Below are positions 1 through 64,000 of a stretch of DNA of 64,000 bases, piece by piece. Positions within the stretch are counted from its first letter, which is position 1; every line of letters starts with the position of its first letter. Below the pieces are notes generated by a model. It saw only the letters and a program-made list of their open reading frames with translations. It had not been told where the DNA came from and made no database searches. The position numbers and the translations under genes were made by a program. The stretch comes from Clostridia bacterium (lineage in GTDB: Bacteria; Bacillota; Clostridia; Oscillospirales; Acutalibacteraceae), in assembly GCA_017452785.1 (NCBI GenBank), contig JAFTLT010000034.1:1-64000 (forward strand). The letters are read 5' to 3'.

Positions 1-1
1 A

Positions 2-259
2 GAGGATATTTACGGTTTAAAGATTGACAAGCTCGATGACGAGGTTTGTATCCGTCTTGATAAAAACAGAGGAACATCTTACATTTCTTTGCTTGAGCGT
101 TTTACCGCTTGGCAGAAAGAAGCGGAGAAGTATCGCAACGGTGAAATCAGCAAAGAGGAATATGATCGTTGGCGTTATACATATCCCGAAGTAGAGGTAC
201 AGCGCACAAGGGATGCTCTTGATGTTTTAAAAGAACGTAAAAAGGACGGTGAAATGTAA
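2..259 (+). CDS. C-terminal end of an element protein (partial, 5' end outside window)
   Basis: The frame is open from the left edge and ends at a TAA that overlaps the ATG of the next gene (TAATG), so the two are translationally coupled. The visible 85 residues are highly charged and probably helical. They include a stretch reading NGEISKEEYDRWRY and a basic C-terminus (LKERKKDGEM). The helix-turn style resembles the charged tails of proteins in clostridial integrative elements, including some recombinases, but I do not recognise the family. The context (next to the guaA attachment end, same strand as the protease gene) makes it part of an inserted element. Function is unknown. Confidence 0.6.
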   Translation, partial: EDIYGLKIDKLDDEVCIRLDKNRGTSYISLLERFTAWQKEAEKYRNGEISKEEYDRWRYTYPEVEVQRTRDALDVLKERKKDGEM

Positions 260-954
260 TGATTATTTTTCGTGATCGTCTTTTTAACGTTGTATGTAAT
301 ATTAGAACACCAAAAACAGGCGGTAAGATTTCTGTTGGCACTGGCAGTTTCATCATTAAGGGTAATAAGGTGTATCTACTTACAGCTGATCATGTAGCAA
401 AAACAGTTGATGATAATACGGTTTTGGCTTTTGGAAAACATCAGTCAAACTGCGTTGTTCTACCATTAAAAGACCTATCAAATGGAAATGCATGGAAAAT
501 CCACCCTATAGCAGATATGGCCGTTATCGAATTAAATATTTTAAACCATCTTGCACTTTTCCAAGATAGGTGCTTCCCATATGATCACATTAACGATACA
601 GATGTTCCGGCATCAAGAGATGATGAACTCACAGTAATAGGGTTCCCTCACGGTTTAGGTGTTCAAGGCAAGTTTAGTCCGTTAACATTCCGTTCTTACG
701 CTTCTTCTGCCTTTTTAACTCTCAATAGAGCCGATACTCAAACGCCTTCTGATTTCTTTTGTTTGGAAAACCCTAGTGTTGGTGGATATAGCGGCGGTCC
801 TGTTTTTGATATGGGATACGAAAAAATGGGGTGTGCAACTGCCACAAAAGAGAAAACTGTATTGCACGGAATCGTCCATGGTACAATGAGTGATGAAACG
901 GGAGGAAAGATTGCTCTTATCACTCCAATGTCGTACATAAAAGATTTAATATAA
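259..954 (+). CDS. Trypsin-like serine protease, element cargo
   Basis: This 231-aa protein has the three landmarks of a chymotrypsin-fold protease: TADHVA (His45), IADMAVIEL (Asp86) and GGYSGGPVFD (Ser178, with the oxyanion-hole glycine). There is no signal peptide or membrane segment, so it should act inside the cell, unlike HtrA-type secreted relatives, and it has no PDZ domain. The ATG overlaps the preceding stop codon (TAATG). The next gene starts 17 nt after the stop and is probably co-translated. Intracellular trypsin-like proteases paired with helical effector domains occur in bacterial conflict systems; a defence role here is inference from the neighbour and the mobile context. A housekeeping protease is less likely because the gene sits in element DNA at an integration site. 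Confidence 0.75.
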   Translation: MIIFRDRLFNVVCNIRTPKTGGKISVGTGSFIIKGNKVYLLTADHVAKTVDDNTVLAFGKHQSNCVVLPLKDLSNGNAWKIHPIADMAVIELNILNHLALFQDRCFPYDHINDTDVPASRDDELTVIGFPHGLGVQGKFSPLTFRSYASSAFLTLNRADTQTPSDFFCLENPSVGGYSGGPVFDMGYEKMGCATATKEKTVLHGIVHGTMSDETGGKIALITPMSYIKDLI

Positions 955-971
955 TTAATGGGGAATAAACA

Positions 972-2024
972 TTGGAAGAATTAATCAAAAAAATTGTATC
1001 AATGGCAGTCCAAGATCTGCGTCAGCATAACCAAGGTGCGATTGTTGAGGTTATAAAGAAATCTGAATTCTCGCTTGAGTGGCTCGACCACGATAATTGG
1101 AATGGTGGTATAGACACATACAAGCTGGTGTTTTATTTGAAGTATTCAGATTACACAAAAATCATCGATCTGAAAAAGCTTTACGAGGACGCCATAATGA
1201 ACTCAATAGATTCTTTTTACAAGGACGAAAGAAACATTATTGCCTGCGTAGAGATTGCCGCAAAGATTGATCAGTTCGTAGATTGGGCAGCCATAGCACC
1301 TAAAGAGAATAAAGACTCAGTCATTGCTTTGATTAATGCTGAAAAAGACACTTTAATCAAAGCTGGGACGGGTGTGCTTCAAATTAGGGATGTAAAGGTT
1401 AACAACGAATATAAAGCGAAGCACGCTTATTTGGTTTCTTTATTAAAACAGTTAGGCTTGGAACCTGTCCACGCTTATAACGATCTATGGGATTGGTATA
1501 ACGACTATAATTTACGAGAACTAAAAACATACCAAAGCCGCCGTGTATTTATCAAAGACATTTTTGAGCCTCTGCTAAATACCATTCAGAACTCCGAAGA
1601 ATCTGCACTTCAACTAATCAGTTATGAACCTACCGGATGGGAAAAAGTTGACGACGGGATTGCTCGACTGAAAGAAGTACTAACTGAAGCAAACGAAACA
1701 GCAGATTTTCAATCCGTGGGAATGTATGGTAGAGAGTTGTTGATTACCTTGGCGCAAACAGTTTTTGATAAAGAAAAGCATCCATCACCAGACGGAACAG
1801 ATATTGGTAAAGCGGACTCAAAACGAATGCTTGAAGCTTATATTCATTACTGTCTTCACAAACGTAGTAAGGAACGAGAAATTAAGTTCGCAAAATCATC
1901 TATTGATTTTTCAAACGAACTAACCCATAACAGAACCGCTACACAAATGGATGCCGAACTATGCTATAACGCTGTTCTATCGACCGTGCATATTATCAAG
2001 GTGCTTAACAAATTTAATGACTAA
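972..2024 (+). CDS. Large helical protein with HEPN-like/conflict-type C-terminal domain
   Basis: The 350-aa product has no signal peptide or membrane segment. Translation most likely starts at TTG 972, with GGGGAA about 7 nt upstream. Residues 1-150 look alpha/beta and are unrecognised. Residues 185-210 contain SRRVFIKDIFEPLL. The C-terminal third is helical and ends with ELTHNRTATQMDAELC (316-331), which resembles a motif I associate with C-terminal helical domains of abortive-infection-like proteins. A canonical R-x4-6-H ribonuclease motif is not clear, so HEPN membership is tentative. The gene follows the trypsin-like protease by 17 nt and ends just before a strong terminator, so the two form a closed cargo unit. 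One model is a protease-controlled effector, with either partner acting as sensor. This is inference. Confidence 0.55.
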   Translation: MEELIKKIVSMAVQDLRQHNQGAIVEVIKKSEFSLEWLDHDNWNGGIDTYKLVFYLKYSDYTKIIDLKKLYEDAIMNSIDSFYKDERNIIACVEIAAKIDQFVDWAAIAPKENKDSVIALINAEKDTLIKAGTGVLQIRDVKVNNEYKAKHAYLVSLLKQLGLEPVHAYNDLWDWYNDYNLRELKTYQSRRVFIKDIFEPLLNTIQNSEESALQLISYEPTGWEKVDDGIARLKEVLTEANETADFQSVGMYGRELLITLAQTVFDKEKHPSPDGTDIGKADSKRMLEAYIHYCLHKRSKEREIKFAKSSIDFSNELTHNRTATQMDAELCYNAVLSTVHIIKVLNKFND

Positions 2025-2030
2025 CAAAAA

Positions 2031-2074
2031 AGAGCTAACAGACTTTGTAACAAAAATCTGTTAGCTCTTTATTT
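2031..2074 (+). terminator. Rho-independent terminator of the protease/effector unit
   Basis: Twelve-bp arms AGAGCTAACAGA (2031-2042) and TCTGTTAGCTCT (2057-2068) are perfectly complementary and followed by TTTATTTAT. It lies 7 nt after the stop codon of the effector-like gene and closes the cargo operon. Confidence 0.88.
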
Positions 2075-2168
2075 ATGAATAATCTGAAATTGTTGTCAAA
2101 ACGTTGTCACGAGGCTTTTTGAAACCTCGAAAACCCAGTGTTTATGCGGGTTTTCAGCGTTTTTGGTA
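2075..2168. other. Putative attachment end of an integrative element at guaA 3' end
   Basis: This 94-bp stretch separates the cargo operon from the last codon of guaA. It contains two direct copies of GTTGTCA spaced 11 bp (2092-2098, 2103-2109), an inverted repeat CGAGG/CCTCG (2110-2114, 2125-2129) and an inverted repeat AAAACCC/GGGTTTT (2130-2136, 2148-2154). Such clusters are typical of recombinase binding arms. The 3' end of guaA is an established insertion hotspot for genomic islands. The second end and the integrase are outside the window, so the exact core cannot be fixed. Confidence 0.55.
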
Positions 2169-3152
2169 TTATTCCCACTCTATCGTTCCTGTGGGCTTGG
2201 GAGTGATGTCGTAGAGCACTCTGTTGATGCCCTCAACTTCCCTTGTGATGCGGTTTGTGATGTGGTGCAGCACTGCATAGGGAATCTCTTCAATTGTTGC
2301 TGTCATTGCATCCTTTGTGTTGACAGCTCTGATAATTGCAGGCCAACCCTCATATCTTTTCTCGTTTCTCTGGCCAACGCTTTTCATGTCGGGAATTGCA
2401 ATAAAGTACTGCCATACCTTTTCAGCAAGGCCGTTTTTGTCGAATTCTTCTCTGAGGATTGCATCAGCTTCACGAAGTGCATGTAGTCTGTCTCTCGTTA
2501 TAGCACCAAGACATCTTACACCGAGACCGGGACCGGGGAAGGGCTGACGATAAACCATGTTGTGGGGAAGGCCCAGTGCCTCGCCAACAACTCTTACTTC
2601 GTCTTTATAGAGGAATTTAACCGGCTCAACAAGCTCCATCTTCATATCATCGGGAAGTCCGCCATCATTGTGATGAGCTTTGATGCCTTTTTTGCTTTCG
2701 ATAATATCGGGATAAATTGTGCCCTGAGCAAGATAATCTATACCGTCAAGCTTGCGTGCTTCTTCTTCGAAAACTCTGATGAACTCAGCGCCGATTATCT
2801 TACGCTTTTTTTCAGGGTCGCTGACATCCACAAGTTTATCAAGGAAACGGTCAGTTGCGTCAACATAAATAAGGTTTGCATCAAGTCCGTCTTTGAAAAC
2901 TTCAATTACGTTTTCACTTTCATTTTTGCGCATAAGGCCGTGATTAACGTGTACGCAAACAAGCTGCTTACCGATTGCCTTAATAAGAAGCGCTGCAACA
3001 ACTGATGAGTCAACACCGCCTGAAAGTGCAAGAAGAACTTTCTTGTCGCCTACCTGTGCACGTACAGCCTCAACCTGCTCTGCAATAAAAGCGTCTGCAA
3101 GCTCTTTGGTAGTGATGCGAGCCATGCTGTCGGGTCTTACATTTGAATCCAT
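2169..3152 (-). CDS. guaA: GMP synthase ATP-pyrophosphatase subunit lacking the glutaminase domain
   Basis: The 327-aa product covers the synthetase half of GMP synthase, which converts XMP to GMP with ATP and ammonia. The PP-loop SGGVDSS is at residues 44-50. The substrate and dimerisation region carries RQPFPGPGLGVR, and the protein ends with the conserved GTIEWE. Usual bacterial GuaA is about 510-530 aa with an N-terminal class I glutaminase. Here nothing precedes the ATP-PPase domain. The start is firm (GGGAGGA then ATG) and the next upstream gene is unrelated. It is therefore the separate-subunit (archaeal GuaAb-like) form or an ammonia-only enzyme. It follows the CofE-like gene by 59 nt on the same strand. 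An element is inserted directly at its 3' end. Confidence 0.93.
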   Translation of the reverse strand: MDSNVRPDSMARITTKELADAFIAEQVEAVRAQVGDKKVLLALSGGVDSSVVAALLIKAIGKQLVCVHVNHGLMRKNESENVIEVFKDGLDANLIYVDATDRFLDKLVDVSDPEKKRKIIGAEFIRVFEEEARKLDGIDYLAQGTIYPDIIESKKGIKAHHNDGGLPDDMKMELVEPVKFLYKDEVRVVGEALGLPHNMVYRQPFPGPGLGVRCLGAITRDRLHALREADAILREEFDKNGLAEKVWQYFIAIPDMKSVGQRNEKRYEGWPAIIRAVNTKDAMTATIEEIPYAVLHHITNRITREVEGINRVLYDITPKPTGTIEWE

Positions 3153-3211
3153 TTTAAATTCCTCCCTTATATAATCAGAAAATATTAACTTAATAAAACC
3201 GATTAAGAAAA

Positions 3212-4405
3212 TCAGTTGGTGTAGTTATCGAAGTAACCCTGAACAAGAACTACGGGTGTACCCTTGTCACCTGAACCGCTTGTAAGGTCACAAAGTGAAC
3301 CGATAAGGTCAGTGAACTTTCTGGGTGTGGTACCCTGCGAAGCCATGTTGCCCACAAGGCTTGCATCGCCCTTTTCAGCAATACGCTTTGAGATAGCTGC
3401 CTTGAGCTCGTCACCTGTGAGGCCTGCAAAATCGTTATCTGCAAGGTACTTGAGCTTGAGCTCGTTGGGTGTACCCTCAAGACCTGCTGTGTAACCGGGT
3501 GATACACAAGGATCTGCAAGCTCCCAGATTTTGCCCTGAGGATCTTTGAATGCGCCGTCGCCATAAACCATAACTTCAATTTTCTTTCCGGTTGCTTCGA
3601 TAAGATACTGCTGAGTCTTGTTTACAAACTCATTGCAATCCTTCGGAAAAAGCTTGATTGTGTCTTCAGTTGACTTGTTTGAGCCGAGAAGACCGAAATC
3701 AGGGTTGAAGCCGTTGCCGTCAATTGATTCGGTGAGAATATCGTCCATGCCGTAAACGATCTTGGCACCTGCAGCCTTGAGAAGACGCTTTGTGCGTGCT
3801 CTTGTGTGAATATCGCAAGTGAGTACGCAATCAGTATAGTCGAGAATGCTCTTAGCCTGATTTGCAAAGATAACTTCGCACTCTGCACCTGCTTCGTTTA
3901 TAAGATTTGAATAGTAAGAAACATAGTCAACACCTGTGAACTCGTGCCTGTTTTCACCGAAAAGCTCACGGTACTTTGAAAGTGAAAGAACATCACTGTA
4001 AGGATTAACACCTGCTTCGTCAAGCTGATCATATGTGAGAAGGTGGTTACCAACCTCATCACTGGGATAAGAGAGCATAAGAACGATTTTCTTGCAGCCC
4101 ATAGCTATACCACGAAGACAGATTGCGAAACGGTTTCTTGAAAGAATGGGGAAAAGAACACCAACAGTTTCACCGCCAAACTTAGCTTTAACGTCTTTAG
4201 CTATTGCCTCAACAGTTGCATAGTTGCCCTGACTTCTTGCTAAAATTGACTCTGTAACTGCAACAACATCTTTGTCACGAAGCGGGAAGCCTTCACACTT
4301 TGCAGCCTCAACAACACTGTCGCAAACGATTTTTGCAAGGTCGTCACCTTCACGGATAATCGGGCAGCGGATACCTCTTGAAACAGTACCAGTTTTTCTT
4401 TCCAT
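3212..4405 (-). CDS. Coenzyme F420-0:L-glutamate ligase family protein (CofE-like)
   Basis: The 397-aa protein looks like the F420-0:gamma-glutamyl ligase superfamily. It has an N-terminal TVSRGIRCPIIREGDDL segment and a KDVVAVTESILARSQGN segment that match the family's nucleotide/metal-binding start, and it is much longer than CofE (about 250 aa). Clostridia of this type are not known to make F420, so the substrate is probably something else; related longer proteins exist as uncharacterised clostridial ligase-like proteins. AAGGGG precedes the ATG. It is upstream of guaA on the same strand with a 59-nt gap, so co-transcription is likely, which hints at a nucleotide or ammonia-linked ligation role. 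The family call is firmer than any function. Confidence 0.7.
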   Translation of the reverse strand: MERKTGTVSRGIRCPIIREGDDLAKIVCDSVVEAAKCEGFPLRDKDVVAVTESILARSQGNYATVEAIAKDVKAKFGGETVGVLFPILSRNRFAICLRGIAMGCKKIVLMLSYPSDEVGNHLLTYDQLDEAGVNPYSDVLSLSKYRELFGENRHEFTGVDYVSYYSNLINEAGAECEVIFANQAKSILDYTDCVLTCDIHTRARTKRLLKAAGAKIVYGMDDILTESIDGNGFNPDFGLLGSNKSTEDTIKLFPKDCNEFVNKTQQYLIEATGKKIEVMVYGDGAFKDPQGKIWELADPCVSPGYTAGLEGTPNELKLKYLADNDFAGLTGDELKAAISKRIAEKGDASLVGNMASQGTTPRKFTDLIGSLCDLTSGSGDKGTPVVLVQGYFDNYTN

Positions 4406-4839
4406 TTGACATACCCCTTTTTTAATTAAAGTGTTATATAAAAAATACCTTATTATTTTACCACTCTATCAGCAATAAATCAAGTTTTTAGTGATTAATA
4501 TTATGTATTTTAGCAAAAAAATTTTTGTGAAAAAATGACAAATGGGATTTTGAATTATAATCTCCCCCAGCCGAGGACGCATAAATATACTCCTGAAGTT
4601 CCCATTTCAGTGGTGACATCTGCAGTGATGCTTTTTTCGTGGCACTCTGCCTAAGCAAGTAGTTTTTTCTGTCAGGGAAGCTTTCTCACCTCATCCGTCA
4701 CTTCGTGACACCTTCCCCTACCTTAGGGGAAGGCTATGTTTAAAATTGTAACCAGACAGTATGATTATGCTCCCTCAGTCTTTTTGCTAAAGCAAAAATC
4801 CAGCTCCCTCAAAGAGGGAGCCGCTGACGATAATTAAAG
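4406..4839. repeat. Intergenic region with degenerate palindromic repeats
   Basis: There is no gene here. The part next to 4405 is AT-rich and should hold the promoter of the CofE-like/guaA unit. From about 4560 the sequence becomes GC-richer and carries several short palindromes: CACTTCGTGA-centred at about 4700, CCTTCCCC/GGGGAAGG around 4713-4733, TTTTTGCT/AGCAAAAA around 4782-4799 and GCTCCCTC/GAGGGAGC around 4803-4822. These match the style of non-autonomous interspersed repeats in clostridial genomes. A related hairpin lies at 6055-6100. Confidence 0.55.
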
Positions 4840-5258
4840 TCACTGCACTAATTCAAAGCCGTTGTCTGATGCCCACTTTTCAACTATTCTTTTTATTTGA
4901 TTTTCTTCAAAATCGGCAAAAGAATGCCCCCGTCAATGCGGTCAAAAAAACTTCGTAAAAGCAAGAATTTCGCAATGCTTATTTTCTTTCATTGCTTTAT
5001 AGCACCTTCACTATATTCTTGCAAAGTGGGATATTTTAAATACTTATCGATAATTTCCAAGCAAACCTTATATGAATTAATAAACGGAATAACCTTTAAA
5101 GCTCCGTTTTCCATTTTTTCTCTTACTGTATCTGTTCTATTGATAAAATCTCCTTTATCTACGTCAAACCCTCTTGCAGGGAAATCTGATTGAATCCTTT
5201 TAGAAGACTGATATATTTTAATTAACTCATCAATGCTTAAAATAAAATTGCTCATCAT
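4840..5258 (-). pseudogene. Frameshifted remnant of a small hypothetical gene
   Basis: Reading leftward from 5258 gives 89 residues (start MMSNFILSIDELIKIY, end EGAIKQ) and then a stop at 4989-4991. A neighbouring frame continues sensibly with AMKENKHCEILAFTKFF, then DRIDGG in a further frame, then HSFADFEENQIKRIVEKW and FELVQ with a stop at 4840-4842. Restoring one base near 4993 and adjusting two homopolymer runs (T7 and G5 at about 4933-4955) would give one protein of about 138 aa. The intact ancestor is unrecognised, a soluble, charged helical protein. Three frame changes in a row mean a decayed gene, although homopolymer sequencing errors could mimic part of this. It follows the two-helix membrane protein gene on the same strand. 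Confidence 0.6.
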
Positions 5259-5300
5259 TGCACATCCAATGCTATATTTGTTTTGCTCACTAACATTTTA

Positions 5301-5792
5301 TTACGCTGTTATACATTCCCAATCTGATAATTTAAAGAAATCAGAAGTATCACTGTTATAAGGCATCAAAATCTGTTTTTTAATATCATAACTTTGAATA
5401 ACATTCCTAGAAAACATGCTTCTTTTGCTTCTAATGCTAAAAGGTTCATTGGAAAGAAGGATAAATTTTTGTTTTGAATAAACAGCCTCTGTACATTCTA
5501 AAATCATATAATAAATTTTATTTTTCCTGTCTACACAACATTGTTTATTGCCAAATAAAGCAGACTGAAAATTCAACTCAGTAACCATTACGCTTGTAAG
5601 TAACCTACGCATCATAAAAGATAACCAAGCAATAATCAACCAAAAAAACAAAGTGCAACCACCCACGATTGCAAAACTTTCAAAGCTATCGTGTTCAATC
5701 ACAAAATAAATTGAACAACAAGTAAACAATGTATTTAATACAACGAGAAATTGAAAAGTTTTCCTCCAATAAGGGGATACAATCACTTTCAT
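5301..5792 (-). CDS. Hypothetical two-helix membrane protein
   Basis: The 163-aa product starts with a short basic segment, then two hydrophobic helices (about residues 13-33 and 39-60) joined by a short acidic loop, and ends in a roughly 100-residue soluble domain with several cysteines (NKQCCVDRK). The topology suggests both ends face the cytoplasm. It matches no family I recognise; the hairpin-plus-beta-domain layout resembles small PH-like or immunity-type membrane proteins. TTTAGGAGTT precedes the ATG. The gene lies between a frameshifted small gene and a repeat-rich region, in a stretch with lower GC than its neighbours, which suggests accessory DNA. Confidence 0.6.
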   Translation of the reverse strand: MKVIVSPYWRKTFQFLVVLNTLFTCCSIYFVIEHDSFESFAIVGGCTLFFWLIIAWLSFMMRRLLTSVMVTELNFQSALFGNKQCCVDRKNKIYYMILECTEAVYSKQKFILLSNEPFSIRSKRSMFSRNVIQSYDIKKQILMPYNSDTSDFFKLSDWECITA

Positions 5793-6654
5793 ACGTTTTT
5801 AACTCCTAAAATTAAAATTTCACACCCAACTCTACCTATAATTTTACACCCCAAAACAAGACCTGTCAACTTTTCTTTTATTTTTCTCTTTTCCCGGCAG
5901 CTCGCCTGCCTTATTATCAGTATCATTATCAGTATCATTATCAGTTACAGTATCATATATGCATAAAGTATTATGCACTTTTATGCATCAGCATAATGTT
6001 TTATGCAAATGCATGCATGTGCATGCGTTCAGATGTGTGCACTAAGTTTGAACCCCTCTGTCAGCTCACGCTGACATCTCCCCTTTCAGGGGCGACAAGA
6101 AAGGCTGCAAACATTCATAATTCATAATTTGTAAAAGCGGCGGATTAGGCGGCTCCATATGCGAAGCCTTATGCTTCGGCTCAGCGACGCAGTCGCTGTA
6201 AATCGCAAAGCGATTTAATGGAGCCGCCGACCCACCACTGCCGCTGACTTCCCCACGTACAAAAAAGCACCCTGTTAATGCACATGGTTGATAAGGACAG
6301 AAAAAACTATCGGGAGACACTTTGTAAAGAAGTACTCCCAATTTTATTTTTATAAAAATTGACACTTTCAACATGAAAGTGCCATAGTGGGTTATATATA
6401 CTTTGAAAGCAAATATGCCAATCTGAAAACAATTTTTTTGGTATGTATAAGTGATATTGCAAATTGAAAATTTGCAGTGATATTTTTGATAAATCAAAAG
6501 TGATATTGAAACCTTGCTGCTTCAGTGTTATTTTATTCGCATAAAACTGTCCGAAAGACAATAACACTGCGTAGCAATACAACTCGCCGTATGGCGAATA
6601 AAACTGCCGAGTGTCCTTACGAACACTCGGCTAAATCGGCAGAGTGCTGTAAGT
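5793..6654. repeat. Repeat-rich intergenic region with nested palindromes
   Basis: There is no credible gene in these 860 bp. In order: a tandem block built on TATCAGTATCAT (about 5914-5956); a cluster of ATGCA/TGCAT words (5958-6040); a small hairpin repeat (6055-6100); a compound palindrome with outer arms GGCGGCTCCAT (6148-6158) and ATGGAGCCGCC (6218-6228) enclosing three small stem-loops; a run of alternating short inverted repeats around GTGATATT words (about 6440-6600); and a CCGAGTGT/ACACTCGG hairpin (6607-6630). Open frames crossing this area are low-complexity and change with the repeats. Confidence 0.65.
6604..6642 (-). terminator. Hairpin terminator after the SGNH hydrolase gene
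   Basis: Arms CCGAGTGT (6607-6614) and ACACTCGG (6623-6630) can form, with an alternative outer pairing CTGCCGA (6604-6610) to TCGGCAG (6636-6642). It is placed just downstream of the gene ending at 6655. The T-tract is weak, so it may be a processing or repeat hairpin rather than a strong terminator. Confidence 0.45.
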
Positions 6655-7971
6655 TCAGTTATTTATGAGTGAATATAAGATTTCAGCGCCCTCAGCACGG
6701 GTAATCTTATTGTCGCCTGTGGTGAGGATTTCAATTGCAAACTTAATTGCCTTAAAGAAGCTGCTGATGTCATTCTTTTCTGCGGCACCGAAAACAGCAA
6801 TAGCCATTTCGAGCTTTGACACCTCAGAAGTGCTGTCTGTGATTTCATAGCTTCCGGTAATCTTGTTAAGAGCAGTGCTGAGAACATCCTTTGTCAAAGC
6901 ATCATCGGGGCTGAAGGTTGTCGCTGTTGTGCCTGACATATAACCGTTTACGGTCATATACTCAATTTCCTTATACTGCGGATTTCTGAGCAGTACATCT
7001 TCATATGTAAATCTTGCATCGGGAAGTGCTGCTAAAATGTATTCGGTAATAGTTCTGTGACCTGCAACTGTGGGGTGGCTGTCTTCAACTATTACATCCT
7101 TGGGCTCAACATAGATATAGCCGTATTTATCCTGATTTTCAACCATGTGCTTGTTGCCGTAATCGATTATTGTATCTTCAACAAACATCTTTGCAGCATT
7201 GGGCTGAGCAACATTGTCAGGTTCGCCTTCGGGAGTCTGATAATATGTGGGGAACATACCGACAACAACTAAGGTTATGTCGGGGTTGTTTTCATAAATA
7301 TATTCAACAATCCAGTTCCAGTTTTCTCTGAGATTTGAGAAAGCATATGTCATTGCTTCGGGAAGTGCTGCAGCAAGCTCGTCAAGAGCATTAAAATAGT
7401 CTGCAAGCTTAATGATTTCTGCAATTATGTTATCTTCAACCGTTGCATTTTTAAGGAACTCTCTGAGTGCAGCCTTATACTCTTCAGGAAGGTTGTTTTC
7501 AAGCTGAACATCTTCCATAACCCAGCCGAGATATGCGCCCCAGTCGTTACCGCCGATGCCGATCATCAACATATCGGTGTCTTTGATTGCCTGACGCATT
7601 TCATCGCTCTTTGCAAGAATTTCATCTTTAGGTGTGCGGGGTACCTCAGTAAAGAGATATTTATCCTCAGGCTTGTAATTATCGTCAAGCATACAGCGAA
7701 GCTCAATTGTTCTGAAGCCGGGACATGCCATGGGAATAAGCTCTGCGCCAAAGTGATCTGCAATATAAGCTGCATATGAGTCATCAACACGGTTGAATTC
7801 GCTCATTTCGTCACCGTAATCAGTGAAGCCGCTTGCTTCACTGTCACCGAGAAGCATAACCTTTTCATATTTGTGATACTGCTTTTCACCGTCAGAAGCA
7901 AAACACATAAATGTTCCTGAAATAAGAACAAGTGTCAGCAGAACAGCTATTACTCTGTTAAAAGTTTTCAT
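6655..7971 (-). CDS. Secreted SGNH/GDSL-family hydrolase
   Basis: The product is a 438-aa exported esterase-like protein. A signal peptide covers about residues 1-25. The SGNH blocks are present: GDS with nucleophile Ser44, GGND at 140-143 and DSHPTVAGH with Asp297/His299. The C-terminal 110 residues (MTVNGYMSG...FSPDDALT..ITRAEGAEILYSL) look like degenerate S-layer-homology repeats that could attach the enzyme to the cell wall. The likely substrate is an ester on a polysaccharide or lipid; the sequence does not say which. I chose ATG 7971 because GGAGG lies 7 nt before it; an in-frame TTG at 7986 sits on top of that site. It stands alone, with repeats downstream. Confidence 0.8.
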   Translation of the reverse strand: MKTFNRVIAVLLTLVLISGTFMCFASDGEKQYHKYEKVMLLGDSEASGFTDYGDEMSEFNRVDDSYAAYIADHFGAELIPMACPGFRTIELRCMLDDNYKPEDKYLFTEVPRTPKDEILAKSDEMRQAIKDTDMLMIGIGGNDWGAYLGWVMEDVQLENNLPEEYKAALREFLKNATVEDNIIAEIIKLADYFNALDELAAALPEAMTYAFSNLRENWNWIVEYIYENNPDITLVVVGMFPTYYQTPEGEPDNVAQPNAAKMFVEDTIIDYGNKHMVENQDKYGYIYVEPKDVIVEDSHPTVAGHRTITEYILAALPDARFTYEDVLLRNPQYKEIEYMTVNGYMSGTTATTFSPDDALTKDVLSTALNKITGSYEITDSTSEVSKLEMAIAVFGAAEKNDISSFFKAIKFAIEILTTGDNKITRAEGAEILYSLINN

Positions 7972-8230
7972 AAGTTTAACCTCCAAAAGTTTTTAATAAG
8001 TTTTAAGACTTTTTAATAATATCAGTAAACAGGAAAATTGTCAATATTTTTCCTGAATTCTGAAACCGATATGTTAATAATTTTTTATAAGCTTGTGCAG
8101 CTCACAATAGCTGCTCATTATCATATATGCGTGTAAGTGCATTGTCAGCAATTCATAATTCATAATTTTCTATACATTTTTCAAATTCTGTGATATAATA
8201 AGTTTAATTACAGCAAAAGGATGTTTTAAT

Positions 8231-11181
<2,951 letters not shown>

Positions 11182-11189
11182 GAATTAAA

Positions 11190-11217
11190 GGCAGTCTGTG
11201 AGGGCTGTCTTTTTTTG
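11190..11217 (+). terminator. Rho-independent terminator after ligA
   Basis: GGCAGTC (11190-11196) pairs with GGCTGTC (11203-11209) through two G-U pairs and is followed by eight T residues (11210-11217). It lies 8 nt after the ligA stop codon. Confidence 0.8.
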
Positions 11218-11274
11218 TACGCAGGGAAGAAAAGCGAAAAGGCGAGCCGAAGCCCGCCCATTATGTTATGATGC

Positions 11275-13080
11275 TTATTTAACTGTTACTTCCACAATGT
11301 TGCTTGTTTTTACTCCGTCAACGGTTTCATCATTAATGTGCACTTTAAAATAATATGTCTTGCCGCTTTCAAGATTTTTTATAGTTGCTGTTTCTTTCTT
11401 GTCATAGTGAGGGTACTCAAAAGTTTTGCCTGCAATCAGGTCTTCTTTAGATGTGTGGAAAAAAACATTATATGAAATCCATTCACCGCTTGACTCCCAA
11501 GTGAGCTTGACTACACCTGTTTTCTCAGATACGGCTACAAGATTTTTCGGTGCCGTCGCAAGTGTTCTTGTGTTGGCGGTTGTTTTTTCTCCGAAAACCA
11601 CATTGCCCTTGCTGTCTTTGTTATAAGGCTGAACTTTGAAAATGTAGCTGTAGCCTTTTTCAAGACCCTTCACTGTATAGGATGTTTTTCCTTTAATTGA
11701 GGCAATTTTGTTGTCTTTTCCTGTTTCTCTGTCATATAAATACACTCTGTAGCCTGTGGCACCGTTTACAGAGTCCCATGATAAAGTAATTTTATCAATG
11801 GTGCTTTCATAAGTTATTTTCTTAACTTTATCAAGCTTAAGCTTATAAAGTGTTCTTTTTTCAACTTTTCCACAGTCTGGGCAGGTTCTCTGCTTAGTGC
11901 CTGTTGCGGTGTAGGTTGCTTTTTTGGTTACTTTCCAAGAACCGTAGTTGTGCTTCACCTGAGCTTTGTCCACACTGTGCTTATAGCTGTCACCACATTC
12001 ACAAGTGTAGGTATATGTGCCGCCGTTTTTGCAGGTAGCTTTTCCGCTTTGCTTAAAGCTGTGGCTGTGTCTGTAATAAAACTCAACCTCAATGCCTCTT
12101 AGTTCAAGTGCTTCTCTCAGGGGTTCACTTGTCAGCTCATTCCACTTTTCCTCAGAGCCGGCAAAATAGATTTTTTCGAGGTTGGGAAGATTATTCAAAT
12201 CGCTTAATCCAAATGAAAGACCTTCTGTTGGAATGGTTTTTATGTATATACCTTTAACTGATGGTAACCTACCGCCAACCACCTCAGTTACTTCCACATA
12301 ATCCTCTTTTTTTGAACTTGTATCCTCAAAGACAATTTTTTCTAAGCTGTAACTACCGGAAATCAGACCACCCTCATCAAGCACATCAACGTTTTCAGGA
12401 ATAATAATCTTTTTAAAAGCAGTATCATCAAAAGCAGATCCGCCAAATGAAGTAATTGAATATGGTGAAGTTATTGCAGAAAGATTTTTACATCCTTTAA
12501 AAGCAAGATTGCCTATTTCGGTGCCATCTCCCGGCAATACAACTTTTTTCAGACTTTCGCAACCATAAAAGGCATAATCCGAAATCCTGCAACTAGTCGG
12601 AATAATAATTGTTTTCAAAGATTTCATCTCATAAAAAGCACCTACTCCAAAACTGTCAAGTTCAACGGGAAGATAAATCCTTTCTACATTCGGAAAAAAG
12701 TTAAAAGCAAAATCACCTATATATTTTACATTTCCCGGAATATTAATATTCTTAACAGGCGAGTACTTGTCTTCACATTCCGGATAAACAATTTCGTAAC
12801 CGGGTTCAATATTGCTGTTTGTATTTATTGCCTTTACCTCAATACCATTTATCTCATCAACAATATTGATTTTGGTTGTTGTCTCTGCAAGAGACTCATC
12901 ATAGAAAAAATCCGTAACAACATAATGCTCACCGTAATCATACTTGCCGTACTTCTGACTAGTGAGTTCATAAACAACATTGTCAATTACAACTGTTCCG
13001 TCGTCTGCACTTGCACTGAAAGACACACAGGCAATTACTGCAACGATAATAACTGAAATTAAAACTAATAGCTTTTTCAT
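11275..13080 (-). CDS. Secreted BspA-like leucine-rich repeat protein with two FN3 domains
   Basis: The product is a 601-aa exported surface or secreted protein. A signal peptide (about 1-25, ending FSASA) is followed by LRR_5/BspA-type repeats (about 110-235; recurring YIGDFAF, SFGVGAFYEM, ISDYAFYGC, EIGNLAFKGC units). A Cys-rich linker of the CEHS type seen in clostridial surface proteins follows (about 335-405; TYTCECGDSYKH, QRTCPDCGKV). Two fibronectin type III domains (about 415-600) end the protein. Such proteins mediate adhesion or carbohydrate-linked interactions; no enzyme domain is seen. AAAGGATG precedes the ATG. The next gene on the same strand (13154-14341) is also secreted, so this may be a small exported cluster. 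Confidence 0.82.
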   Translation of the reverse strand: MKKLLVLISVIIVAVIACVSFSASADDGTVVIDNVVYELTSQKYGKYDYGEHYVVTDFFYDESLAETTTKINIVDEINGIEVKAINTNSNIEPGYEIVYPECEDKYSPVKNINIPGNVKYIGDFAFNFFPNVERIYLPVELDSFGVGAFYEMKSLKTIIIPTSCRISDYAFYGCESLKKVVLPGDGTEIGNLAFKGCKNLSAITSPYSITSFGGSAFDDTAFKKIIIPENVDVLDEGGLISGSYSLEKIVFEDTSSKKEDYVEVTEVVGGRLPSVKGIYIKTIPTEGLSFGLSDLNNLPNLEKIYFAGSEEKWNELTSEPLREALELRGIEVEFYYRHSHSFKQSGKATCKNGGTYTYTCECGDSYKHSVDKAQVKHNYGSWKVTKKATYTATGTKQRTCPDCGKVEKRTLYKLKLDKVKKITYESTIDKITLSWDSVNGATGYRVYLYDRETGKDNKIASIKGKTSYTVKGLEKGYSYIFKVQPYNKDSKGNVVFGEKTTANTRTLATAPKNLVAVSEKTGVVKLTWESSGEWISYNVFFHTSKEDLIAGKTFEYPHYDKKETATIKNLESGKTYYFKVHINDETVDGVKTSNIVEVTVK

Positions 13081-13153
13081 ACTATCATCCTTTCTTGGTA
13101 AATTTTACCATATTTATGATATATGAATTCTGTGAAATCTATGTGTAATATAA

Positions 13154-14341
13154 TTAAACTTTATCAGACAACTTGAATGTTTTACCGTCTTGCCGGTTTA
13201 TTCTGTATACACCATCCCCATCCCATCTATCAGCAATATTTTTATTTTGACCGGAAATGTATTTTTTATAGTACGCATCAGTATAAACCACATTAAAAGT
13301 TGCAATTAAATTTCCGTTTGCAGTAATACCCATAGACTCGACCTCAAATTTTTCATATACAGTAATGCCATCCACTTTATAATCATCCATATATATTTTA
13401 ATTTTATCCGGTGTGTAACATCTGTAGCCGGCATATGTTTCATTACTTGTTCCATCAATATCTGCCCATAATATAACGTTGTTTGCTTTGTGATAATATG
13501 GACTTGTGGTATCTCCACCACCATACCATCTTCCAATAAACAATCCATATCCTTGCAGATAATAAATATCTTGTCTGCTTGCATCACTCTTTACTACGCT
13601 GTTTTTGACAAGGAATATATCATCAGGGTCACTTGAAACAACAAACTCACCATTTATAATTTCTGCTCTCGTAAAACCATTGTACTGTGATCTGTCCACT
13701 CCGCTGATACCTTTACCAATTATAAATTTACCCGTTGATTCAGCTCTTGTTATTGTTGAAAATCCACCTGTATACGCTACATATGGATTTGATACTCTTT
13801 GAGATTCATCGGGATTTATAACCATGGGTTGCATAATTTTGTAATTACCGTCACCCAACCCTTTAGAAAGAATTTCTGTTGCAACTGTTATATTTTCTTC
13901 CGTTGCTATTAAAGCTGCCTTGTCTTCAATATACTTTCGGCTGATTCTTATTATTTCATTTCCTTCTTCCCCTTTTGGGCTTGCACAAATATATATGTAA
14001 TTTGTATCTACTGTCATGCCATTAGCATGTCCGGCATCGTAAATACTGAACGCAGCTTTTCTTTTCCAATTCGAAATATCAGGAAAATAGTAAAGAACTG
14101 CATTAGCGTTATCTCCGTCTATTTTAATTGCGTACAAACAATTCTTACTGCTCCTTGAAACAGCCATTGCTTGAACTCCGAAACAATCAACACCACTTGA
14201 AGCAAACAAATCTGGCAAATCGGCACGCCTCACAACATCTGTATTAATCACTTCTCCTGCCGCCGAGGCCTCAATGCTCATGCCGAATGTTGTTACAAAA
14301 ATTAGTAAGATTGCTGTTAAAATTCTGAGTTGTTTTTTCAT
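13154..14341 (-). CDS. Secreted protein of unknown function, probably beta-propeller-like
   Basis: The product has 395 aa from ATG 14341 (GGATTTAAAAAC precedes it; an ATG 18 nt further upstream overlaps the AAAGGA ribosome site). A signal peptide (about 1-25, ending IEASAA) is followed by a long beta-rich region with repeated short strands and turns such as YIYICASPKG, NPYVAYTGGF, QDIYYLQGYGLF and NVILWADIDG. This fits a six- or seven-bladed propeller or a sensor-like ectodomain, but I cannot assign a family. No catalytic motif stands out. It lies upstream of the LRR/FN3 gene with 73 nt between them, so the two may be expressed together. Confidence 0.6.
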   Translation of the reverse strand: MKKQLRILTAILLIFVTTFGMSIEASAAGEVINTDVVRRADLPDLFASSGVDCFGVQAMAVSRSSKNCLYAIKIDGDNANAVLYYFPDISNWKRKAAFSIYDAGHANGMTVDTNYIYICASPKGEEGNEIIRISRKYIEDKAALIATEENITVATEILSKGLGDGNYKIMQPMVINPDESQRVSNPYVAYTGGFSTITRAESTGKFIIGKGISGVDRSQYNGFTRAEIINGEFVVSSDPDDIFLVKNSVVKSDASRQDIYYLQGYGLFIGRWYGGGDTTSPYYHKANNVILWADIDGTSNETYAGYRCYTPDKIKIYMDDYKVDGITVYEKFEVESMGITANGNLIATFNVVYTDAYYKKYISGQNKNIADRWDGDGVYRINRQDGKTFKLSDKV

Positions 14342-14516
14342 GTTTTTAAATCCTTTCATGTTAAATTTGTGTTGGTGTTTTTAATTATTAAATTTTCCTC
14401 CTTTCTATAGTATAAGTTCAAAATTTTATAAAAAGTAACACAAAAAATCTATTAAGAATTATTAAGCCTTGCTCGGCGGGAACAACAGTTTAAGCTACCG
14501 AAAGCCAAAGCGCGTA

Positions 14517-14548
14517 CAAAAAAAGAGACGGAAAGCTCCGCCTCTTTT
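14517..14548 (-). terminator. Rho-independent terminator of the oadB/oadG-like unit
   Basis: On the minus strand AGAGGCGGA pairs with TCCGTCTCT (plus arms about 14524-14532 and 14537-14545), and a run of T follows (plus A-run 14513-14523). It lies 14 nt after the small gene ending at 14562. Confidence 0.85.
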
Positions 14549-14561
14549 AACGTGTATGTGA

Positions 14562-14717
14562 TTATTCTTCGTCTTTCTTTTCCTTTTTCTCAGGGATGTT
14601 GTTGAGGGTGTTAACCACAAAAACAATAACAAGTGTAACAACAAATATTGCAAGCATACCCTTGCCCATATAGGGAAGTGAGCCTAAGAAAGCCTCAAAA
14701 TCTAAATTAAAATTCAT
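14562..14717 (-). CDS. Small single-helix OadG-like subunit (51 aa)
   Basis: A 51-aa protein is encoded directly downstream of oadB, 23 nt after its stop, with GAGGAGG before the ATG. A hydrophobic helix (about residues 17-35, MGKGMLAIFVVTLVIVFVV) is followed by the charged tail NIPEKKEKKDEE. This is the size and layout of gamma/delta-like anchoring subunits of sodium-pumping decarboxylases (OadG/MmdD families), although those usually have a Pro/Ala-rich tail. It probably anchors or assembles the complex with OadB in the membrane. The assignment rests on size, topology and position. Confidence 0.7.
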   Translation of the reverse strand: MNFNLDFEAFLGSLPYMGKGMLAIFVVTLVIVFVVNTLNNIPEKKEKKDEE

Positions 14718-14740
14718 AGTGTTTTTCCTCCTCGTTTCTT

Positions 14741-15844
14741 TTAGCTGAAGAATGTAAGAATGAGACCGCCTGCGATAACTGAAGCAATCTGACCTGAAAC
14801 GTTAACACCGATTGAGTGCATAAGCAGGAAATTCTGATTGTCTTCCTGAAGACCCATCTTATGAACAACACGGGCTGACATGGGGAATGCCGAGATACCT
14901 GCAGCACCGATCATGGGATTGATCTTCTTCTTTAAGAAGAGGTTCATAAACTTTGCGAGCATAACGCCTGCAAATGTGTCGAAGATGAATGCGAAAAGAC
15001 CAAGGCCGATGATGAGAAGTGTGTCAACCTTAAGGAAATCCTCTGCACGCATCTGTGAAGCGATGGTAATGCCAAGGAAGATTGTGATAAGGTTTGCAAG
15101 CACTTTCTGTGCTGTTTCTGAAAGAGAGTTGAGCACTCCGCATTCACGAATAAGGTTACCGAACATAAGGAAACCTATAAGTGCAACAGCATCGGGAGCA
15201 ACAAGACCAACAATGATTGTTACAACTATGGGGAAAAGTATCTTTGTCAGCTTTGAAGGTGTTTTACCAACTGTGTTATCCATGCGGATAAGACGTTCCT
15301 TCTTAGTTGTGCAAAGCTTGATAATAGGCGGCTGTACCAAGGGAACAAGTGCCATATATGAATATGCGGCAACCATGATAGCACCGATATATTTTGAGCC
15401 GAGCTCCATTGAAACTGCAATAGCTGTGGGGCCGTCAGCAGCACCGATAATACCGATTGAAGCAGCATCCTTGATGTCAAAGCCTAAAAGTGATGCGAGA
15501 CAGAGTGTGAAGAAGATACCGAACTGTGCCGCCGCACCGAACAGCATCAGCTTCGGATTTGTCAATAGCGGCGTAAAGTCAATCATTGCGCCGATACCTA
15601 TAAACAAAATAAGCGGCATAAGCTCACCGAACTCGTTTGAAATACCGAACTTGAAGAGCACATCAATTACATGCTGAGCACCTGAGTTGGGTAGGTTGAT
15701 AAGAATAGCACCAAAGCCCATGGGGAGAAGCAGTGAGGGTTCCATTTCTTTTGCAATTGCAAGATAAATGAGCACACCGCCAATGACCCACATGATAACC
15801 TGAGGCCATGTGATAGTTAACAGATTTTCATACAAAATTTCCAT
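14741..15844 (-). CDS. oadB: Sodium-translocating decarboxylase beta subunit
   Basis: The 367-aa polytopic membrane protein has about nine to eleven hydrophobic helices. It carries the family signature GAADGPTAI, whose Asp corresponds to the essential Asp203 of Klebsiella OadB, and the C-terminal NPMIGAAGISAFPMSARVVH. Beta subunits decarboxylate carboxybiotin and couple this to Na+ export in oxaloacetate, methylmalonyl-CoA or glutaconyl-CoA decarboxylases. The substrate depends on an alpha subunit, and neither that nor a biotin carrier gene is in this window. The start follows CGGAGG. It is followed by the 51-aa anchor-like gene and a terminator, so this is a two-gene unit. Confidence 0.93.
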   Translation of the reverse strand: MEILYENLLTITWPQVIMWVIGGVLIYLAIAKEMEPSLLLPMGFGAILINLPNSGAQHVIDVLFKFGISNEFGELMPLILFIGIGAMIDFTPLLTNPKLMLFGAAAQFGIFFTLCLASLLGFDIKDAASIGIIGAADGPTAIAVSMELGSKYIGAIMVAAYSYMALVPLVQPPIIKLCTTKKERLIRMDNTVGKTPSKLTKILFPIVVTIIVGLVAPDAVALIGFLMFGNLIRECGVLNSLSETAQKVLANLITIFLGITIASQMRAEDFLKVDTLLIIGLGLFAFIFDTFAGVMLAKFMNLFLKKKINPMIGAAGISAFPMSARVVHKMGLQEDNQNFLLMHSIGVNVSGQIASVIAGGLILTFFS

Positions 15845-15982
15845 TTTTTACCTCCGTGAAAACTGCAAATGATATATATAAATTATCATTCGCAAAAATT
15901 GTCAGGATATATTATATATTTAACCTTGACAAGTGTCAAGAGGATATTCAAAATTAACTTCTTGTTAAACTTTTAAATCAAC

Positions 15983-16006
15983 ACAGCTCCCCTTGCGGAG
16001 AGCTGT
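15983..16006 (-). terminator. Hairpin terminator after the lipase-like gene
   Basis: Plus-strand arms ACAGCTCCCC (15983-15992) and GGAGAGCTGT (15997-16006) give a ten-pair stem with one G-U and a four-base loop. On the minus strand the stem is followed by GTTGATTTAAAAG, so the T-tract is weak. Confidence 0.65.
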
Positions 16007-16012
16007 CGTGAC

Positions 16013-17647
16013 TTATTTGTTTGAAGATGCTTCAATTTTTGCTTTGAGTAAAGCGATAAGCTCGTTAAACCAATTCTTAAATGTTTCTATAAATTGTCTG
16101 ATTTTTCCAAGCAGGGTATCAGGCTTCTCCGCCTGCCAGTTGGTTACATTGCAGTTGTCTTCTGTCATGGGTACCATAAGGCCTGTGCTGCTGTTATAAA
16201 CCATAAACTGTGTGTATTCAAAATCATCAATCGTCAGCTGTCTGTCGGCAGTAGCAACAATATGCATAATATTATTTTCACACAATGACCAGTTTGAATG
16301 GCTTGAACCCTTTGTGAACCATGTATAATCAGGATAAATGCATGTAGAAGCATCAATCTGCTTATCGGGTGAAATATATCTGCCTTTGCCCTCAGCTATA
16401 CGTGCGGCAATATACTCGTCACTGAGTGTGTCGTAAACAGTTGATGTTGTTGCGCCGAAGGATGATCTTGTGACAGATGCAAACTGATCAGCAACTGCAC
16501 TGTTTGACTCAATAATCGGAACAATCTGATAGCCGTATTTTGAAATTGCACCCACATTAACGCCGTTTTGCTTTATGTTTCTATATAAATCGGGCACATT
16601 TTTACGTACTGTTTCGTGATAGTTATTCAGTTTTTTAATAAGTCCTGCATACTGAATGCGCTTTTCGCTGCCCTCAGAGCCGAAAACATATTGAATTGCC
16701 GTATCATAATCCTCAACCGTAACAGCAGACCAATAGCTTGGCCATGTGTAGAAGGTGGAAAGAGCAAGAGCAGATGTCATGCCGACAACCAGCTTTTCAT
16801 AAAGCAGTGCCTCTATGGTGTCAATGGCACCGTCAACAATTCCGCTTTCAACAGCAAGATCTATTGTTGAAGTAATAAACGAATCCAGATTAACCCAGCC
16901 GAGTGCATTGACATCTTTAAGAAGTCTTGAAACTGCTCTGCCGTCCACACTGAATTTTCCACTGATGGTTTCACTTAAAATTTCAGCACCGTTTGCCACT
17001 GTGCCGTTGAAGCCTATACCGTGTATATCATCTAGACCGTATTTGGCAATGTACGCCATCACAACTGATGTGCCGAGGCATCTTGCAACAATTGCAACTT
17101 TAGGTGCACCTGTTGCCTTTTTGATATCCTTTATATATGCATTGAATTCGTCAGCAATTGCCATGGGGTCAAGACGCCAGTCATACCAGAATCTGTAATC
17201 ATAAAGACCGTAATATCCTTTGCCTTCTCTGGCATCTGTAACACGTGCATTCGCCATATAATCCTTACGCTGCTGAGATATACCTGAGCCGTCAGAAACT
17301 TCACCATTGCTGTCAAGACGGCATTTTTCAAATATCTCACCTATCTCTTTTTCAAGGTTCTCATAAAAGCTGTCCCAATCATCTTTTGCAAGACCTTCAA
17401 GAAGCATAGGCTGTATGACATTAAGCACTGACTGCTTCAAATCACCGTCCTCAACCGATGTAAACATACTCATAATTTTTGAGAAACGGAACACCTCGTT
17501 ACCCTGAGCATCATATATTGAGTCGCCGTCACCTGAAATAAGAATAACAGGAATCTGACTTTGTGAGTTGCTCCAACCGGCATATGCAGGAAGAGTAAGG
17601 CTGAAAGTCATAAAAACAATTAACAGTAAAGATAAGAATTTTTTCAT
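16013..17647 (-). CDS. Secreted alpha/beta-hydrolase (LCAT/lipase-like) with Cys at the nucleophile position
   Basis: The product is a 544-aa exported protein. A signal peptide (1-23, ending PAYA) is followed by an alpha/beta-hydrolase-like core: IPVILISGDGD (32-42), a strand and nucleophile elbow VAIVARCLGTS (184-194), and GIGFNGTVANGAEIL after it. Lipases of the LCAT type have AHSMGG at the elbow; here it is ARCLGT, placing Cys190 where Ser is expected. The large insert (about 60-180) and the late histidine near SHSNWS fit a lid and a candidate catalytic His. The C-terminal tail is amphipathic and helical (KIRQFIETFKNWFNELIALL). It is either a Cys-nucleophile esterase/acyltransferase or an inactive relative. 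AAAGGAG precedes the ATG, and a good SigA promoter lies upstream. Confidence 0.7.
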   Translation of the reverse strand: MKKFLSLLLIVFMTFSLTLPAYAGWSNSQSQIPVILISGDGDSIYDAQGNEVFRFSKIMSMFTSVEDGDLKQSVLNVIQPMLLEGLAKDDWDSFYENLEKEIGEIFEKCRLDSNGEVSDGSGISQQRKDYMANARVTDAREGKGYYGLYDYRFWYDWRLDPMAIADEFNAYIKDIKKATGAPKVAIVARCLGTSVVMAYIAKYGLDDIHGIGFNGTVANGAEILSETISGKFSVDGRAVSRLLKDVNALGWVNLDSFITSTIDLAVESGIVDGAIDTIEALLYEKLVVGMTSALALSTFYTWPSYWSAVTVEDYDTAIQYVFGSEGSEKRIQYAGLIKKLNNYHETVRKNVPDLYRNIKQNGVNVGAISKYGYQIVPIIESNSAVADQFASVTRSSFGATTSTVYDTLSDEYIAARIAEGKGRYISPDKQIDASTCIYPDYTWFTKGSSHSNWSLCENNIMHIVATADRQLTIDDFEYTQFMVYNSSTGLMVPMTEDNCNVTNWQAEKPDTLLGKIRQFIETFKNWFNELIALLKAKIEASSNK

Positions 17648-17697
17648 TCAGAAAACTCCTTTGATGTAATAATTTACTAGTTAAATTTATTACAATT

Positions 17698-17726
17698 AGT
17701 ATATAAATTTCGTACAAAATTGTTAA
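17698..17726 (-). promoter_or_regulatory. SigA-type promoter of the lipase-like gene
   Basis: The minus strand reads TTAACA (17726-17721), 17 nt, TATACT (17703-17698). It lies about 50 bp upstream of the ATG at 17647, giving a leader of about 45 nt. Confidence 0.7.
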
Positions 17727-17790
17727 CATAAAGTTAATATTCAACAAAATTTAGTTACAGTTTTGTAATATTTCTCAAATAAAAATAATA

Positions 17791-17811
17791 CCCTCTGCCA
17801 AAAACAGAGAG
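17791..17811 (-). terminator. Rho-independent terminator after the rRNA methyltransferase gene
   Basis: Minus-strand CTCTCTG pairs with CAGAGGG (plus arms 17791-17797 and 17805-17811) and is followed by TATTATTTTTATTT. It is 20 nt after the stop of the gene ending at 17831. Confidence 0.8.
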
Positions 17812-17830
17812 CATTAGAAAATATTTCATC

Positions 17831-18946
17831 TTATTTAAAGTACATGTAAAGCTGACACTTTATCATACCATTATAAAGCTTACGGCGTTTATCTGCCTTT
17901 CTGCCGAAGAAGACCTCGAAATCTTCACTGGGGCTTATTATATTGTATGCCCAGCCTCTTTGCTGCGGGAAGCATTTGCCCATTGTTTTATAAAGAAGCT
18001 CTGCCTGCTGGAGGTCGAGAAGTCTTTCACCGTAAGGCGGATTGCATATAACTGTTCCTTTTTCGCTCCTAGGCGTAAAATCTCTTATATCCTTTTTTTC
18101 AAAGGTGATAAATTTATCAACCCCTGCCCTCTTAGCATTTGCAAGAGCAACCTCAAGAGATCTCTCGTCAATGTCAGAACCGTAGCAGACAAACTGAGAA
18201 TCCGTAAGCGCAAGACTTCTTGCTCTGTCTCTTTCTTCGTTCCACACACTTTCGGGAATGCTTTCCCATCTTTCGGCAGTGAAATGTCTGTTGACACCGG
18301 GAGCCATATTGTTGACAAGCATTGCACCCTCAATAAGTATTGTGCCCGAACCACACATAGGGTCATAAAGTGTATGATAAGGTCTGAGTCTTGCAAGACA
18401 GCAAAGTGAGGCGGCAAGAGTTTCCTTCATAGGTGCGCCGTTTGACTCAAGACGGTAACCTCTTTTGTGAAGTCCGTAACCTGAAGTGTCAATAAGCAGG
18501 CTGACCTGATTTTTCATAATAGAAAACTGAATCTGATAAAGCGGACCTGTTTCCTCAAACCAAGAGATATTATATTTGCTCTTGAGTCTTTCAACAACAG
18601 CCTTTTTGATAATCGACTGACAGTCGCTGACGCTGAAAAGTGCAGAGTTTAATGAATAGCCCTTAACAGGAAAAGCATCATATGCACCTATCCACTGCTC
18701 CCAAGGAAGAGCCTTTGTGCCCTGAAACAGCTCCTCAAAGGTCTTTGCCTCAAATCTGCCAACGAGAATCTGAATTCTTTCAGCGTAGCGTGAGCAGATA
18801 TTTGCTCTTGCCAACAGGTTTTCGTCACCGCTGAAAAGTACTCTGCCGTTTTCGGAAACGACATTTTCAGCACCAAGCTCCTTCATTTCGTCAGCAATAA
18901 GCTTTTCCAGTCCGAGAAGACACGGAATAACAAAATTAATTTTCAT
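17831..18946 (-). CDS. THUMP-domain class I rRNA methyltransferase (RlmL/YpsC-like)
   Basis: The 371-aa protein combines an N-terminal THUMP-type RNA-binding region (about 45-155) with a Rossmann methyltransferase domain. The SAM motif is DPMCGSGTILIEGA (about 193-206), the acidic loop is CYGSDIDERSLEVA and the catalytic motif is CNPPYGERL. This is the layout of the guanine-N2 methyltransferase family that includes the N-terminal half of E. coli RlmL (23S rRNA G2445) and Bacillus YpsC. It is expected to methylate a 23S rRNA guanine. AAAGGAT precedes the ATG. It stands alone with a terminator. Confidence 0.88.
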   Translation of the reverse strand: MKINFVIPCLLGLEKLIADEMKELGAENVVSENGRVLFSGDENLLARANICSRYAERIQILVGRFEAKTFEELFQGTKALPWEQWIGAYDAFPVKGYSLNSALFSVSDCQSIIKKAVVERLKSKYNISWFEETGPLYQIQFSIMKNQVSLLIDTSGYGLHKRGYRLESNGAPMKETLAASLCCLARLRPYHTLYDPMCGSGTILIEGAMLVNNMAPGVNRHFTAERWESIPESVWNEERDRARSLALTDSQFVCYGSDIDERSLEVALANAKRAGVDKFITFEKKDIRDFTPRSEKGTVICNPPYGERLLDLQQAELLYKTMGKCFPQQRGWAYNIISPSEDFEVFFGRKADKRRKLYNGMIKCQLYMYFK

Positions 18947-19391
18947 TATACTATCCTTTCACATCCCGATTTTTTACGGAATATTGGTGTTAAGTTTTTC
19001 GCATAGATTATATATTAAATGATATTCATTGTCAAGAACCGGCTTTTTAAATAAAAACACTTTCTTTAAGATCGGCTGCAGCCTGATTATTCCCAATTGA
19101 AATTATTACACCAAGTCATTAATTTAATTTTTTTTAATTTTGAGGAAATGATGCGTTTACTTTTGAGACAAAATATTGCAATTTGTTTACTAAGTCTTAT
19201 ATTTTAAATATTATTTATAATATTAATACTTTGTTAACATTATTGTTACATATTGTACAAAACCGCACATTATTATATGTAAAAAATAAAGAGTAAAGCA
19301 TCATTTGTTTACGAAGTTAAAATTTAGACATATATTAACACTTTGTAACATAACAATAGAATTCAAATAAAATGTGAAAAGAGGTATGATT
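18947..19391. other. Long AT-rich divergent intergenic region
   Basis: There are 445 bp without a gene, very AT-rich from about 19120. It must hold the promoters of the methyltransferase gene (minus) and the E2-like gene (plus). Recurrent GTTAACA/GTAACA words (for example around 19231-19250 and 19337-19350) recall the promoter area upstream of the lipase-like gene. No stem typical of a known riboswitch was found by eye. Confidence 0.5.
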
Positions 19392-20318
19392 ATGAAACTC
19401 AACGTAACTAATGTTGAATATTTCGGTATTCAAAGAAAAATGGTCGCTGCCATGACTTCAGAATCATGGTATAACATCCCCCACGTTTCTTTCGTTTATG
19501 AACCTGATATTTCCGGATTCTTTGAAGAGTACAAAAAACTTAACGCCGAAAAAAGCGAAGAAGATAAGTTTACTTTCAACACAGCTATGCTCAAGGTCAT
19601 AACCGAAGGTCTTAAGGCTGCACCTCAGATGAATGCACATATCAAATATAACCCCCACACAATCAGAGGTAAAATCACAACATATGAAAATATCAATATT
19701 TCAATGACTATGATTCTCACAAACGGCGAGATGATGACAATTAATCTGCACGACTTCCATAATAAAAACATCACTGAAATGACAAAGTACATCAAGGATG
19801 TCCGCCGCAGAATGGAGCAGTCAAATCTTAATGAGGCTATGTACACGGTTTCATTTAACAGAACTGTCAACACCATAAAGCAAGGCAGAGTCAAGGAAGC
19901 TGTTTTACGCATTTTTGGTGCTAAGGTGGGCAAATGCAAAATTGACACTCTCAAAGGTAAAGAGAAAAAGGCTTATCATGCTATTCCTGAAACTGAAAGA
20001 CTCGGTGACAAGGATATTGAGCAGGGCACAATCACAATCTCAAATGTCGGTTCACTTGACTTGAGTCAGAGAGGTGAAACAACACTGCTTGAGATTATTC
20101 CCCCTCAGGTCTGCGCAATCTGCATGGGTGCTGCTCAGGACAGAGCTGTTGTTAAAACAGATGAAAAGGGTGAGAAATATGTGGGCATCGGCAAAATTCT
20201 TCCCATAACAATTGCATTTGACCACAGGGCACTTGATTTTCAGGATGTTGTACCCTTCACAAGAAAGCTTGACGAAATCTTCAAGCATCCCCAAATCATC
20301 CGTGAGTGGGTTGACTGA
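19392..20318 (+). CDS. Orphan 2-oxo acid dehydrogenase E2-type acyltransferase
   Basis: The 308-aa protein is essentially the catalytic (CAT-like) domain of dihydrolipoamide acyltransferases. It has no lipoyl domain and no E3-binding domain. The active-site motif is IAFDHRALDFQD, with His278 and Asp282, equivalent to DHRxxDG of E2 and chloramphenicol acetyltransferase. A second family feature is GTITISNVGSLD. No E1, E3 or lipoylation genes are near. It may transfer acyl groups from a CoA donor to an unknown acceptor. ATG 19392 follows AGAGG by 7 nt; in-frame GTG 19374 and ATG 19386 lie at or before that site. A long AT-rich region precedes it and a strong terminator follows. Confidence 0.83.
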   Translation: MKLNVTNVEYFGIQRKMVAAMTSESWYNIPHVSFVYEPDISGFFEEYKKLNAEKSEEDKFTFNTAMLKVITEGLKAAPQMNAHIKYNPHTIRGKITTYENINISMTMILTNGEMMTINLHDFHNKNITEMTKYIKDVRRRMEQSNLNEAMYTVSFNRTVNTIKQGRVKEAVLRIFGAKVGKCKIDTLKGKEKKAYHAIPETERLGDKDIEQGTITISNVGSLDLSQRGETTLLEIIPPQVCAICMGAAQDRAVVKTDEKGEKYVGIGKILPITIAFDHRALDFQDVVPFTRKLDEIFKHPQIIREWVD

Positions 20319-20322
20319 GGTT

Positions 20323-20597
20323 GAATGCAGAATGCAGAGTGGTGCAGAGTGCAGAATTGCGACTGTCCACCTACTAACAGTTAGTTCCTACCCGCAGAGA
20401 AAAAGCTCAAAAACAGTAAGTTTCATATATTAAAACAAAAGGCAGGTCACTTCCAAACGGTAGTGACCTGCTGATATTTTATAATCGAGAGAGTTGGTAT
20501 TTAATCTTCGTTCTCTTTGCGGGTAAATCTTACTTATCAATGAAAGGTAACCTGCGACCACAATTCTGCACTCTGCACCACTCTGCATCCTGCATTC
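20323..20597. repeat. Imperfect palindromic element with 37-bp terminal arms
   Basis: The left arm 20323-20359 (GAATGCAGAATGCAGAGTGG... to GCAGAATTG) is almost perfectly complementary to the right arm 20561-20597. A second inner pair, TACCCGCAGAGA near 20391 and TCTCTTTGCGGGTA near 20512, extends the palindrome. No ORF lies inside. Related TGCAGA-rich fragments occur at about 22898-22935 and 31220-31260, so this is an interspersed non-coding repeat family, MITE-like in shape. Confidence 0.7.
20442..20480 (+). terminator. Rho-independent terminator of the E2-like gene
   Basis: GCAGGTCACT (20442-20451) and AGTGACCTGC (20462-20471) form a perfect ten-pair stem followed by TGATATTTT. It sits at the centre of the palindromic repeat element. 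Confidence 0.8.
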
Positions 20598-20611
20598 TTA
20601 TAGGTATTTTA

Positions 20612-21106
20612 TCAGATATTTATATAATAAACGTCGTTTCCTCTTGACTTGATGAATTTCAGAAGATCGCTGAATTTCAGCCAGAGGAAGGCTGTGTTAT
20701 CATTGGGATGAAAGCCTACAAGACCGTCAAGGGTTTTAAGCTCGGAGTCGAAAACAACATTGACCTCTGCCTCAGGGTCATTGAGGATGCCAAAGGGCGA
20801 CACTGCACCGGGAGTAAGACCCATATGCTTCATAAGTCTTTCATCAGAGCCAAAGCTGAGTCTTGAGCAGCCGAGCTGTGAGCGTATATCCTGCTGAATG
20901 TCGGGGTGCTTATCCTTCATCATTGAAACAACATAATGTGTTTTGCCGTTGGCGTTGCGTAAAAAGAGATTTTTGCAAAGCTCACCGTCGGTAAAAATGC
21001 CCAGAGCATCCATTTCCTCTATTGTGTGCACTGCCTCGTGGTGAATAACCTTATATTCAATGCCGAGCTCATCAAGTGCCTTATATACCATTTCCTGCTG
21101 TGTCAT
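20612..21106 (-). CDS. proX: Prolyl-tRNA editing protein (YbaK/ProX family)
   Basis: The 164-aa free-standing trans-editing enzyme should hydrolyse mischarged Ala-tRNA(Pro) (or Cys-tRNA(Pro)). Family features seen are YKVIHHEAVHTIEEM near the N-terminus, KNLFLRN, a catalytic-lysine segment VVSMMKDKHPD and the loop PGAVSPFGI. The length is typical of the Clostridium ProX subfamily. AAAGGAAG precedes the ATG. It lies 13 nt downstream of the three-repeat secreted protein gene on the same strand and may share its transcript. Confidence 0.9.
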   Translation of the reverse strand: MTQQEMVYKALDELGIEYKVIHHEAVHTIEEMDALGIFTDGELCKNLFLRNANGKTHYVVSMMKDKHPDIQQDIRSQLGCSRLSFGSDERLMKHMGLTPGAVSPFGILNDPEAEVNVVFDSELKTLDGLVGFHPNDNTAFLWLKFSDLLKFIKSRGNDVYYINI

Positions 21107-21119
21107 GTTATTACTTCCT

Positions 21120-22217
21120 TTACTGCTTGATATAGGTTGATAATTTGCCGTCTTCAGTGCTTTTAAGCTGAAGGCTGTTGCCGCTTATTTCATAAGTGTA
21201 GCTTTCGGTAATTGTGTTTCCGTAAATATAATATGTCAGCGTAAGAATGTCATCTTTTATTTCATAAGCACCTGTGAAGGTACCGTTTACGGGTACATTA
21301 ATAACAGGTATGTCGATATTTACGAAGGTTATTTCGGCAACACCGTTTTCTTTAAATTCATAACCGCTCATATTTGCACTGTCACGCCATGTACCGAGTA
21401 AGTCCTCGTCTGATGAGACCTCGACGCTCGTGCCGGCACGCCTGAAAACAAAATCGGAGCCTGCTGCATTTGTGAGAGTGAGAGCAGATGTGGTAACTGA
21501 GAAGGTAAACTTTTCGGTTATTTTTTTACTGTAGGCTGTATACTGAATTGTAAGGCTATTTCCTTCGCTGACATAAACGCCGTCAAAATCTTCACCATCA
21601 AGAGTAACCGTGACCTTGCCACCGCCGCTGAACTTATATTTTTTGCTCATCGAAGTGTTTTCCCAGCTGCCGTAAAGCTCATCGGAAACTGATACGCCTG
21701 TTGTAGGGTTCTCACCTGAAGTACCGTTTGTGCCGCTTCTGACAAAGGTTGAGGTTTTGCCTTCCTCAAGGTCTTTCATCTTAAGCACATCATCTTCAAT
21801 TGAGATTTCATATTTTTTGTCTATGGTTGCACTGTAAATAGAATAAGCAATCGTCAGTATGTTTTCTTCCAGTTTATATGTGCCGTTGTCAATTTTGCCG
21901 TCAAAGTTTATGCCTAAGGCAGCAAGATTTGCATAAGTGAAAGAGACCTTGCCATCCTCAAAAAACTCAAATCCGCTCATTTCTGCACTATCAGTCCATT
22001 TGCCGATAAGCAGCTCAGCAAGAGTTTTTTCGGGTTTCTTGGTCGTTGTTTCTTCTGTTACAGGCTCAGTTGTTGTTGGGGTAACGGTTACAGGGGCGGC
22101 GGTAGTAGTTGTGCCGTCTTCTCCGCCTTCACGCGTCGCACTGATGCCTGCAAACACGCACACTGCAGCCACAGTAGCACAGACAAGGCATATTAATATT
22201 TTAGTTGTTTTTCTCAT
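21120..22217 (-). CDS. Exported protein with three lipocalin-like repeat domains
   Basis: The 365-aa protein has an N-terminal signal anchor (about 8-27) and a Thr/Pro-rich spacer (about 36-64). Three tandem beta-rich units of about 90 residues follow, each opening with a G-x-W motif (IGKWTDSAEMSGFEF, YGSWENTSMSKKYKF, LGTWRDSANMSGYEF) and closing with a threonine-rich strand such as KTSTFVR or KLSTYIK. The G-x-W start is that of lipocalin/DUF5640-like domains. They probably bind a small ligand at the cell surface. The gene downstream is proX. The single-domain lipoprotein upstream (22293-22724) is a paralogue, so the triple form arose by internal duplication. Confidence 0.7.
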   Translation of the reverse strand: MRKTTKILICLVCATVAAVCVFAGISATREGGEDGTTTTAAPVTVTPTTTEPVTEETTTKKPEKTLAELLIGKWTDSAEMSGFEFFEDGKVSFTYANLAALGINFDGKIDNGTYKLEENILTIAYSIYSATIDKKYEISIEDDVLKMKDLEEGKTSTFVRSGTNGTSGENPTTGVSVSDELYGSWENTSMSKKYKFSGGGKVTVTLDGEDFDGVYVSEGNSLTIQYTAYSKKITEKFTFSVTTSALTLTNAAGSDFVFRRAGTSVEVSSDEDLLGTWRDSANMSGYEFKENGVAEITFVNIDIPVINVPVNGTFTGAYEIKDDILTLTYYIYGNTITESYTYEISGNSLQLKSTEDGKLSTYIKQ

Positions 22218-22254
22218 AATAAACTCCTTTTCAGAAGATAAGTCAAATGAAAAT

Positions 22255-22280
22255 GTGGGATAGCAACAGCGCTACCCCAC
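22255..22280 (-). terminator. Terminator between the two lipocalin-like genes
   Basis: Plus arms GTGGGATAGC (22255-22264) and GCTACCCCAC (22271-22280) pair with one G-U/A-C mismatch. On the minus strand ATTTTCATTT follows. It ends the lipoprotein gene transcript before the triple-domain gene. Confidence 0.7.
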
Positions 22281-22292
22281 TTTAATTTAAAT

Positions 22293-22724
22293 TTACTGAG
22301 CAGCTGCTGTTGTGGTTGCAGCGGGATCTGTGTAAGTAAGAAGTGTAGTTACACTGCCGTCTGCTGTGTCAGTAAGATTGAGAGCATTGCCGTCAATTGT
22401 GTAGGTGTAATTTTTGGTTACGCTCTTTGAAAGGATTGTGTAAGTAACATTCAGATGAAGAACATCATTTTCATCCTTTGAAAGAGAATATGTGCCGTCA
22501 ACTGTGCCGTCATACTTGATGTTGATAATGGGAATTGTCACATCAGCATAAGTGATTTTGCAAGCACCGCCTTCAAGGAACTCATAACCGATTGTGCCTG
22601 TTGAATCTCTCCATGCACCAAGGATTTTCTGTTCCTGAGTGAGTTTTACATCACAAGCAGTGAACACTGAAGCAACCATAAGCACAGCAAGAAGAACTAC
22701 TGCAATCTTTTTGAGATTTTTCAT
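22293..22724 (-). CDS. Lipoprotein with a single lipocalin-like domain
   Basis: The 143-aa protein has a lipoprotein signal peptide ending in the lipobox VFTAC (Cys24) and then one G-x-W domain (LGAWRDSTGTIGYEF, about 35-130). It is clearly homologous to the three repeats in the neighbouring gene: both share the TYADVTIPIIN-type segment and KNYTYTIDGNALNL. It is anchored to the outer face of the membrane by a lipidated Cys and ends in an Ala/Thr tail. Function is unknown; lipocalin-like folds usually bind hydrophobic ligands. AAAGGAGG precedes the ATG. Confidence 0.75.
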   Translation of the reverse strand: MKNLKKIAVVLLAVLMVASVFTACDVKLTQEQKILGAWRDSTGTIGYEFLEGGACKITYADVTIPIINIKYDGTVDGTYSLSKDENDVLHLNVTYTILSKSVTKNYTYTIDGNALNLTDTADGSVTTLLTYTDPAATTTAAAQ

Positions 22725-22818
22725 AAGACTTTCTACCTCCTTTTTTATTGGAACTTCATTATATCACATTATTTTAAATTTGTACAGTTAAATTTTTGTA
22801 ATATAAATAAAAAGTTAA

Positions 22819-22838
22819 GGCACCGCTGAAGCGATGCC
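22819..22838 (-). terminator. Rho-independent terminator after hpf
   Basis: Minus strand GGCATCGCT pairs with AGCGGTGCC and is followed by TTAACTTTTTATTT (plus arms 22819-22827 and 22830-22838). Confidence 0.75.
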
Positions 22839-22938
22839 AAAAATTAATTTATATCAAATCATGTCTGCGGGAATCAACTGTTTTTTTGCCAAACTCCCCC
22901 GCAATTCTGCGTTCTGCAATCTGCATTCTGCAACCAAA

Positions 22939-23466
22939 TTACTCCGTCTGCGGAATAATTACGCCGTAGCCTCCGTCTTTTCGGGCGTAAACAACGCAGG
23001 TTTTGTAGCTTGTGCTGTCAAGGAAAACATAGAACTGATGATCGAGGAGATTCATCTGAAGTATCGCTTCGTCAACGCTCTGAGGTTTGAGCACTATTTC
23101 CTTTGAACGAACAACATTGTAATCATCCTCAGGCTCAAATGCTTCAACAGCCTCAAACTCCTCAAAGGCTGCCTGACGCAGCTTTTTGCCGACCTTGGTC
23201 TTATTTTTGCGAATCTGACGAACAATTGAATCAGCGCACCTGTCAAGAGCATCGTTCATATTGGCGGCTCTTTCCTGTGAACGGAAAATCATGCCGTCGT
23301 GATAGATTGTAACTTCAACGATCTGCTCGTTCTTTTCAACTGTTGCAGTGATTTTGGCTTCTGCCTCATTGCCAAAGAACTTTTCAACCTTCTGAAGTCT
23401 TTTCTCAGCTCTTTCTTTAAAAGAATCTCTTGGTGTGCATTTTCTGCCGATAACTGTAATTTTCAT
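22939..23466 (-). CDS. hpf: Long-form ribosome hibernation promoting factor
   Basis: The 175-aa protein has the N-terminal S30AE/HPF domain (1-95; MKITVIGRKCTPRDSFKERAEK..., ending DRCADSIVRQIRK) and the C-terminal dimerisation domain of the long form (about 118-175; VVRSKEIVLKPQSVDEAI...LLDHQFYVF). Two copies bridge 70S particles into 100S dimers in stationary phase or starvation. The length is typical of Firmicutes. AAAGGAG precedes the ATG. It is monocistronic, with a terminator downstream. Confidence 0.95.
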   Translation of the reverse strand: MKITVIGRKCTPRDSFKERAEKRLQKVEKFFGNEAEAKITATVEKNEQIVEVTIYHDGMIFRSQERAANMNDALDRCADSIVRQIRKNKTKVGKKLRQAAFEEFEAVEAFEPEDDYNVVRSKEIVLKPQSVDEAILQMNLLDHQFYVFLDSTSYKTCVVYARKDGGYGVIIPQTE

Positions 23467-23613
23467 ATCGTCAGCTCCTTTCTGTGATTTAACTCATAAA
23501 GAGAGGTTCTCTTTACATTTATATTATAGCATAAATCAACAGAACAATAAATAGCTTAAAGATAATTTTATTAAATTTGCACAAAACAATTGTTTAATAT
23601 ATATAATCAAACC

Positions 23614-25005
23614 TTATATAAGCTCTCTACCCATAAGCACGCCCATAACAGAAGCCATCATAAGACCTCTTGTCCAGCCTGATGAATCACCAAGACAGTG
23701 AAGACCCTTTACATTTGTATTAAATTTCTCATCCATTTTGACTCTGTTGCTGTAGAATTTAAGCTCCGGTGAATAGAGCAGTGTTTCAGTTGAGGCAAAA
23801 CCGGGTACAACATGGTCAACTGCCTTGATAAAGTTAATAATATTCATCATGGCTCTGTAGGGCATTGCTGCTGTGATGTCACCTGCAACAGCATCGGGAA
23901 GTGTGGGCTTTACGTTTGACTGGCTGAGCTCCTTTTCCCATGTACGCTTGCCGTCAAGAATATCGCCGAAACGCTGAACGAGTATATGATTGGCACCCAG
24001 CATATTTGTCAGTTCGCCCACCTTTCTCGCATACTCAATAGGCTGATTAAAGGGGTAAGAGAAGTTGTGTGAAACGAGAATGGCAAGGTTTGTATTGTTG
24101 CTCTTGAGATCTTTATAGGAATGTCCGTTTACAACGGCAAGGTCATTGTCATAGTTTTCCTGACTGACGAAGCCGCCGGGATTCTGACAGAAGGTGCGAA
24201 CCTTATTTTTAAAGGGCTGAGGATAGCCTATGAGCTTTGACTCATAAAGAACCTCGTTGACTTTTTCAATAATTTCATTTCTTACTTCAACTCTGACACC
24301 TATGTCAACGGTACCGGGCTGGTGAGCGATGTCATATTCAGCGCAGATTTTTTCTAGCCACTCTGCTCCCCTTCTGCCTGTAGCAATAACTGTGCTGTCA
24401 GCTTCAATTGTCATTTCATCGCCCTTATATGAGCGTATATGAGCACCCTTACAGGTGCCCTCATCGAGGATAATATCGTAACATTCATAGCCGAAAATTA
24501 TTTCAACTCCGTGCTCTAAAAGATACTGCTCAATGGCAAAATAAATACTCTGAGCTTTTTCTGTGCCCATATGTCTTATGGGGCAGTCAACCAGCTTCAA
24601 GCCTGCCTGAATTGCTCTCATACGGATTTCCTTAACCTCCTGAGAGTTGTTGATACCCTCGATATGAGTGTCTGCACCGAATTCAAGATAAATGCTGTCG
24701 GTGTAATCGATAGTTTCCTGAGCAAGATTTTCACCTATAAGCTGTGGCAAATCGCCGCCTACCTCATAGCAGAGTGACAGCTTACCGTCTGAGAATGCGC
24801 CTGCACCTGAAAAGCCTGTTGTGATATGGCAGTAGGGCTTACAGTTAACGCACTTTTTGGTTTTATCCTTGGGGCAGTGTCTCTTTTCTACACTCTGGCC
24901 CTTTTCAACTATGACTATACTCTTTTTGCTGCCCTTCTTAATCATTTCAAGAGCAGTAAAAATGCCTGCAGGGCCTGCACCGATAATAACAACATCTTTT
25001 TTCAT
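23614..25005 (-). CDS. FAD-dependent oxidoreductase (COG2509-like)
   Basis: The 463-aa flavoprotein has a dinucleotide-binding fold at the start, VVIIGAGPAGIFTALEM (5-21). A cysteine cluster CPKDKTKKCVNCKPYC (about 44-59) may bind a metal or cluster. TGFSGAGAFSDGKLSLCYEVGG follows, then the second FAD motif VIATGRRGAEWL. The C-terminal GLHCLGDSSGWTRGLMMASVMG closes the FAD site. It belongs to the uncharacterised FAD-dependent dehydrogenase group common in anaerobic Firmicutes. The substrate is unknown; no partner gene is adjacent. TTTGGAGGAATG precedes the start. Confidence 0.82.
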   Translation of the reverse strand: MKKDVVIIGAGPAGIFTALEMIKKGSKKSIVIVEKGQSVEKRHCPKDKTKKCVNCKPYCHITTGFSGAGAFSDGKLSLCYEVGGDLPQLIGENLAQETIDYTDSIYLEFGADTHIEGINNSQEVKEIRMRAIQAGLKLVDCPIRHMGTEKAQSIYFAIEQYLLEHGVEIIFGYECYDIILDEGTCKGAHIRSYKGDEMTIEADSTVIATGRRGAEWLEKICAEYDIAHQPGTVDIGVRVEVRNEIIEKVNEVLYESKLIGYPQPFKNKVRTFCQNPGGFVSQENYDNDLAVVNGHSYKDLKSNNTNLAILVSHNFSYPFNQPIEYARKVGELTNMLGANHILVQRFGDILDGKRTWEKELSQSNVKPTLPDAVAGDITAAMPYRAMMNIINFIKAVDHVVPGFASTETLLYSPELKFYSNRVKMDEKFNTNVKGLHCLGDSSGWTRGLMMASVMGVLMGRELI

Positions 25006-25044
25006 TTTTCATTCCTCCAAATCATTATTAAAAGACAGAAGAAA

Positions 25045-25074
25045 GGACCTTTATCACGGAATAGATAAAGATCC
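25045..25074 (-). terminator. Rho-independent terminator after the anti-sigma-like gene
   Basis: Minus-strand GGATCTTTATC pairs with GATAAAGGTCC (plus arms 25045-25055 and 25064-25074) and is followed by TTTCTTCTG. It ends the sigma/anti-sigma unit. Confidence 0.75.
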
Positions 25075-25134
25075 CCTTCAAAATATTCCTCTTTATTTTA
25101 GCATTTATAAAGAGGTTTGTCAATGGTAAAAGTC

Positions 25135-26643
25135 TCAGCCAAAGGTTACGGGAGCTTCCGTCGTCCAGACGGCAGCAATCAGATTTTCTTTAAATGTGCG
25201 GTATGCGTCTTCACCCACATGAAAGGCTTTAGTTATCGCACCGCAGCTTATATAAAGATAGCCGTCGTTGCCAACGATTATACTGCCGCTGTTTCCGATA
25301 AAGCTCACCGTGAAAACCAGTCTGATATCTGCCTGACACTCTCTGTTTTCTGCCTTGATGTCTTTGTGCTCATACATAAACTCTACTAACTGCTGCATAG
25401 TTGCAGCGGCAATTGAATAAATAGTTTCATCCTTATCTTTCTCTTCAAGGCGTGCAAACCAGTCAACAGTCATATCACCTGAAATACCATAATCAGCCTT
25501 TTTAATATCAAAGCCGTCAATAATATCACTGAGTGTTTCAGCTGTACCGAGAACTTTTTCTACCTTACTGAAGTTTTCATTTATAGGCGGAAGTGTTGTG
25601 CCTTGTGTTGTGGGTGTGGTGGTTGATGTAAGCTGCTCAGGGAATAACTGCACATTAGTGCCAACATTATATCGTTCTGCACGGATAATTTCAGCTTCAT
25701 CTTCAAGAAATGCAATATAATCTTTTAATGCACTGTTCTCTATCTCAAAATGGTAGTGCATATAAACAACCGAACTATCTAAGTATACACTCAGAAATGT
25801 TTTCGGTTTAAAAACACCTATTTCCTCAATACAGATAGTTGCCGATGATTTGCCCATGAGGGTAAATTTCACAGTAATGTTACCGGGATTACTACCCTGA
25901 TCATTATCTATCTCGACGCACAACGCTTCTCTGTTTTTCCACAGCAAGCCGGAAAGCTCTTTATGACCCTTGGCATCTATATTATAAACAATCTCAATAA
26001 GATCTTCACTCCAACCCTTACCGTCATAATTATATCCTTTATCCTGATATATTGCTGAGTTGCCTATGAAGTTCACATTATTGTTTAATCCGATAGCATC
26101 AAGCAAATTACCTAAGGTTTCAGGCTCATAATCACTTCTTAAATAAAGGAAATATTCGCCTTTTTCGTCTTCAGAAAATTTAACGGCAACATACAAATCT
26201 TTTGTCATACCTTTTATTTTATATATCTCGCCCTTAATATTTTCCAATTTATAGTCTGTAATATTTTCGTCTATTCTTTCAGGAGCAACACTTTCAAAGG
26301 CGTAAACATATATCACATCCTGAATCAAAACCTCTCTGTAACGCTCACCGTAGGACATTTCCTCCCAAGGCTTCTGAGAGGGACATTGAGTTGATGCCAC
26401 CGTTGTGTTTTGCACAGGTGCCTGTGTAGGAGATCCAACGCTGAGCGTAGGCTCTGTAGTAGGTGGAGCAACTTCAAATAGACCTGTTCCTGCAATAACT
26501 GCCACTATAACAAAGACAAAGCAAGCCGCCACGGGTATAATTTTCTTAAGGTTAATCTTTTTTGCTTTCGCCTCATAATTCACCGCTTCAATTATATGCT
26601 CATCACTGATTTCATTCATTGCATCAAGAAGATAGTCAAGCAT
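25135..26643 (-). CDS. Membrane-anchored putative anti-sigma factor with large ectodomain
   Basis: The product has 502 aa from ATG 26643 (AGAAGG 8 nt upstream). A short cytoplasmic N-terminus (about 1-33; LDYLLDAMNEISDEHIIEAV) is followed by one membrane helix (about 36-56) and a large extracellular part with a Thr/Pro-rich stalk and two beta-rich modules separated by a second TTTPTTQGTT linker. The start overlaps the end of the ECF sigma gene by 8 nt, the usual arrangement for a cognate anti-sigma. The ectodomain is unrecognised and would act as the sensor. It could instead be a regulon-encoded surface protein, but the overlap and cytoplasmic tail favour sigma control. Confidence 0.7.
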   Translation of the reverse strand: MLDYLLDAMNEISDEHIIEAVNYEAKAKKINLKKIIPVAACFVFVIVAVIAGTGLFEVAPPTTEPTLSVGSPTQAPVQNTTVASTQCPSQKPWEEMSYGERYREVLIQDVIYVYAFESVAPERIDENITDYKLENIKGEIYKIKGMTKDLYVAVKFSEDEKGEYFLYLRSDYEPETLGNLLDAIGLNNNVNFIGNSAIYQDKGYNYDGKGWSEDLIEIVYNIDAKGHKELSGLLWKNREALCVEIDNDQGSNPGNITVKFTLMGKSSATICIEEIGVFKPKTFLSVYLDSSVVYMHYHFEIENSALKDYIAFLEDEAEIIRAERYNVGTNVQLFPEQLTSTTTPTTQGTTLPPINENFSKVEKVLGTAETLSDIIDGFDIKKADYGISGDMTVDWFARLEEKDKDETIYSIAAATMQQLVEFMYEHKDIKAENRECQADIRLVFTVSFIGNSGSIIVGNDGYLYISCGAITKAFHVGEDAYRTFKENLIAAVWTTEAPVTFG

Positions 26644-27190
26644 CAAAAACACCTTCTTTCTCCAGATATGCCTTTAACTTCTTTCGTGTGCGTGAAAGCC
26701 TCTTATAGACATTGCTTTCACTCATTCCGACCAATGACATAATTGTTTCAATATCATCACCGAAGAAATAACGTCTGACAAAAATCACACGGCTCTCTTC
26801 ATCCATTGAAGACAGAAACTCATCAATTTTCTTTCCTAAAACTTTCGCATCAACTTTGTCTTCCACACTCGTTCCTGCAATGCAGTATTCAAGCTCGTGA
26901 ATAGGCAAAGTCTCCGCCTGACGCTTGAGAGCGTTTCTGTCACGCAGCTTCTTTATGGAAATGTTTCTTGCTATTCTGCAAAGAAAAGCAGTGAGAGGGT
27001 CAGGCTTTTCCGGAGGTATGCGGTTCCACACGGCTAAATATGTATCGTTGACACACTCACGTGAATCCTCTTTGCAATGAAGAATATTTTCACAAAGAGA
27101 GAAAAGGAGTCTGCCGTATTTCAGAGTAATTTCCGAAAGTGCCCTTTGCTGACGGTTCCACAGCATTGTTATGATTTCACTGTCATGCAT
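26636..27190 (-). CDS. ECF-type RNA polymerase sigma factor
   Basis: The 184-aa protein has sigma region 2 (about 15-80; LFSLCENILHCKEDSRECVNDTYLAVWNRIPP, LTAFLCRIARNISI) and region 4 (about 125-175; MDEESRVIFVRRYFFGDDIETIMSLVGMSESNVYKRLSRTRKKL-type helix-turn-helix). It lacks region 3, as ECF factors do. Group assignment is not possible by eye. I chose ATG 27190, since AAGGG lies upstream and an in-frame GTG at 27199 sits too close to it. Its end overlaps the membrane anti-sigma gene, so the factor is probably held inactive until an external signal. Candidate targets are cell-envelope genes. Confidence 0.88.
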   Translation of the reverse strand: MHDSEIITMLWNRQQRALSEITLKYGRLLFSLCENILHCKEDSRECVNDTYLAVWNRIPPEKPDPLTAFLCRIARNISIKKLRDRNALKRQAETLPIHELEYCIAGTSVEDKVDAKVLGKKIDEFLSSMDEESRVIFVRRYFFGDDIETIMSLVGMSESNVYKRLSRTRKKLKAYLEKEGVFDA

Positions 27191-27297
27191 ATTTATCACA
27201 TCCCTTCACCTATTATCTACCTGAAAAAAAGATTTTCTGACATTTTTTTGAGAAAAAATTACTGATTTAATTATATGGCAAAAGCGATGGGATTACA

Positions 27298-27340
27298 AGA
27301 AAAAAATAAATCCACCTGATTTTGGCTTCAGATGGATTTA
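27298..27340 (-). terminator. Strong second terminator downstream of groEL
   Basis: Minus-strand TAAATCCATCTGA pairs with TCAGGTGGATTTA (plus arms 27307-27319 and 27328-27340) and is followed by TTTTTTTTC. It backs up the first hairpin next to groEL. Confidence 0.85.
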
Positions 27341-27422
27341 CTCTATTTATAAAAAGATGCCTGTCGGCATCAAAATTAAGATAATAGATAAGAGATAATA
27401 TTGAATAGATAATAATATAAAT

Positions 27423-27461
27423 GGCGGGAAGAGACAGATTATTTCTGCAGTCTCCCCCGCC
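27423..27461 (-). terminator. First hairpin terminator of groESL
   Basis: GGCGGGAAGAGA (plus 27423-27434) pairs with TCTCCCCCGCC (27451-27461) around a 16-nt loop. On the minus strand ATTTATATTATT follows, a modest T-tract. It lies 44 nt after the groEL stop. Confidence 0.65.
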
Positions 27462-27504
27462 ACTATTATTTTTTATCTGTTATTTATTCTCTTAGCGAAG
27501 CGCA

Positions 27505-29148
<1,644 letters not shown>

Positions 29149-29162
29149 TTACCTCCCTGGAA

Positions 29163-29447
29163 TTATTCTACAATTGCTAAAATTTCGCTCTGACGAACGA
29201 TGGTGTATTCTTCACCGTCAATTTTGACCTCGGTGCCTGAATACTTGCCTGTGATAACCTTGTCACCAACATTTACATACATAGCGATTTCTTTGCCGTC
29301 AACAATGCCACCGGGGCCAACAGCAACAACCTCTGAAAACTGAGGCTTTTCCTGTGAAGCACTTGTAAGAATGAAGCCACTCTGTGTGGTTTCTTCAACT
29401 TCTGTAGCTTTCAGAACAACTCTGTCAAGTAAAGGTTTAATAGTCAT
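29163..29447 (-). CDS. groES: Co-chaperonin GroES
   Basis: The 94-aa protein has the Cpn10 N-terminal signature IKPLLDRVVLKATEVEETTQ and the C-terminal KYSGTEVKIDGEEYTIVRQSEILAI. The mobile-loop region is SGFILTSASQEKPQ, a slightly divergent version of the usual GGI/GGIVL loop. It caps GroEL. It is the first gene of the operon. TTGGAGG precedes the ATG. Confidence 0.98.
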   Translation of the reverse strand: MTIKPLLDRVVLKATEVEETTQSGFILTSASQEKPQFSEVVAVGPGGIVDGKEIAMYVNVGDKVITGKYSGTEVKIDGEEYTIVRQSEILAIVE

Positions 29448-29491
29448 TGTCTATACCTCCAAAATGAAATAATTTATTGCTTTGCTAATTA

Positions 29492-29518
29492 TTAGCACTC
29501 TGCATCTTCGAGTGCTAA
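29492..29518 (-). promoter_or_regulatory. CIRCE operator (HrcA site) for groESL
   Basis: TTAGCACTC (29492-29500), a 9-nt spacer, GAGTGCTAA (29510-29518) is a perfect CIRCE inverted repeat. It lies just after the -10 element of the groESL promoter, so HrcA should repress heat-shock transcription here. Confidence 0.97.
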
Positions 29519-29523
29519 TTCAT

Positions 29524-29552
29524 ATTTTAATCCGTTTTTAACCTGCTGTCAA
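29524..29552 (-). promoter_or_regulatory. SigA promoter of groESL
   Basis: Minus strand TTGACA (29552-29547), 17-nt spacer, TAAAAT (29529-29524). The CIRCE repeat begins 5 bp downstream of the -10. Confidence 0.88.
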
Positions 29553-29641
29553 GCCTTTTTCAGAAATTATTGCCATTTTTACCGAATTTTTTCACAGTAT
29601 TGCTGCAATATCCCTTTGGAAGAATAAAAAGGGTGATAAAT

Positions 29642-31219
29642 ATGCTGAAGCGTGCTCTTTCATTATATATATTCATAATTATTTGTTTTATGGCTTTTTT
29701 GGGGCGCATTGTCTATATTCAGCGCAGTGAGTATTCATCTGTTATGGAAAGCGCAAGCAAGCGCACACTTATTGTGGGAGAAAAAAGAGGCGGTATATAT
29801 GACAGAAACTTTTCGCCGCTTGTGGACAGCGAAAACCATCTTCTTGCGGCTGTTACTCCATGTGTTGGCTCATATGAATATTTAAAAGGCAAGCTTGATG
29901 ACAGGGTGCTCAGAAGCAGAATTGAAGAGGGTCGCCCCTTTATCTGTCAGATAGATGAAGAAATCAATAACGAATATATACGCACATTTTCAGTTTCCCA
30001 GAGGTACTCTGCCGAGGGTCTTGCAGTGCATCTTATCGGATACTGCGACTCGTCGGGGCAGACGGGCATCACAGGTATTGAGCGAGCCTACAATGCGTAC
30101 CTGAGCGAAAATAGGGGCAAGCTGAGTGTAACCTTTGATGTTGACGCTGTGGGTAGGGTGCTTGCAGGCATGGATAAAACTGTTTATGACAACAACTATT
30201 CTTCAAAAGCAGGCGTTGTGCTGAGTATTGACGGCAATGTGCAAAAAATTGCAGAAGATGCCCTTGAAAACAGCAAAATCAAAAGCGGATGCGCAGTTGT
30301 TATGCATGTTCACACAGGTGAAATTCTGGCAATGGCAAGCGTACCCGAATATGACCAAAACAATGTTGCTGCAAGCCTGAAAGATGAAAACTCCCCTCTT
30401 GTGAATAAGGCGCTGACAGCTTACAGTGTGGGGTCGGTTTTCAAGCCTATAGTTGCTGCAGCGGCACTTGAAAACGGATATGACCCTAATGAAGAATATG
30501 AATGCACAGGTGAAATCAAGGTTGGCGACAGAAAATTTGCCTGCTATAACCATAAAGCTCACGGCAAGGTCAATATGTCAAAGGCACTCGAAGACTCCTG
30601 CAACACATATTTTATTAGTCTTATTATGAGAACGGACAGCGATTTGCTCCTGAGTCTTTGCCGTCAGATTGGTCTTGGCGAAAAAGACATACTTGCGCCT
30701 TCTCTTGCAGGTTCATCAGGTACTCTGCCGACAGATGAGGAGCTGAAAATCAAAGGTAATCTTGCTAATTTTGCCTTCGGTCAGGGAAGTCTGACAGCAA
30801 CACCGCTGCAAATAACAAAAGCCTATCACACACTTGCAACAGGCAATTATATAAAGCCTCAACTGATAAAAGGCTTCACTAACTATATGGGACTTATGAC
30901 GAAAGAACCTACAGACAGTGCTGTAAAAATTCTCAGCGATGAAACTGTAATAAAGATAAGAGAAATGCTCTTAAGCGTAACTGAAAAAGGCGGTGCAGAC
31001 AAAGCTCACAGCCGGCTTCTCAGTCTTGCAGGCAAAACAGGCACAGCACAAAGCGGCATATATATTGGCGGCAAAGAAATATTGAGAACATGGTTTGCCG
31101 GCTTTTTCCCTGCAAACAACCCACACTATATAGTTGTTGTCTTAAACGAAAACGGTAGTGGCGGCAACACAGACTGCGCACCGATTTTTAAAGAAATATG
31201 CGAAGGAATAGTGAGTTGA
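29642..31219 (+). CDS. Class B penicillin-binding protein, transpeptidase (PbpA/FtsI-type)
   Basis: The product has 525 aa from ATG 29642 (AAAGGGTG 6 nt upstream). One N-terminal membrane helix (about 9-27) is followed by a short dimerisation region and the transpeptidase domain. The catalytic triads are SVFK (Ser265, Lys268), SCN (Ser319-Asn321) and KTG (Lys465), with the conserved TGTAQ extension. It cross-links peptidoglycan outside the membrane. The small pedestal matches the compact PbpA/sporulation-type class B PBPs of Clostridia rather than long FtsI. It is divergent from groESL. Confidence 0.88.
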   Translation: MLKRALSLYIFIIICFMAFLGRIVYIQRSEYSSVMESASKRTLIVGEKRGGIYDRNFSPLVDSENHLLAAVTPCVGSYEYLKGKLDDRVLRSRIEEGRPFICQIDEEINNEYIRTFSVSQRYSAEGLAVHLIGYCDSSGQTGITGIERAYNAYLSENRGKLSVTFDVDAVGRVLAGMDKTVYDNNYSSKAGVVLSIDGNVQKIAEDALENSKIKSGCAVVMHVHTGEILAMASVPEYDQNNVAASLKDENSPLVNKALTAYSVGSVFKPIVAAAALENGYDPNEEYECTGEIKVGDRKFACYNHKAHGKVNMSKALEDSCNTYFISLIMRTDSDLLLSLCRQIGLGEKDILAPSLAGSSGTLPTDEELKIKGNLANFAFGQGSLTATPLQITKAYHTLATGNYIKPQLIKGFTNYMGLMTKEPTDSAVKILSDETVIKIREMLLSVTEKGGADKAHSRLLSLAGKTGTAQSGIYIGGKEILRTWFAGFFPANNPHYIVVVLNENGSGGNTDCAPIFKEICEGIVS

Positions 31220-31332
31220 ATGCTGAATTCGGAATGCAGAGTGCAGAATTGTGGTTGCGAGTTTACCGTTGATTGATAAGTAAAATTGTATCCGCAGAGA
31301 GAGTTGGTAGGGAATATCGATATTCTTAGTTT
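31220..31332. repeat. Fragment of the TGCAGA-type interspersed repeat
   Basis: Downstream of the PBP gene, the words GGAATGCAGAGTGCAGAATTG and ATCCGCAGAGAGAGTTGGTA match parts of the palindromic element at 20323-20597. The copy is truncated or rearranged. No gene is here. Confidence 0.6.
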
Positions 31333-32397
31333 TTAATTCCCTATTGGAATTGCATAAAAGTTGCTTTCCCACGCAGGAATATAAGGGTGCTGTCTGAAAT
31401 AGATTTTATATTCAGCTGACAGCTCATTGATTTTCAATGCCAACGAGAATAAGTCCTCGTTTCTGTGATAAGCACAGACATAGAGCTTTGGCAAATATTT
31501 TTTTATTGTATTCTTTGCACCATCGAGTGCTCGCATTTCGGCACCCTCAATATCCATTTTGATAAGGGTAACCTTCTCACTGACAATGTTATCCACACTG
31601 TCAAATTGAACGGGCACTCCCCCCTCGTCGGCACGGGAATTTCTCCCGCCTTTTTTTGCAAAATAGAGAGTTTCGTTTTTATCCCATGCACCAAGGTTAT
31701 ATTTCTCTATGTTGCTGAGATTTTCAGTTTTTGCTGTCAGCTTTCGGAAATTTTTGCTATCCGGCTCAAAGGCTATGATTTTATTATAGCGGTTATCTGT
31801 AGCCTCAATGAATTCTCTTATTGTGTCACCGTCATAGGCACCAAGGTCAACTATTGTTTCATTGCTGCCAAGCTGCAGAATTTCACTGTAAACCTTCATT
31901 TTTTCACTGTGAGCCTTAAAAAGATATTCTGTGTTTCCGCTGATTTTATAGCGAAGAACATTAAGATAGTCCTCTTTGCTTTTTTTATCTGCAAGAAGAT
32001 CATAGACTTTTTTGAAAAGGTGTTCATTTTCAGAGAAAAACTCATAAGTGAAAGGCTCACCGCCCACAACGGCAACCGTAGGTGAATAAAGCTCGTGGCG
32101 TTTTGACAGCTCTTTGACAAAAGCCATTGTTTTTTCATCGTGAACTGCAAAGGTCATAAGTATAATAAAGTCACCGTATTTTTCTTCAGCTTCACTGAGA
32201 GTGAGCACCTTTTTGCCGTGAAAAAAGTGACCCCTGACAAAGCCGTCACTGGCAAAGGTGTCTTGCCATGAAATATTAAGTGTTTCGAGAACATTTATTA
32301 TCATATCGGCACCGTTACCCATGCCGTAAAGCAGAACAGGCTTAGTCTGCTGTTTAAGATATTCCCACAGTGGTGTAACATTGATAAGAGCTTTCAC
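31333..32397 (-). CDS. FkbM-family methyltransferase
   Basis: The product has 354 aa from GTG 32397, which follows TTTGGAGG by 7 nt; a more upstream in-frame start has no ribosome site. The N-terminal half has a nucleotide-sugar/reductase-like strand VLLYGMGNGADMIINVLE, as in some WbbL/FkbM fusions. The C-terminal half is the FkbM methyltransferase domain, with SAM motif IVDLGAYDGDTIREF, IAFEPDSKNFRKL and the terminal KMDIEGAEMRAL. Such proteins methylate sugars of polysaccharides or other small molecules; the acceptor is unknown. The neighbour on the same strand is a membrane protein gene. Confidence 0.83.
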   Translation of the reverse strand: MKALINVTPLWEYLKQQTKPVLLYGMGNGADMIINVLETLNISWQDTFASDGFVRGHFFHGKKVLTLSEAEEKYGDFIILMTFAVHDEKTMAFVKELSKRHELYSPTVAVVGGEPFTYEFFSENEHLFKKVYDLLADKKSKEDYLNVLRYKISGNTEYLFKAHSEKMKVYSEILQLGSNETIVDLGAYDGDTIREFIEATDNRYNKIIAFEPDSKNFRKLTAKTENLSNIEKYNLGAWDKNETLYFAKKGGRNSRADEGGVPVQFDSVDNIVSEKVTLIKMDIEGAEMRALDGAKNTIKKYLPKLYVCAYHRNEDLFSLALKINELSAEYKIYFRQHPYIPAWESNFYAIPIGN

Positions 32398-32445
32398 GGC
32401 GTAACCTCCAAAATTCATTGGGGTTATTTTAACACAAATCACGGC

Positions 32446-33213
32446 TTATTGCAACTTCATTATTTCATTTGCCCACGCTGCCATTGTCTGCTTATAATAG
32501 CCCCACACATAGCCTATGGGCAAAATAAATATGCATGATATAAACCAGCCCAAAAAGCTGAGTCTCAGTTTGCAAAGCTCATTTACTTTGCCGTGCATTG
32601 CGCTCTGAGAGGATGCAATGAGATGGCGAAAATTAATATATTCCCCTTTTATAAAATAATATCGCACTAAAAAAAGAGATGAAGTGAGCCTGAAATAAAA
32701 CCAAAAGCTGCTTATAAAAAACACAGCACAGCCTGCAGCCAAAACAGCTCCGACTGCCGCTGAAAAGCGTGACCTGCTGAGAGTGAGCAGCAAAAGACTA
32801 CAAAGCACTGTAGGAATATTTAAGAAAGCAAAAACAAGCACTCTGAGCACTGATGTGCGAAAACTTATAAACAGCAGTGAAAAGAGGTTTTTCGGTGCAA
32901 AATAAAAGAAAATATCCTTTGTGCCTGCAGAAACCTTCTGCGCTTTTTTTAGCATATAGCGATCACTGCCCGTTTTAAGTGCACTATAGGACATTGAGAT
33001 AATAAATAAGATTGCGGCTGCAACGGCGAGATTTATATAGGCTGATTTTTCTGCAAATGTGCTATTAACAATAGACATCACTGAGCTGCGGTAAACAAGC
33101 GGCATTAAGCCAAGAGAAAAAATAAGCAGCACACATACACTGAGAGTCAAACAAAAAAGCGGCACAGCACCTATCAGCAGACTGCGCCCCATAAGACGGA
33201 TTTTCGACACCAT
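32446..33213 (-). CDS. Integral membrane protein of unknown function
   Basis: The product has 255 aa from ATG 33213 (AAAGGAG 8 nt upstream). Six hydrophobic helices are visible (about 13-36, 56-74, 108-133, 138-158, 160-178 and 220-241) with few charges between. Longer upstream readings run into the lipoprotein gene in another frame and are spurious. The architecture resembles DUF975-type membrane proteins, but no decisive motif is seen. It lies 50 nt upstream of the FkbM methyltransferase gene; they could be co-transcribed. Confidence 0.7.
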   Translation of the reverse strand: MVSKIRLMGRSLLIGAVPLFCLTLSVCVLLIFSLGLMPLVYRSSVMSIVNSTFAEKSAYINLAVAAAILFIISMSYSALKTGSDRYMLKKAQKVSAGTKDIFFYFAPKNLFSLLFISFRTSVLRVLVFAFLNIPTVLCSLLLLTLSRSRFSAAVGAVLAAGCAVFFISSFWFYFRLTSSLFLVRYYFIKGEYINFRHLIASSQSAMHGKVNELCKLRLSFLGWFISCIFILPIGYVWGYYKQTMAAWANEIMKLQ

Positions 33214-33257
33214 AAGCAACACTCCTTTGCTTTTAAGTGTTGACAAAAAAGACGGAT

Positions 33258-33292
33258 AATATAAAAGGCACCCTGCAAAATAGAGAGTGCCT
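33258..33292 (-). terminator. Terminator after the threonine-rich lipoprotein gene
   Basis: Minus strand AGGCACTCT pairs with AGGGTGCCT (plus arms 33266-33274 and 33284-33292), followed by TTTATATTAT. Confidence 0.7.
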
Positions 33293-33298
33293 GAGCTG

Positions 33299-34057
33299 TT
33301 AAAATGAAACGTTTGAGGAATATGTGGAGTTAAACTGGGTGCCTGCCTTTGAAACAAGGAAGCCCTCAGGAATTGTGTAGGCAATTGTGCTGCCTGAGGT
33401 AACAGCCTGACCTGAAAGGTCAATAATGATTTCCTGCATTCCATCTGCATTTTTGCCTGCTGTGACACTGCAAGAAACCTTTTCGGGAGCTGTAACACCG
33501 TCAATTCTGATTGAAATGCTTGTGGTGTTAGCTTTAATATCACTGCTCCATGAAGCCGGGCTGATTGAAAGATAGAGCTTGCCTGAGTTGCTGTCATAAG
33601 CCTCTGAGTCAACAACAAGCGGTGTTGAAAACTTCTCAACCTCAGTTGTGGTAGGCTTTGTGGTTGTCGGCTTAGTTGTAGTAGGTTTAGTCGTAGTCTG
33701 TGTAGGTAAGGTTGCCCCCGTAGGTGCACTTGTGGGCAATGTTGCCGGAAGTGATGAGCCCGTAGTGGAAATATTGACATCAGGCGGTGCAACTGTATCT
33801 GAAGGAATTATTATATTAAAATCAGTTGTAACTGCCGCCAGATCAAACTGCGTGGTTTCAACCCAAGGCACGGTTTTATCGGGGCTTGTGGTGAGAATAT
33901 ATGACACCGGCTGCGGCTCGGTGGTAGTAGGCTGAGTTGTAGAAACATTTCCTGTAGAAATGGGAGCTGTTGTTGTCGGCTTCTCGTCGCCAATGCAGGC
34001 ACTGAAAAGAACAGTTATTATAGCTAATAAAACGAAAACTGCAACAATTTTACGCAA
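33299..34057 (-). CDS. Lipoprotein with Thr/Pro stalk and a beta-sandwich C-terminal domain
   Basis: The 252-aa protein has a lipobox LFSAC (Cys21) after a hydrophobic signal. A long Thr/Pro-rich stalk follows, including four TTTKPTTT-type repeats at about 114-135, and then a C-terminal domain of about 110 residues (PLVVDSEAYDSNSGKLYLSI...YTIPEGFLVSKAG) with a bacterial Ig-like or S-layer-adjacent pattern. It starts at TTG 34057 with GGAGG 8 nt upstream. The stalk is probably glycosylated or spans the cell wall. Function is unknown; it may be a surface sensor or adhesin. Confidence 0.75.
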   Translation of the reverse strand: MRKIVAVFVLLAIITVLFSACIGDEKPTTTAPISTGNVSTTQPTTTEPQPVSYILTTSPDKTVPWVETTQFDLAAVTTDFNIIIPSDTVAPPDVNISTTGSSLPATLPTSAPTGATLPTQTTTKPTTTKPTTTKPTTTEVEKFSTPLVVDSEAYDSNSGKLYLSISPASWSSDIKANTTSISIRIDGVTAPEKVSCSVTAGKNADGMQEIIIDLSGQAVTSGSTIAYTIPEGFLVSKAGTQFNSTYSSNVSF

Positions 34058-34132
34058 ACCGATCGCCTCCTGAATTTAATGATACCGATACATTATACAT
34101 TAAAAATATGCATAAGTCAAATAAATAAATGT

Positions 34133-34738
34133 TTAACATTTTAAAATATCATAGTTTTCTTTTATATATTTTGCCGAAGCAAGCTTAATTTTAGCTAAAA
34201 TATCATTTTCAATCATCATTTTGTCAAATTTTTCTATTGCAGCAACACTGTAAGAAACCTCTTCATCATCCTTGTCATACATTTTGGCAAAGGCTGACAG
34301 CTTATCTGCAAAATCAGTCATTCCGATTGCCATGAGAGCCTCGCAGATAATTGAGGTAAGAATTTCACTGTTCTGACTGAAGAACTCCCCTGCCGAGCCG
34401 TCCTCGGTGAAAACATCAAGCACATAGACATGCTGCTTTTCTTTTGACATAGCCTTGAAAGAGCCTTCCATATTATCACTTTTTTGAAGTGCTATCTGAT
34501 AAAGAAGTGCTGTGCCCTCTAAGATTTCACTCTCGTCAAAGGCTTCAAGGTCAGCGAGAGTTGCATTTTTATATTTTTCTTTCAGGGCGGTCAGACGCTT
34601 GATTTCAGCCTCCTGAGCCCTATAGGTTTTGTTATGGTTTGAGTATGCGCTGACGGCCTTCATAAAAAGAAAAGCAAATGCCACCAACAAAACTATAAAC
34701 ACTATTATAAGATATCCGTACTGTGAAAGCCACTGCAT
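34133..34738 (-). CDS. Membrane-anchored protein, possibly DUF4375-like
   Basis: The 201-aa protein has one N-terminal helix (about 7-27), a coiled-coil-like charged region (about 38-60; QEAEIKRLTALKEKYK) and a soluble domain (VLDVFTEDGSAGEFFSQNSEILTSIICEALMAIG-like). The latter resembles DMP19/DUF4375 domains, which have an EGF/GFxxFF-like stretch followed by helices. The ATG overlaps the rsmI stop (TAATG), so it is translationally coupled to that gene. Its role is unknown. The C-terminal IKENYDILKC ends in Cys. Confidence 0.65.
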   Translation of the reverse strand: MQWLSQYGYLIIVFIVLLVAFAFLFMKAVSAYSNHNKTYRAQEAEIKRLTALKEKYKNATLADLEAFDESEILEGTALLYQIALQKSDNMEGSFKAMSKEKQHVYVLDVFTEDGSAGEFFSQNSEILTSIICEALMAIGMTDFADKLSAFAKMYDKDDEEVSYSVAAIEKFDKMMIENDILAKIKLASAKYIKENYDILKC

Positions 34739-35568
34739 TATTCTTCCTCCTGCAATTTCTTATAAATATCGCCTTTTTTTATGCCTGTTTCTTTAGCTGC
34801 CTTTTTAGCTGCCATGCTTATGCCGAGGCCTTCGCTCATATATACCCTCGCAAGAGAGACAGCATCGGCTAAAGTTACTTCGTCTTCTTCGCTTTCAGGC
34901 TTGCCTGAAATAACAAGCACTATCTCACCTTTGAGACTTTCTTCGGCGTACCTCTCAGAGGCAGCCTTCAGGGTGGTGCGTATAACCTGCTCGTGTATCT
35001 TCGTTATCTCACGTACAATGGCAAGGTCTCTGTCACCTAAGGTTGCATATAAATCGATAAGAGTAGCCGAAAGCTTGTGAGGAGCCTCGTAGAAAACCAT
35101 AGTGCGCTTTTCGTCTTTGATTGAGGAAAGGTGCTCACGGCGTGAGACCTTATTCATGCTAAGAAAGCCCTCAAAAGTGAATCTGCCCACGCTCATGCCA
35201 GACAGAGCAACTGCCGTTGCAAAGGCTGTGGGACCCGGCACACTCTGAACAAGGATATTGTTTTCGTGGCAAAGACGCACCAAATCTTCACCGGGGTCAG
35301 ACACGGCAGGCATGCCCGCATCGGTGACAAGTGCGCAGCTTTCACCCAAAAGGATTTTATCGACTATGACCTCACCTTTAGCACGTCTGTTGTGCTCAAA
35401 ATAGCTTATCATAGGCTTTTTTATGCCGAAGTGGTTAAGGAGCTTGACCGTTACTCTCGTGTCTTCTGCGGCTATAAAATCAACCTTTTCGAGGGTCTCA
35501 ACGGCTCTCGGTGACATATCTCCCAGATTGCCTATGGGAGTGCCGACTATGTATAATGTTCCTGACAT
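34738..35568 (-). CDS. rsmI: 16S rRNA (cytidine-1402-2'-O)-methyltransferase
   Basis: The 276-aa protein is a tetrapyrrole-methylase-fold enzyme. Characteristic features are LYIVGTPIGNLGDMSPRA at the start, AEDTRVTVKLLNHFGIKKP, the SAM-binding CALVTDAGMPAVSDPGEDLV and PGPTAFATAVALSGM. It methylates C1402 of 16S rRNA with SAM, together with RsmH. CGGAGG precedes the ATG. In Bacillus it is close to yabB; here it is separated from the TrmN6-like gene by about 2.4 kb of accessory genes. Confidence 0.95.
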   Translation of the reverse strand: MSGTLYIVGTPIGNLGDMSPRAVETLEKVDFIAAEDTRVTVKLLNHFGIKKPMISYFEHNRRAKGEVIVDKILLGESCALVTDAGMPAVSDPGEDLVRLCHENNILVQSVPGPTAFATAVALSGMSVGRFTFEGFLSMNKVSRREHLSSIKDEKRTMVFYEAPHKLSATLIDLYATLGDRDLAIVREITKIHEQVIRTTLKAASERYAEESLKGEIVLVISGKPESEEDEVTLADAVSLARVYMSEGLGISMAAKKAAKETGIKKGDIYKKLQEEE

Positions 35569-35659
35569 GTTTACCTCCGGAAAGTTAATTAAGAATTATG
35601 AATTTCGGGCATGTTTTTTCTGTGCAATAGTCAGTATCAACAAAGTTAGTAGGATTTAT

Positions 35660-36064
35660 TTAAGATAGCGACACTGCAATCAGAAGAAAAACAATCCCGT
35701 AAATAACAAACAAAGTACCAAACACCCATTCTGCTGTTGCTTTAAATTTGTGGGGATATGCACGGCGCGGAAACCATTTTACATATACCATAGGCATTCT
35801 TTGAAATAAAGGGCGCTTTCGCCTGTATTCATTTTCTGTTTTGTATCGATATTCTCTTCCCTTAACTGTGTATACATAAACATATTTTGTAGAAACAGGT
35901 ATTAATCTTCCATTTTTTCCGTGGGTATTTCTGACTGTGTTTGCTTTTTCTAAGGTTGCTACTGTTGTTGACAGATTTTTGGGAAATAAACCAAGAATGG
36001 CTATGAACAAATTCCACAAACCAATCAAGATAACAACAGTACCCAAGCCAATATAAAATTCCAT
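35660..36064 (-). CDS. Small membrane protein, DUF3592-like
   Basis: The 134-aa protein has two hydrophobic helices (about 5-25 and 112-131) at its ends and a beta-rich soluble middle (VSTKYVYVYTVKGREYRYKTENEYRR) rich in Arg and Tyr. The layout fits DUF3592-type proteins: a helix at each end and an immunoglobulin-like middle. Function is unknown. AAGAGGAA precedes the ATG. It is part of the accessory insertion between rsmI and the TrmN6-like gene. Confidence 0.6.
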   Translation of the reverse strand: MEFYIGLGTVVILIGLWNLFIAILGLFPKNLSTTVATLEKANTVRNTHGKNGRLIPVSTKYVYVYTVKGREYRYKTENEYRRKRPLFQRMPMVYVKWFPRRAYPHKFKATAEWVFGTLFVIYGIVFLLIAVSLS

Positions 36065-36122
36065 ATCATATTCCTCTTTAAGTTTTTATATAGAACTATC
36101 TTTGTGACTTGCAAGTTCACAT

Positions 36123-37253
36123 TCACGCAATAGCATTGAGATATTCAGGATAAACAACCTTCAGCTCTTTTCTGTCTATTATTCCAAATGAATGAATATC
36201 ATCACCGTCAGTAATACCGTTATCCCAGACTAAAACGGAAAAGCCGAATTTTTCTGCGAGCTCAACATAAAACCTTGCATTTGTGGCTAAATTATCAGGA
36301 TTGTCTCTGTCACTCCAGCCAAATTCACTAAGGCATACACCGTACCCCTTAGCCACATAACGCCTGAACATCAGTCTGAAAGTATTGTAAAGTGATATTT
36401 TTTCAAATATATTCCATTGGTCTTCGTTATCGGGGAATTCAGACTCATGTGCTGTTTTATAGTAATAATGAACTGACACAATAACCCTGTCATCATAAGG
36501 CAGACACAGTGTATCAATGTTCTGCTTAAGTCCGCTTGCGGCATATGTGGGTATGAGCACGTAACGCTCCGAATTGTTGCCGCCTGATTTTCTGATTGTC
36601 TCAAGCACAGAAAGGTTTAGATAATTGACAACAGCTCTGCTTTCAGCGTTACCCTGCCACTCATCCTCTGCACCGAAAACTCTCGGTTCATTCATTGTTT
36701 CAAAAATAAGATTTTCGCCGTACTCTTTAAATCTGCCGCAAAGCTGTGCCCATATCTTGCAAAGGATTTCTTTAGAAGTCTCCCTATGCTCTTCGTCAGT
36801 AATAAGCCAAAAAGCATCCTCGTGGTGTGTGTTTATAATAACTTTCATATCAAGCTCAAGTGCCCAATCAACAACTTCGTTTACTCTGTCAAGCCACAAA
36901 GGGTCAATCGTATAATCGGGAGCATCGCCAAGATGTTGTGACCATGTAACAGGTATTCTGATGCTGTCAAAGCCGCATTCTTTAACAAACTCAATAAGCT
37001 CTTTTGCTGTTTCGGGATTTCCCCACATCGTTTCAGCCTCAAGGTCTGCTTTTTCAGTTGATTGCTTTTCGCAAGCATCAAATGTGTTGCCGAGATTCCA
37101 CCCTATGCCGATTGACTGAGCAAATTCAACAGACTCTGTCATTTCATATTTTGGAAAAAGTATATTCTCGCCAAAGACAGCAAAAACAAAGACAATTAAA
37201 ATCATTATAACCGAAATAAATATCAATGTGTATTTCAGTATCTTGTTCATCAT
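36123..37253 (-). CDS. Membrane-anchored GH5-family glycoside hydrolase
   Basis: The 376-aa protein has an N-terminal membrane helix (about 8-27) without a clear cleavage site, then a GH5 (beta/alpha)8 barrel. The landmarks are GIGWNLGNTFDA (49-60), RIPVTW (99-104), HHED, the acid/base Glu189 in TMNEP and the nucleophile Glu310 in LSEFGW. This is the cellulase/mannanase/xyloglucanase clan, close to GH5_4-type sequences (WNLGNTFDA). It acts on beta-glucans at the outer membrane face. The adjacent DUF1349 gene is downstream of the same promoter region, which suggests a glycan-use pair. Confidence 0.88.
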   Translation of the reverse strand: MMNKILKYTLIFISVIMILIVFVFAVFGENILFPKYEMTESVEFAQSIGIGWNLGNTFDACEKQSTEKADLEAETMWGNPETAKELIEFVKECGFDSIRIPVTWSQHLGDAPDYTIDPLWLDRVNEVVDWALELDMKVIINTHHEDAFWLITDEEHRETSKEILCKIWAQLCGRFKEYGENLIFETMNEPRVFGAEDEWQGNAESRAVVNYLNLSVLETIRKSGGNNSERYVLIPTYAASGLKQNIDTLCLPYDDRVIVSVHYYYKTAHESEFPDNEDQWNIFEKISLYNTFRLMFRRYVAKGYGVCLSEFGWSDRDNPDNLATNARFYVELAEKFGFSVLVWDNGITDGDDIHSFGIIDRKELKVVYPEYLNAIA

Positions 37254-37312
37254 CTTCTCCTATTATTTATTCTCTATTCTTTATTATCTGTTATCTTAGC
37301 CAAAGGTGCTCA

Positions 37313-37924
37313 TCAAGTCTCCTCGTCGGGCTGCTGACCGTTGTGGGCAAGCCACTTACATTCGGTAATTTCCATATCTGTAAACACCGCTTTGAACGAG
37401 GAATTTTCCGCACTGCATGCATATATTCCAAACTGAATTTCGTCGTGGACATTGAACATATGGCAAATTCGCATTTGCTTGAAATTTTCTCCATCGGTTG
37501 AATTTTCAATGCAAAAATCATCATCACGGCGGCTGAGGCGGAACCATATTGATTTAATTGAAGCATCAATATCAACCGATGCCCAGTCTGAATAGCCATT
37601 ATTTGTTACAACACTGCCAAGACGCTGAATATCGCAATTTTCATATTCGACAGAGGCTTTAAGCCAATTATCGCTGTCAAGATACATTACAACTCCGCTC
37701 TGGTCATAACGCACTTTTGTGTCAAACTCAGTCCTGACAACAAAAGAAAAATATTTCTCACTTGTTTTCATTTGCAGTGCAGGTGCATTGTCATTTCTGA
37801 AATGATAATAGGTTCTTTGCCACAAATCAGTGCAGGGGTCCGTTATAATTTCAACCTTATCATCTGTAACAGTATACTCTTTCGGTGCTCTTATCCACTG
37901 CATATTCTTTGTATCAATTTTCAT
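37313..37924 (-). CDS. DUF1349 concanavalin-like protein
   Basis: The 203-aa protein without a signal peptide has the typical DUF1349 pattern: KNMQWIRAPKEYTV..., TDLWQRTYYHFRNDNAPAL, DQSGVVMYLDSDNWLKASVEYEN, WFRLSRRDDDFCIENSTDGENF and FGIYACS. The family has a jelly-roll (concanavalin-like) fold and is thought to bind or hydrolyse carbohydrates. It lies upstream of the GH5 gene on the same strand. AAGGAG precedes the ATG. The exact function is unknown. Confidence 0.85.
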   Translation of the reverse strand: MKIDTKNMQWIRAPKEYTVTDDKVEIITDPCTDLWQRTYYHFRNDNAPALQMKTSEKYFSFVVRTEFDTKVRYDQSGVVMYLDSDNWLKASVEYENCDIQRLGSVVTNNGYSDWASVDIDASIKSIWFRLSRRDDDFCIENSTDGENFKQMRICHMFNVHDEIQFGIYACSAENSSFKAVFTDMEITECKWLAHNGQQPDEET

Positions 37925-38021
37925 ATCTTCTACTCCTTAAGCATTATTTTTCTAAGCAAATTCTATCGCAATTATTATTTACTCTATATTCTTTATTATC
38001 TGTTATCTCAGCCGAAGGCGC

Positions 38022-38780
38022 TCACTGGTGTCCGTCCATATAATCGCCGAACATTGCCCTGAACTCCTCGGTGTTGCTTCCGTCGTCGTTTTTCATAATA
38101 AGCTCATTTTCAATTGTTACACCGCTTTTGCTGCCCCGTTTGCCCTCAACGAGCACAAGCCACGGCTGCTTACCTTTGCGCTCGGCAACAAAACGTATAC
38201 GCTTGACTTCAATGCCGCCTTGTCGCATACTGCAGATAATATCACAAAGTCTTTCAGGCCTGTGGCACATACAAAATCTGCCGCCAAATTTAAGCAGCTT
38301 TGCCGCCGCAGTAACAGCATCATCAATATTGCAGGTGACCTCGTGGCGTGCTATGCGGTGTGCTTCTGAGAGGCTTTCTATACCGGTACCGACAGGTTTA
38401 TAAGGCGGATTCATTGTAACAAGGTCAAATCTGCCGAAGTCGAGAACGCCCTTAAGAGAGCGTATATCGCAGTTAACAGCCTTGATTCTGCCATCAATTT
38501 CATTCAGCTCTATTGATTTTGTCAGCTGCTCAGTTGCCTTTGGCTGAATATCAAGAGCAAACACCTCGTTGGTCTGACCCTTGCACCATATCAGCGGAAT
38601 AATTCCGCAGCCCGTGCCCATATCGCAGGCAATGTCCTTACGCTTAATCTGAGCAAAGTTTGCCAGCAAAACTGCATCAGTACCAAAAGTATGACTGTCT
38701 GACACCACAATGCTCATATTATTGCCAAGAGGCTCTATTTTTTCATCGGCTGACAAATTCAAATTTAACACCTGCCACAT
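38022..38780 (-). CDS. tRNA1(Val) (adenine37-N6)-methyltransferase TrmN6-like (YabB family)
   Basis: The 252-aa class I methyltransferase has SAM motif CDMGTGCGIIPLIW (about 54-67), acidic strand FALDIQPKATEQL and catalytic NPPYKP (about 123-128), the signature of N6-adenine methyltransferases. It is the ortholog-like member of the YabB/TrmN6 group, often adjacent to rsmI in Firmicutes. The start is unclear: ATG 38780 has no convincing ribosome site, and GTG or TTG codons a few residues later are alternatives. It is the first gene of the strand block downstream of the PpiC gene. Confidence 0.82.
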   Translation of the reverse strand: MWQVLNLNLSADEKIEPLGNNMSIVVSDSHTFGTDAVLLANFAQIKRKDIACDMGTGCGIIPLIWCKGQTNEVFALDIQPKATEQLTKSIELNEIDGRIKAVNCDIRSLKGVLDFGRFDLVTMNPPYKPVGTGIESLSEAHRIARHEVTCNIDDAVTAAAKLLKFGGRFCMCHRPERLCDIICSMRQGGIEVKRIRFVAERKGKQPWLVLVEGKRGSKSGVTIENELIMKNDDGSNTEEFRAMFGDYMDGHQ

Positions 38781-38825
38781 TTAAACTAGTTTACATGATA
38801 ACACAAATAACGTCAAAAGTAAAGA

Positions 38826-38856
38826 AATATCCACCCGATTTATTCGAGTGGATATT
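38826..38856 (-). terminator. Rho-independent terminator after the PpiC foldase gene
   Basis: Plus arms AATATCCACCCGA (38826-38838) and TCGAGTGGATATT (38844-38856) form a long stem with one G-U pair. The minus strand continues TCTTTACTTTT. Confidence 0.8.
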
Positions 38857-38874
38857 AAACTATTCAAATCTGAA

Positions 38875-40698
38875 TTAATAGGTTGCGCTTGCGCTCTGCT
38901 GAATTGATCTGATCTGCTGCTTAGCGAGCTTAACGATAAACTCTTCTGTGCCGATGATAGCGTCCTCAACAATGCCGTCAATCTTCACATTGTCACCGTC
39001 TTCAATTTCAGCTGAGAAGTCTTCGTAATCGTGAGCACCCTTATCGTTTCTGATAACATCTGACCATGTGGTTACATCTGTGCCGATGAAATACATAATA
39101 TGATAGCCGTACTGTGTTTCAACGATACCAACATCACCGTATTCTCTGCCTTCAGCCATTGCCCAGTCTTCAAACTCGGAAACCATATAGCCCATTGTTA
39201 CATCTTCATAGATACCGCCTTCGGCAGCGTTGCCGTCTGCTGAGTGGGTTTTTGCAAGCTCTGCGAAAGCATCCTCTGTCTTGTCACCTGCAAGGTAATC
39301 TTCAAGAATTGTCTGTGCTTCCTTATAAAGAGCCTTGTCGCCTGTGTTTTCAAGGTCAACATCAATATCTACTGTTACATCATATTTTGAAGCATCAAGA
39401 AGCTCAACTTCAACTTCTTCCTTTTCTTCTTCAGCTGCGTCATTTTCTTCAGCATCATCAGCTGATTCTTCCTCTTCGGGGAACTTAATGAGAATGTGTC
39501 TTACATCATATGTCCACTCGTCAGCAACCTTATGAACGGGTGCAACCATCATGTATACGCTGTAGCCGGTGTCTTCGTTTTCAACAATGTATGTTTCGCC
39601 GGCAGCTGTGTTTTTGTCAAATGCCCATTCAATAAAGTCTTCATCTGATGATTCACTCTGAACTGAAGCGTATGAGTAATCCTCTAAGAGAGTCTTGCTG
39701 TCGTCGGTTTTCAATTCTTCCCAACTATCGTTTTCAGCAAGCTTTTCAAACTCTGCAGCAGTTGCCTTGAAGGAGTCTGAATCCTTAACCTTTGAAGCAA
39801 ATGACTCAGCCTTTGTTTTGGCAGCTGCCATTGTTTCCTTTGTTACTTCTTCAGTTGCTTCGCCGCCTTCTTCTTCAGCAGGAACTTCAACTGTATCTGC
39901 AACTACTTCATAAAGACGAAGTGAAACCACACCGTAAGCTGTAAGGTCATCGTTATAAATCTTTTCGATTTCTTCATCTGTGTATGCTGCTGCGAACTCT
40001 TCTGTCTTAACGGTCTGAACCTTAGTTGCAAGAGTTTGCTCTTCACAAATCTGACGAAGAAGGTCAACAGTCATACCCTTGCCATAGAAGGCACGAAGAT
40101 ATGCAGGAACTGAATAGTTGTTTTCTTTTGCAGTTGACTTGAGCTCTTCGATTGTTTCGTCAACACTTGCAAGATCCTCTTCATCAAGAGTGATGCCATT
40201 TTCCTGAGCGTAGAGAACTGATGCCTTGACATATTTGATGCTGTCTTTAGCGCTCTGCTCAAAATAGTCTGTGTACATGGGATTTTCAACGCCTTCAACT
40301 TCACCGTCATAAGCCTGAACATCAGGTGATGTTGCATAATCGTAGCCTGTGTACATCTTACCCATACCTGCACCGTAGTATGTATCGTACTGATATGAAT
40401 AGTTAAAGAAGTTTGAGAAAATGCTGTTATAGTAGTAGCCGTATTCGGGTGCCTTAACCTCAATATCGCCCACATAGAAAGCTGTCTTGCCTCTTTCAAG
40501 TACGCCTGAATTATTGAGCGCAAACACACCGACACCTGCAACGAGAGCAATCACGAGAACAACTGCGATTGCAATTTTACTGCCCTTATTCAGAACTACC
40601 TTGTGAGATTTCTTTGCATTTTTCTTTGCCGCTTTGGCTATACGTGCTTTTCTTTCTTCACGGTAAAGCTCTGCGGCTGTCTTTTCTTGTTTAGCCAT
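38875..40698 (-). CDS. Membrane-anchored PpiC-type peptidyl-prolyl isomerase/foldase
   Basis: The product has 607 aa from ATG 40698 (AAAGGATG upstream). A highly basic N-terminal 45 residues (KARIAKAAKKNAKKSHK) precede one helix (about 47-66), so it is an N-in type II protein. The extracellular part has SurA-like helical segments (LYAQENGITLDEEDLASVDETIEEL), acidic linkers (EEEESADDAEENDAAEEEKEE) and a split parvulin domain: VRHILIKFP then FAELAKTHSADGNAAEGGIYEDVTMGYMV and GIVETQYGYHIMYFIG. It assists folding of exported proteins like PrsA, but is not a lipoprotein. The acidic insert inside the parvulin domain is unusual. Confidence 0.85.
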   Translation of the reverse strand: MAKQEKTAAELYREERKARIAKAAKKNAKKSHKVVLNKGSKIAIAVVLVIALVAGVGVFALNNSGVLERGKTAFYVGDIEVKAPEYGYYYNSIFSNFFNYSYQYDTYYGAGMGKMYTGYDYATSPDVQAYDGEVEGVENPMYTDYFEQSAKDSIKYVKASVLYAQENGITLDEEDLASVDETIEELKSTAKENNYSVPAYLRAFYGKGMTVDLLRQICEEQTLATKVQTVKTEEFAAAYTDEEIEKIYNDDLTAYGVVSLRLYEVVADTVEVPAEEEGGEATEEVTKETMAAAKTKAESFASKVKDSDSFKATAAEFEKLAENDSWEELKTDDSKTLLEDYSYASVQSESSDEDFIEWAFDKNTAAGETYIVENEDTGYSVYMMVAPVHKVADEWTYDVRHILIKFPEEEESADDAEENDAAEEEKEEVEVELLDASKYDVTVDIDVDLENTGDKALYKEAQTILEDYLAGDKTEDAFAELAKTHSADGNAAEGGIYEDVTMGYMVSEFEDWAMAEGREYGDVGIVETQYGYHIMYFIGTDVTTWSDVIRNDKGAHDYEDFSAEIEDGDNVKIDGIVEDAIIGTEEFIVKLAKQQIRSIQQSASATY

Positions 40699-40900
40699 GA
40701 GTTTTTCATCCTTTTCTGAGTATAAAAATTTTGCACTCACTATTTTATACTATTTAGATAAAAAAAGCAAGCACAATTTTATTACTGAAACCATTTATAC
40801 CGTTACAACCTAAAAAATAATTAAATATTTCACTGAAAACAGGTTTAATCCAAATATTTGGAGTTTATTTTCTTTAAATCGGGACAATAAGTCAAAATCA

Positions 40901-40929
40901 TTGACAAGAATTGAAAAGGTCTGTAAAAT
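40901..40929 (+). promoter_or_regulatory. SigA consensus promoter of the regulator gene
   Basis: TTGACA (40901-40906), 17-nt spacer, TAAAAT (40924-40929). The -35 is perfect. Transcription would start near 40936, within the LexA-like box. Confidence 0.88.
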
Positions 40930-40937
40930 TATAAATA

Positions 40938-40949
40938 GAACATTTGTTC
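40938..40949 (+). promoter_or_regulatory. LexA-like operator (SOS box)
   Basis: GAACATTTGTTC fits the Gram-positive LexA consensus GAAC-N4-GTTC. It begins 8 bp after the -10 element, overlapping the transcription start, a position where a bound repressor blocks initiation. The call rests on a single 8-base consensus match, strengthened by its position. Confidence 0.6.
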
Positions 40950-41002
40950 GGTTGTGTTTTGTTTTCTGAGTACCGGACAATGGGAAGAAGGAGGTATTTG
41001 AG

Positions 41003-41620
41003 ATGAAAGAGACAACATCCTTTGACAAAGTGGACTATGAAACAGCGCAAATTCAATATGACAGCTGGGCAGCAAAAAAGTGCGAAACCTTAGATGAGTT
41101 TTTGCTCAGAAAAAGAAAAATCGAGCTTATCAATCTTGTCAGAAAAGTGCTTGAAAATGAGCTTAATGAAAATGACAAAGAGCTGGTTCGTCTTCATTGG
41201 TACGAGGGAAAGTCTGTGACAGAGGCAGCAAATATTCTCTCGTGCAGCAAATCGTCTGTATCAAAAAGGCTGGAAAAAATCAACAGCATAGTCTATGACA
41301 AGCTAAAATACGCAATTGAATACCGTTTCGGAGCTGACAACTCACAAAATATGGCAGTGATAATAAAAAGCAAGGATGCACTCGCCTGCTGCGCAAAACC
41401 TGAGAGTACCTCACAAAGAATAAAAAGCCTCAGACTGAGTCAGGGAATGTCCCTTGAGGATGTGAGTGATATGACTAACATATCAAAAAAGTGCCTTGAA
41501 AGAATTGAAAATGCCGAAAAGGATGCTACATCCAATGAACTTGCAAAAATTGCTACTGCCTTCAGGACAAGCACAGATTACATCATATTCGGCAAAAAAG
41601 AAAGGAAGTGCTGCCAATGA
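41003..41620 (+). CDS. Sigma-region-4-like / XRE helix-turn-helix fusion regulator
   Basis: The 205-aa protein has two DNA-binding modules. Residues about 50-105 resemble sigma-70 region 4 (ELVRLHWYEGKSVTEAANILSCSKSSVSKRLEKIN). Residues about 137-195 are a Cro/C1-type HTH (RIKSLRLSQGMSLEDVSDMTNISKKCLERIENAEKDATSNELAKIATAF). No sigma region 2 is present, so it is a regulator rather than a full sigma factor. GGAGG lies 8 nt before the ATG. It is coupled to the 76-aa gene by an ATGA overlap. A consensus promoter plus LexA-like box upstream suggests DNA-damage control. The phage/element-style fusion is unusual. Confidence 0.75.
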   Translation: MKETTSFDKVDYETAQIQYDSWAAKKCETLDEFLLRKRKIELINLVRKVLENELNENDKELVRLHWYEGKSVTEAANILSCSKSSVSKRLEKINSIVYDKLKYAIEYRFGADNSQNMAVIIKSKDALACCAKPESTSQRIKSLRLSQGMSLEDVSDMTNISKKCLERIENAEKDATSNELAKIATAFRTSTDYIIFGKKERKCCQ

Positions 41621-41847
41621 ACACGAGCTACAGGGAGCTTTATGCTCAGTATAAAGACTGCATTGAGGTGCAGAACGAAATTATTGCAAAATGCAGGCAG
41701 GATTATATTTCTGCTATAAAGGCCGGCAACAGAAACATGGCGGAAAGACTCGGCAGGGTGCTTAAAATTTATTATGATGAGAGAAATGATCTTGTGACCG
41801 GTGCAAATGAAATGAAAAAATATATTGAAACTGAAATGGTCAGTTAA
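41617..41847 (+). CDS. Small helical protein coupled to the fusion regulator
   Basis: The product has 76 aa from ATG 41617, overlapping the preceding stop by ATGA; AAAGGAAG lies 8 nt upstream. It is charged and helical throughout (YRELYAQYKDCIEVQNEIIAKCRQDYISAIK...RVLKIYYDERNDLV), probably two or three helices, with no membrane segment. It is not recognised. It is the last gene before a strong terminator, so it forms a two-gene unit with the regulator. It may be a partner, antagonist or unrelated regulon gene. Confidence 0.7.
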   Translation: MNTSYRELYAQYKDCIEVQNEIIAKCRQDYISAIKAGNRNMAERLGRVLKIYYDERNDLVTGANEMKKYIETEMVS

Positions 41848-41851
41848 TAAG

Positions 41852-41893
41852 ACGGGACTGTCAGGGTAATTTGCCCGACAGTCCGTTTTTTTA
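41852..41893 (+). terminator. Rho-independent terminator of the regulator unit
   Basis: ACGGGACTGTC-A-GGG (41852-41866) pairs with CCCGACAGTCCGT (41874-41886), followed by seven T residues. The stem starts 5 nt after the stop codon. Confidence 0.9.
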
Positions 41894-41987
41894 TTTGCAA
41901 TAACACTGAAAATTCAAATTGCTGTAGATTTTGTTTGAGCAGTGTGCTATTATTGTAAATAAGCAAATTAATATGGAGTGGTTAATA

Positions 41988-43463
41988 ATGACTGTCAGGG
42001 AATATCTTGATTTAATTGACGAAATAAACTTAAACGGAAAATACAAAGCAGATTGGTCTTCACTTTCAAAGCATAAAGTGCCTGAATGGTATATGCAGGA
42101 TAAACTTGGTGTATTCATTCATTGGGGTGTATACTCTGTGCCTGCCTTCGGTAACGAGTGGTATTCAAGAGGAATGTATGATAAAACCATACGTGAATTT
42201 GAGCACCACAGAAAAACCTATGGAGAGCAAAAGGATTTCGGATATAAAGATTTCATACCGATGTTCAAGGCTGAAAAGTTTGATGCTGAAAAGTGGGTAT
42301 CTCTTTTCAAAAAAGCAGGCATGAAATATGTTATGCCCGTTGCCGAGCATCACGATGGCTTTGCAATGTACGACACAGAGTTTAACCGTTGGAATGCTAA
42401 AGAAATGGGCCCTTGCCGTGATATTTTGGGTGAACTCAAAGCAGAATGTGAAAAGCAAGGCTTAGAGCTTTGTGCATCAACTCACCGTGCAGAGCATTAC
42501 TTTTTTATGAACCCCGGCAGACTTTGCGACAGCGACGTCAATGATGAAAAATATGCTGACTTTTACGGCCCCGCTGTTTACTGCGAGGAATTTGACCCTG
42601 CCATCATACATAAAACAACAGCAGATACATATTCAAAAGGTGCAAGTAAAGAATGGCTTGAGGATTGGCTTATCCGCACCTGTGAAATCATAGACAAGTA
42701 TCAGCCGTCAGTGCTCTATTTCGATTGGTGGATTCACAATCACACATTCAAGCCATATCTAAAAAAACTTGCTGCATATTACTATAACCGTGCTGAAGAA
42801 TGGGGCAAGGAGGTTACTATCAACTATAAGCATGAGGCGTTTCCGCCCAATATTGCAACTTTTGATGTTGAACGTGGTGCTCTTTCAGGCATTTCACCTA
42901 TTTATTGGCAGACAGATACTGCAATAGGCAAGCAGTCTTGGGGGTACAGAGTTGATAATGAATATAAGAGTGCAAGACAGGTTATCTGCGATCTTGTTGA
43001 TATAGTTTCTAAAAACGGAAATCTGCTTATTAACATCGGTCCAAAGGCTGACGGCACTATAACCGACGAAGAAACAGAGGTTCTGCTTACAATGGGCGAA
43101 TGGCTGAAGGTAAACGGTGACGGTATTTACGGCACAACCTACTGGAAGCAGTTCGGTGAAGGCACAGTTAACGCCGAAGACGGCTTTTTCAAAGACGGCG
43201 ACGAAAAACAGTTCACGGCCGAAGATTTCAGATTTACTTACAAAAACGGTTATCTTTACGCTTTCCAGATGCGTCCGTCAAAGACTGTAAAAATCAAAAC
43301 CTTAAGAAAGCACATTCCACACGATTATCTGATTGAAAGTATTGAACTTTTAGGCAGTGATGAAAAGATCACGTACAACAGAAATGAAGAGTGTCTTGAA
43401 ATCAGCCTTAGCAGCAAACCGAAAAATGATTTACCGATTTGTTTCAAGATGGCAATAGGATAA
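41988..43463 (+). CDS. GH29-family alpha-L-fucosidase
   Basis: The product has 491 aa from ATG 41988 (TATGGAGTGG immediately upstream). The GH29 barrel signatures are KLGVFIHWGVYSVPAFGNEWY (first 20 residues about 44-63), HHDGFAMYD, DILGELKAEC and the nucleophile aspartate in SVLYFDWWIH. The C-terminal part is beta-rich (EDFRFTYKNGYLYAFQMRPS), a typical GH29 ancillary sandwich. There is no signal peptide, so it probably removes fucose from imported glycans. The context suggests a standalone glycan-use gene. Confidence 0.92.
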   Translation: MTVREYLDLIDEINLNGKYKADWSSLSKHKVPEWYMQDKLGVFIHWGVYSVPAFGNEWYSRGMYDKTIREFEHHRKTYGEQKDFGYKDFIPMFKAEKFDAEKWVSLFKKAGMKYVMPVAEHHDGFAMYDTEFNRWNAKEMGPCRDILGELKAECEKQGLELCASTHRAEHYFFMNPGRLCDSDVNDEKYADFYGPAVYCEEFDPAIIHKTTADTYSKGASKEWLEDWLIRTCEIIDKYQPSVLYFDWWIHNHTFKPYLKKLAAYYYNRAEEWGKEVTINYKHEAFPPNIATFDVERGALSGISPIYWQTDTAIGKQSWGYRVDNEYKSARQVICDLVDIVSKNGNLLINIGPKADGTITDEETEVLLTMGEWLKVNGDGIYGTTYWKQFGEGTVNAEDGFFKDGDEKQFTAEDFRFTYKNGYLYAFQMRPSKTVKIKTLRKHIPHDYLIESIELLGSDEKITYNRNEECLEISLSSKPKNDLPICFKMAIG

Positions 43464-43534
43464 TATATAGATGTGCTGACTGCTAACACAGTTATGTTAA
43501 AATAAGTTTAGCAAAGAGATGGAATTTGCTACTG

Positions 43535-45013
43535 TTACAGTATTATACATATAAGTCCGCTGCAACCCTCGTTTATAACTCGCTCCAAGGTTTCCTGCAG
43601 CTTCATTCTGGCATCGGTGGGCATTTTATACAGTTTATTGTGAAGTCCCTCGTTGACGAGGCTGTCAAGAGTCTTGCCAAAAATATTTGACTGCCATATT
43701 TTAGACGGGTCTTCCTCAAATTCCTTGAGCAGATACATTATCAGCTCCTCAGATTGGCTTTCTGTTCCCACAATAGGCGCAACCTCTGTGTTGATGTTGG
43801 CTCTGAGCATATGAATTGAGGGTGCCGATGCTTTCAGGCGTACTCCGTAGCGACCGCCTTGCTTCATAATTTCAGGGTCATCAAGAGTGAGCTCTTCCAT
43901 TGTCGGCATCACTATGCCGTACCCCGTAGCCTCAACCTCATTGAGAGCTACTCTAAAACGCTCGAAGTCTTTTTTGGCTTTGCTCAGGTCAACCAGCTCT
44001 TTCATAAGCTGCTGCTCATCTTCTATTTTCATTCCTGTTTTTTCGCTTAGCACCTTATAAAATAAGTCAGGCTCCACATCGAGGCATATCTTTACACTGC
44101 CGACGGATAAATCAACATCATCTACTCTGCATGAATTGACATTTTCGTGAGAAGATATGAGTGAGACAAATTTATCTGTATCCTTAACCTTTTTAAGGCA
44201 AGCGGCAGAGTCAGCAATTTTTGAATAAAGCTCGCTGCGAAGAGGATGCTCCTTTTCCAGCTTATTTATCCATTTCGGAAAATTCAGTTTAAGCTCTTTT
44301 ATAGGGAATTCATAAAGAAGCTCATTTAATATATCTTTGATTTCTTGCTGAGTTATTTCAAGACAGTTTATTGGCAAAACGCTCACCGCATATTTTTCAC
44401 TCAGCTTTTTTGACAGCTCTTTGCATTCTGCCGACAAGGGATTTTTCGAGTTAAGCAGCACAATAAATGGCTTATTTATACCCTTAAGCTCCTTTATTAC
44501 CCTTTCTTCAGCTTCTTCATAATCACTTCTCGGAATATCGCCTATAGTGCCGTCTGTGGTGATAACAAGTCCTATGGTCGAGTGTTCGTCAATAACCTTT
44601 TTTGTACCGATTTCAGCTGCCATATTAAAGGGAATTTCCTTATCGAACCAAGGCGTCTTTACCATACGAGGCTTGTCGTTTTCTATGTATCCAAGACTAC
44701 CCGGTACAATATAACCAACGCAGTCAATAAGCCTCACACTGAAACGCATATTATCACCCTGCGTGAGTTCAACAGCATCTTCTGGAATAAATTTAGGCTC
44801 AGTGGTCATAATAGTTCTGCCCGATGAGGATTGAGGAAGCTCATCCTTTGCTCTTTCTCTTTTTGCCCCATCGCTGATATTGGGCAAAACAAGCTCATTC
44901 ATAAACTTCTTTATAAAGGTTGACTTGCCTGTTCTTACAGGTCCCACAACGCCCACATAAATATCGCCGCCCGTGCGGGTAGCTATGGAAGAATAAATAT
45001 CGGTGTTTGTCAT
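43535..45013 (-). CDS. spoIVA: Stage IV sporulation protein A (spore coat ATPase)
   Basis: The product has 492 aa, the usual SpoIVA length, from ATG 45013 (AGAGGA upstream; longer readings run into a neighbouring terminator). A P-loop GPVRTGKST lies at about 24-32, followed by switch-like DCVGY. The TTEPKFIPEDAVEL and KGINKPFIVLLNSKNP segments and the C-terminal end are conserved. It polymerises by ATP hydrolysis on the forespore to form the base of the coat. This shows that the organism belongs to an endospore-forming lineage. It is expressed in the mother cell in known species. Confidence 0.97.
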   Translation of the reverse strand: MTNTDIYSSIATRTGGDIYVGVVGPVRTGKSTFIKKFMNELVLPNISDGAKRERAKDELPQSSSGRTIMTTEPKFIPEDAVELTQGDNMRFSVRLIDCVGYIVPGSLGYIENDKPRMVKTPWFDKEIPFNMAAEIGTKKVIDEHSTIGLVITTDGTIGDIPRSDYEEAEERVIKELKGINKPFIVLLNSKNPLSAECKELSKKLSEKYAVSVLPINCLEITQQEIKDILNELLYEFPIKELKLNFPKWINKLEKEHPLRSELYSKIADSAACLKKVKDTDKFVSLISSHENVNSCRVDDVDLSVGSVKICLDVEPDLFYKVLSEKTGMKIEDEQQLMKELVDLSKAKKDFERFRVALNEVEATGYGIVMPTMEELTLDDPEIMKQGGRYGVRLKASAPSIHMLRANINTEVAPIVGTESQSEELIMYLLKEFEEDPSKIWQSNIFGKTLDSLVNEGLHNKLYKMPTDARMKLQETLERVINEGCSGLICIIL

Positions 45014-45079
45014 ATCGTGCGTCCTCTTTTCAAAAATTCTACACTCAATGTTTATGCCGATAATAATTGCTTTATTCTT

Positions 45080-45117
45080 ATAAAAAAAACAGACCGCCCG
45101 GATTTTTCCGAACGGTC
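45080..45117 (-). terminator. Rho-independent terminator after the zinc-ribbon gene
   Basis: Minus-strand GACCGTTCGG pairs with CCGGGCGGTC (plus arms 45092-45101 and 45108-45117), followed by TGTTTTTTTTATAAG. It separates the zinc-ribbon gene from spoIVA. Confidence 0.9.
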
Positions 45118-45135
45118 CAGATTTCAAACGGTTAA

Positions 45136-45609
45136 TTAAAACATTCCAACCTTGATAAGCACAACGCAGATGATTGCCATAAAGATGCAAAGACCTGTCA
45201 TAAGTGAATTAAGGATTGCAACTGCTTTTTCTTCATAGCCCTTCTTCTTGGCATTCTTATACCAGATCCAAGGAATGAACTGAAGCACAAATGTAATAGC
45301 AAACAAAGCAGCAAAGAATTTCTTAGCCTTTGAGCAAACACTCTTGTCCTTCTTCTTTTTCTTGCCTTCTTCAGCGGGAGCTGCTTCGGGTGCGGGAGCT
45401 GCCGGCTGAGCATAAACCTGCTGTGCATAAACAGGTGCCTGCTGTGCATAGATAGGCTGAGCCTCTGCTGGAGCAGCTACAACGGGAACTTCTGCCGGTT
45501 TAGCCTCAGCAAAAACTTCAGGAGCTTCCTCTTTCATAACCTTGTTGCCGCAGATAAAGCAAAACTCTGATGAGTCTTCGATTGTGTTGCCGCAAAACTT
45601 ACAAACCAT
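45136..45609 (-). CDS. Zinc-ribbon membrane protein
   Basis: The 157-aa protein begins with a four-cysteine zinc ribbon (CKFCGNTIEDSSEFCFICGN, 3-22), then an Ala/Pro/Gln-rich linker with repeated YAQQ units (about 50-70), a basic stretch (GKKKKKDKS) and two helices (about 95-112 and 136-155). The ribbon is cytoplasmic by the positive-inside rule. Such proteins are frequent in Clostridia; function is unknown. AAAGGAGG precedes the ATG. Confidence 0.75.
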   Translation of the reverse strand: MVCKFCGNTIEDSSEFCFICGNKVMKEEAPEVFAEAKPAEVPVVAAPAEAQPIYAQQAPVYAQQVYAQPAAPAPEAAPAEEGKKKKKDKSVCSKAKKFFAALFAITFVLQFIPWIWYKNAKKKGYEEKAVAILNSLMTGLCIFMAIICVVLIKVGMF

Positions 45610-45729
45610 AATAATATTCCTCCTTTGATTTATGGGTAAATTATAACATTAAATTTTTGCTCTTGCAATAGGTAAAGTGAAGAAAATTGAAGAAAAGCTA
45701 CATATTTATTCGATTTCAAGGTGAAAATA

Positions 45730-46080
45730 ATGAATAAAATCAAAACAATTTTGTTCGGAATTGCTGTTGGCACAGTTAATGCACTCTTTGGCGCAGGCGG
45801 CGGTCTTGTTGCTGTGAGTGCCTTTAAAAGTCAGGGATTATCACAAAGAAACTCTCAGGCAAGCGCAATTGCAGTTATTCTGCCGCTTTGTCTCATCAGC
45901 TCGGCAGTGTACGCAAGCAGGGGCTATTATAGCATAAGTGATGCCCTGCCCTATCTGCCTTTCGGTCTTGTGGGAGCTTTTCTCGGAACAAGGCTGCTGA
46001 GAAAAATTCCCGATAAAGCCCTTAAAAAGATATTCGCTTTGTTTATGATTTATACGGGATTTCGCATGCTGATGAGGTGA
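45730..46080 (+). CDS. Half-size TauE/SafE-family membrane protein A
   Basis: The product has 116 aa from ATG 45730 (AAGGTG upstream; GTG 45721 overlaps that site). Three to four hydrophobic helices carry the family motif GTVNALFGAGGGLVAVSAF and the LGTRLLRKIPDKALKKIFALFMIYTG signature at the end. It corresponds to one half of a normal 250-aa TauE/SafE permease, a family that includes sulfite/sulfoacetate exporters. The second half is the next gene, 3 nt away. The two probably form a heterodimer. Confidence 0.85.
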   Translation: MNKIKTILFGIAVGTVNALFGAGGGLVAVSAFKSQGLSQRNSQASAIAVILPLCLISSAVYASRGYYSISDALPYLPFGLVGAFLGTRLLRKIPDKALKKIFALFMIYTGFRMLMR

Positions 46081-46083
46081 GCC

Positions 46084-46440
46084 ATGGATTTTGCAGTTAT
46101 TATATCGTCACTTCTGTCAGGACTTTTAGGATCGATGGGCTTTGGCGGCGGCAGCGTGCTCATAATTTATCTGACAAGTTTTTTGTCTTTGCCGCAAAAG
46201 CAGGCTCAGGGAATTAATCTTTTATTTTTCATTCCAATAGCAGTTCTGAGCATAATTATGTATAGCAAAGAAAAACTGGTGACGCTAAGGCAGATTTTGC
46301 CCGTTATGTTGCCCGCTGTTTTGGGCGCTGCCATAGGATTTTCACTGCTGAAAATAATTCCCGGAGAGGTTGCAGGTAAACTGTTCGGTGCTCTGCTTAT
46401 ACTTATGGGAATAAGACAGCTTTTAGTCAGGTCAAAATAG
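46084..46440 (+). CDS. Half-size TauE/SafE-family membrane protein B
   Basis: The 118-aa protein starts 3 nt after the preceding stop. The same repeat signature is seen in diverged form: SLLSGLLGSMGFGGGSVLIIYL at the start and AGKLFGALLILMGIRQLL at the end. It is homologous to the other half (helix pattern, GxGGG loop), in line with the internal duplication of TauE proteins. It is expected to pair with gene A to make one transporter. The substrate is unknown. Confidence 0.85.
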   Translation: MDFAVIISSLLSGLLGSMGFGGGSVLIIYLTSFLSLPQKQAQGINLLFFIPIAVLSIIMYSKEKLVTLRQILPVMLPAVLGAAIGFSLLKIIPGEVAGKLFGALLILMGIRQLLVRSK

Positions 46441-46443
46441 TAA

Positions 46444-46482
46444 ACGGCACTCTGCTTACTTTTGCAGAGCGCCGTAATTTTT
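46444..46482. terminator. Bidirectional terminator between tauE halves and aminotransferase
   Basis: ACGGCACTCTGC (46444-46455) pairs with GCAGAGCGCCGT (46464-46475), followed by AATTTTTAG on the plus strand. The T-tract on the minus strand is short. Confidence 0.8.
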
Positions 46483-47770
46483 AGTTGGTTTGTTTTTCCT
46501 CAAGGAGCTTTTCACAAGCAGCAAGCTTAACGCAAAGGCAAAGAAGCTTTGTTGCCAAAAGAAGTTCGTCAACGGGAGGATATGAGGGTGCAATTCTTAT
46601 GTTGCGGTCTTTCGGGTCTACACCGTAAGGAAAGGTTGCACCTGCTGTTGTGAGAGTTACACCTGCATCTCTGCAAAGCTCATAAACTCTCTTTGCTGTG
46701 CCCTCCATAACATCAAGTGAAATGAAATAGCCACCCTTAGGGTTAGTCCATGTGGCAATGCCGAGACCGCCAAGCTGTGTATTGAGCTCATTAACAACAA
46801 CCTTGAATTTAGGGGCAAGGATGCTTCTGTGAAGTCTCATATGATTCATTATGCCCTTGACATCTCTGTAAAACTTCACATGACGGAACTGATTGAGCTT
46901 ATCATAACCGATAGTCTGCACAGACATACGGCTGATAATCATGTCAATATTTCTGTCTGATGCAGCAATAGCAGCAACGCCTGCACCCGGGAAGCTGATT
47001 TTTGATGTTGAAGTAAACTCAATAACCATATCCTCATGGCCATATTTTTTCAGCACATCAAAAACTGATTCCATTTTATCCCCTTGCTCTGAAAGGTCAT
47101 GGATAATATATGCGTTATCCCATATAATTCTGAAGTCCTCAGCTGCAGGGCACATTTTTGCCATTCTTTCAACTGTATCGGGGCTGTAGGTAACGCCTGT
47201 GGGGTTAGAGTATTTAGGCACACAGAACATACCCTTGACCTTGGGGTCTTTTATGAGCTCTTCAACAGCATCCATATCAGGGCCCTTTTCTGTCATATCA
47301 ACAGTAATCATCTTTATGCCGTAATATTCGCAAATTGCAAAATGTCTGTCATAACCCGGTGCAGGGCAGATAAACTTAATTTCGCCCTGATCCTTCCAAG
47401 GCTCAGCGCCTGAGCCTGTGAGCATACACTGTGTAACATAGTCAAACATAAGGTTAAGGCTTGAGTTACCGCAGACAATAACATTTTTTGTGGGCACCTT
47501 AAGGAGCTTTGCAAAAATTTCCTTACACTCAATAATGCCTGTGAGAAGACCGTAGTTTCTGTATTCAAGAGAGTGATTGCTCGCATCGTCATCCCAGTCT
47601 CTTGAAGTGATTGCATCAAGCAGACCGTTTGAAACTGCAAGCTGATCAGCACCCGGCTTACCTCTTGACATATCAAGCTTAAGTCCCTGCGATTTAACCT
47701 TATTATATTCTTTCACAAGGCTCGATTTAAGCAGATACAGCTTTTCTTCGTTATAATATTTATATTCCAT
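46481..47770 (-). CDS. Aspartate aminotransferase-like PLP enzyme (type Ic/Aminotran_MocR family)
   Basis: The 429-aa protein has the PLP fold of the aspartate aminotransferase Ic group (PF12897-type): LDMSRGKPGADQLAVSNGLLDAI, VCGNSSLNLMFDYVTQCM, FCVPKYSNPTGVTYS and the Schiff-base lysine in FTSTSKISFPGAG. It interconverts aspartate/2-oxoglutarate and oxaloacetate/glutamate. CGGAGG precedes the ATG. asnS lies 19 nt upstream on the same strand, so aspartate metabolism and Asn-tRNA charging are co-transcribed. Confidence 0.9.
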   Translation of the reverse strand: MEYKYYNEEKLYLLKSSLVKEYNKVKSQGLKLDMSRGKPGADQLAVSNGLLDAITSRDWDDDASNHSLEYRNYGLLTGIIECKEIFAKLLKVPTKNVIVCGNSSLNLMFDYVTQCMLTGSGAEPWKDQGEIKFICPAPGYDRHFAICEYYGIKMITVDMTEKGPDMDAVEELIKDPKVKGMFCVPKYSNPTGVTYSPDTVERMAKMCPAAEDFRIIWDNAYIIHDLSEQGDKMESVFDVLKKYGHEDMVIEFTSTSKISFPGAGVAAIAASDRNIDMIISRMSVQTIGYDKLNQFRHVKFYRDVKGIMNHMRLHRSILAPKFKVVVNELNTQLGGLGIATWTNPKGGYFISLDVMEGTAKRVYELCRDAGVTLTTAGATFPYGVDPKDRNIRIAPSYPPVDELLLATKLLCLCVKLAACEKLLEEKQTN

Positions 47771-47789
47771 AGTAACCTCCGAAAATCAA

Positions 47790-49184
47790 TTAAAAATCTG
47801 CTGAGCCGGTTGTTCTGGGGAAGGGAAGTACGTCACGGATATTTGATATACCTGTCAGGTACATAACAAGTCTCTCAAAACCGAGACCGAAGCCGGCATG
47901 CTTTGTGCCACCATACTTGCGAAGGTCAAGATACCACCAATAATCCTCTTCTTTGAGACCAAGCTCTTTAATTCTGTCAACGAGCACATCATATCTTTCT
48001 TCACGCTGTGAACCGCCGACGATTTCACCAATGCCCATAACAAGCAGGTCGCAGGCCGCAACAGTTTTGCCGTCGTCGTTGAGTCTCATATAAAAAGCCT
48101 TTATCTCCTTGGGATAATCTGTAACGAAAACAGGCTTCTTAAAGATAGTCTCAGTCAGGTATCTTTCATGCTCTGTCTGAAGGTCGCAGCCCCAGAACAC
48201 TTTGAATTCAAATTCGTCGTTGTGTTCCTCAAGCATCTTGACAGCATCGGTATATGTCACTCTTGCAAAGTCTGATGATGCAACTGCTGTGAGTCTTTCA
48301 ATAAGTCCCTTATCAACAAACTGATTGAGGAAAGCAATATCCTGCTGACAGTGCTCCATAACATAGTTGATAACATACTTAATCATGCTTTCCGCAAGCT
48401 CCATATCATCACAAAGGTCTGCAAAAGCGATTTCGGGCTCTATCATCCAGAACTCTGCCGCATGACGCTGGGTATAGCTCTTTTCAGCTCTGAATGTGGG
48501 GCCGAAGGTATAAATCTTGCCGAATGCCTGAGCCATAATTTCGCCCTGAAGCTGACCTGAAACGGTGAGGAATGCGCCCTTGCCAAAGAAATCTTCGCTA
48601 TAGTCGATATTACCTTCTTCGTCTCTTGGCGGATTTTCCATATCAAGAGTAGTTACTCTGAACATTTCACCTGCGCCCTCGCAGTCACTGCAGGAAATAA
48701 GAGGTGTGTGTGCATAAATAAAGCCCTGCTCCTCAAAAAAGCGATGAATTGCAAGTGCTGCAACTGAGCGCACACGGAAAGCCGCAGAATAGATGTTTGT
48801 GCGGGGACGAAGATGAGCTATTGTGCGAAGATATTCCAGAGTGTGTCTCTTTTTCTGCAGAGGATACTCAGGTGCACTTGCACCTTCAAGCTCCACCTTG
48901 GTTGCATTGATTTCAAAGGGCTGCTTTGCTTCGGGAGTGAGAATAAGCTGACCCTCAACAATAACTGCTGCACCGACATTATATTTTGCAACCTCAGCGA
49001 AGTTGTCAATCTTGTCTTTTTCAAAAACGACCTGCACACCCTTAAAGCAGCTGCCGTCATTAAGCTCCATAAAACCGAGAACCTTTGAGTCTCTGTTTGT
49101 TCTTATCCAGCCGCAAACCTTAACGGTCCCCTCAGTATAAGCTGCTGCATTATCATAGAGCTTTTTAATTTCTGTACGTTTCAT
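47790..49184 (-). CDS. asnS: Asparaginyl-tRNA synthetase
   Basis: The 464-aa class II synthetase has an N-terminal OB-fold anticodon-binding domain (about 15-110; [24 protein letters not shown]) and the catalytic domain with motif 2 ([21 protein letters not shown]) and motif 3 ([16 protein letters not shown]). The length and motifs match AsnRS. It charges tRNA-Asn directly, so this strain need not rely on transamidation for Asn. A consensus promoter lies upstream; no T-box was seen. Confidence 0.97.
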
Positions 49185-49239
49185 ATATAATTCCCTCCGT
49201 AATAGAGTATTTTAATACCATTTTAAGCATTGATTAAGT

Positions 49240-49268
49240 ATTATATCAGTATTAGAGAAAAAAATCAA
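49240..49268 (-). promoter_or_regulatory. SigA promoter of asnS
   Basis: Minus strand TTGATT (49268-49263), 17-nt spacer, TATAAT (49245-49240); the -10 is a perfect match. The leader is about 50 nt, too short for a T-box. Confidence 0.85.
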
Positions 49269-49475
49269 TAATTAGGCTAAAAAAATTGCAGAATTGCTTT
49301 CAATCCAAAGGATGCATTTTAAAATATTGTTAATTCTGTTTGAATTCGAGTTTTCAAAAAAATAAATTTAAGTTCATTATTTAAAAATATCCGATTTACC
49401 CCTTGTTTATAAAATTATTTTACTTTATGAAAAGCTTTTCTAATATTAAAATAAAATATGAAAGGAGTAACAATA

Positions 49476-49616
49476 ATGGAAATTTTAGCAAATATTACAG
49501 CTTTTGTTGTTTCAATTCTCTCAAACATAGTTAATGCATTTGTTTCATTAGGCATTATGAGCGAAGAAGATGCAAACGAATTTATTGCTCAGTTACCTAA
49601 AACGGATGCTGAATAA
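49476..49616 (+). CDS. Small 46-aa protein, newly called
   Basis: The ORF has AAAGGAG 8 nt before ATG and a terminator 14 nt after its stop, so it forms a complete short transcription unit. The product is an amphipathic/hydrophobic helix (MEILANITAFVVSILSNIV) followed by a short acidic tail (LGIMSEEDANEFIAQLPKTD). No lipobox or leader GG motif is seen. It could be a membrane-active peptide, a small regulator of a membrane protein or a bacteriocin-like peptide. The 290-bp region upstream is very AT-rich with no other gene. It is distinct from the asnS and ruvX units. Confidence 0.65.
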   Translation: MEILANITAFVVSILSNIVNAFVSLGIMSEEDANEFIAQLPKTDAE

Positions 49617-49629
49617 TTAGCTTTTAATG

Positions 49630-49670
49630 AAAAGAGGACTAAGTGCAAACTTAAGTCCTCTTTTTTGTTT
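49630..49670. terminator. Bidirectional terminator between the small gene and ruvX
   Basis: AAGAGGACTAAG (about 49632-49643) pairs with CTTAAGTCCTCTT (49650-49662), followed by TTTTTTGTTT. On the minus strand the stem is followed by TTTTC. Confidence 0.85.
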
Positions 49671-50079
49671 ATTTTCTTGTTTTTAAATAGCTTTCCAAAA
49701 TCATAACGGCGGAAACAGCATCAACAACATCTTTGCGCTTTTGTCTGCGTACATTAGTGACATTGAGTGCCTTGTGAGCTGAAACAGTTGTGAGCCTTTC
49801 GTCCACCAAAACGGTTTCAATGCCCGTTTTTTCGCTGAGTGCTTCTGCAAAGGCTCTGCACTTTTCAGCACGCTCCCCTTCACTGCCGTCCATGTTTTTA
49901 GGCAGACCCACAACTATCTGCTGTGCCCTGTACTCTGCCGCAAGCTTTTCAATTTCGGCAATAACCTTGGGTGCGTAGTCACCCCATATAACTTTTACGG
50001 GAGACGCCAGCATTTCAAGGCGATCGCAGACTGCTATGCCTGTTCTTTTATCGCCGTAATCAACTGAGAGGATAACCAA
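49669..50079 (-). CDS. ruvX: Holliday junction resolvase-like RuvX (YqgF)
   Basis: The 136-aa RNase H-fold protein has the signature VDYGDKRTGIAVCDRLEMLASPV at the start and VVGLPKNMDGSEG, LVDERLTTVSAHK, KDVVDAVSAVMILESYL. It is proposed to resolve Holliday junctions or process pre-16S rRNA. It starts at TTG 50079 with GGAGGG upstream. It lies 3 nt downstream of the PBP1a gene on the same strand. Confidence 0.93.
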   Translation of the reverse strand: MVILSVDYGDKRTGIAVCDRLEMLASPVKVIWGDYAPKVIAEIEKLAAEYRAQQIVVGLPKNMDGSEGERAEKCRAFAEALSEKTGIETVLVDERLTTVSAHKALNVTNVRRQKRKDVVDAVSAVMILESYLKTRK

Positions 50080-50082
50080 AGC

Positions 50083-52158
50083 TTATCCCTCCTCGCCCAT
50101 TGCAACAATAGCATCAACTGCATTTTCTGTGTCAGTGAAGCTCTTTGAAGGAAGACCCTGATGAATCTGCGAGAAAATGTGTCTGAAGATATTCTTTGAG
50201 GGGTTTGATGTGCCTGTGCGAAGATCGGCACGCTCATTGTAACCGTACCAAATAGAAGCCACATAATAAGGTGTTCCGCCGCAGTACCACTTATCGCAGT
50301 TATCTGAGGTTGTACCTGTTTTTGCAAAGGTCTGGAAGCCGCTTATCTTTGAGCCGTAGCCTGTACCGTTTGACTGAGTAACTGCCTTTGTCATCATGCC
50401 GAGAAGGCTCTGTGCAGTTGAATCTTTAATTGCCTGCTCAGGCTGCTCGGTTGTTCTGTCAAGGATTACGTTGCCCTTTCTGTCTGTAACCTTATAGTAG
50501 CTGTAGGGCTCGAAGTATCTGCCGCCGTTACCGAAGGTTGCAAAGGCTGCAGCCATTTCAAGTGTTGTTACACCCGTGTTGGTACCGCCAACAGCAAGAG
50601 GACTTCGGTCAGCGTCATATGCTGAAAGGTTAAGATGGAAGTTTTCGTTGCAATATCTGAATGCAGGCTTGATGCCGAGGCTTTCCTCAAGAATTCTTGC
50701 AGGAACAGTATTGAGTGAACGCACAAGCGCTTCCTCAACAGTGATATATTCCTCTGAGCCGTGGTCACCGTTGAAGTTTCTCGGCCATTCATCACCGTTA
50801 GGCAGTGTAATAGCCTTTTCATAAATTACCGATGAAGCCGTAACAACACCGAGATCAACCGCCGGTGCATAAATTGAAAGAGGCTTAATTGATGAACCGG
50901 GCTGACGCTTTGCTCTGACATCAGTTGCTCTGTTATAGCCTCGGTTGGCTGTTTTTGCGCCTGTGCCGCCGGCAAGAGCTACTATTCTGCCCTCATAGTC
51001 CATAATAACAATTGACGAGTCGGGCAGATTGCCGTCCTTATCCTTATATGCTGAGGGGAAGCCTTTTCTGTTTTCATAGCTGTCTTCAACTATTTCCTGA
51101 GCTCTCAGGTCAACTGCAGCATAAATGTTAAGACCACCGTAATAAACCTTACGCCACGCTTCGTTATGGTCATAGTCATATTCAGTCTGTAGGTCTTTTA
51201 TAACCTGGTCAATTACATATTCTTCATACCATGAAAGGATTTCACTGTCATCTTCGTTTGTGTTGTTATCACTTGATGTGCTGCTGCCCTTTTCGAGGAC
51301 TTTGGTGTTTTTAGCCTGAAGTTTTTCTTTTCTTTCTTCAGTTATCTTGCCTGCCTTCCATATTTCCTCAAGACACTGGTTTTTTCTGTTCATACACTCA
51401 TCATAGTCAGCATATGGGTTCTGGCTATAGGGTGCCTGTGTTATACCTGCAAGGGTTGCGCATTCAAGAAGTGTCAGTTCTGAAACCTCTTTGCCGAAAT
51501 ATGTTTCTGCTGCAGTTTTAACACCGTAGCAGCCTGCACCGAGAGAAACAGTGTTGAGGTATGCTTCAAGAATTTCTTTCTTGGAGTAGTTCTTTTCCAA
51601 ATTCAAAGCTCTGAGAATTTCACCAAACTTACGGTTATAGGTAGCTTCGTTATCATCTGTCAGGTTTTTGATAAGCTGCTGAGTTATGGTTGAACCGCCC
51701 TGACCTTTATATTCAGGTTTAACAAGAACACCTATAGTTCTAATCCAGTCAACACCGTTGTGCTCATAGAAACGCTTGTCTTCGAGATAAACAAACGCCC
51801 ATAAAAGTTCCTCAGGCATCTCATCATAGTCGACCCATATGCGGTTTTCTTCACCGTGAAGACGGGCAAGCTCTATAACATTGTCGTTGCTGTCATAAGC
51901 ATACATAATCGAAGTCTGATTCTGATTATCCTTATAATCGTCAAGGTTGATTACTATTCCGCCGTCAATGAAATCGGTTGCATAAGTAAGCACATTATTT
52001 CCCACGATTATGAATGTCAGCATTGCCGACACAAAAACGCAGAAAAGGAAAGTGAACACAACAAAAAGCTTGGTGTGTTTCTTTTTCTTCTTTTTATTTT
52101 TAGCCTTGCCACCATTGGGTGTGCTTTGCGGCTTGATGTCCTTTGAATTTTTTGCCAT
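50083..52158 (-). CDS. Class A penicillin-binding protein (PBP1a-type)
   Basis: The product has 691 aa from ATG 52158 (GGAGGATAG upstream). A basic Lys-rich cytoplasmic tail (KAKNKKKKKKH) is followed by one membrane helix, the GT51 glycosyltransferase domain (DKRFYEHNGVDWIRTIGV, KGQGGSTITQQLIKNL, KEILEAYLNTVSLGAGCYGVKTAAETYFGKE) and the transpeptidase domain (SIKPLSIYAP, SLNTVPARI, FAKTGTTSDNCDKWYCGG). It makes and cross-links peptidoglycan. ruvX follows by 3 nt. Confidence 0.96.
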   Translation of the reverse strand: MAKNSKDIKPQSTPNGGKAKNKKKKKKHTKLFVVFTFLFCVFVSAMLTFIIVGNNVLTYATDFIDGGIVINLDDYKDNQNQTSIMYAYDSNDNVIELARLHGEENRIWVDYDEMPEELLWAFVYLEDKRFYEHNGVDWIRTIGVLVKPEYKGQGGSTITQQLIKNLTDDNEATYNRKFGEILRALNLEKNYSKKEILEAYLNTVSLGAGCYGVKTAAETYFGKEVSELTLLECATLAGITQAPYSQNPYADYDECMNRKNQCLEEIWKAGKITEERKEKLQAKNTKVLEKGSSTSSDNNTNEDDSEILSWYEEYVIDQVIKDLQTEYDYDHNEAWRKVYYGGLNIYAAVDLRAQEIVEDSYENRKGFPSAYKDKDGNLPDSSIVIMDYEGRIVALAGGTGAKTANRGYNRATDVRAKRQPGSSIKPLSIYAPAVDLGVVTASSVIYEKAITLPNGDEWPRNFNGDHGSEEYITVEEALVRSLNTVPARILEESLGIKPAFRYCNENFHLNLSAYDADRSPLAVGGTNTGVTTLEMAAAFATFGNGGRYFEPYSYYKVTDRKGNVILDRTTEQPEQAIKDSTAQSLLGMMTKAVTQSNGTGYGSKISGFQTFAKTGTTSDNCDKWYCGGTPYYVASIWYGYNERADLRTGTSNPSKNIFRHIFSQIHQGLPSKSFTDTENAVDAIVAMGEEG

Positions 52159-52570
52159 AAAAGCTATCCTCCAAAAGAAATATATATTAAATCGGACATA
52201 AACTCCCATTCTTGCTTATTATAATAGATTAGCAAAACTAAATCAACCTTAAAAAGGTAATTTTTGTAAAAATAATAAATTTGTAAGAATTCATATAAGT
52301 AATTATTGGCAGAAAGTGAAAGATATATTTATAAAAGCAAAACAACCACCTGACCTCTCAGAAAAAACAGGTGATTGTATTTCTAGCTTATTAATGAAAT
52401 GCCTGACGCATGAAAAGCACAAGCGCATGAAATGGCTTATGCCGTGAAATGAACGGACCGTCGAGGACGCCGGTACCTACACTCTTCGTGAAAAACTGCG
52501 GGCAGATACTCACCTCTTCGGCAGAGTACGCCCGCAATTTCCAATTCATAATTCCTAATTCATAATTGAA
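52159..52570. other. Intergenic region with terminator hairpins
   Basis: There are 412 bp with no gene between PBP1a and the carB/dapF gene. An AT-rich stretch (52210-52330) should hold the PBP1a promoter. CACCTG/CAGGTG around 52350-52375 is a weak hairpin. The GCGGGC hairpin is described separately. Near the end, the repeated words AATTCATAATT occur, a string also seen at gene ends near 6117 and 8151. Confidence 0.55.
52491..52537 (-). terminator. Rho-independent terminator after carB-dapF
   Basis: Minus-strand TTGCGGGC pairs with GCCCGCAG (plus arms about 52496-52503 and 52530-52536), with an inner stem GTACTC/GAGTATC; TTTTTC follows. It lies about 35 nt after the stop codon. Confidence 0.75.
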
Positions 52571-55500
52571 TTAATATTCCGCTTCGCCTTCGTAAACGAG
52601 CACAGCGTTACCTGTGAGATAAATGCCGTCGTCGTTATAGGTTACTGCAAGATCGCCGCCCTTGAGCTTAACAGTGATTTCCTCGCCCTTTTCGCAGAAG
52701 CCGTTAACAACTGCCGCAACAACTGCAGCACATGCGCCGGTACCGCAAGCGAAGGTTTCGCCGTTACCTCTTTCGTAAGCTCTCATCTTGAGTGTGTGGC
52801 TGTTTACCACTCTTACAAATTCGGTGTTGACTCTTTCGGGGAAGATGTCAGCATATTCAAAGAAGGGGCCTATTTCGTTAAGGTCAAGTGAGTCAATATC
52901 TCTCTTGAATACTACGCAGTGGGGGTTACCTACACCAAGGCAGGTGATGTTATAGCTGTCTGCACCGATAGTGATGGGATAGTCAATGATTTCACCCTCA
53001 TCAAGTGTGCAGGGAAGAGCCTTTGCATCAAAGGTGGGCTTGCCCATATAAACCTGAACTGCTGTTACTCTCTTGTTTGAAACATAGAGCTTGAGCTCCT
53101 TGATGCCTGCGCCTGTTTCAACAGTGAGTTCTTCTTTATCTACAATACCCTTATCATAGAGGTACTTACCGACACAGCGAATAGCGTTACCTGCCATCTT
53201 ACCTTCGGAGCCGTCACGGTTGAAAATTCTCATTCTTGCATCTGCAACATCTGAGTTTTCTATAAGCACTATACCGTAGCCGCCGATACCGCTGTGGCGG
53301 TTGCAGAAGTTAATGCAAAGTGATTCAGGGCAAGTGATGCTGCCGTCTCTGTTGTCAATAAAGATATAGTCGTTGCAGGTACCCTGCATCTTAGCGAATT
53401 TGAGAGTGTTTCTCGTCTTACGCATAGCGTTGATATCGATAAGCTCTGTGTTGAGCTGGCTGTAATTACTTGCCATAATATCAAGCATTGCGTTTGCAGT
53501 GTCAAGTGATGTGAAGCAGGCAATGCCAAGCTGCAGAGCCTTTCTGTGAAGGGCAATATAGTTATCCATTGTGGAATCAAAGAGAGCACCTGTGTAAACG
53601 ATGAAGTTTATCTTGCCGCTTTCAAGCAGCTTGAAGCAGTAGTCGCTTTCTGTGATACCCTTGACATAGGTTACGTTGATGCCGAGGTTAACGATTGCTC
53701 TTGCAGTGTCTTTAGCAGCATAGATGTTGATGCCGAGATCCTGAAGCTTCTTTGCAATTGAAACAATTTCGTCAAGATCATGCTCGTCAACGCTGAGAAG
53801 AACACCCATTTCTTTCTTATCGCCCTTAGCTTCAACCTTGATGCCTGATGATGTCAGACCCTTGAAGAGTGCTTCGTTGAGAGTCTTGCCAATGCCGAGA
53901 ACTTCACCTGTGGATTTCATTTCCGGTCCGAGATAGGAGTTAACGTCACTGAGCTTTTCAAATGAGAACACGGGAGCCTTGACTGCGAAGTAAGGCGGTG
54001 CTTCATAAAGACCTGTACCATATCCTAAATCCTTAAGAGGTGTGCCGACCATAACCTTTGTTGCAAGGTCAACCATAGGCACGTTTGTAACCTTACTGAT
54101 ATAGGGAATTGTTCTTGAAGCTCTGGGGTTAACTTCGATAACATAGAGCTGATTTTCATAGATAAGGTACTGAATATTAACAAGACCCTTGGTACCGAGA
54201 GCGAGAGCCAACTTCTCTGAGCAGTCGATAACTGTCTGTGTCATCTTATCTGTCAGTGAGAAGGGCGGATAAACTGCAATTGAGTCACCTGAGTGAACAC
54301 CTGCACGCTCGATGTGCTGCATGATACCGGGTATAAGAACGTCCTTACCGTCAGAGATTACGTCAACCTCGATTTCAGTACCGCTCATATACTTGTCAAC
54401 GAGTACGGGGTTTTCGATGCCTGTTGAAAGGATCTTCTTCATATATCTTTCAACTTCAACGTCGTTGTGTACGATTGTCATATTCTGACCGCCGATAACA
54501 TATGAGGGACGAAGAAGCACGGGATATGTCAGTCTGTTAGCTGCTTCGAGAGCTTCCTCAAGAGTCATTACACCGCAGCCCTGAGGTCTCATAAAGCCGT
54601 ATTTTTCAAGAAGTACATCAAACTTTTCTCTGTCTTCAGCTGTGTCAATACCTTCCTGAGATGTGCCGAGAATCTGAATTCCGTTATCGTCAAGGAATTT
54701 TGTCAGCTTGATAGCTGTCTGACCGCCGAAAGCAACAACAACACCGATTGGCTTTTCAACCTCAATGATGTTCATAACATCTTCATCACAAAGAGGCTCG
54801 AAATAGAGTCTGTCAGCAGTGTCATAGTCTGTTGAAACGGTTTCGGGGTTGTTGTTAACGATAACAACATCATAGCCAAGCTCTTTGAGAGTCCATACGC
54901 AGTGAACGCTTGAGTAGTCGAATTCGATACCCTGACCGATACGGATGGGGCCTGAACCGAGAACCATAACAACATCCTTACCTGAACGCTTGAAGCGTCT
55001 TGATTCGCAGGCTTTATCGTATGATGAATAGAAATAAGGCGTTGTTGCAGCGTACTCTGCCGCACAGGTGTCAACCATCTTATAGCTTGCCTGCTTGTGG
55101 AATGAAGCAGGGAATGTGCAGAACTTGCGAAGTGTCTTATCTGTATAGCCGAATTTCTTAGCTCTGAGATAGGTTTCTTCGTCAATCTCTTTGCCTTCAA
55201 TTTCATTTTCAAAATCAGCAAGATTGCGGAGCTTTTCAATAAACCACTTGTCAACTCTTGTGATTTCATTTATCTGCTCTGTTGAGATGCCTGCCTTGAT
55301 AGCCTCAAAGATTGTGAAGATTCTTCTGTCATCCTGCTCTTCGAGTCTTTCAAGTAAGGGCTTGTCACTTATGGGTGCGGCATTGAGTGTATCGAGAGAA
55401 ATCTCTGCGCCACGTACAGCCTTCATAATAGCTTCTTCAAAGCTTTGGCCGATTGACATAACCTCACCGGTAGCTTTCATCTGTGTACCGAGCTTACGGC

Positions 55501-56605
55501 TTGAGCCGATGAATTTATCGAAGGGCCACTTGGGGAACTTACAGACAACATAGTCGATTGAAGGCTCGAAGCAAGCACTTGTTTCGCCTGTGATGTCGTT
55601 CTGTATTTCGTCAAGGTTATAGCCGAGAGCCAGCTTCGTTGTCATCTTGGCAATGGGATAGCCTGAAGCCTTTGATGCAAGAGCTGAAGAACGTGAAACT
55701 CTGGGGTTAACCTCGATAACTGCATATTCAAATGAGTCAGGGTTGAGAGCGAACTGACAGTTGCAGCCACCCACAATTTTCAGTGCGCCGACGATGTCAA
55801 GAGCAGCCTGCTTGAGCATATTGTATTCCTTGCTTGAAAGTGAAAGTGCAGGAGCTACAACGATACTGTCGCCTGTGTGAACACCAACGGGGTCAAAGTT
55901 TTCCATTGAGCAGATTGCAATAGCATTACCTGCTGAGTCACGCATTGTTTCAAACTCAATTTCCTTCCAACCCTTGATATATTTTTCAACAAGAATCTGT
56001 GTAATGGGTGAAGCATCAAGACCAGTCTTTGCAATAATACGCAGCTCATCTTCGTTATAAGCAACACCGCCGCCTGCACCGCCAAGGGTGAAAGCAGGAC
56101 GAACAATAACAGGATAGCCTATCTGCTTTGCAATCTGAAGTGATGTTTCTATATCATATGAGATTTCAGAGGGAATGCAGGGCTGATTGATGCTCTCCAT
56201 TGTGTCTCTGAAAAGCTGTCTGTCTTCAGCCTTGTCTATAGCTTCAACGTCAGTACCGATAAGCTGAACACCGTTTTCCTGTAAAAAGCCTTCCTTCCAA
56301 AGCTGCATTGAGAGAGTCAGACCAACCTGACCGCCGAGACCTGCAAGAAGTGAGTCGGGTTTTTCGAGTTTAATAATTCTTTTAACTGTTTCTGTTGTCA
56401 GAGGCTCAAGATAAATTTCATCTGCAAGAGCCTTATCTGTCATAATTGTTGCAGGGTTGGAGTTAACAAGAACAACATTCACGCCTGCCTGCTTGAGAAC
56501 ACGGCAAGCCTGTGCGCCTGCATAGTCAAATTCGGCAGCCTGACCGATAACGATAGGGCCTGAACCGATAACAAGTACTTTTTTAATATCCTTATTCAGC
56601 GGCAT
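52571..56605 (-). CDS. carB: Carbamoyl phosphate synthase large chain fused to diaminopimelate epimerase
   Basis: The 1344-aa protein is a fusion. Residues 1 to about 1067 are a complete CarB. It has two ATP-grasp halves, each opening with a Rossmann motif (KVLVIGSGPIVIGQAAEFDY and VVMVLGSGPIRIGQGIEFDY), and the C-terminal MGS-like regulatory domain (GVLLSVDEHDL..., IVYTGALFDST). From about 1068 (LKFAKMQGTCNDYIFID) a complete DapF follows, with both catalytic cysteines: AGNAIRC (Cys1144) and FACGTGAC (Cys1287). It should make carbamoyl phosphate for arginine and pyrimidines, and interconvert LL- and meso-diaminopimelate for lysine and peptidoglycan. No linker, stop or frameshift lies between the parts. 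GAGGAG precedes the ATG; carA ends 3 nt upstream. Confidence 0.93.
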   Translation of the reverse strand: MPLNKDIKKVLVIGSGPIVIGQAAEFDYAGAQACRVLKQAGVNVVLVNSNPATIMTDKALADEIYLEPLTTETVKRIIKLEKPDSLLAGLGGQVGLTLSMQLWKEGFLQENGVQLIGTDVEAIDKAEDRQLFRDTMESINQPCIPSEISYDIETSLQIAKQIGYPVIVRPAFTLGGAGGGVAYNEDELRIIAKTGLDASPITQILVEKYIKGWKEIEFETMRDSAGNAIAICSMENFDPVGVHTGDSIVVAPALSLSSKEYNMLKQAALDIVGALKIVGGCNCQFALNPDSFEYAVIEVNPRVSRSSALASKASGYPIAKMTTKLALGYNLDEIQNDITGETSACFEPSIDYVVCKFPKWPFDKFIGSSRKLGTQMKATGEVMSIGQSFEEAIMKAVRGAEISLDTLNAAPISDKPLLERLEEQDDRRIFTIFEAIKAGISTEQINEITRVDKWFIEKLRNLADFENEIEGKEIDEETYLRAKKFGYTDKTLRKFCTFPASFHKQASYKMVDTCAAEYAATTPYFYSSYDKACESRRFKRSGKDVVMVLGSGPIRIGQGIEFDYSSVHCVWTLKELGYDVVIVNNNPETVSTDYDTADRLYFEPLCDEDVMNIIEVEKPIGVVVAFGGQTAIKLTKFLDDNGIQILGTSQEGIDTAEDREKFDVLLEKYGFMRPQGCGVMTLEEALEAANRLTYPVLLRPSYVIGGQNMTIVHNDVEVERYMKKILSTGIENPVLVDKYMSGTEIEVDVISDGKDVLIPGIMQHIERAGVHSGDSIAVYPPFSLTDKMTQTVIDCSEKLALALGTKGLVNIQYLIYENQLYVIEVNPRASRTIPYISKVTNVPMVDLATKVMVGTPLKDLGYGTGLYEAPPYFAVKAPVFSFEKLSDVNSYLGPEMKSTGEVLGIGKTLNEALFKGLTSSGIKVEAKGDKKEMGVLLSVDEHDLDEIVSIAKKLQDLGINIYAAKDTARAIVNLGINVTYVKGITESDYCFKLLESGKINFIVYTGALFDSTMDNYIALHRKALQLGIACFTSLDTANAMLDIMASNYSQLNTELIDINAMRKTRNTLKFAKMQGTCNDYIFIDNRDGSITCPESLCINFCNRHSGIGGYGIVLIENSDVADARMRIFNRDGSEGKMAGNAIRCVGKYLYDKGIVDKEELTVETGAGIKELKLYVSNKRVTAVQVYMGKPTFDAKALPCTLDEGEIIDYPITIGADSYNITCLGVGNPHCVVFKRDIDSLDLNEIGPFFEYADIFPERVNTEFVRVVNSHTLKMRAYERGNGETFACGTGACAAVVAAVVNGFCEKGEEITVKLKGGDLAVTYNDDGIYLTGNAVLVYEGEAEY

Positions 56606-56608
56606 TGT

Positions 56609-57640
56609 TTACTCCTCCATTACTTTCAAAAATTCTGCGATAATAGCATCTGTGGGCTCAAACTGAACTGAGTATGCCTTATCTGCTTTATAAGCGATAC
56701 CCTCAACAGTACCGTCATTGACATTGAAGTAGCTGATTTCGCCCTTCTTTATGCTGTCTTTGCAAACAACATAGCCGTGATTCTGTGCTGTGATGAGAGT
56801 TCTCAGAGTACCAACAACCTTTGCAGGCTGATTTGAGCCGTGATGACCGTAGGGAAGCTTCACTGTGTCTGCGCCCTGAGAAAGAGCCATAAGCTGATGA
56901 CCAAGACCGATACCGAACATGGGGAGCTTGCCGAAGAGCTTTGCAATTTCAGCAGCAACCAAAGTGCACTCCTTCGGATCACCGGGTCCCTCGGTGAAGA
57001 TAACGCCGTCAGCACCGAGAGCGAGGATATCCTCTGCCTTGAAGTTATAGGGCATTACAGTTACCTTGTAGCCTTTATCCATAAGAGTCAACTCAAGATT
57101 TTTGCTTGAGCCGAGATCGACCAGAGCAACATGCTTTTTAATCTCTGTCTTGGGCAGATAAACACTGACCTCTGTGCCGCCTGTGTTCTTAACTGCATCA
57201 ACAATCCTGTAGTTTTTAATTTCATCAAGATTTGCAGGAACCTCGTCACAGATAGCTGCATTCATTGTACCCTTGCTTCTGAGGATATTTGTAAGCTCTC
57301 TTGTGTCAACGCCGTAAATGCCGGGAACATTCTTATCCTTAAGGAACTTATCTATATCATATTCACAGCGGAAATTGGCAGGCTTTTCGCACCATTCTCT
57401 GACAACATAGCCGCTAAGCTTGCTTTCGCCTATAAAGTCGCTTTCTATAATGCCGTAGTTACCTATCATCGGGAAGGTCTGCAGCACTATCTGACCGTAA
57501 TATGTGGGGTCTGTGAGAGTTTCAATGTAGCCAACCATATTTGTGTTGAATATAAGCTCGCCTACACTCTCCTTTTCAGCACCGAAAGCATAGCCTTCAA
57601 AAACGGTGCCGTCCTCAAGTACCAGATAACGTTTTTTCAT
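56609..57640 (-). CDS. carA: Carbamoyl phosphate synthase small chain with a lost glutaminase triad
   Basis: The product has 343 aa from ATG 57640 (AAAGAGGTG upstream). It has the CarA N-terminal domain (RYLVLEDGTVFEGYAFGAEKESVGELIFNTNMVGY) and the class I glutaminase fold (FTEGPGDP, GLGHQLMALSQGA, QNHGYVV, NVNDGTVEGIAYK). The nucleophile position reads GIGLGHQ, not GICLGHQ: Gly245 (codon GGT, 56906-56908) replaces Cys269 of E. coli. The QYHPEA motif reads QFEPTDA, so His353 and Glu355 are replaced by Glu and Thr. The subunit should not hydrolyse glutamine; it probably acts as a scaffold while CarB uses ammonia. It lies between argF and carB in one operon. Confidence 0.92.
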   Translation of the reverse strand: MKKRYLVLEDGTVFEGYAFGAEKESVGELIFNTNMVGYIETLTDPTYYGQIVLQTFPMIGNYGIIESDFIGESKLSGYVVREWCEKPANFRCEYDIDKFLKDKNVPGIYGVDTRELTNILRSKGTMNAAICDEVPANLDEIKNYRIVDAVKNTGGTEVSVYLPKTEIKKHVALVDLGSSKNLELTLMDKGYKVTVMPYNFKAEDILALGADGVIFTEGPGDPKECTLVAAEIAKLFGKLPMFGIGLGHQLMALSQGADTVKLPYGHHGSNQPAKVVGTLRTLITAQNHGYVVCKDSIKKGEISYFNVNDGTVEGIAYKADKAYSVQFEPTDAIIAEFLKVMEE

Positions 57641-57710
57641 TCGTAACACCTCTTTTTCACACCGGGTGTGAAATCCTTTCCGTTATATTTAAAGTAAATC
57701 TGTTAATTTA

Positions 57711-58616
57711 TCAGTCTATCATGCATTTTACAAGAACAGCCTTCTGAGCGTGAAGTCTGTTTTCAGCTTCGTCGAAGATTTCGTTTGCGTGCTCTTCAAA
57801 CACCTTAGCTGTGATTTCCTCCTCACGGTGAGCAGGCAGACAGTGAAGCACCATAACGCCTTCGTTTGACACAGCAACAACGCTGTCGTTGATTTGATAG
57901 TCCTTGAAGATTTTCTTTCTCTCTTCAGCTTCGCCTTCCTGACCCATTGATGCCCACACGTCAGTGTAAAGCACATCTGAGCCTGCAGCAGCTTCAAGAA
58001 TATTATCAGTGCAGACAAAGTCGCCGTTTTCCTTTGCCCATGCCATAATTTCTGCATCGGGCTGATAATCCTTCGGGCAGGCAATTGCAACCTTCATACC
58101 GGTTTTGATACCGCCGACGATAAGGCTGTTTGCCATATTGTTACCGTCACCTATATAGCAGAGCTTCTTACCTTCAAGTGAGCCTTTATACTCACGGATT
58201 GTCTGAAGATCAGCCAGTACCTGACAAGGATGACAGAAGTCTGTAAGACCGTTGATGATGGGGATTGAGCCGTACTTTGCCAAAGCTTCAACTTCACTCT
58301 GCTCAAAGGTTCTTATCATAATACCGTCAAGGAAACGTGAAAGAACTCTTGCTGTATCTTCTACAGGTTCACCCCTGCCGATCTGCAGCTCTTTTGAAGA
58401 AAGGAAGAGAGCCTGTCCGCCGAGCTCATGCATGCCGACCTCAAAAGAAACTCTTGTTCTTGTGGATGATTTTTCAAAAATCATACCGAGAGTCTTGCCC
58501 TCAAGAATAGGATGTCTGATACCCTTTTTCTTTTCTTCCTTGAGTCTGTCGGCAAGGTCGAGGGTGCTGATGATTTCCTCTGTTGACCAGTCGAGTAATT
58601 TAAGTAAGTGTTTCAT
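57711..58616 (-). CDS. argF: Ornithine carbamoyltransferase
   Basis: The 301-aa enzyme joins carbamoyl phosphate and ornithine to citrulline. Motifs are SSTRTR (carbamoyl phosphate), HPCQ, the ornithine-side DGNNMANSL (SMG-loop region) and HCLPAHR. The length is typical. AAAGGAG precedes the ATG. It is the first gene of argF-carA-carB::dapF; the 71-nt gap to carA has no terminator, so one transcript is likely. A consensus promoter with an ArgR-like sequence lies upstream. Confidence 0.96.
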   Translation of the reverse strand: MKHLLKLLDWSTEEIISTLDLADRLKEEKKKGIRHPILEGKTLGMIFEKSSTRTRVSFEVGMHELGGQALFLSSKELQIGRGEPVEDTARVLSRFLDGIMIRTFEQSEVEALAKYGSIPIINGLTDFCHPCQVLADLQTIREYKGSLEGKKLCYIGDGNNMANSLIVGGIKTGMKVAIACPKDYQPDAEIMAWAKENGDFVCTDNILEAAAGSDVLYTDVWASMGQEGEAEERKKIFKDYQINDSVVAVSNEGVMVLHCLPAHREEEITAKVFEEHANEIFDEAENRLHAQKAVLVKCMID

Positions 58617-58691
58617 TTTATCTATCTCCTTTTGCGAATGAAACTCCGCAACTAAATTTACTTAAGCCCAATATCCCAGCTTATTTAAATA

Positions 58692-58720
58692 ATTATACAT
58701 TATAAGTGAATATAAATCAA
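58692..58720 (-). promoter_or_regulatory. SigA promoter P2 of argF
   Basis: Minus strand TTGATT (58720-58715), 17-nt spacer, TATAAT (58697-58692). A 13-bp sequence TGAATATAAATCA (58707-58719, plus) overlaps the spacer and -35; it resembles an ArgR box (TGAAT-N4-ATTCA) with one base short, so arginine control is possible but unproven. Confidence 0.75.
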
Positions 58721-58732
58721 TAAAGTTTTAGC

Positions 58733-58767
58733 AAAAAAATAGTGAGTAACTTAAAAAAGTTACTCAC
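58733..58767 (-). terminator. Terminator of the short RNA upstream of argF
   Basis: Perfect 11-bp arms GTGAGTAACTT (58742-58752) and AAGTTACTCAC (58757-58767) with a four-base loop; on the minus strand the stem is followed by ATTTTTTT. Confidence 0.92.
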
Positions 58768-58876
58768 AAATGAAGTAAATATCACAAATAAAAGTCTGAA
58801 ACTGAAAAAATGAAGAAATTTGAACATCTGTCTTAACAACCATGCACATATTCTTCACCACCAATCTCGTTTTTAT
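58742..58876 (-). ncRNA. Putative short RNA (about 135 nt) with a 29-codon ORF
   Basis: P1 (TTGATT, 17 nt, TATACT; 58912-58884) predicts a start near 58877, and the terminator ends at 58742, giving a transcript of about 135-145 nt. It contains an ORF of 29 codons (58849-58760; MCMVVKTDVQISSFFQFQTF as first 20 residues) whose TAA falls inside the 5' arm of the terminator. Only a weak ribosome site GGTGG precedes it. It could be a regulatory RNA, a leader-peptide attenuator acting on argF, or a small protein gene. It has no Arg codons, which argues against arginine attenuation. Its rich Phe and Ile content is noted. Confidence 0.5.
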
Positions 58877-58883
58877 CTGTGGT

Positions 58884-58912
58884 AGTATAGCACAAGGAAA
58901 ATGAAAAATCAA
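58884..58912 (-). promoter_or_regulatory. SigA promoter P1 of the short RNA
   Basis: Minus strand TTGATT (58912-58907), 17-nt spacer, TATACT (58889-58884). Confidence 0.8.
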
Positions 58913-59022
58913 GGGGTGAAATTAAAAAAACAAGATAAATTAACATAAATTATAAGCCAAGTTTTTTCCGATGAGCTATTGACAATAATTTTAGCTTGAT
59001 ATATAATTAATTGCAATTGAAC

Positions 59023-59109
59023 GCCGGTGTGTTGGAATTGGCAGACGAGGCGGACTCAAAATCCGTTGGTAGCGATACCGTGCGGGTTCGACCCCCGCCA
59101 CCGGCACCA
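59023..59109 (+). tRNA. tRNA-Leu (anticodon CAA)
   Basis: The 87-nt class II tRNA has acceptor arms GCCGGTG (59023-59029) and CACCGGC (59099-59105), discriminator A and encoded CCA. The anticodon stem GCGGA/TCCGT encloses CTCAAAA, so the anticodon is CAA (reads UUG). A long variable arm and GGTTCGACCCC T-loop fit Leu. The mobile element begins just downstream. Confidence 0.97.
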
Positions 59110-59167
59110 ACAAAATAAACACCTTTTGTCATTAGCGACAGGGTCGTAAGGAAGTATTTTATGTAGA

Positions 59168-59202
59168 GTATGGTGTAACTCCCAAAAGGAGTTGCACCAT
59201 TT
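59168..59202. other. Hairpin between tRNA-Leu and the recombinase gene
   Basis: ATGGTGTAACTCC and GGAGTTGCACCAT (around 59168-59200) form a long stem with one G-U/A-C mismatch and a four-base loop. There is no strong T-tract. It may be a terminator for the tRNA/recombinase transcripts or part of the element's end. Confidence 0.55.
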
Positions 59203-59208
59203 CTGCTT

Positions 59209-60930
59209 TTAAGCAGTTTGAAGGTTATCAGACTCACTTCTGATTTCCTCCATAAGTGTTAATATTTCCTGTTCGGTAGGAATATCAATCATTCCCACAC
59301 CTGTAAAGTAAATATCAACTTTAACATGACAATGCCCGTCATATTTATCATTGTTGTGAATTTCTATTCTGCGTATTAATTTATTGACTATAGTTCTGTC
59401 AAGCTCTTGTATATCCGTACACTCACGAAGTGTGTTAAGGAGAAGTCTTAAATCGACTTTGTTTTGCTTATTTTCAGCAAGTCGATTTTCAGATAACTCA
59501 ACTTTTTGAATAAGCTCTGCCTGTTCCGCTTCATATCCGGTTACAAGTTTAATATAGCGTTCATTGGTAACTTTTCCCGTTACATTGTCCTCATACAAAT
59601 GAGCAATTATGGTATCAATATCCTCAATACGCTTTTTGCCGTTTTTAATTGATGATTCCAATTCGGCTAATTCTTTTTTATGAGCGTATCCGTTTTCTTT
59701 TGCAAGAAGATATAAAAATACAGGCTCAAAGTTCTGAACGAAAGCTGCTAAATCCTGCACTGCTTTCAGTACAACTTTCTGCAAAGAAACTTCTCTGATA
59801 TAATGAACCTGACACTCACCACGATTGCTTTTATACTTTGAACAGCGATAATGCTCTTGATTTGGCTTTAAGCTCTTGGCTGCTGCAAAGCTTAATTTCG
59901 AACCGCAATCATAACAATATACCAGTCCCGAAAACATACCAATTCGACCTGTTGCTGTAGGTCGCACTCTGTTTTCTCGGATTTCCTGGACTCTCAGCCA
60001 CATTTCTTCGGAAATTATAGCCTCTTGAGTATTGGGAATAATTTGCCATTTATCCTGTTCATTGTATATAGTCTTATGCACCTTATAGCTGACAGTTGTA
60101 GTTTTGAAATTCACCGTACAACCTGTATATTGCCTATTTTCCAGAATATGCACAACTGAACTGTCTTTCCAATGGTAAGGATTGGCTATTTTCTTATTTC
60201 CCCTTGGGGTACCGATTTCTCTGTAATATGCACTTGTTGTTAAGACCTTTTCTCTTTCAAGCTGTCTTGCTATCTGTTCGGGACCTTTTCCTCCAAGACA
60301 TAATGAGAAAATATATCTTACAATTTTTGCGGCAGGTTCATCAATAATCCATTGTTTCGGATTTTCCTTACTTTTAACATACCCAAACGGAACGGAAGAA
60401 GAAACTCTTTCACCTCTATCGGCTTTTGACTGCCATACAGCACGGATTTTCTTTGAAGTCTGAGCTGCATACCATTCATTAAATATATTAGAGAACGGCA
60501 TCAACTCTGTACCCGTGTTGCTGAAGGTATCAACATTTTCCTGAATTGCAATAAATCTGACACCCAAGGTGGGATACTGTATTTCAAGATACTTACCGAC
60601 CTCAAGATAGTTTCTTCCAAAACGAGATAAATCCTTTACAATAATCGTGCCGATTTCACCATTTTCAGCCATCCTTTGCATACGCTGAAAGTCAGGTCTG
60701 TCAAAAGTAGTACCTGAAATGCCGTCATCAACAAAGAACATTGTATTTCTATAACCTTGTTTTTTACAATAATCAAGCAAAATCTGTTTTTGATTAGATA
60801 TACTGTTACTCTCGTCTTCGTTGCGGTTTTTCTTCTTATTTTTGTCATCTTTAATATCTTCTACAGACAAACGGCAGTACAAAGCCGTTATTTTTTCGTT
60901 TTGTTGCCCGTTATTATTTACTGTTGCCAT
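59209..60930 (-). CDS. Large serine recombinase of a clostridial mobile element
   Basis: The product has 573 aa from ATG 60930 (GAAAGGAGCG upstream). The N-terminal resolvase domain (about 15-165) has ITALYCRLSVED with the catalytic Ser in the LSxxD position, DDGISGTTFDRPDFQRM and IIVKDLSRFGRNYLEVG. A recombinase domain (about 175-285) is followed by a zinc ribbon (CYDCGSKL ... CSKYKSNRGEC) and a long coiled coil plus C-terminal DUF4368-like part. It matches the TndX/TnpX type that excises and inserts through a circle. It sits at the end of the element next to tRNA-Leu, with the mobilization genes upstream. Confidence 0.93.
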   Translation of the reverse strand: MATVNNNGQQNEKITALYCRLSVEDIKDDKNKKKNRNEDESNSISNQKQILLDYCKKQGYRNTMFFVDDGISGTTFDRPDFQRMQRMAENGEIGTIIVKDLSRFGRNYLEVGKYLEIQYPTLGVRFIAIQENVDTFSNTGTELMPFSNIFNEWYAAQTSKKIRAVWQSKADRGERVSSSVPFGYVKSKENPKQWIIDEPAAKIVRYIFSLCLGGKGPEQIARQLEREKVLTTSAYYREIGTPRGNKKIANPYHWKDSSVVHILENRQYTGCTVNFKTTTVSYKVHKTIYNEQDKWQIIPNTQEAIISEEMWLRVQEIRENRVRPTATGRIGMFSGLVYCYDCGSKLSFAAAKSLKPNQEHYRCSKYKSNRGECQVHYIREVSLQKVVLKAVQDLAAFVQNFEPVFLYLLAKENGYAHKKELAELESSIKNGKKRIEDIDTIIAHLYEDNVTGKVTNERYIKLVTGYEAEQAELIQKVELSENRLAENKQNKVDLRLLLNTLRECTDIQELDRTIVNKLIRRIEIHNNDKYDGHCHVKVDIYFTGVGMIDIPTEQEILTLMEEIRSESDNLQTA

Positions 60931-61016
60931 AATATTTCGCTCCTTTCTAACAACCAGGCACGGTAAAGACATTCATACTTTACCGTGTCCGGTTGAATAT
61001 TTCAAATGTGTGACAA

Positions 61017-61292
61017 TTAAACAGCCTGTGTCAATAATATCAAATCTTTAAATTGCTGTAAGACGGATTGTCTGCCGGTTGTATCAAAATGGGTTGATAC
61101 ATCAAAATACGTTCCGCCTACTTTTAATGAAAACTCATTAGTAGGCTGATGCACTATATTTCTTTTCTCCCTAACTGCTGTACTATAAGTTAAGATTTCA
61201 TCAGACAGATTTATTTCATCAGGATTTTCAATAGGACAAAATCCTTGAACAGTGCTGATGCTGTTTGTTAAATCAAGTTCGTTCACGCTCAT
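61017..61292 (-). CDS. Small TnpW-like element protein
   Basis: The protein has about 91 aa. The C-terminal half (FSLKVGGTYFDVSTHFDTTG then RQSVLQQFKDLILL) has the strand-helix pattern of TnpW-like small proteins next to serine recombinases in clostridial transposons; the N-terminal half is acidic and unconserved. The ATG at 61292 overlaps the ParB stop by one base (GTG 61295 is an alternative start). It is probably a DNA-binding or regulatory helper. Function is unproven. Confidence 0.65.
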   Translation of the reverse strand: MSVNELDLTNSISTVQGFCPIENPDEINLSDEILTYSTAVREKRNIVHQPTNEFSLKVGGTYFDVSTHFDTTGRQSVLQQFKDLILLTQAV

Positions 61293-62248
61293 CACCTCGC
61301 ATCCCTATCACGGCTTCGCTGTCTTTGTAAAACCTTGTAATAATAGTATTCGCAGGCCTTCATTACAAAGTTTTCAAGGTCACTTTCCTTAACTTTTGGA
61401 GCAACCTTTTGTAAGCGTTCAACTGAGAATTTTACTGTAGGCTTCTGATTTGCCTTTTCCTCAACTAAGATTGCACCTATATGCTCAGGTGTTAAGTCTT
61501 CCTCTCTGCTGATTGCACGAAGCCTATGTGCCTGAGATAAATTCGGAGTAGCATCACAGACACGGATTTCTTCAACTAAATCAGCCTGTTCCACCTCATT
61601 TAGATAAGAGAGTTCTACTGCAGGGGTAAATGCAATTCGTCCTTCGTCAACAAGGTCAAGTAGTTCAGGTATGAGATTTGTAAGACGAATATATCTTTGT
61701 ACCTGTCTGCCACTTTCGGTTTCTGAAACGAGGTTAGCACTCTCCAACTTCCCGACAAGTTGTCGGGAAGTTAAATCTGTTCTTTCACCTTGACTTTTAA
61801 TTGCTTCAAGCTTCATCTTGTATGCGTGGGCTTTTTCCGAGGGTAAAACGTGCTCTCTCTGCAAGTTAGCATCAACCATTGCAATGACGGCTTCTTCATA
61901 GGTGAGTTCATAAATGAAAGCAGGTATCAATTCAAAGCCTAATTTCTTAGCCGCATAAAATCTCCTGTGTCCTGAAATAATTTCATATTCCGTGCCGGAA
62001 ATTTTACGAACAGTAAGAGGAGTAAGAATACCTCGCTCATCGATACTGTCAATAAGGGTCTGCATTTCCTCATTGTCAATTACCTTGTAGGGATGATTTT
62101 CAAAAGGTCTCAAATACTCAATGGGTATTTTATTAGCCCACACATATTCTGTGCGGGCTTTCTGTACTTTGTCGTATAAGGTTTCTTTTGTGGGATCGTT
62201 TTCTTCAATCTCACGGGGATATACTTTTGATTTTTGTTTAATAGCCAT
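61292..62248 (-). CDS. ParB/RepB/Spo0J family protein of the element
   Basis: The 318-aa protein has the ParB N-terminal nuclease/CTPase-like domain (about 40-125): ENHPYKVIDNEEMQTLIDSI, the GISGHRRFYAAKKLG-type motif (EIISGHRRFYAAK) and IAMVDANLQREHVLPSEKA. An HTH region (about 145-215) follows. It is probably used for regulation or partition of the circular element form rather than for chromosome segregation. Its stop overlaps the start of the TnpW-like gene and it follows the relaxase gene by 1 nt, so all are coupled. Confidence 0.88.
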   Translation of the reverse strand: MAIKQKSKVYPREIEENDPTKETLYDKVQKARTEYVWANKIPIEYLRPFENHPYKVIDNEEMQTLIDSIDERGILTPLTVRKISGTEYEIISGHRRFYAAKKLGFELIPAFIYELTYEEAVIAMVDANLQREHVLPSEKAHAYKMKLEAIKSQGERTDLTSRQLVGKLESANLVSETESGRQVQRYIRLTNLIPELLDLVDEGRIAFTPAVELSYLNEVEQADLVEEIRVCDATPNLSQAHRLRAISREEDLTPEHIGAILVEEKANQKPTVKFSVERLQKVAPKVKESDLENFVMKACEYYYYKVLQRQRSRDRDAR

Positions 62249-62249
62249 A

Positions 62250-63614
62250 TTATCGGCTCCTTTCTATTTTTCTAATTTTATTCATTTCTGCCTGATGCTC
62301 TTTTTGTAAGAGCTCATACAGGTGTGGAGATTTATCAAGAATATTCTCGGCCTGTTTAAGTTTCTTTCTCAAAGGCGTGATCTCTTGTGTTATCTCCTTA
62401 CGCATAGCTTTGTACCTCTCTTTATCTTCAGGAGTATTTGCTCTGCGTTTTTTGTTGTCTGCCTTGCTTCGTTTTTCTTCAAGCTCGGCAATTTTTGCTT
62501 TGGTTTCATCAATGGTGACTGTTAAATCATCAGTAGTCTGAATCTGATTGTCGGTCAAGAAATGATAGTCAGCAACATACTGCTTGATGTCTTTTGCGGC
62601 ATGCCTCATTTCGGGAGTTAAGAGCAATGCGTCTGCAACTTCCTTTAACAACTGAAACACCAAGATTATTAAGAGGAACATAGTGTTTACATAAATAACC
62701 TCAGGTCGTTTACCTTGTTCAATGCCGAACTCTATTTTTTTTCTGACAGATTCAAGAAGAAAGCATCTGCGTCTTGCGTAGAAGAAGGTGTTCCAATCTG
62801 CAAGATGGTGTCCGCTGTAATAGGTTTCGTTGAACCTTTTCTCTATACCTTCTACGGTGTAGCCAAGACCTTCAACCCTTACACCGCTTTCCCAATCCTT
62901 TGCCTTGATAGTGAATCGCCTGTAATCAACCTCGTATCCCATAGTGAAAAGAACTCTTCTGAATTCGTCCCAACTTGTAGCAACAGTAAGACAGATTTCA
63001 ATATCTTCTTTGAGCATATCTCTGTGGGTTTTCTTGCCTTGCTTATGAAGCCAATAAGCAGCTTTCTCACCGCCGTAGAAGGGAGCATTTTCAAGAACTG
63101 ATTTGCCACGTTCTTTGCAGATAGCATCAGAAATCTCACGGAGCTTGTAGTGGTCTGAAATATGATTTTCAAACTTTCTGCCTGTTCTGAAAGAAACAGA
63201 ATTAACGACAAAATGATTGTGCAGGTGGTGATGCTTATCAAGGTGAGTTGTTACTACAATCTCATATTCATCACCCCACATCTTTTTAGCTGTTTCAATA
63301 CCTATACTGTGACACTCTTCAGGTGTTACTTCATTTTCTTTGAAGCTCTGAAAGCCGTGGTAAGCCACATTACCGCCAAGCTTTCCGTAATGAAGTTTGG
63401 TTGTCATCATATGCTCATAGGCTCGTTGTACAGGACCGTTGATAGCTGACACATAAAGCTTCTCATCGGTTTTCTTATCGTTCTCGGCATATTGAAGGGT
63501 TTTGTACAAATCCGCATCAAGGTATTTCTTATCAATGGTTTTATCAGGATTTTCAGCATACTGAATAACCTCTTTAAGTCGGCTCTTTACGGGCCAGAAT
63601 CCTGTGGTAGCAAT
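62250..63614 (-). CDS. MobA/VirD2-type relaxase, apparent AUU start
   Basis: The relaxase has 454 aa if translation begins at ATT 63614. The N-terminus (ATTGFWPVKSRLKEVIQYAE) matches the family start M-A-T-T-x-x-W-x-V, but the start codon is ATT and no ATG, GTG or TTG exists before the upstream in-frame TGA. AGGAGG lies 10 nt upstream; another ATT at 63617 has 7-nt spacing. The catalytic metal-binding motif is HLDKHHHLHNHFVVNSVSF, and NVAYHGFQSF carries the conserved early region. The C-terminal coiled coil (EEKRSKADNKKRRANTPEDK) is basic. It nicks oriT and pilots DNA into the recipient. It overlaps the mobC gene by 28 nt. Confidence 0.85.
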   Translation of the reverse strand: MATTGFWPVKSRLKEVIQYAENPDKTIDKKYLDADLYKTLQYAENDKKTDEKLYVSAINGPVQRAYEHMMTTKLHYGKLGGNVAYHGFQSFKENEVTPEECHSIGIETAKKMWGDEYEIVVTTHLDKHHHLHNHFVVNSVSFRTGRKFENHISDHYKLREISDAICKERGKSVLENAPFYGGEKAAYWLHKQGKKTHRDMLKEDIEICLTVATSWDEFRRVLFTMGYEVDYRRFTIKAKDWESGVRVEGLGYTVEGIEKRFNETYYSGHHLADWNTFFYARRRCFLLESVRKKIEFGIEQGKRPEVIYVNTMFLLIILVFQLLKEVADALLLTPEMRHAAKDIKQYVADYHFLTDNQIQTTDDLTVTIDETKAKIAELEEKRSKADNKKRRANTPEDKERYKAMRKEITQEITPLRKKLKQAENILDKSPHLYELLQKEHQAEMNKIRKIERSR

Positions 63615-63913
63615 AATTCATTCACCTCCTTTTTCGGCGAGAGTATCTCGCTGTGGATTTCATCAATTAGAGTGAGCAACTTAGCTTCAGTTTCGGGTGT
63701 CATTTCATAATTGCAGATTTCACAGAGTTTGGCATAGAAAGTAAAAAAGGCATCAGGCAACACCGTTCTCGGTGCAAATCCCAATGCTCTCTTTGTCACA
63801 TATTCAGTTGTAGTTAACCCACATTTTGAAGCATAGCGTTCAATCTTCTTTTTGTTTTCAGGTGTTACCCTGATTTCAAGCCTTCGTGTTTTGGCTTTTA
63901 GTGTAGTATTCAT
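63587..63913 (-). CDS. MobC-type relaxosome accessory protein
   Basis: The 108-aa protein has an N-terminal ribbon-helix-helix motif (RRLEIRVTPENKKKIERYASKCGLTTTEYVTKRALG, about 10-45) and a helical C-terminus. MobC proteins bind oriT and help the relaxase melt it. Its 3' end overlaps the start of the relaxase gene and contains that gene's AGGAGG site, so the two are translationally coupled. GGAAAGGAA precedes the ATG. Confidence 0.88.
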   Translation of the reverse strand: MNTTLKAKTRRLEIRVTPENKKKIERYASKCGLTTTEYVTKRALGFAPRTVLPDAFFTFYAKLCEICNYEMTPETEAKLLTLIDEIHSEILSPKKEVNELLLPQDSGP

Positions 63914-63917
63914 ATCG

Positions 63918-64000
63918 CCATTCCTTTCCTTAGATTTTAGGGATTAAGGGACCCTAAAGACTTTGGAACTTGCCGTACAAGTTCCCTGCTCGCTACGGTG
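63918..64000. other. Probable oriT region of the mobilizable element (partial)
   Basis: Upstream of mobC, GGAACTTG (63965-63972) and CAAGTTCC (63978-63985) form a perfect inverted repeat around CCGTA, and TTAGGG/CCCTAA words around 63937-63957 give a second imperfect one. Inverted repeats immediately upstream of mobC-relaxase genes are the usual place for a relaxase nick site. The region runs off the window, so the nick is not located. Confidence 0.5.

Follow-up and report, generated by a model that had tools for sequence, protein, structure and literature searches.

Carbamoyl phosphate synthetases (CPSases) are described in a structural paper on human CPS1 as using glutamine in every type except CPS1 itself (PMC4655335), and a review assigns the enzymes of bacteria to CPS II, the class that uses glutamine (PMC6022934). 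In E. coli CarAB, glutamine hydrolysis requires Cys269 and His353 (PMC6245113), and CarAB variants whose tunnel is blocked or perforated retain ammonia activity (PMC4655335). Human CPS1 is a single, N-acetylglutamate-dependent chain in which the Cys is changed to Ser (PMC4655335, PMC6022934), the nucleophile position corresponding to Ser294 (PMC4655335). A search confined to open-licence papers turned up no description of a bacterial CPSase whose glutaminase subunit is dead.

The window analysed here, a stretch of 64,000 nucleotides from a Clostridia bacterium (contig JAFTLT010000034.1), carries an argF-carA-carB::dapF locus composed of the following genes:

52571..56605, minus strand: CarB with a fused DapF-like domain, 1344 aa in total, the CarB part being intact (open reading frame and family profiles)
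56609..57640, minus strand: carA, predicted glutaminase-dead CPSase small subunit, 343 aa from the ATG at 57640
57711..58616, minus strand: ArgF, ornithine carbamoyltransferase, first gene of argF-carA-carB::dapF (open reading frame and family profile)

The product of 56609..57640 (346 aa if read from an alternative GTG start at 57649) was identified as CarA by profile search (TIGR01368, 341.9 bits against a cut-off of 307.35), with both PF00988 and PF00117 above cut-off and the E. coli CarA fold covered over the whole chain. An earlier note had held that this CarA lost all three catalytic residues while keeping its fold and operon position. The latter agrees with the TIGR01368 score, the whole-chain fold match and the retained argF-carA-carB order; the former is borne out by alignment to E. 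coli CarA chains, in which Cys269 corresponds to Gly245, His353 to Glu328 and Glu355 to Thr330. The loss of His353 and Glu355 from their motif thus stands, although the motif had been given as QYHPEA, where E. coli itself reads QGHPEA. Because the nucleophile, the general base and the third triad residue are all gone, the glutaminase chemistry is considered lost. The altered positions are as follows:

56645..56650, minus strand: site of a deletion of 7-8 residues relative to canonical relatives, removing the loop with Gly359 and Pro360 (alignments)
56651..56653, minus strand: Thr330 codon, in place of Glu355 (alignment)
56657..56659, minus strand: Glu328 codon, in place of His353 (alignment)
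56906..56908, minus strand: Gly245 codon, in place of the nucleophile Cys269 (G in 14/14 dead-clade rows, C in 51/51 Cys-His-Glu (C/H/E) rows)
56990..56992, minus strand: Glu217 codon, in place of Asn240 (N in 51/51 canonical rows, E in 14/14 dead rows)
57104..57106, minus strand: Ser179 codon, in place of Lys202 (K/R in 51/51 canonical rows, S/T in 14/14 dead rows)
57503..57505, minus strand: Thr46 codon, in place of Ser47 (alignment of canonical and dead rows)

The changes thus extend to Lys202, which we take to be a tunnel residue, and to Ser47, presumably involved in glutamine binding; the Ser47 column holds S in 50/51 canonical rows, and C in nine, T in four and S in one of the 14 dead rows. 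The title of structure entry 1m6v names a G359F mutant, a position that falls in the deleted loop. The clade-wide fixation of Glu for Asn240 and of Gly for Cys269 (14/14 rows) could mean a reshaped pocket, and hence a CarA with a new function, as a regulator or a binder of another ligand, to which any ammonia role would be secondary. We consider this very improbable, as carA still lies between argF and carB in 15/15 annotated loci, and the residues at the His353 and Glu355 positions are variable, as in a relaxed site. A sequencing error or chance open reading frame is ruled out by the triad loss being common to 15 genomes, and a pseudogene by the dN/dS of carA, with values of 0.04-0.18 for the GATase domain in close CarA pairs indicating purifying selection.

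The distribution of CarA was examined in 60 genomes including that of the window (match in 50/60), 32 loci from named contigs and later stretches, giving 74 distinct sequences in all: 51 with the C/H/E triad, 21 without the Cys, and two partial cases (L030, L254) with the Cys retained and His or Glu altered. Within the genus (35 genomes), 15 carry a dead CarA and 12 a C/H/E CarA; PF00988 gave no match in six, and in two (G010 and G021, the latter with only 42 residues) CarA is cut at a contig end, with the triad outside the part read. Fourteen dead CarA sequences form one clade in the tree (support 100/99), the fifteenth, of G014, having been read on a contig end and standing outside the tree; in all 14 the Cys position is Gly and His353 is missing; G005 retains Glu at 355. 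The sister of this clade is the sequence of G052, from another family (support 95/98). On the tree of 72 CarA rows, built with the triad columns included, the fewest Cys-loss changes number seven, a count that omits the two partial cases and rises to nine if these are taken as changed. Outside the dead clade and G052, the Cys is lost in L058, L059, L063 and the CarAs of G038, G053 and G057; all of these, together with G052, sit on flagged long end branches, so that where exactly they branch is uncertain. That several lineages show the loss points to a recurrent path rather than a freak. The alignment of many relatives, which the earlier note had proposed as a check, thus goes beyond its claim, the triad loss being clade-wide and recurrent.

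A second intact carA, which would have spoken against the earlier note, is absent from the window's own assembly (2.44 Mb in 74 contigs, 89.8% complete), where PF00988 had no other match, and from 13/14 other dead-CarA genomes. The exception, G024, has both a dead and an intact CarA and two kinds of CarB on separate contigs (L082, L134, L152); the intact CarA, an unfused CarB and part of a guaA GATase domain lie on contigs other than that of the dead copy, and the assembly is likely a mixed bin. Genome-level absences, here and below, rest on incomplete assemblies (89.8% for the window's own).

The argF-carA-carB::dapF order of the window is held in 15/15 loci annotated (12 dead, three canonical), none of which has an extra gene of at least 90 aa between argF, carA and carB. 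Dead-clade CarB retains 358 of 367 near-invariant columns, with no clear replacements, and a single CarB is present in 14/15 dead-CarA genomes. The dead-clade pyr operon has the order pyrC-pyrK-pyrD-pyrF-pyrE-pyrB (5/5 genomes looked at), and neither carA nor carB was present in any of the five operons read. At least two carbamoyltransferase matches were obtained in 14/15 dead genomes, and one in G002. Since the pyr operons lack carAB and CarB is single, one CPSase seems to serve both the arginine and the pyrimidine pathways in dead-CarA genomes.

The CarB-DapF-like fusion (52571-53401, minus strand, in the window) occurs in the genus and in other Clostridia (L034-L060, L066-L085), among them Evtepia gabavorous (L056). 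The first catalytic Cys of the fused DapF-like domain, which we take to be Cys73 of DapF, is replaced by Ala (31) or Gly (2) in 33/33 fused rows scored, some of them duplicates, and the second Cys is retained except in L057 (Ser); the scan used a fixed pattern, with fused loci such as L036, L047, L055 and L058 falling outside the scoring. A standalone DapF (L134) has the first catalytic Cys, and the window's own assembly yielded no further DapF. Upstream of argF, genes at 59209-63913 (minus strand) look by eye like those for a serine recombinase, a ParB-like protein, a relaxase and a small protein of mobilisation, as in an integrative element.

CarB without CarA is also found in the sample. 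Three other genomes of the genus, G007, G032 and G034 (96-98% complete; loci L116, L117 and L118), carry carB directly after pyrC in the pyr operon, with no PF00988 match genome-wide, and do not form one group in the pyr-operon tree. Across the 13 loci with a pyr-operon CarB and no adjacent CarA, these three included, CarB keeps 341/367 near-invariant columns, with 20 clear replacements; where a canonical arg-cluster CarA is present, it might serve this CarB.

The surprise of the wider pattern, which the earlier note did not mention, is the co-absence of other glutamine amidotransferases from dead-CarA genomes. CTP synthase (PyrG, PF06418) was found in 0/15 of them versus 12/12 C/H/E genomes; genus-wide, PF06418 is absent from 19/35 genomes, six of these being 95-98% complete. 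The GATase domain of GuaA exceeded its cut-off in 1/15 dead genomes (G024) versus 11/12 C/H/E genomes (all except G001). The GuaA synthetase itself was found in 10/15 dead genomes (not in G003, G008, G011, G018 or G022), and the ten loci read, each from a different genome, have just 43-67 residues of open frame ahead of the SGGVDSS motif, too few to accommodate a GATase domain. The copy in the window is:

2169..3152, minus strand: GuaA synthetase without GATase domain, 327 aa (family search and reading of the upstream frame)

Such a short GuaA is not in itself proof of loss, because 9/12 C/H/E genomes hold a short and a full copy together. The gene adjoining it in the window (3212-4405, minus strand) encodes an F420-0:gamma-glutamyl ligase-like protein (PF01996), and a 397-aa neighbour of similar appearance, judged by eye, precedes guaA in L273 and L275.

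Dead genomes have 0-2 PF13522 matches each, apart from G024 with four, and the twelve C/H/E genomes have 2-5. In two dead-clade loci read (L265 and L266, of G002 and G006), the PurF-like protein has Gly in place of Cys1 (2/2), and its gene stands directly before a purM-like gene (purM named by eye). Gly2 of this Cys-less protein aligns with Cys1 of the B. subtilis enzyme, and its score against the purF model is 172.9 bits, below the cut-off of 350. The canonical loci L269 and L270 have a Cys-less PurF-like gene, then a Cys-bearing PurF and then a purM-like gene, and G026 and G019 (L271, L272) a Cys-bearing PurF with no adjacent Cys-less gene; in G010 and G001 (L267, L268) the PurF frame is masked by a longer opposite one, which places these two outside the comparison. 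PurF-like proteins starting MGGFF, with no N-terminal Cys, were seen in 11 loci (L117, L119, L120, L122-L124, L126, L128, L129, L265, L266).

Glutamine metabolism as such is not lost, because glutamine synthetase (PF00120) was matched in 35/35 genus genomes, the GlmS Cys is retained in 10/10 dead-clade loci read, and an intact HisH, assigned by eye from its operon context, is present in the window's own genome. With glutamine synthetase universal in the genus and intact HisH and GlmS in the same genome, a different glutaminase could be supplying ammonia in trans, on CarB or via the dead CarA, so that the system would still be glutamine-fed. This is improbable in our view, given that a PF00117 search of the own assembly returned only CarA and HisH, that the 15 annotated loci have no candidate gene of at least 90 aa between argF, carA and carB, and that the loop with the tunnel-wall residues is deleted. 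A comparably small chance is given to a general decay of nucleotide synthesis, in which the genomes would be turning auxotrophic and CarA would be on its way out: the missing PyrG in 15/15 dead genomes fits it, as does G027, a genome of the same genus with no match for CarA, CarB or a carbamoyltransferase, but CarA is under purifying selection, CarB is intact, 14/15 genomes keep at least two carbamoyltransferase matches, and pyrC to pyrB are retained in the 5/5 pyr operons examined. These two explanations and a new function of CarA are each less likely than an ammonia-fed CPSase.

The co-loss of the GuaA GATase domain and PyrG with dead CarA is the pattern of one lineage; as the dead clade is a single lineage, the losses common to its members do not count as separate events. 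There are also exceptions to the pattern: G001 combines a C/H/E CarA with no GuaA GATase domain above cut-off, and both G027 and G028 lack a CarA match yet possess PyrG, so that the absences of CarA and PyrG do not always go together.

We favour, with a probability of roughly 0.8, an ammonia-dependent bacterial CPSase with a structural pseudo-glutaminase CarA, in a lineage that has dropped several glutamine-fed steps. The triad and the tunnel-wall loop are lost, other site residues are replaced, CarA is under purifying selection, CarB is intact, the CPSase is single, and the other losses co-occur; because the triad is gone while CarB is intact and CarA conserved, we infer an ammonia-fed enzyme. 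CarB would act as a normal two-ATP synthetase, and CarA as a pseudo-glutaminase that retains its fold, presumably holding CarB in working shape, and splits no glutamine. Free NH3, whether drawn from the medium or the cytosol, would probably enter CarB directly, perhaps aided by an opening where the tunnel-wall loop is deleted, and the one CPSase would feed both argF and pyrB. Ordinary bacterial CPSases have a high Km for ammonia, and ammonia use would therefore call for either a reduced Km or an ample supply. The enzyme may be part of a wider switch of the lineage from glutamine to ammonia that takes in CPSase and GMP synthetase and, probably, PRPP amination. At even odds, we would extend this to a herbivore-gut Clostridia lineage that no longer draws nitrogen from glutamine to make carbamoyl phosphate, GMP and phosphoribosylamine, with ammonia-type CarA-dead or CarA-less CPSase, GATase-less GuaA and Cys1-less PurF, and with CTP synthase dropped while GlmS and HisH stayed glutamine-fed.

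Carbamoyl phosphate is the precursor for arginine and pyrimidines, and the dead-CarA carriers are a group of gut bacteria whose enzyme probably runs on free ammonia, like the vertebrate liver enzyme. A bacterial CPSase with a dead glutaminase, if true, would mean that the CPS I condition had arisen independently and more than once, and would offer several stages for comparison, ranging from single-residue changes to CarB alone. It also makes testable what purpose CarA serves once glutamine cleavage is gone, and how free ammonia reaches CarB.

Other amidating enzymes offer partial likenesses. A single-domain, ammonia-dependent NAD synthetase illustrates the choice between glutamine and ammonia inside one family (PMC3376133); there the ammonia form has no glutaminase domain, whereas in the clade CPSase the domain stays as a pseudoenzyme. 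A crenarchaeal PurF' without the N-terminal Cys has been suggested as a possible ammonia-dependent PRPP aminotransferase (PMC3261824) and resembles the Cys-less PurF-like protein of the genus; as described there, each crenarchaeal species also has a Cys-bearing PurF, like L269 and L270 and unlike the surroundings of the PurF-like gene in L265 and L266. The carbamate-kinase-like CPS of Pyrococcus makes biosynthetic carbamoyl phosphate from ammonia (PMC6022934), a substrate it would share with the present enzyme, but has an unrelated amino-acid-kinase fold and is not a CarB.

Compared with CPS II (E. coli CarAB), the clade enzyme lacks the glutaminase triad, other site residues and the tunnel loop, and its CarB is fused to a DapF-like domain; the Cys-His-Glu triad of that class is represented in the window by Gly, Glu and Thr. 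It resembles vertebrate CPS I (human CPS1) in keeping a glutaminase-like domain that, judged by its residues, appears catalytically inactive, and in its presumed ammonia substrate. It differs in being bacterial, in having carA and carB as separate genes where CPS I joins the glutaminase-like and synthetase parts in one chain, and in the loss of the whole triad together with the tunnel-wall loop. The earlier note's comparison with CPS I is apt for the way of working but too modest: CPS1 shows a change of Cys to Ser, whereas here the entire triad is gone, further site residues are replaced and the loop is deleted. The CarA of the window would accordingly be classed as a CarA by family and fold, not as CPS II by its triad nor as CPS I by its architecture, within a CPSase that, by inference, would work like CPS I.
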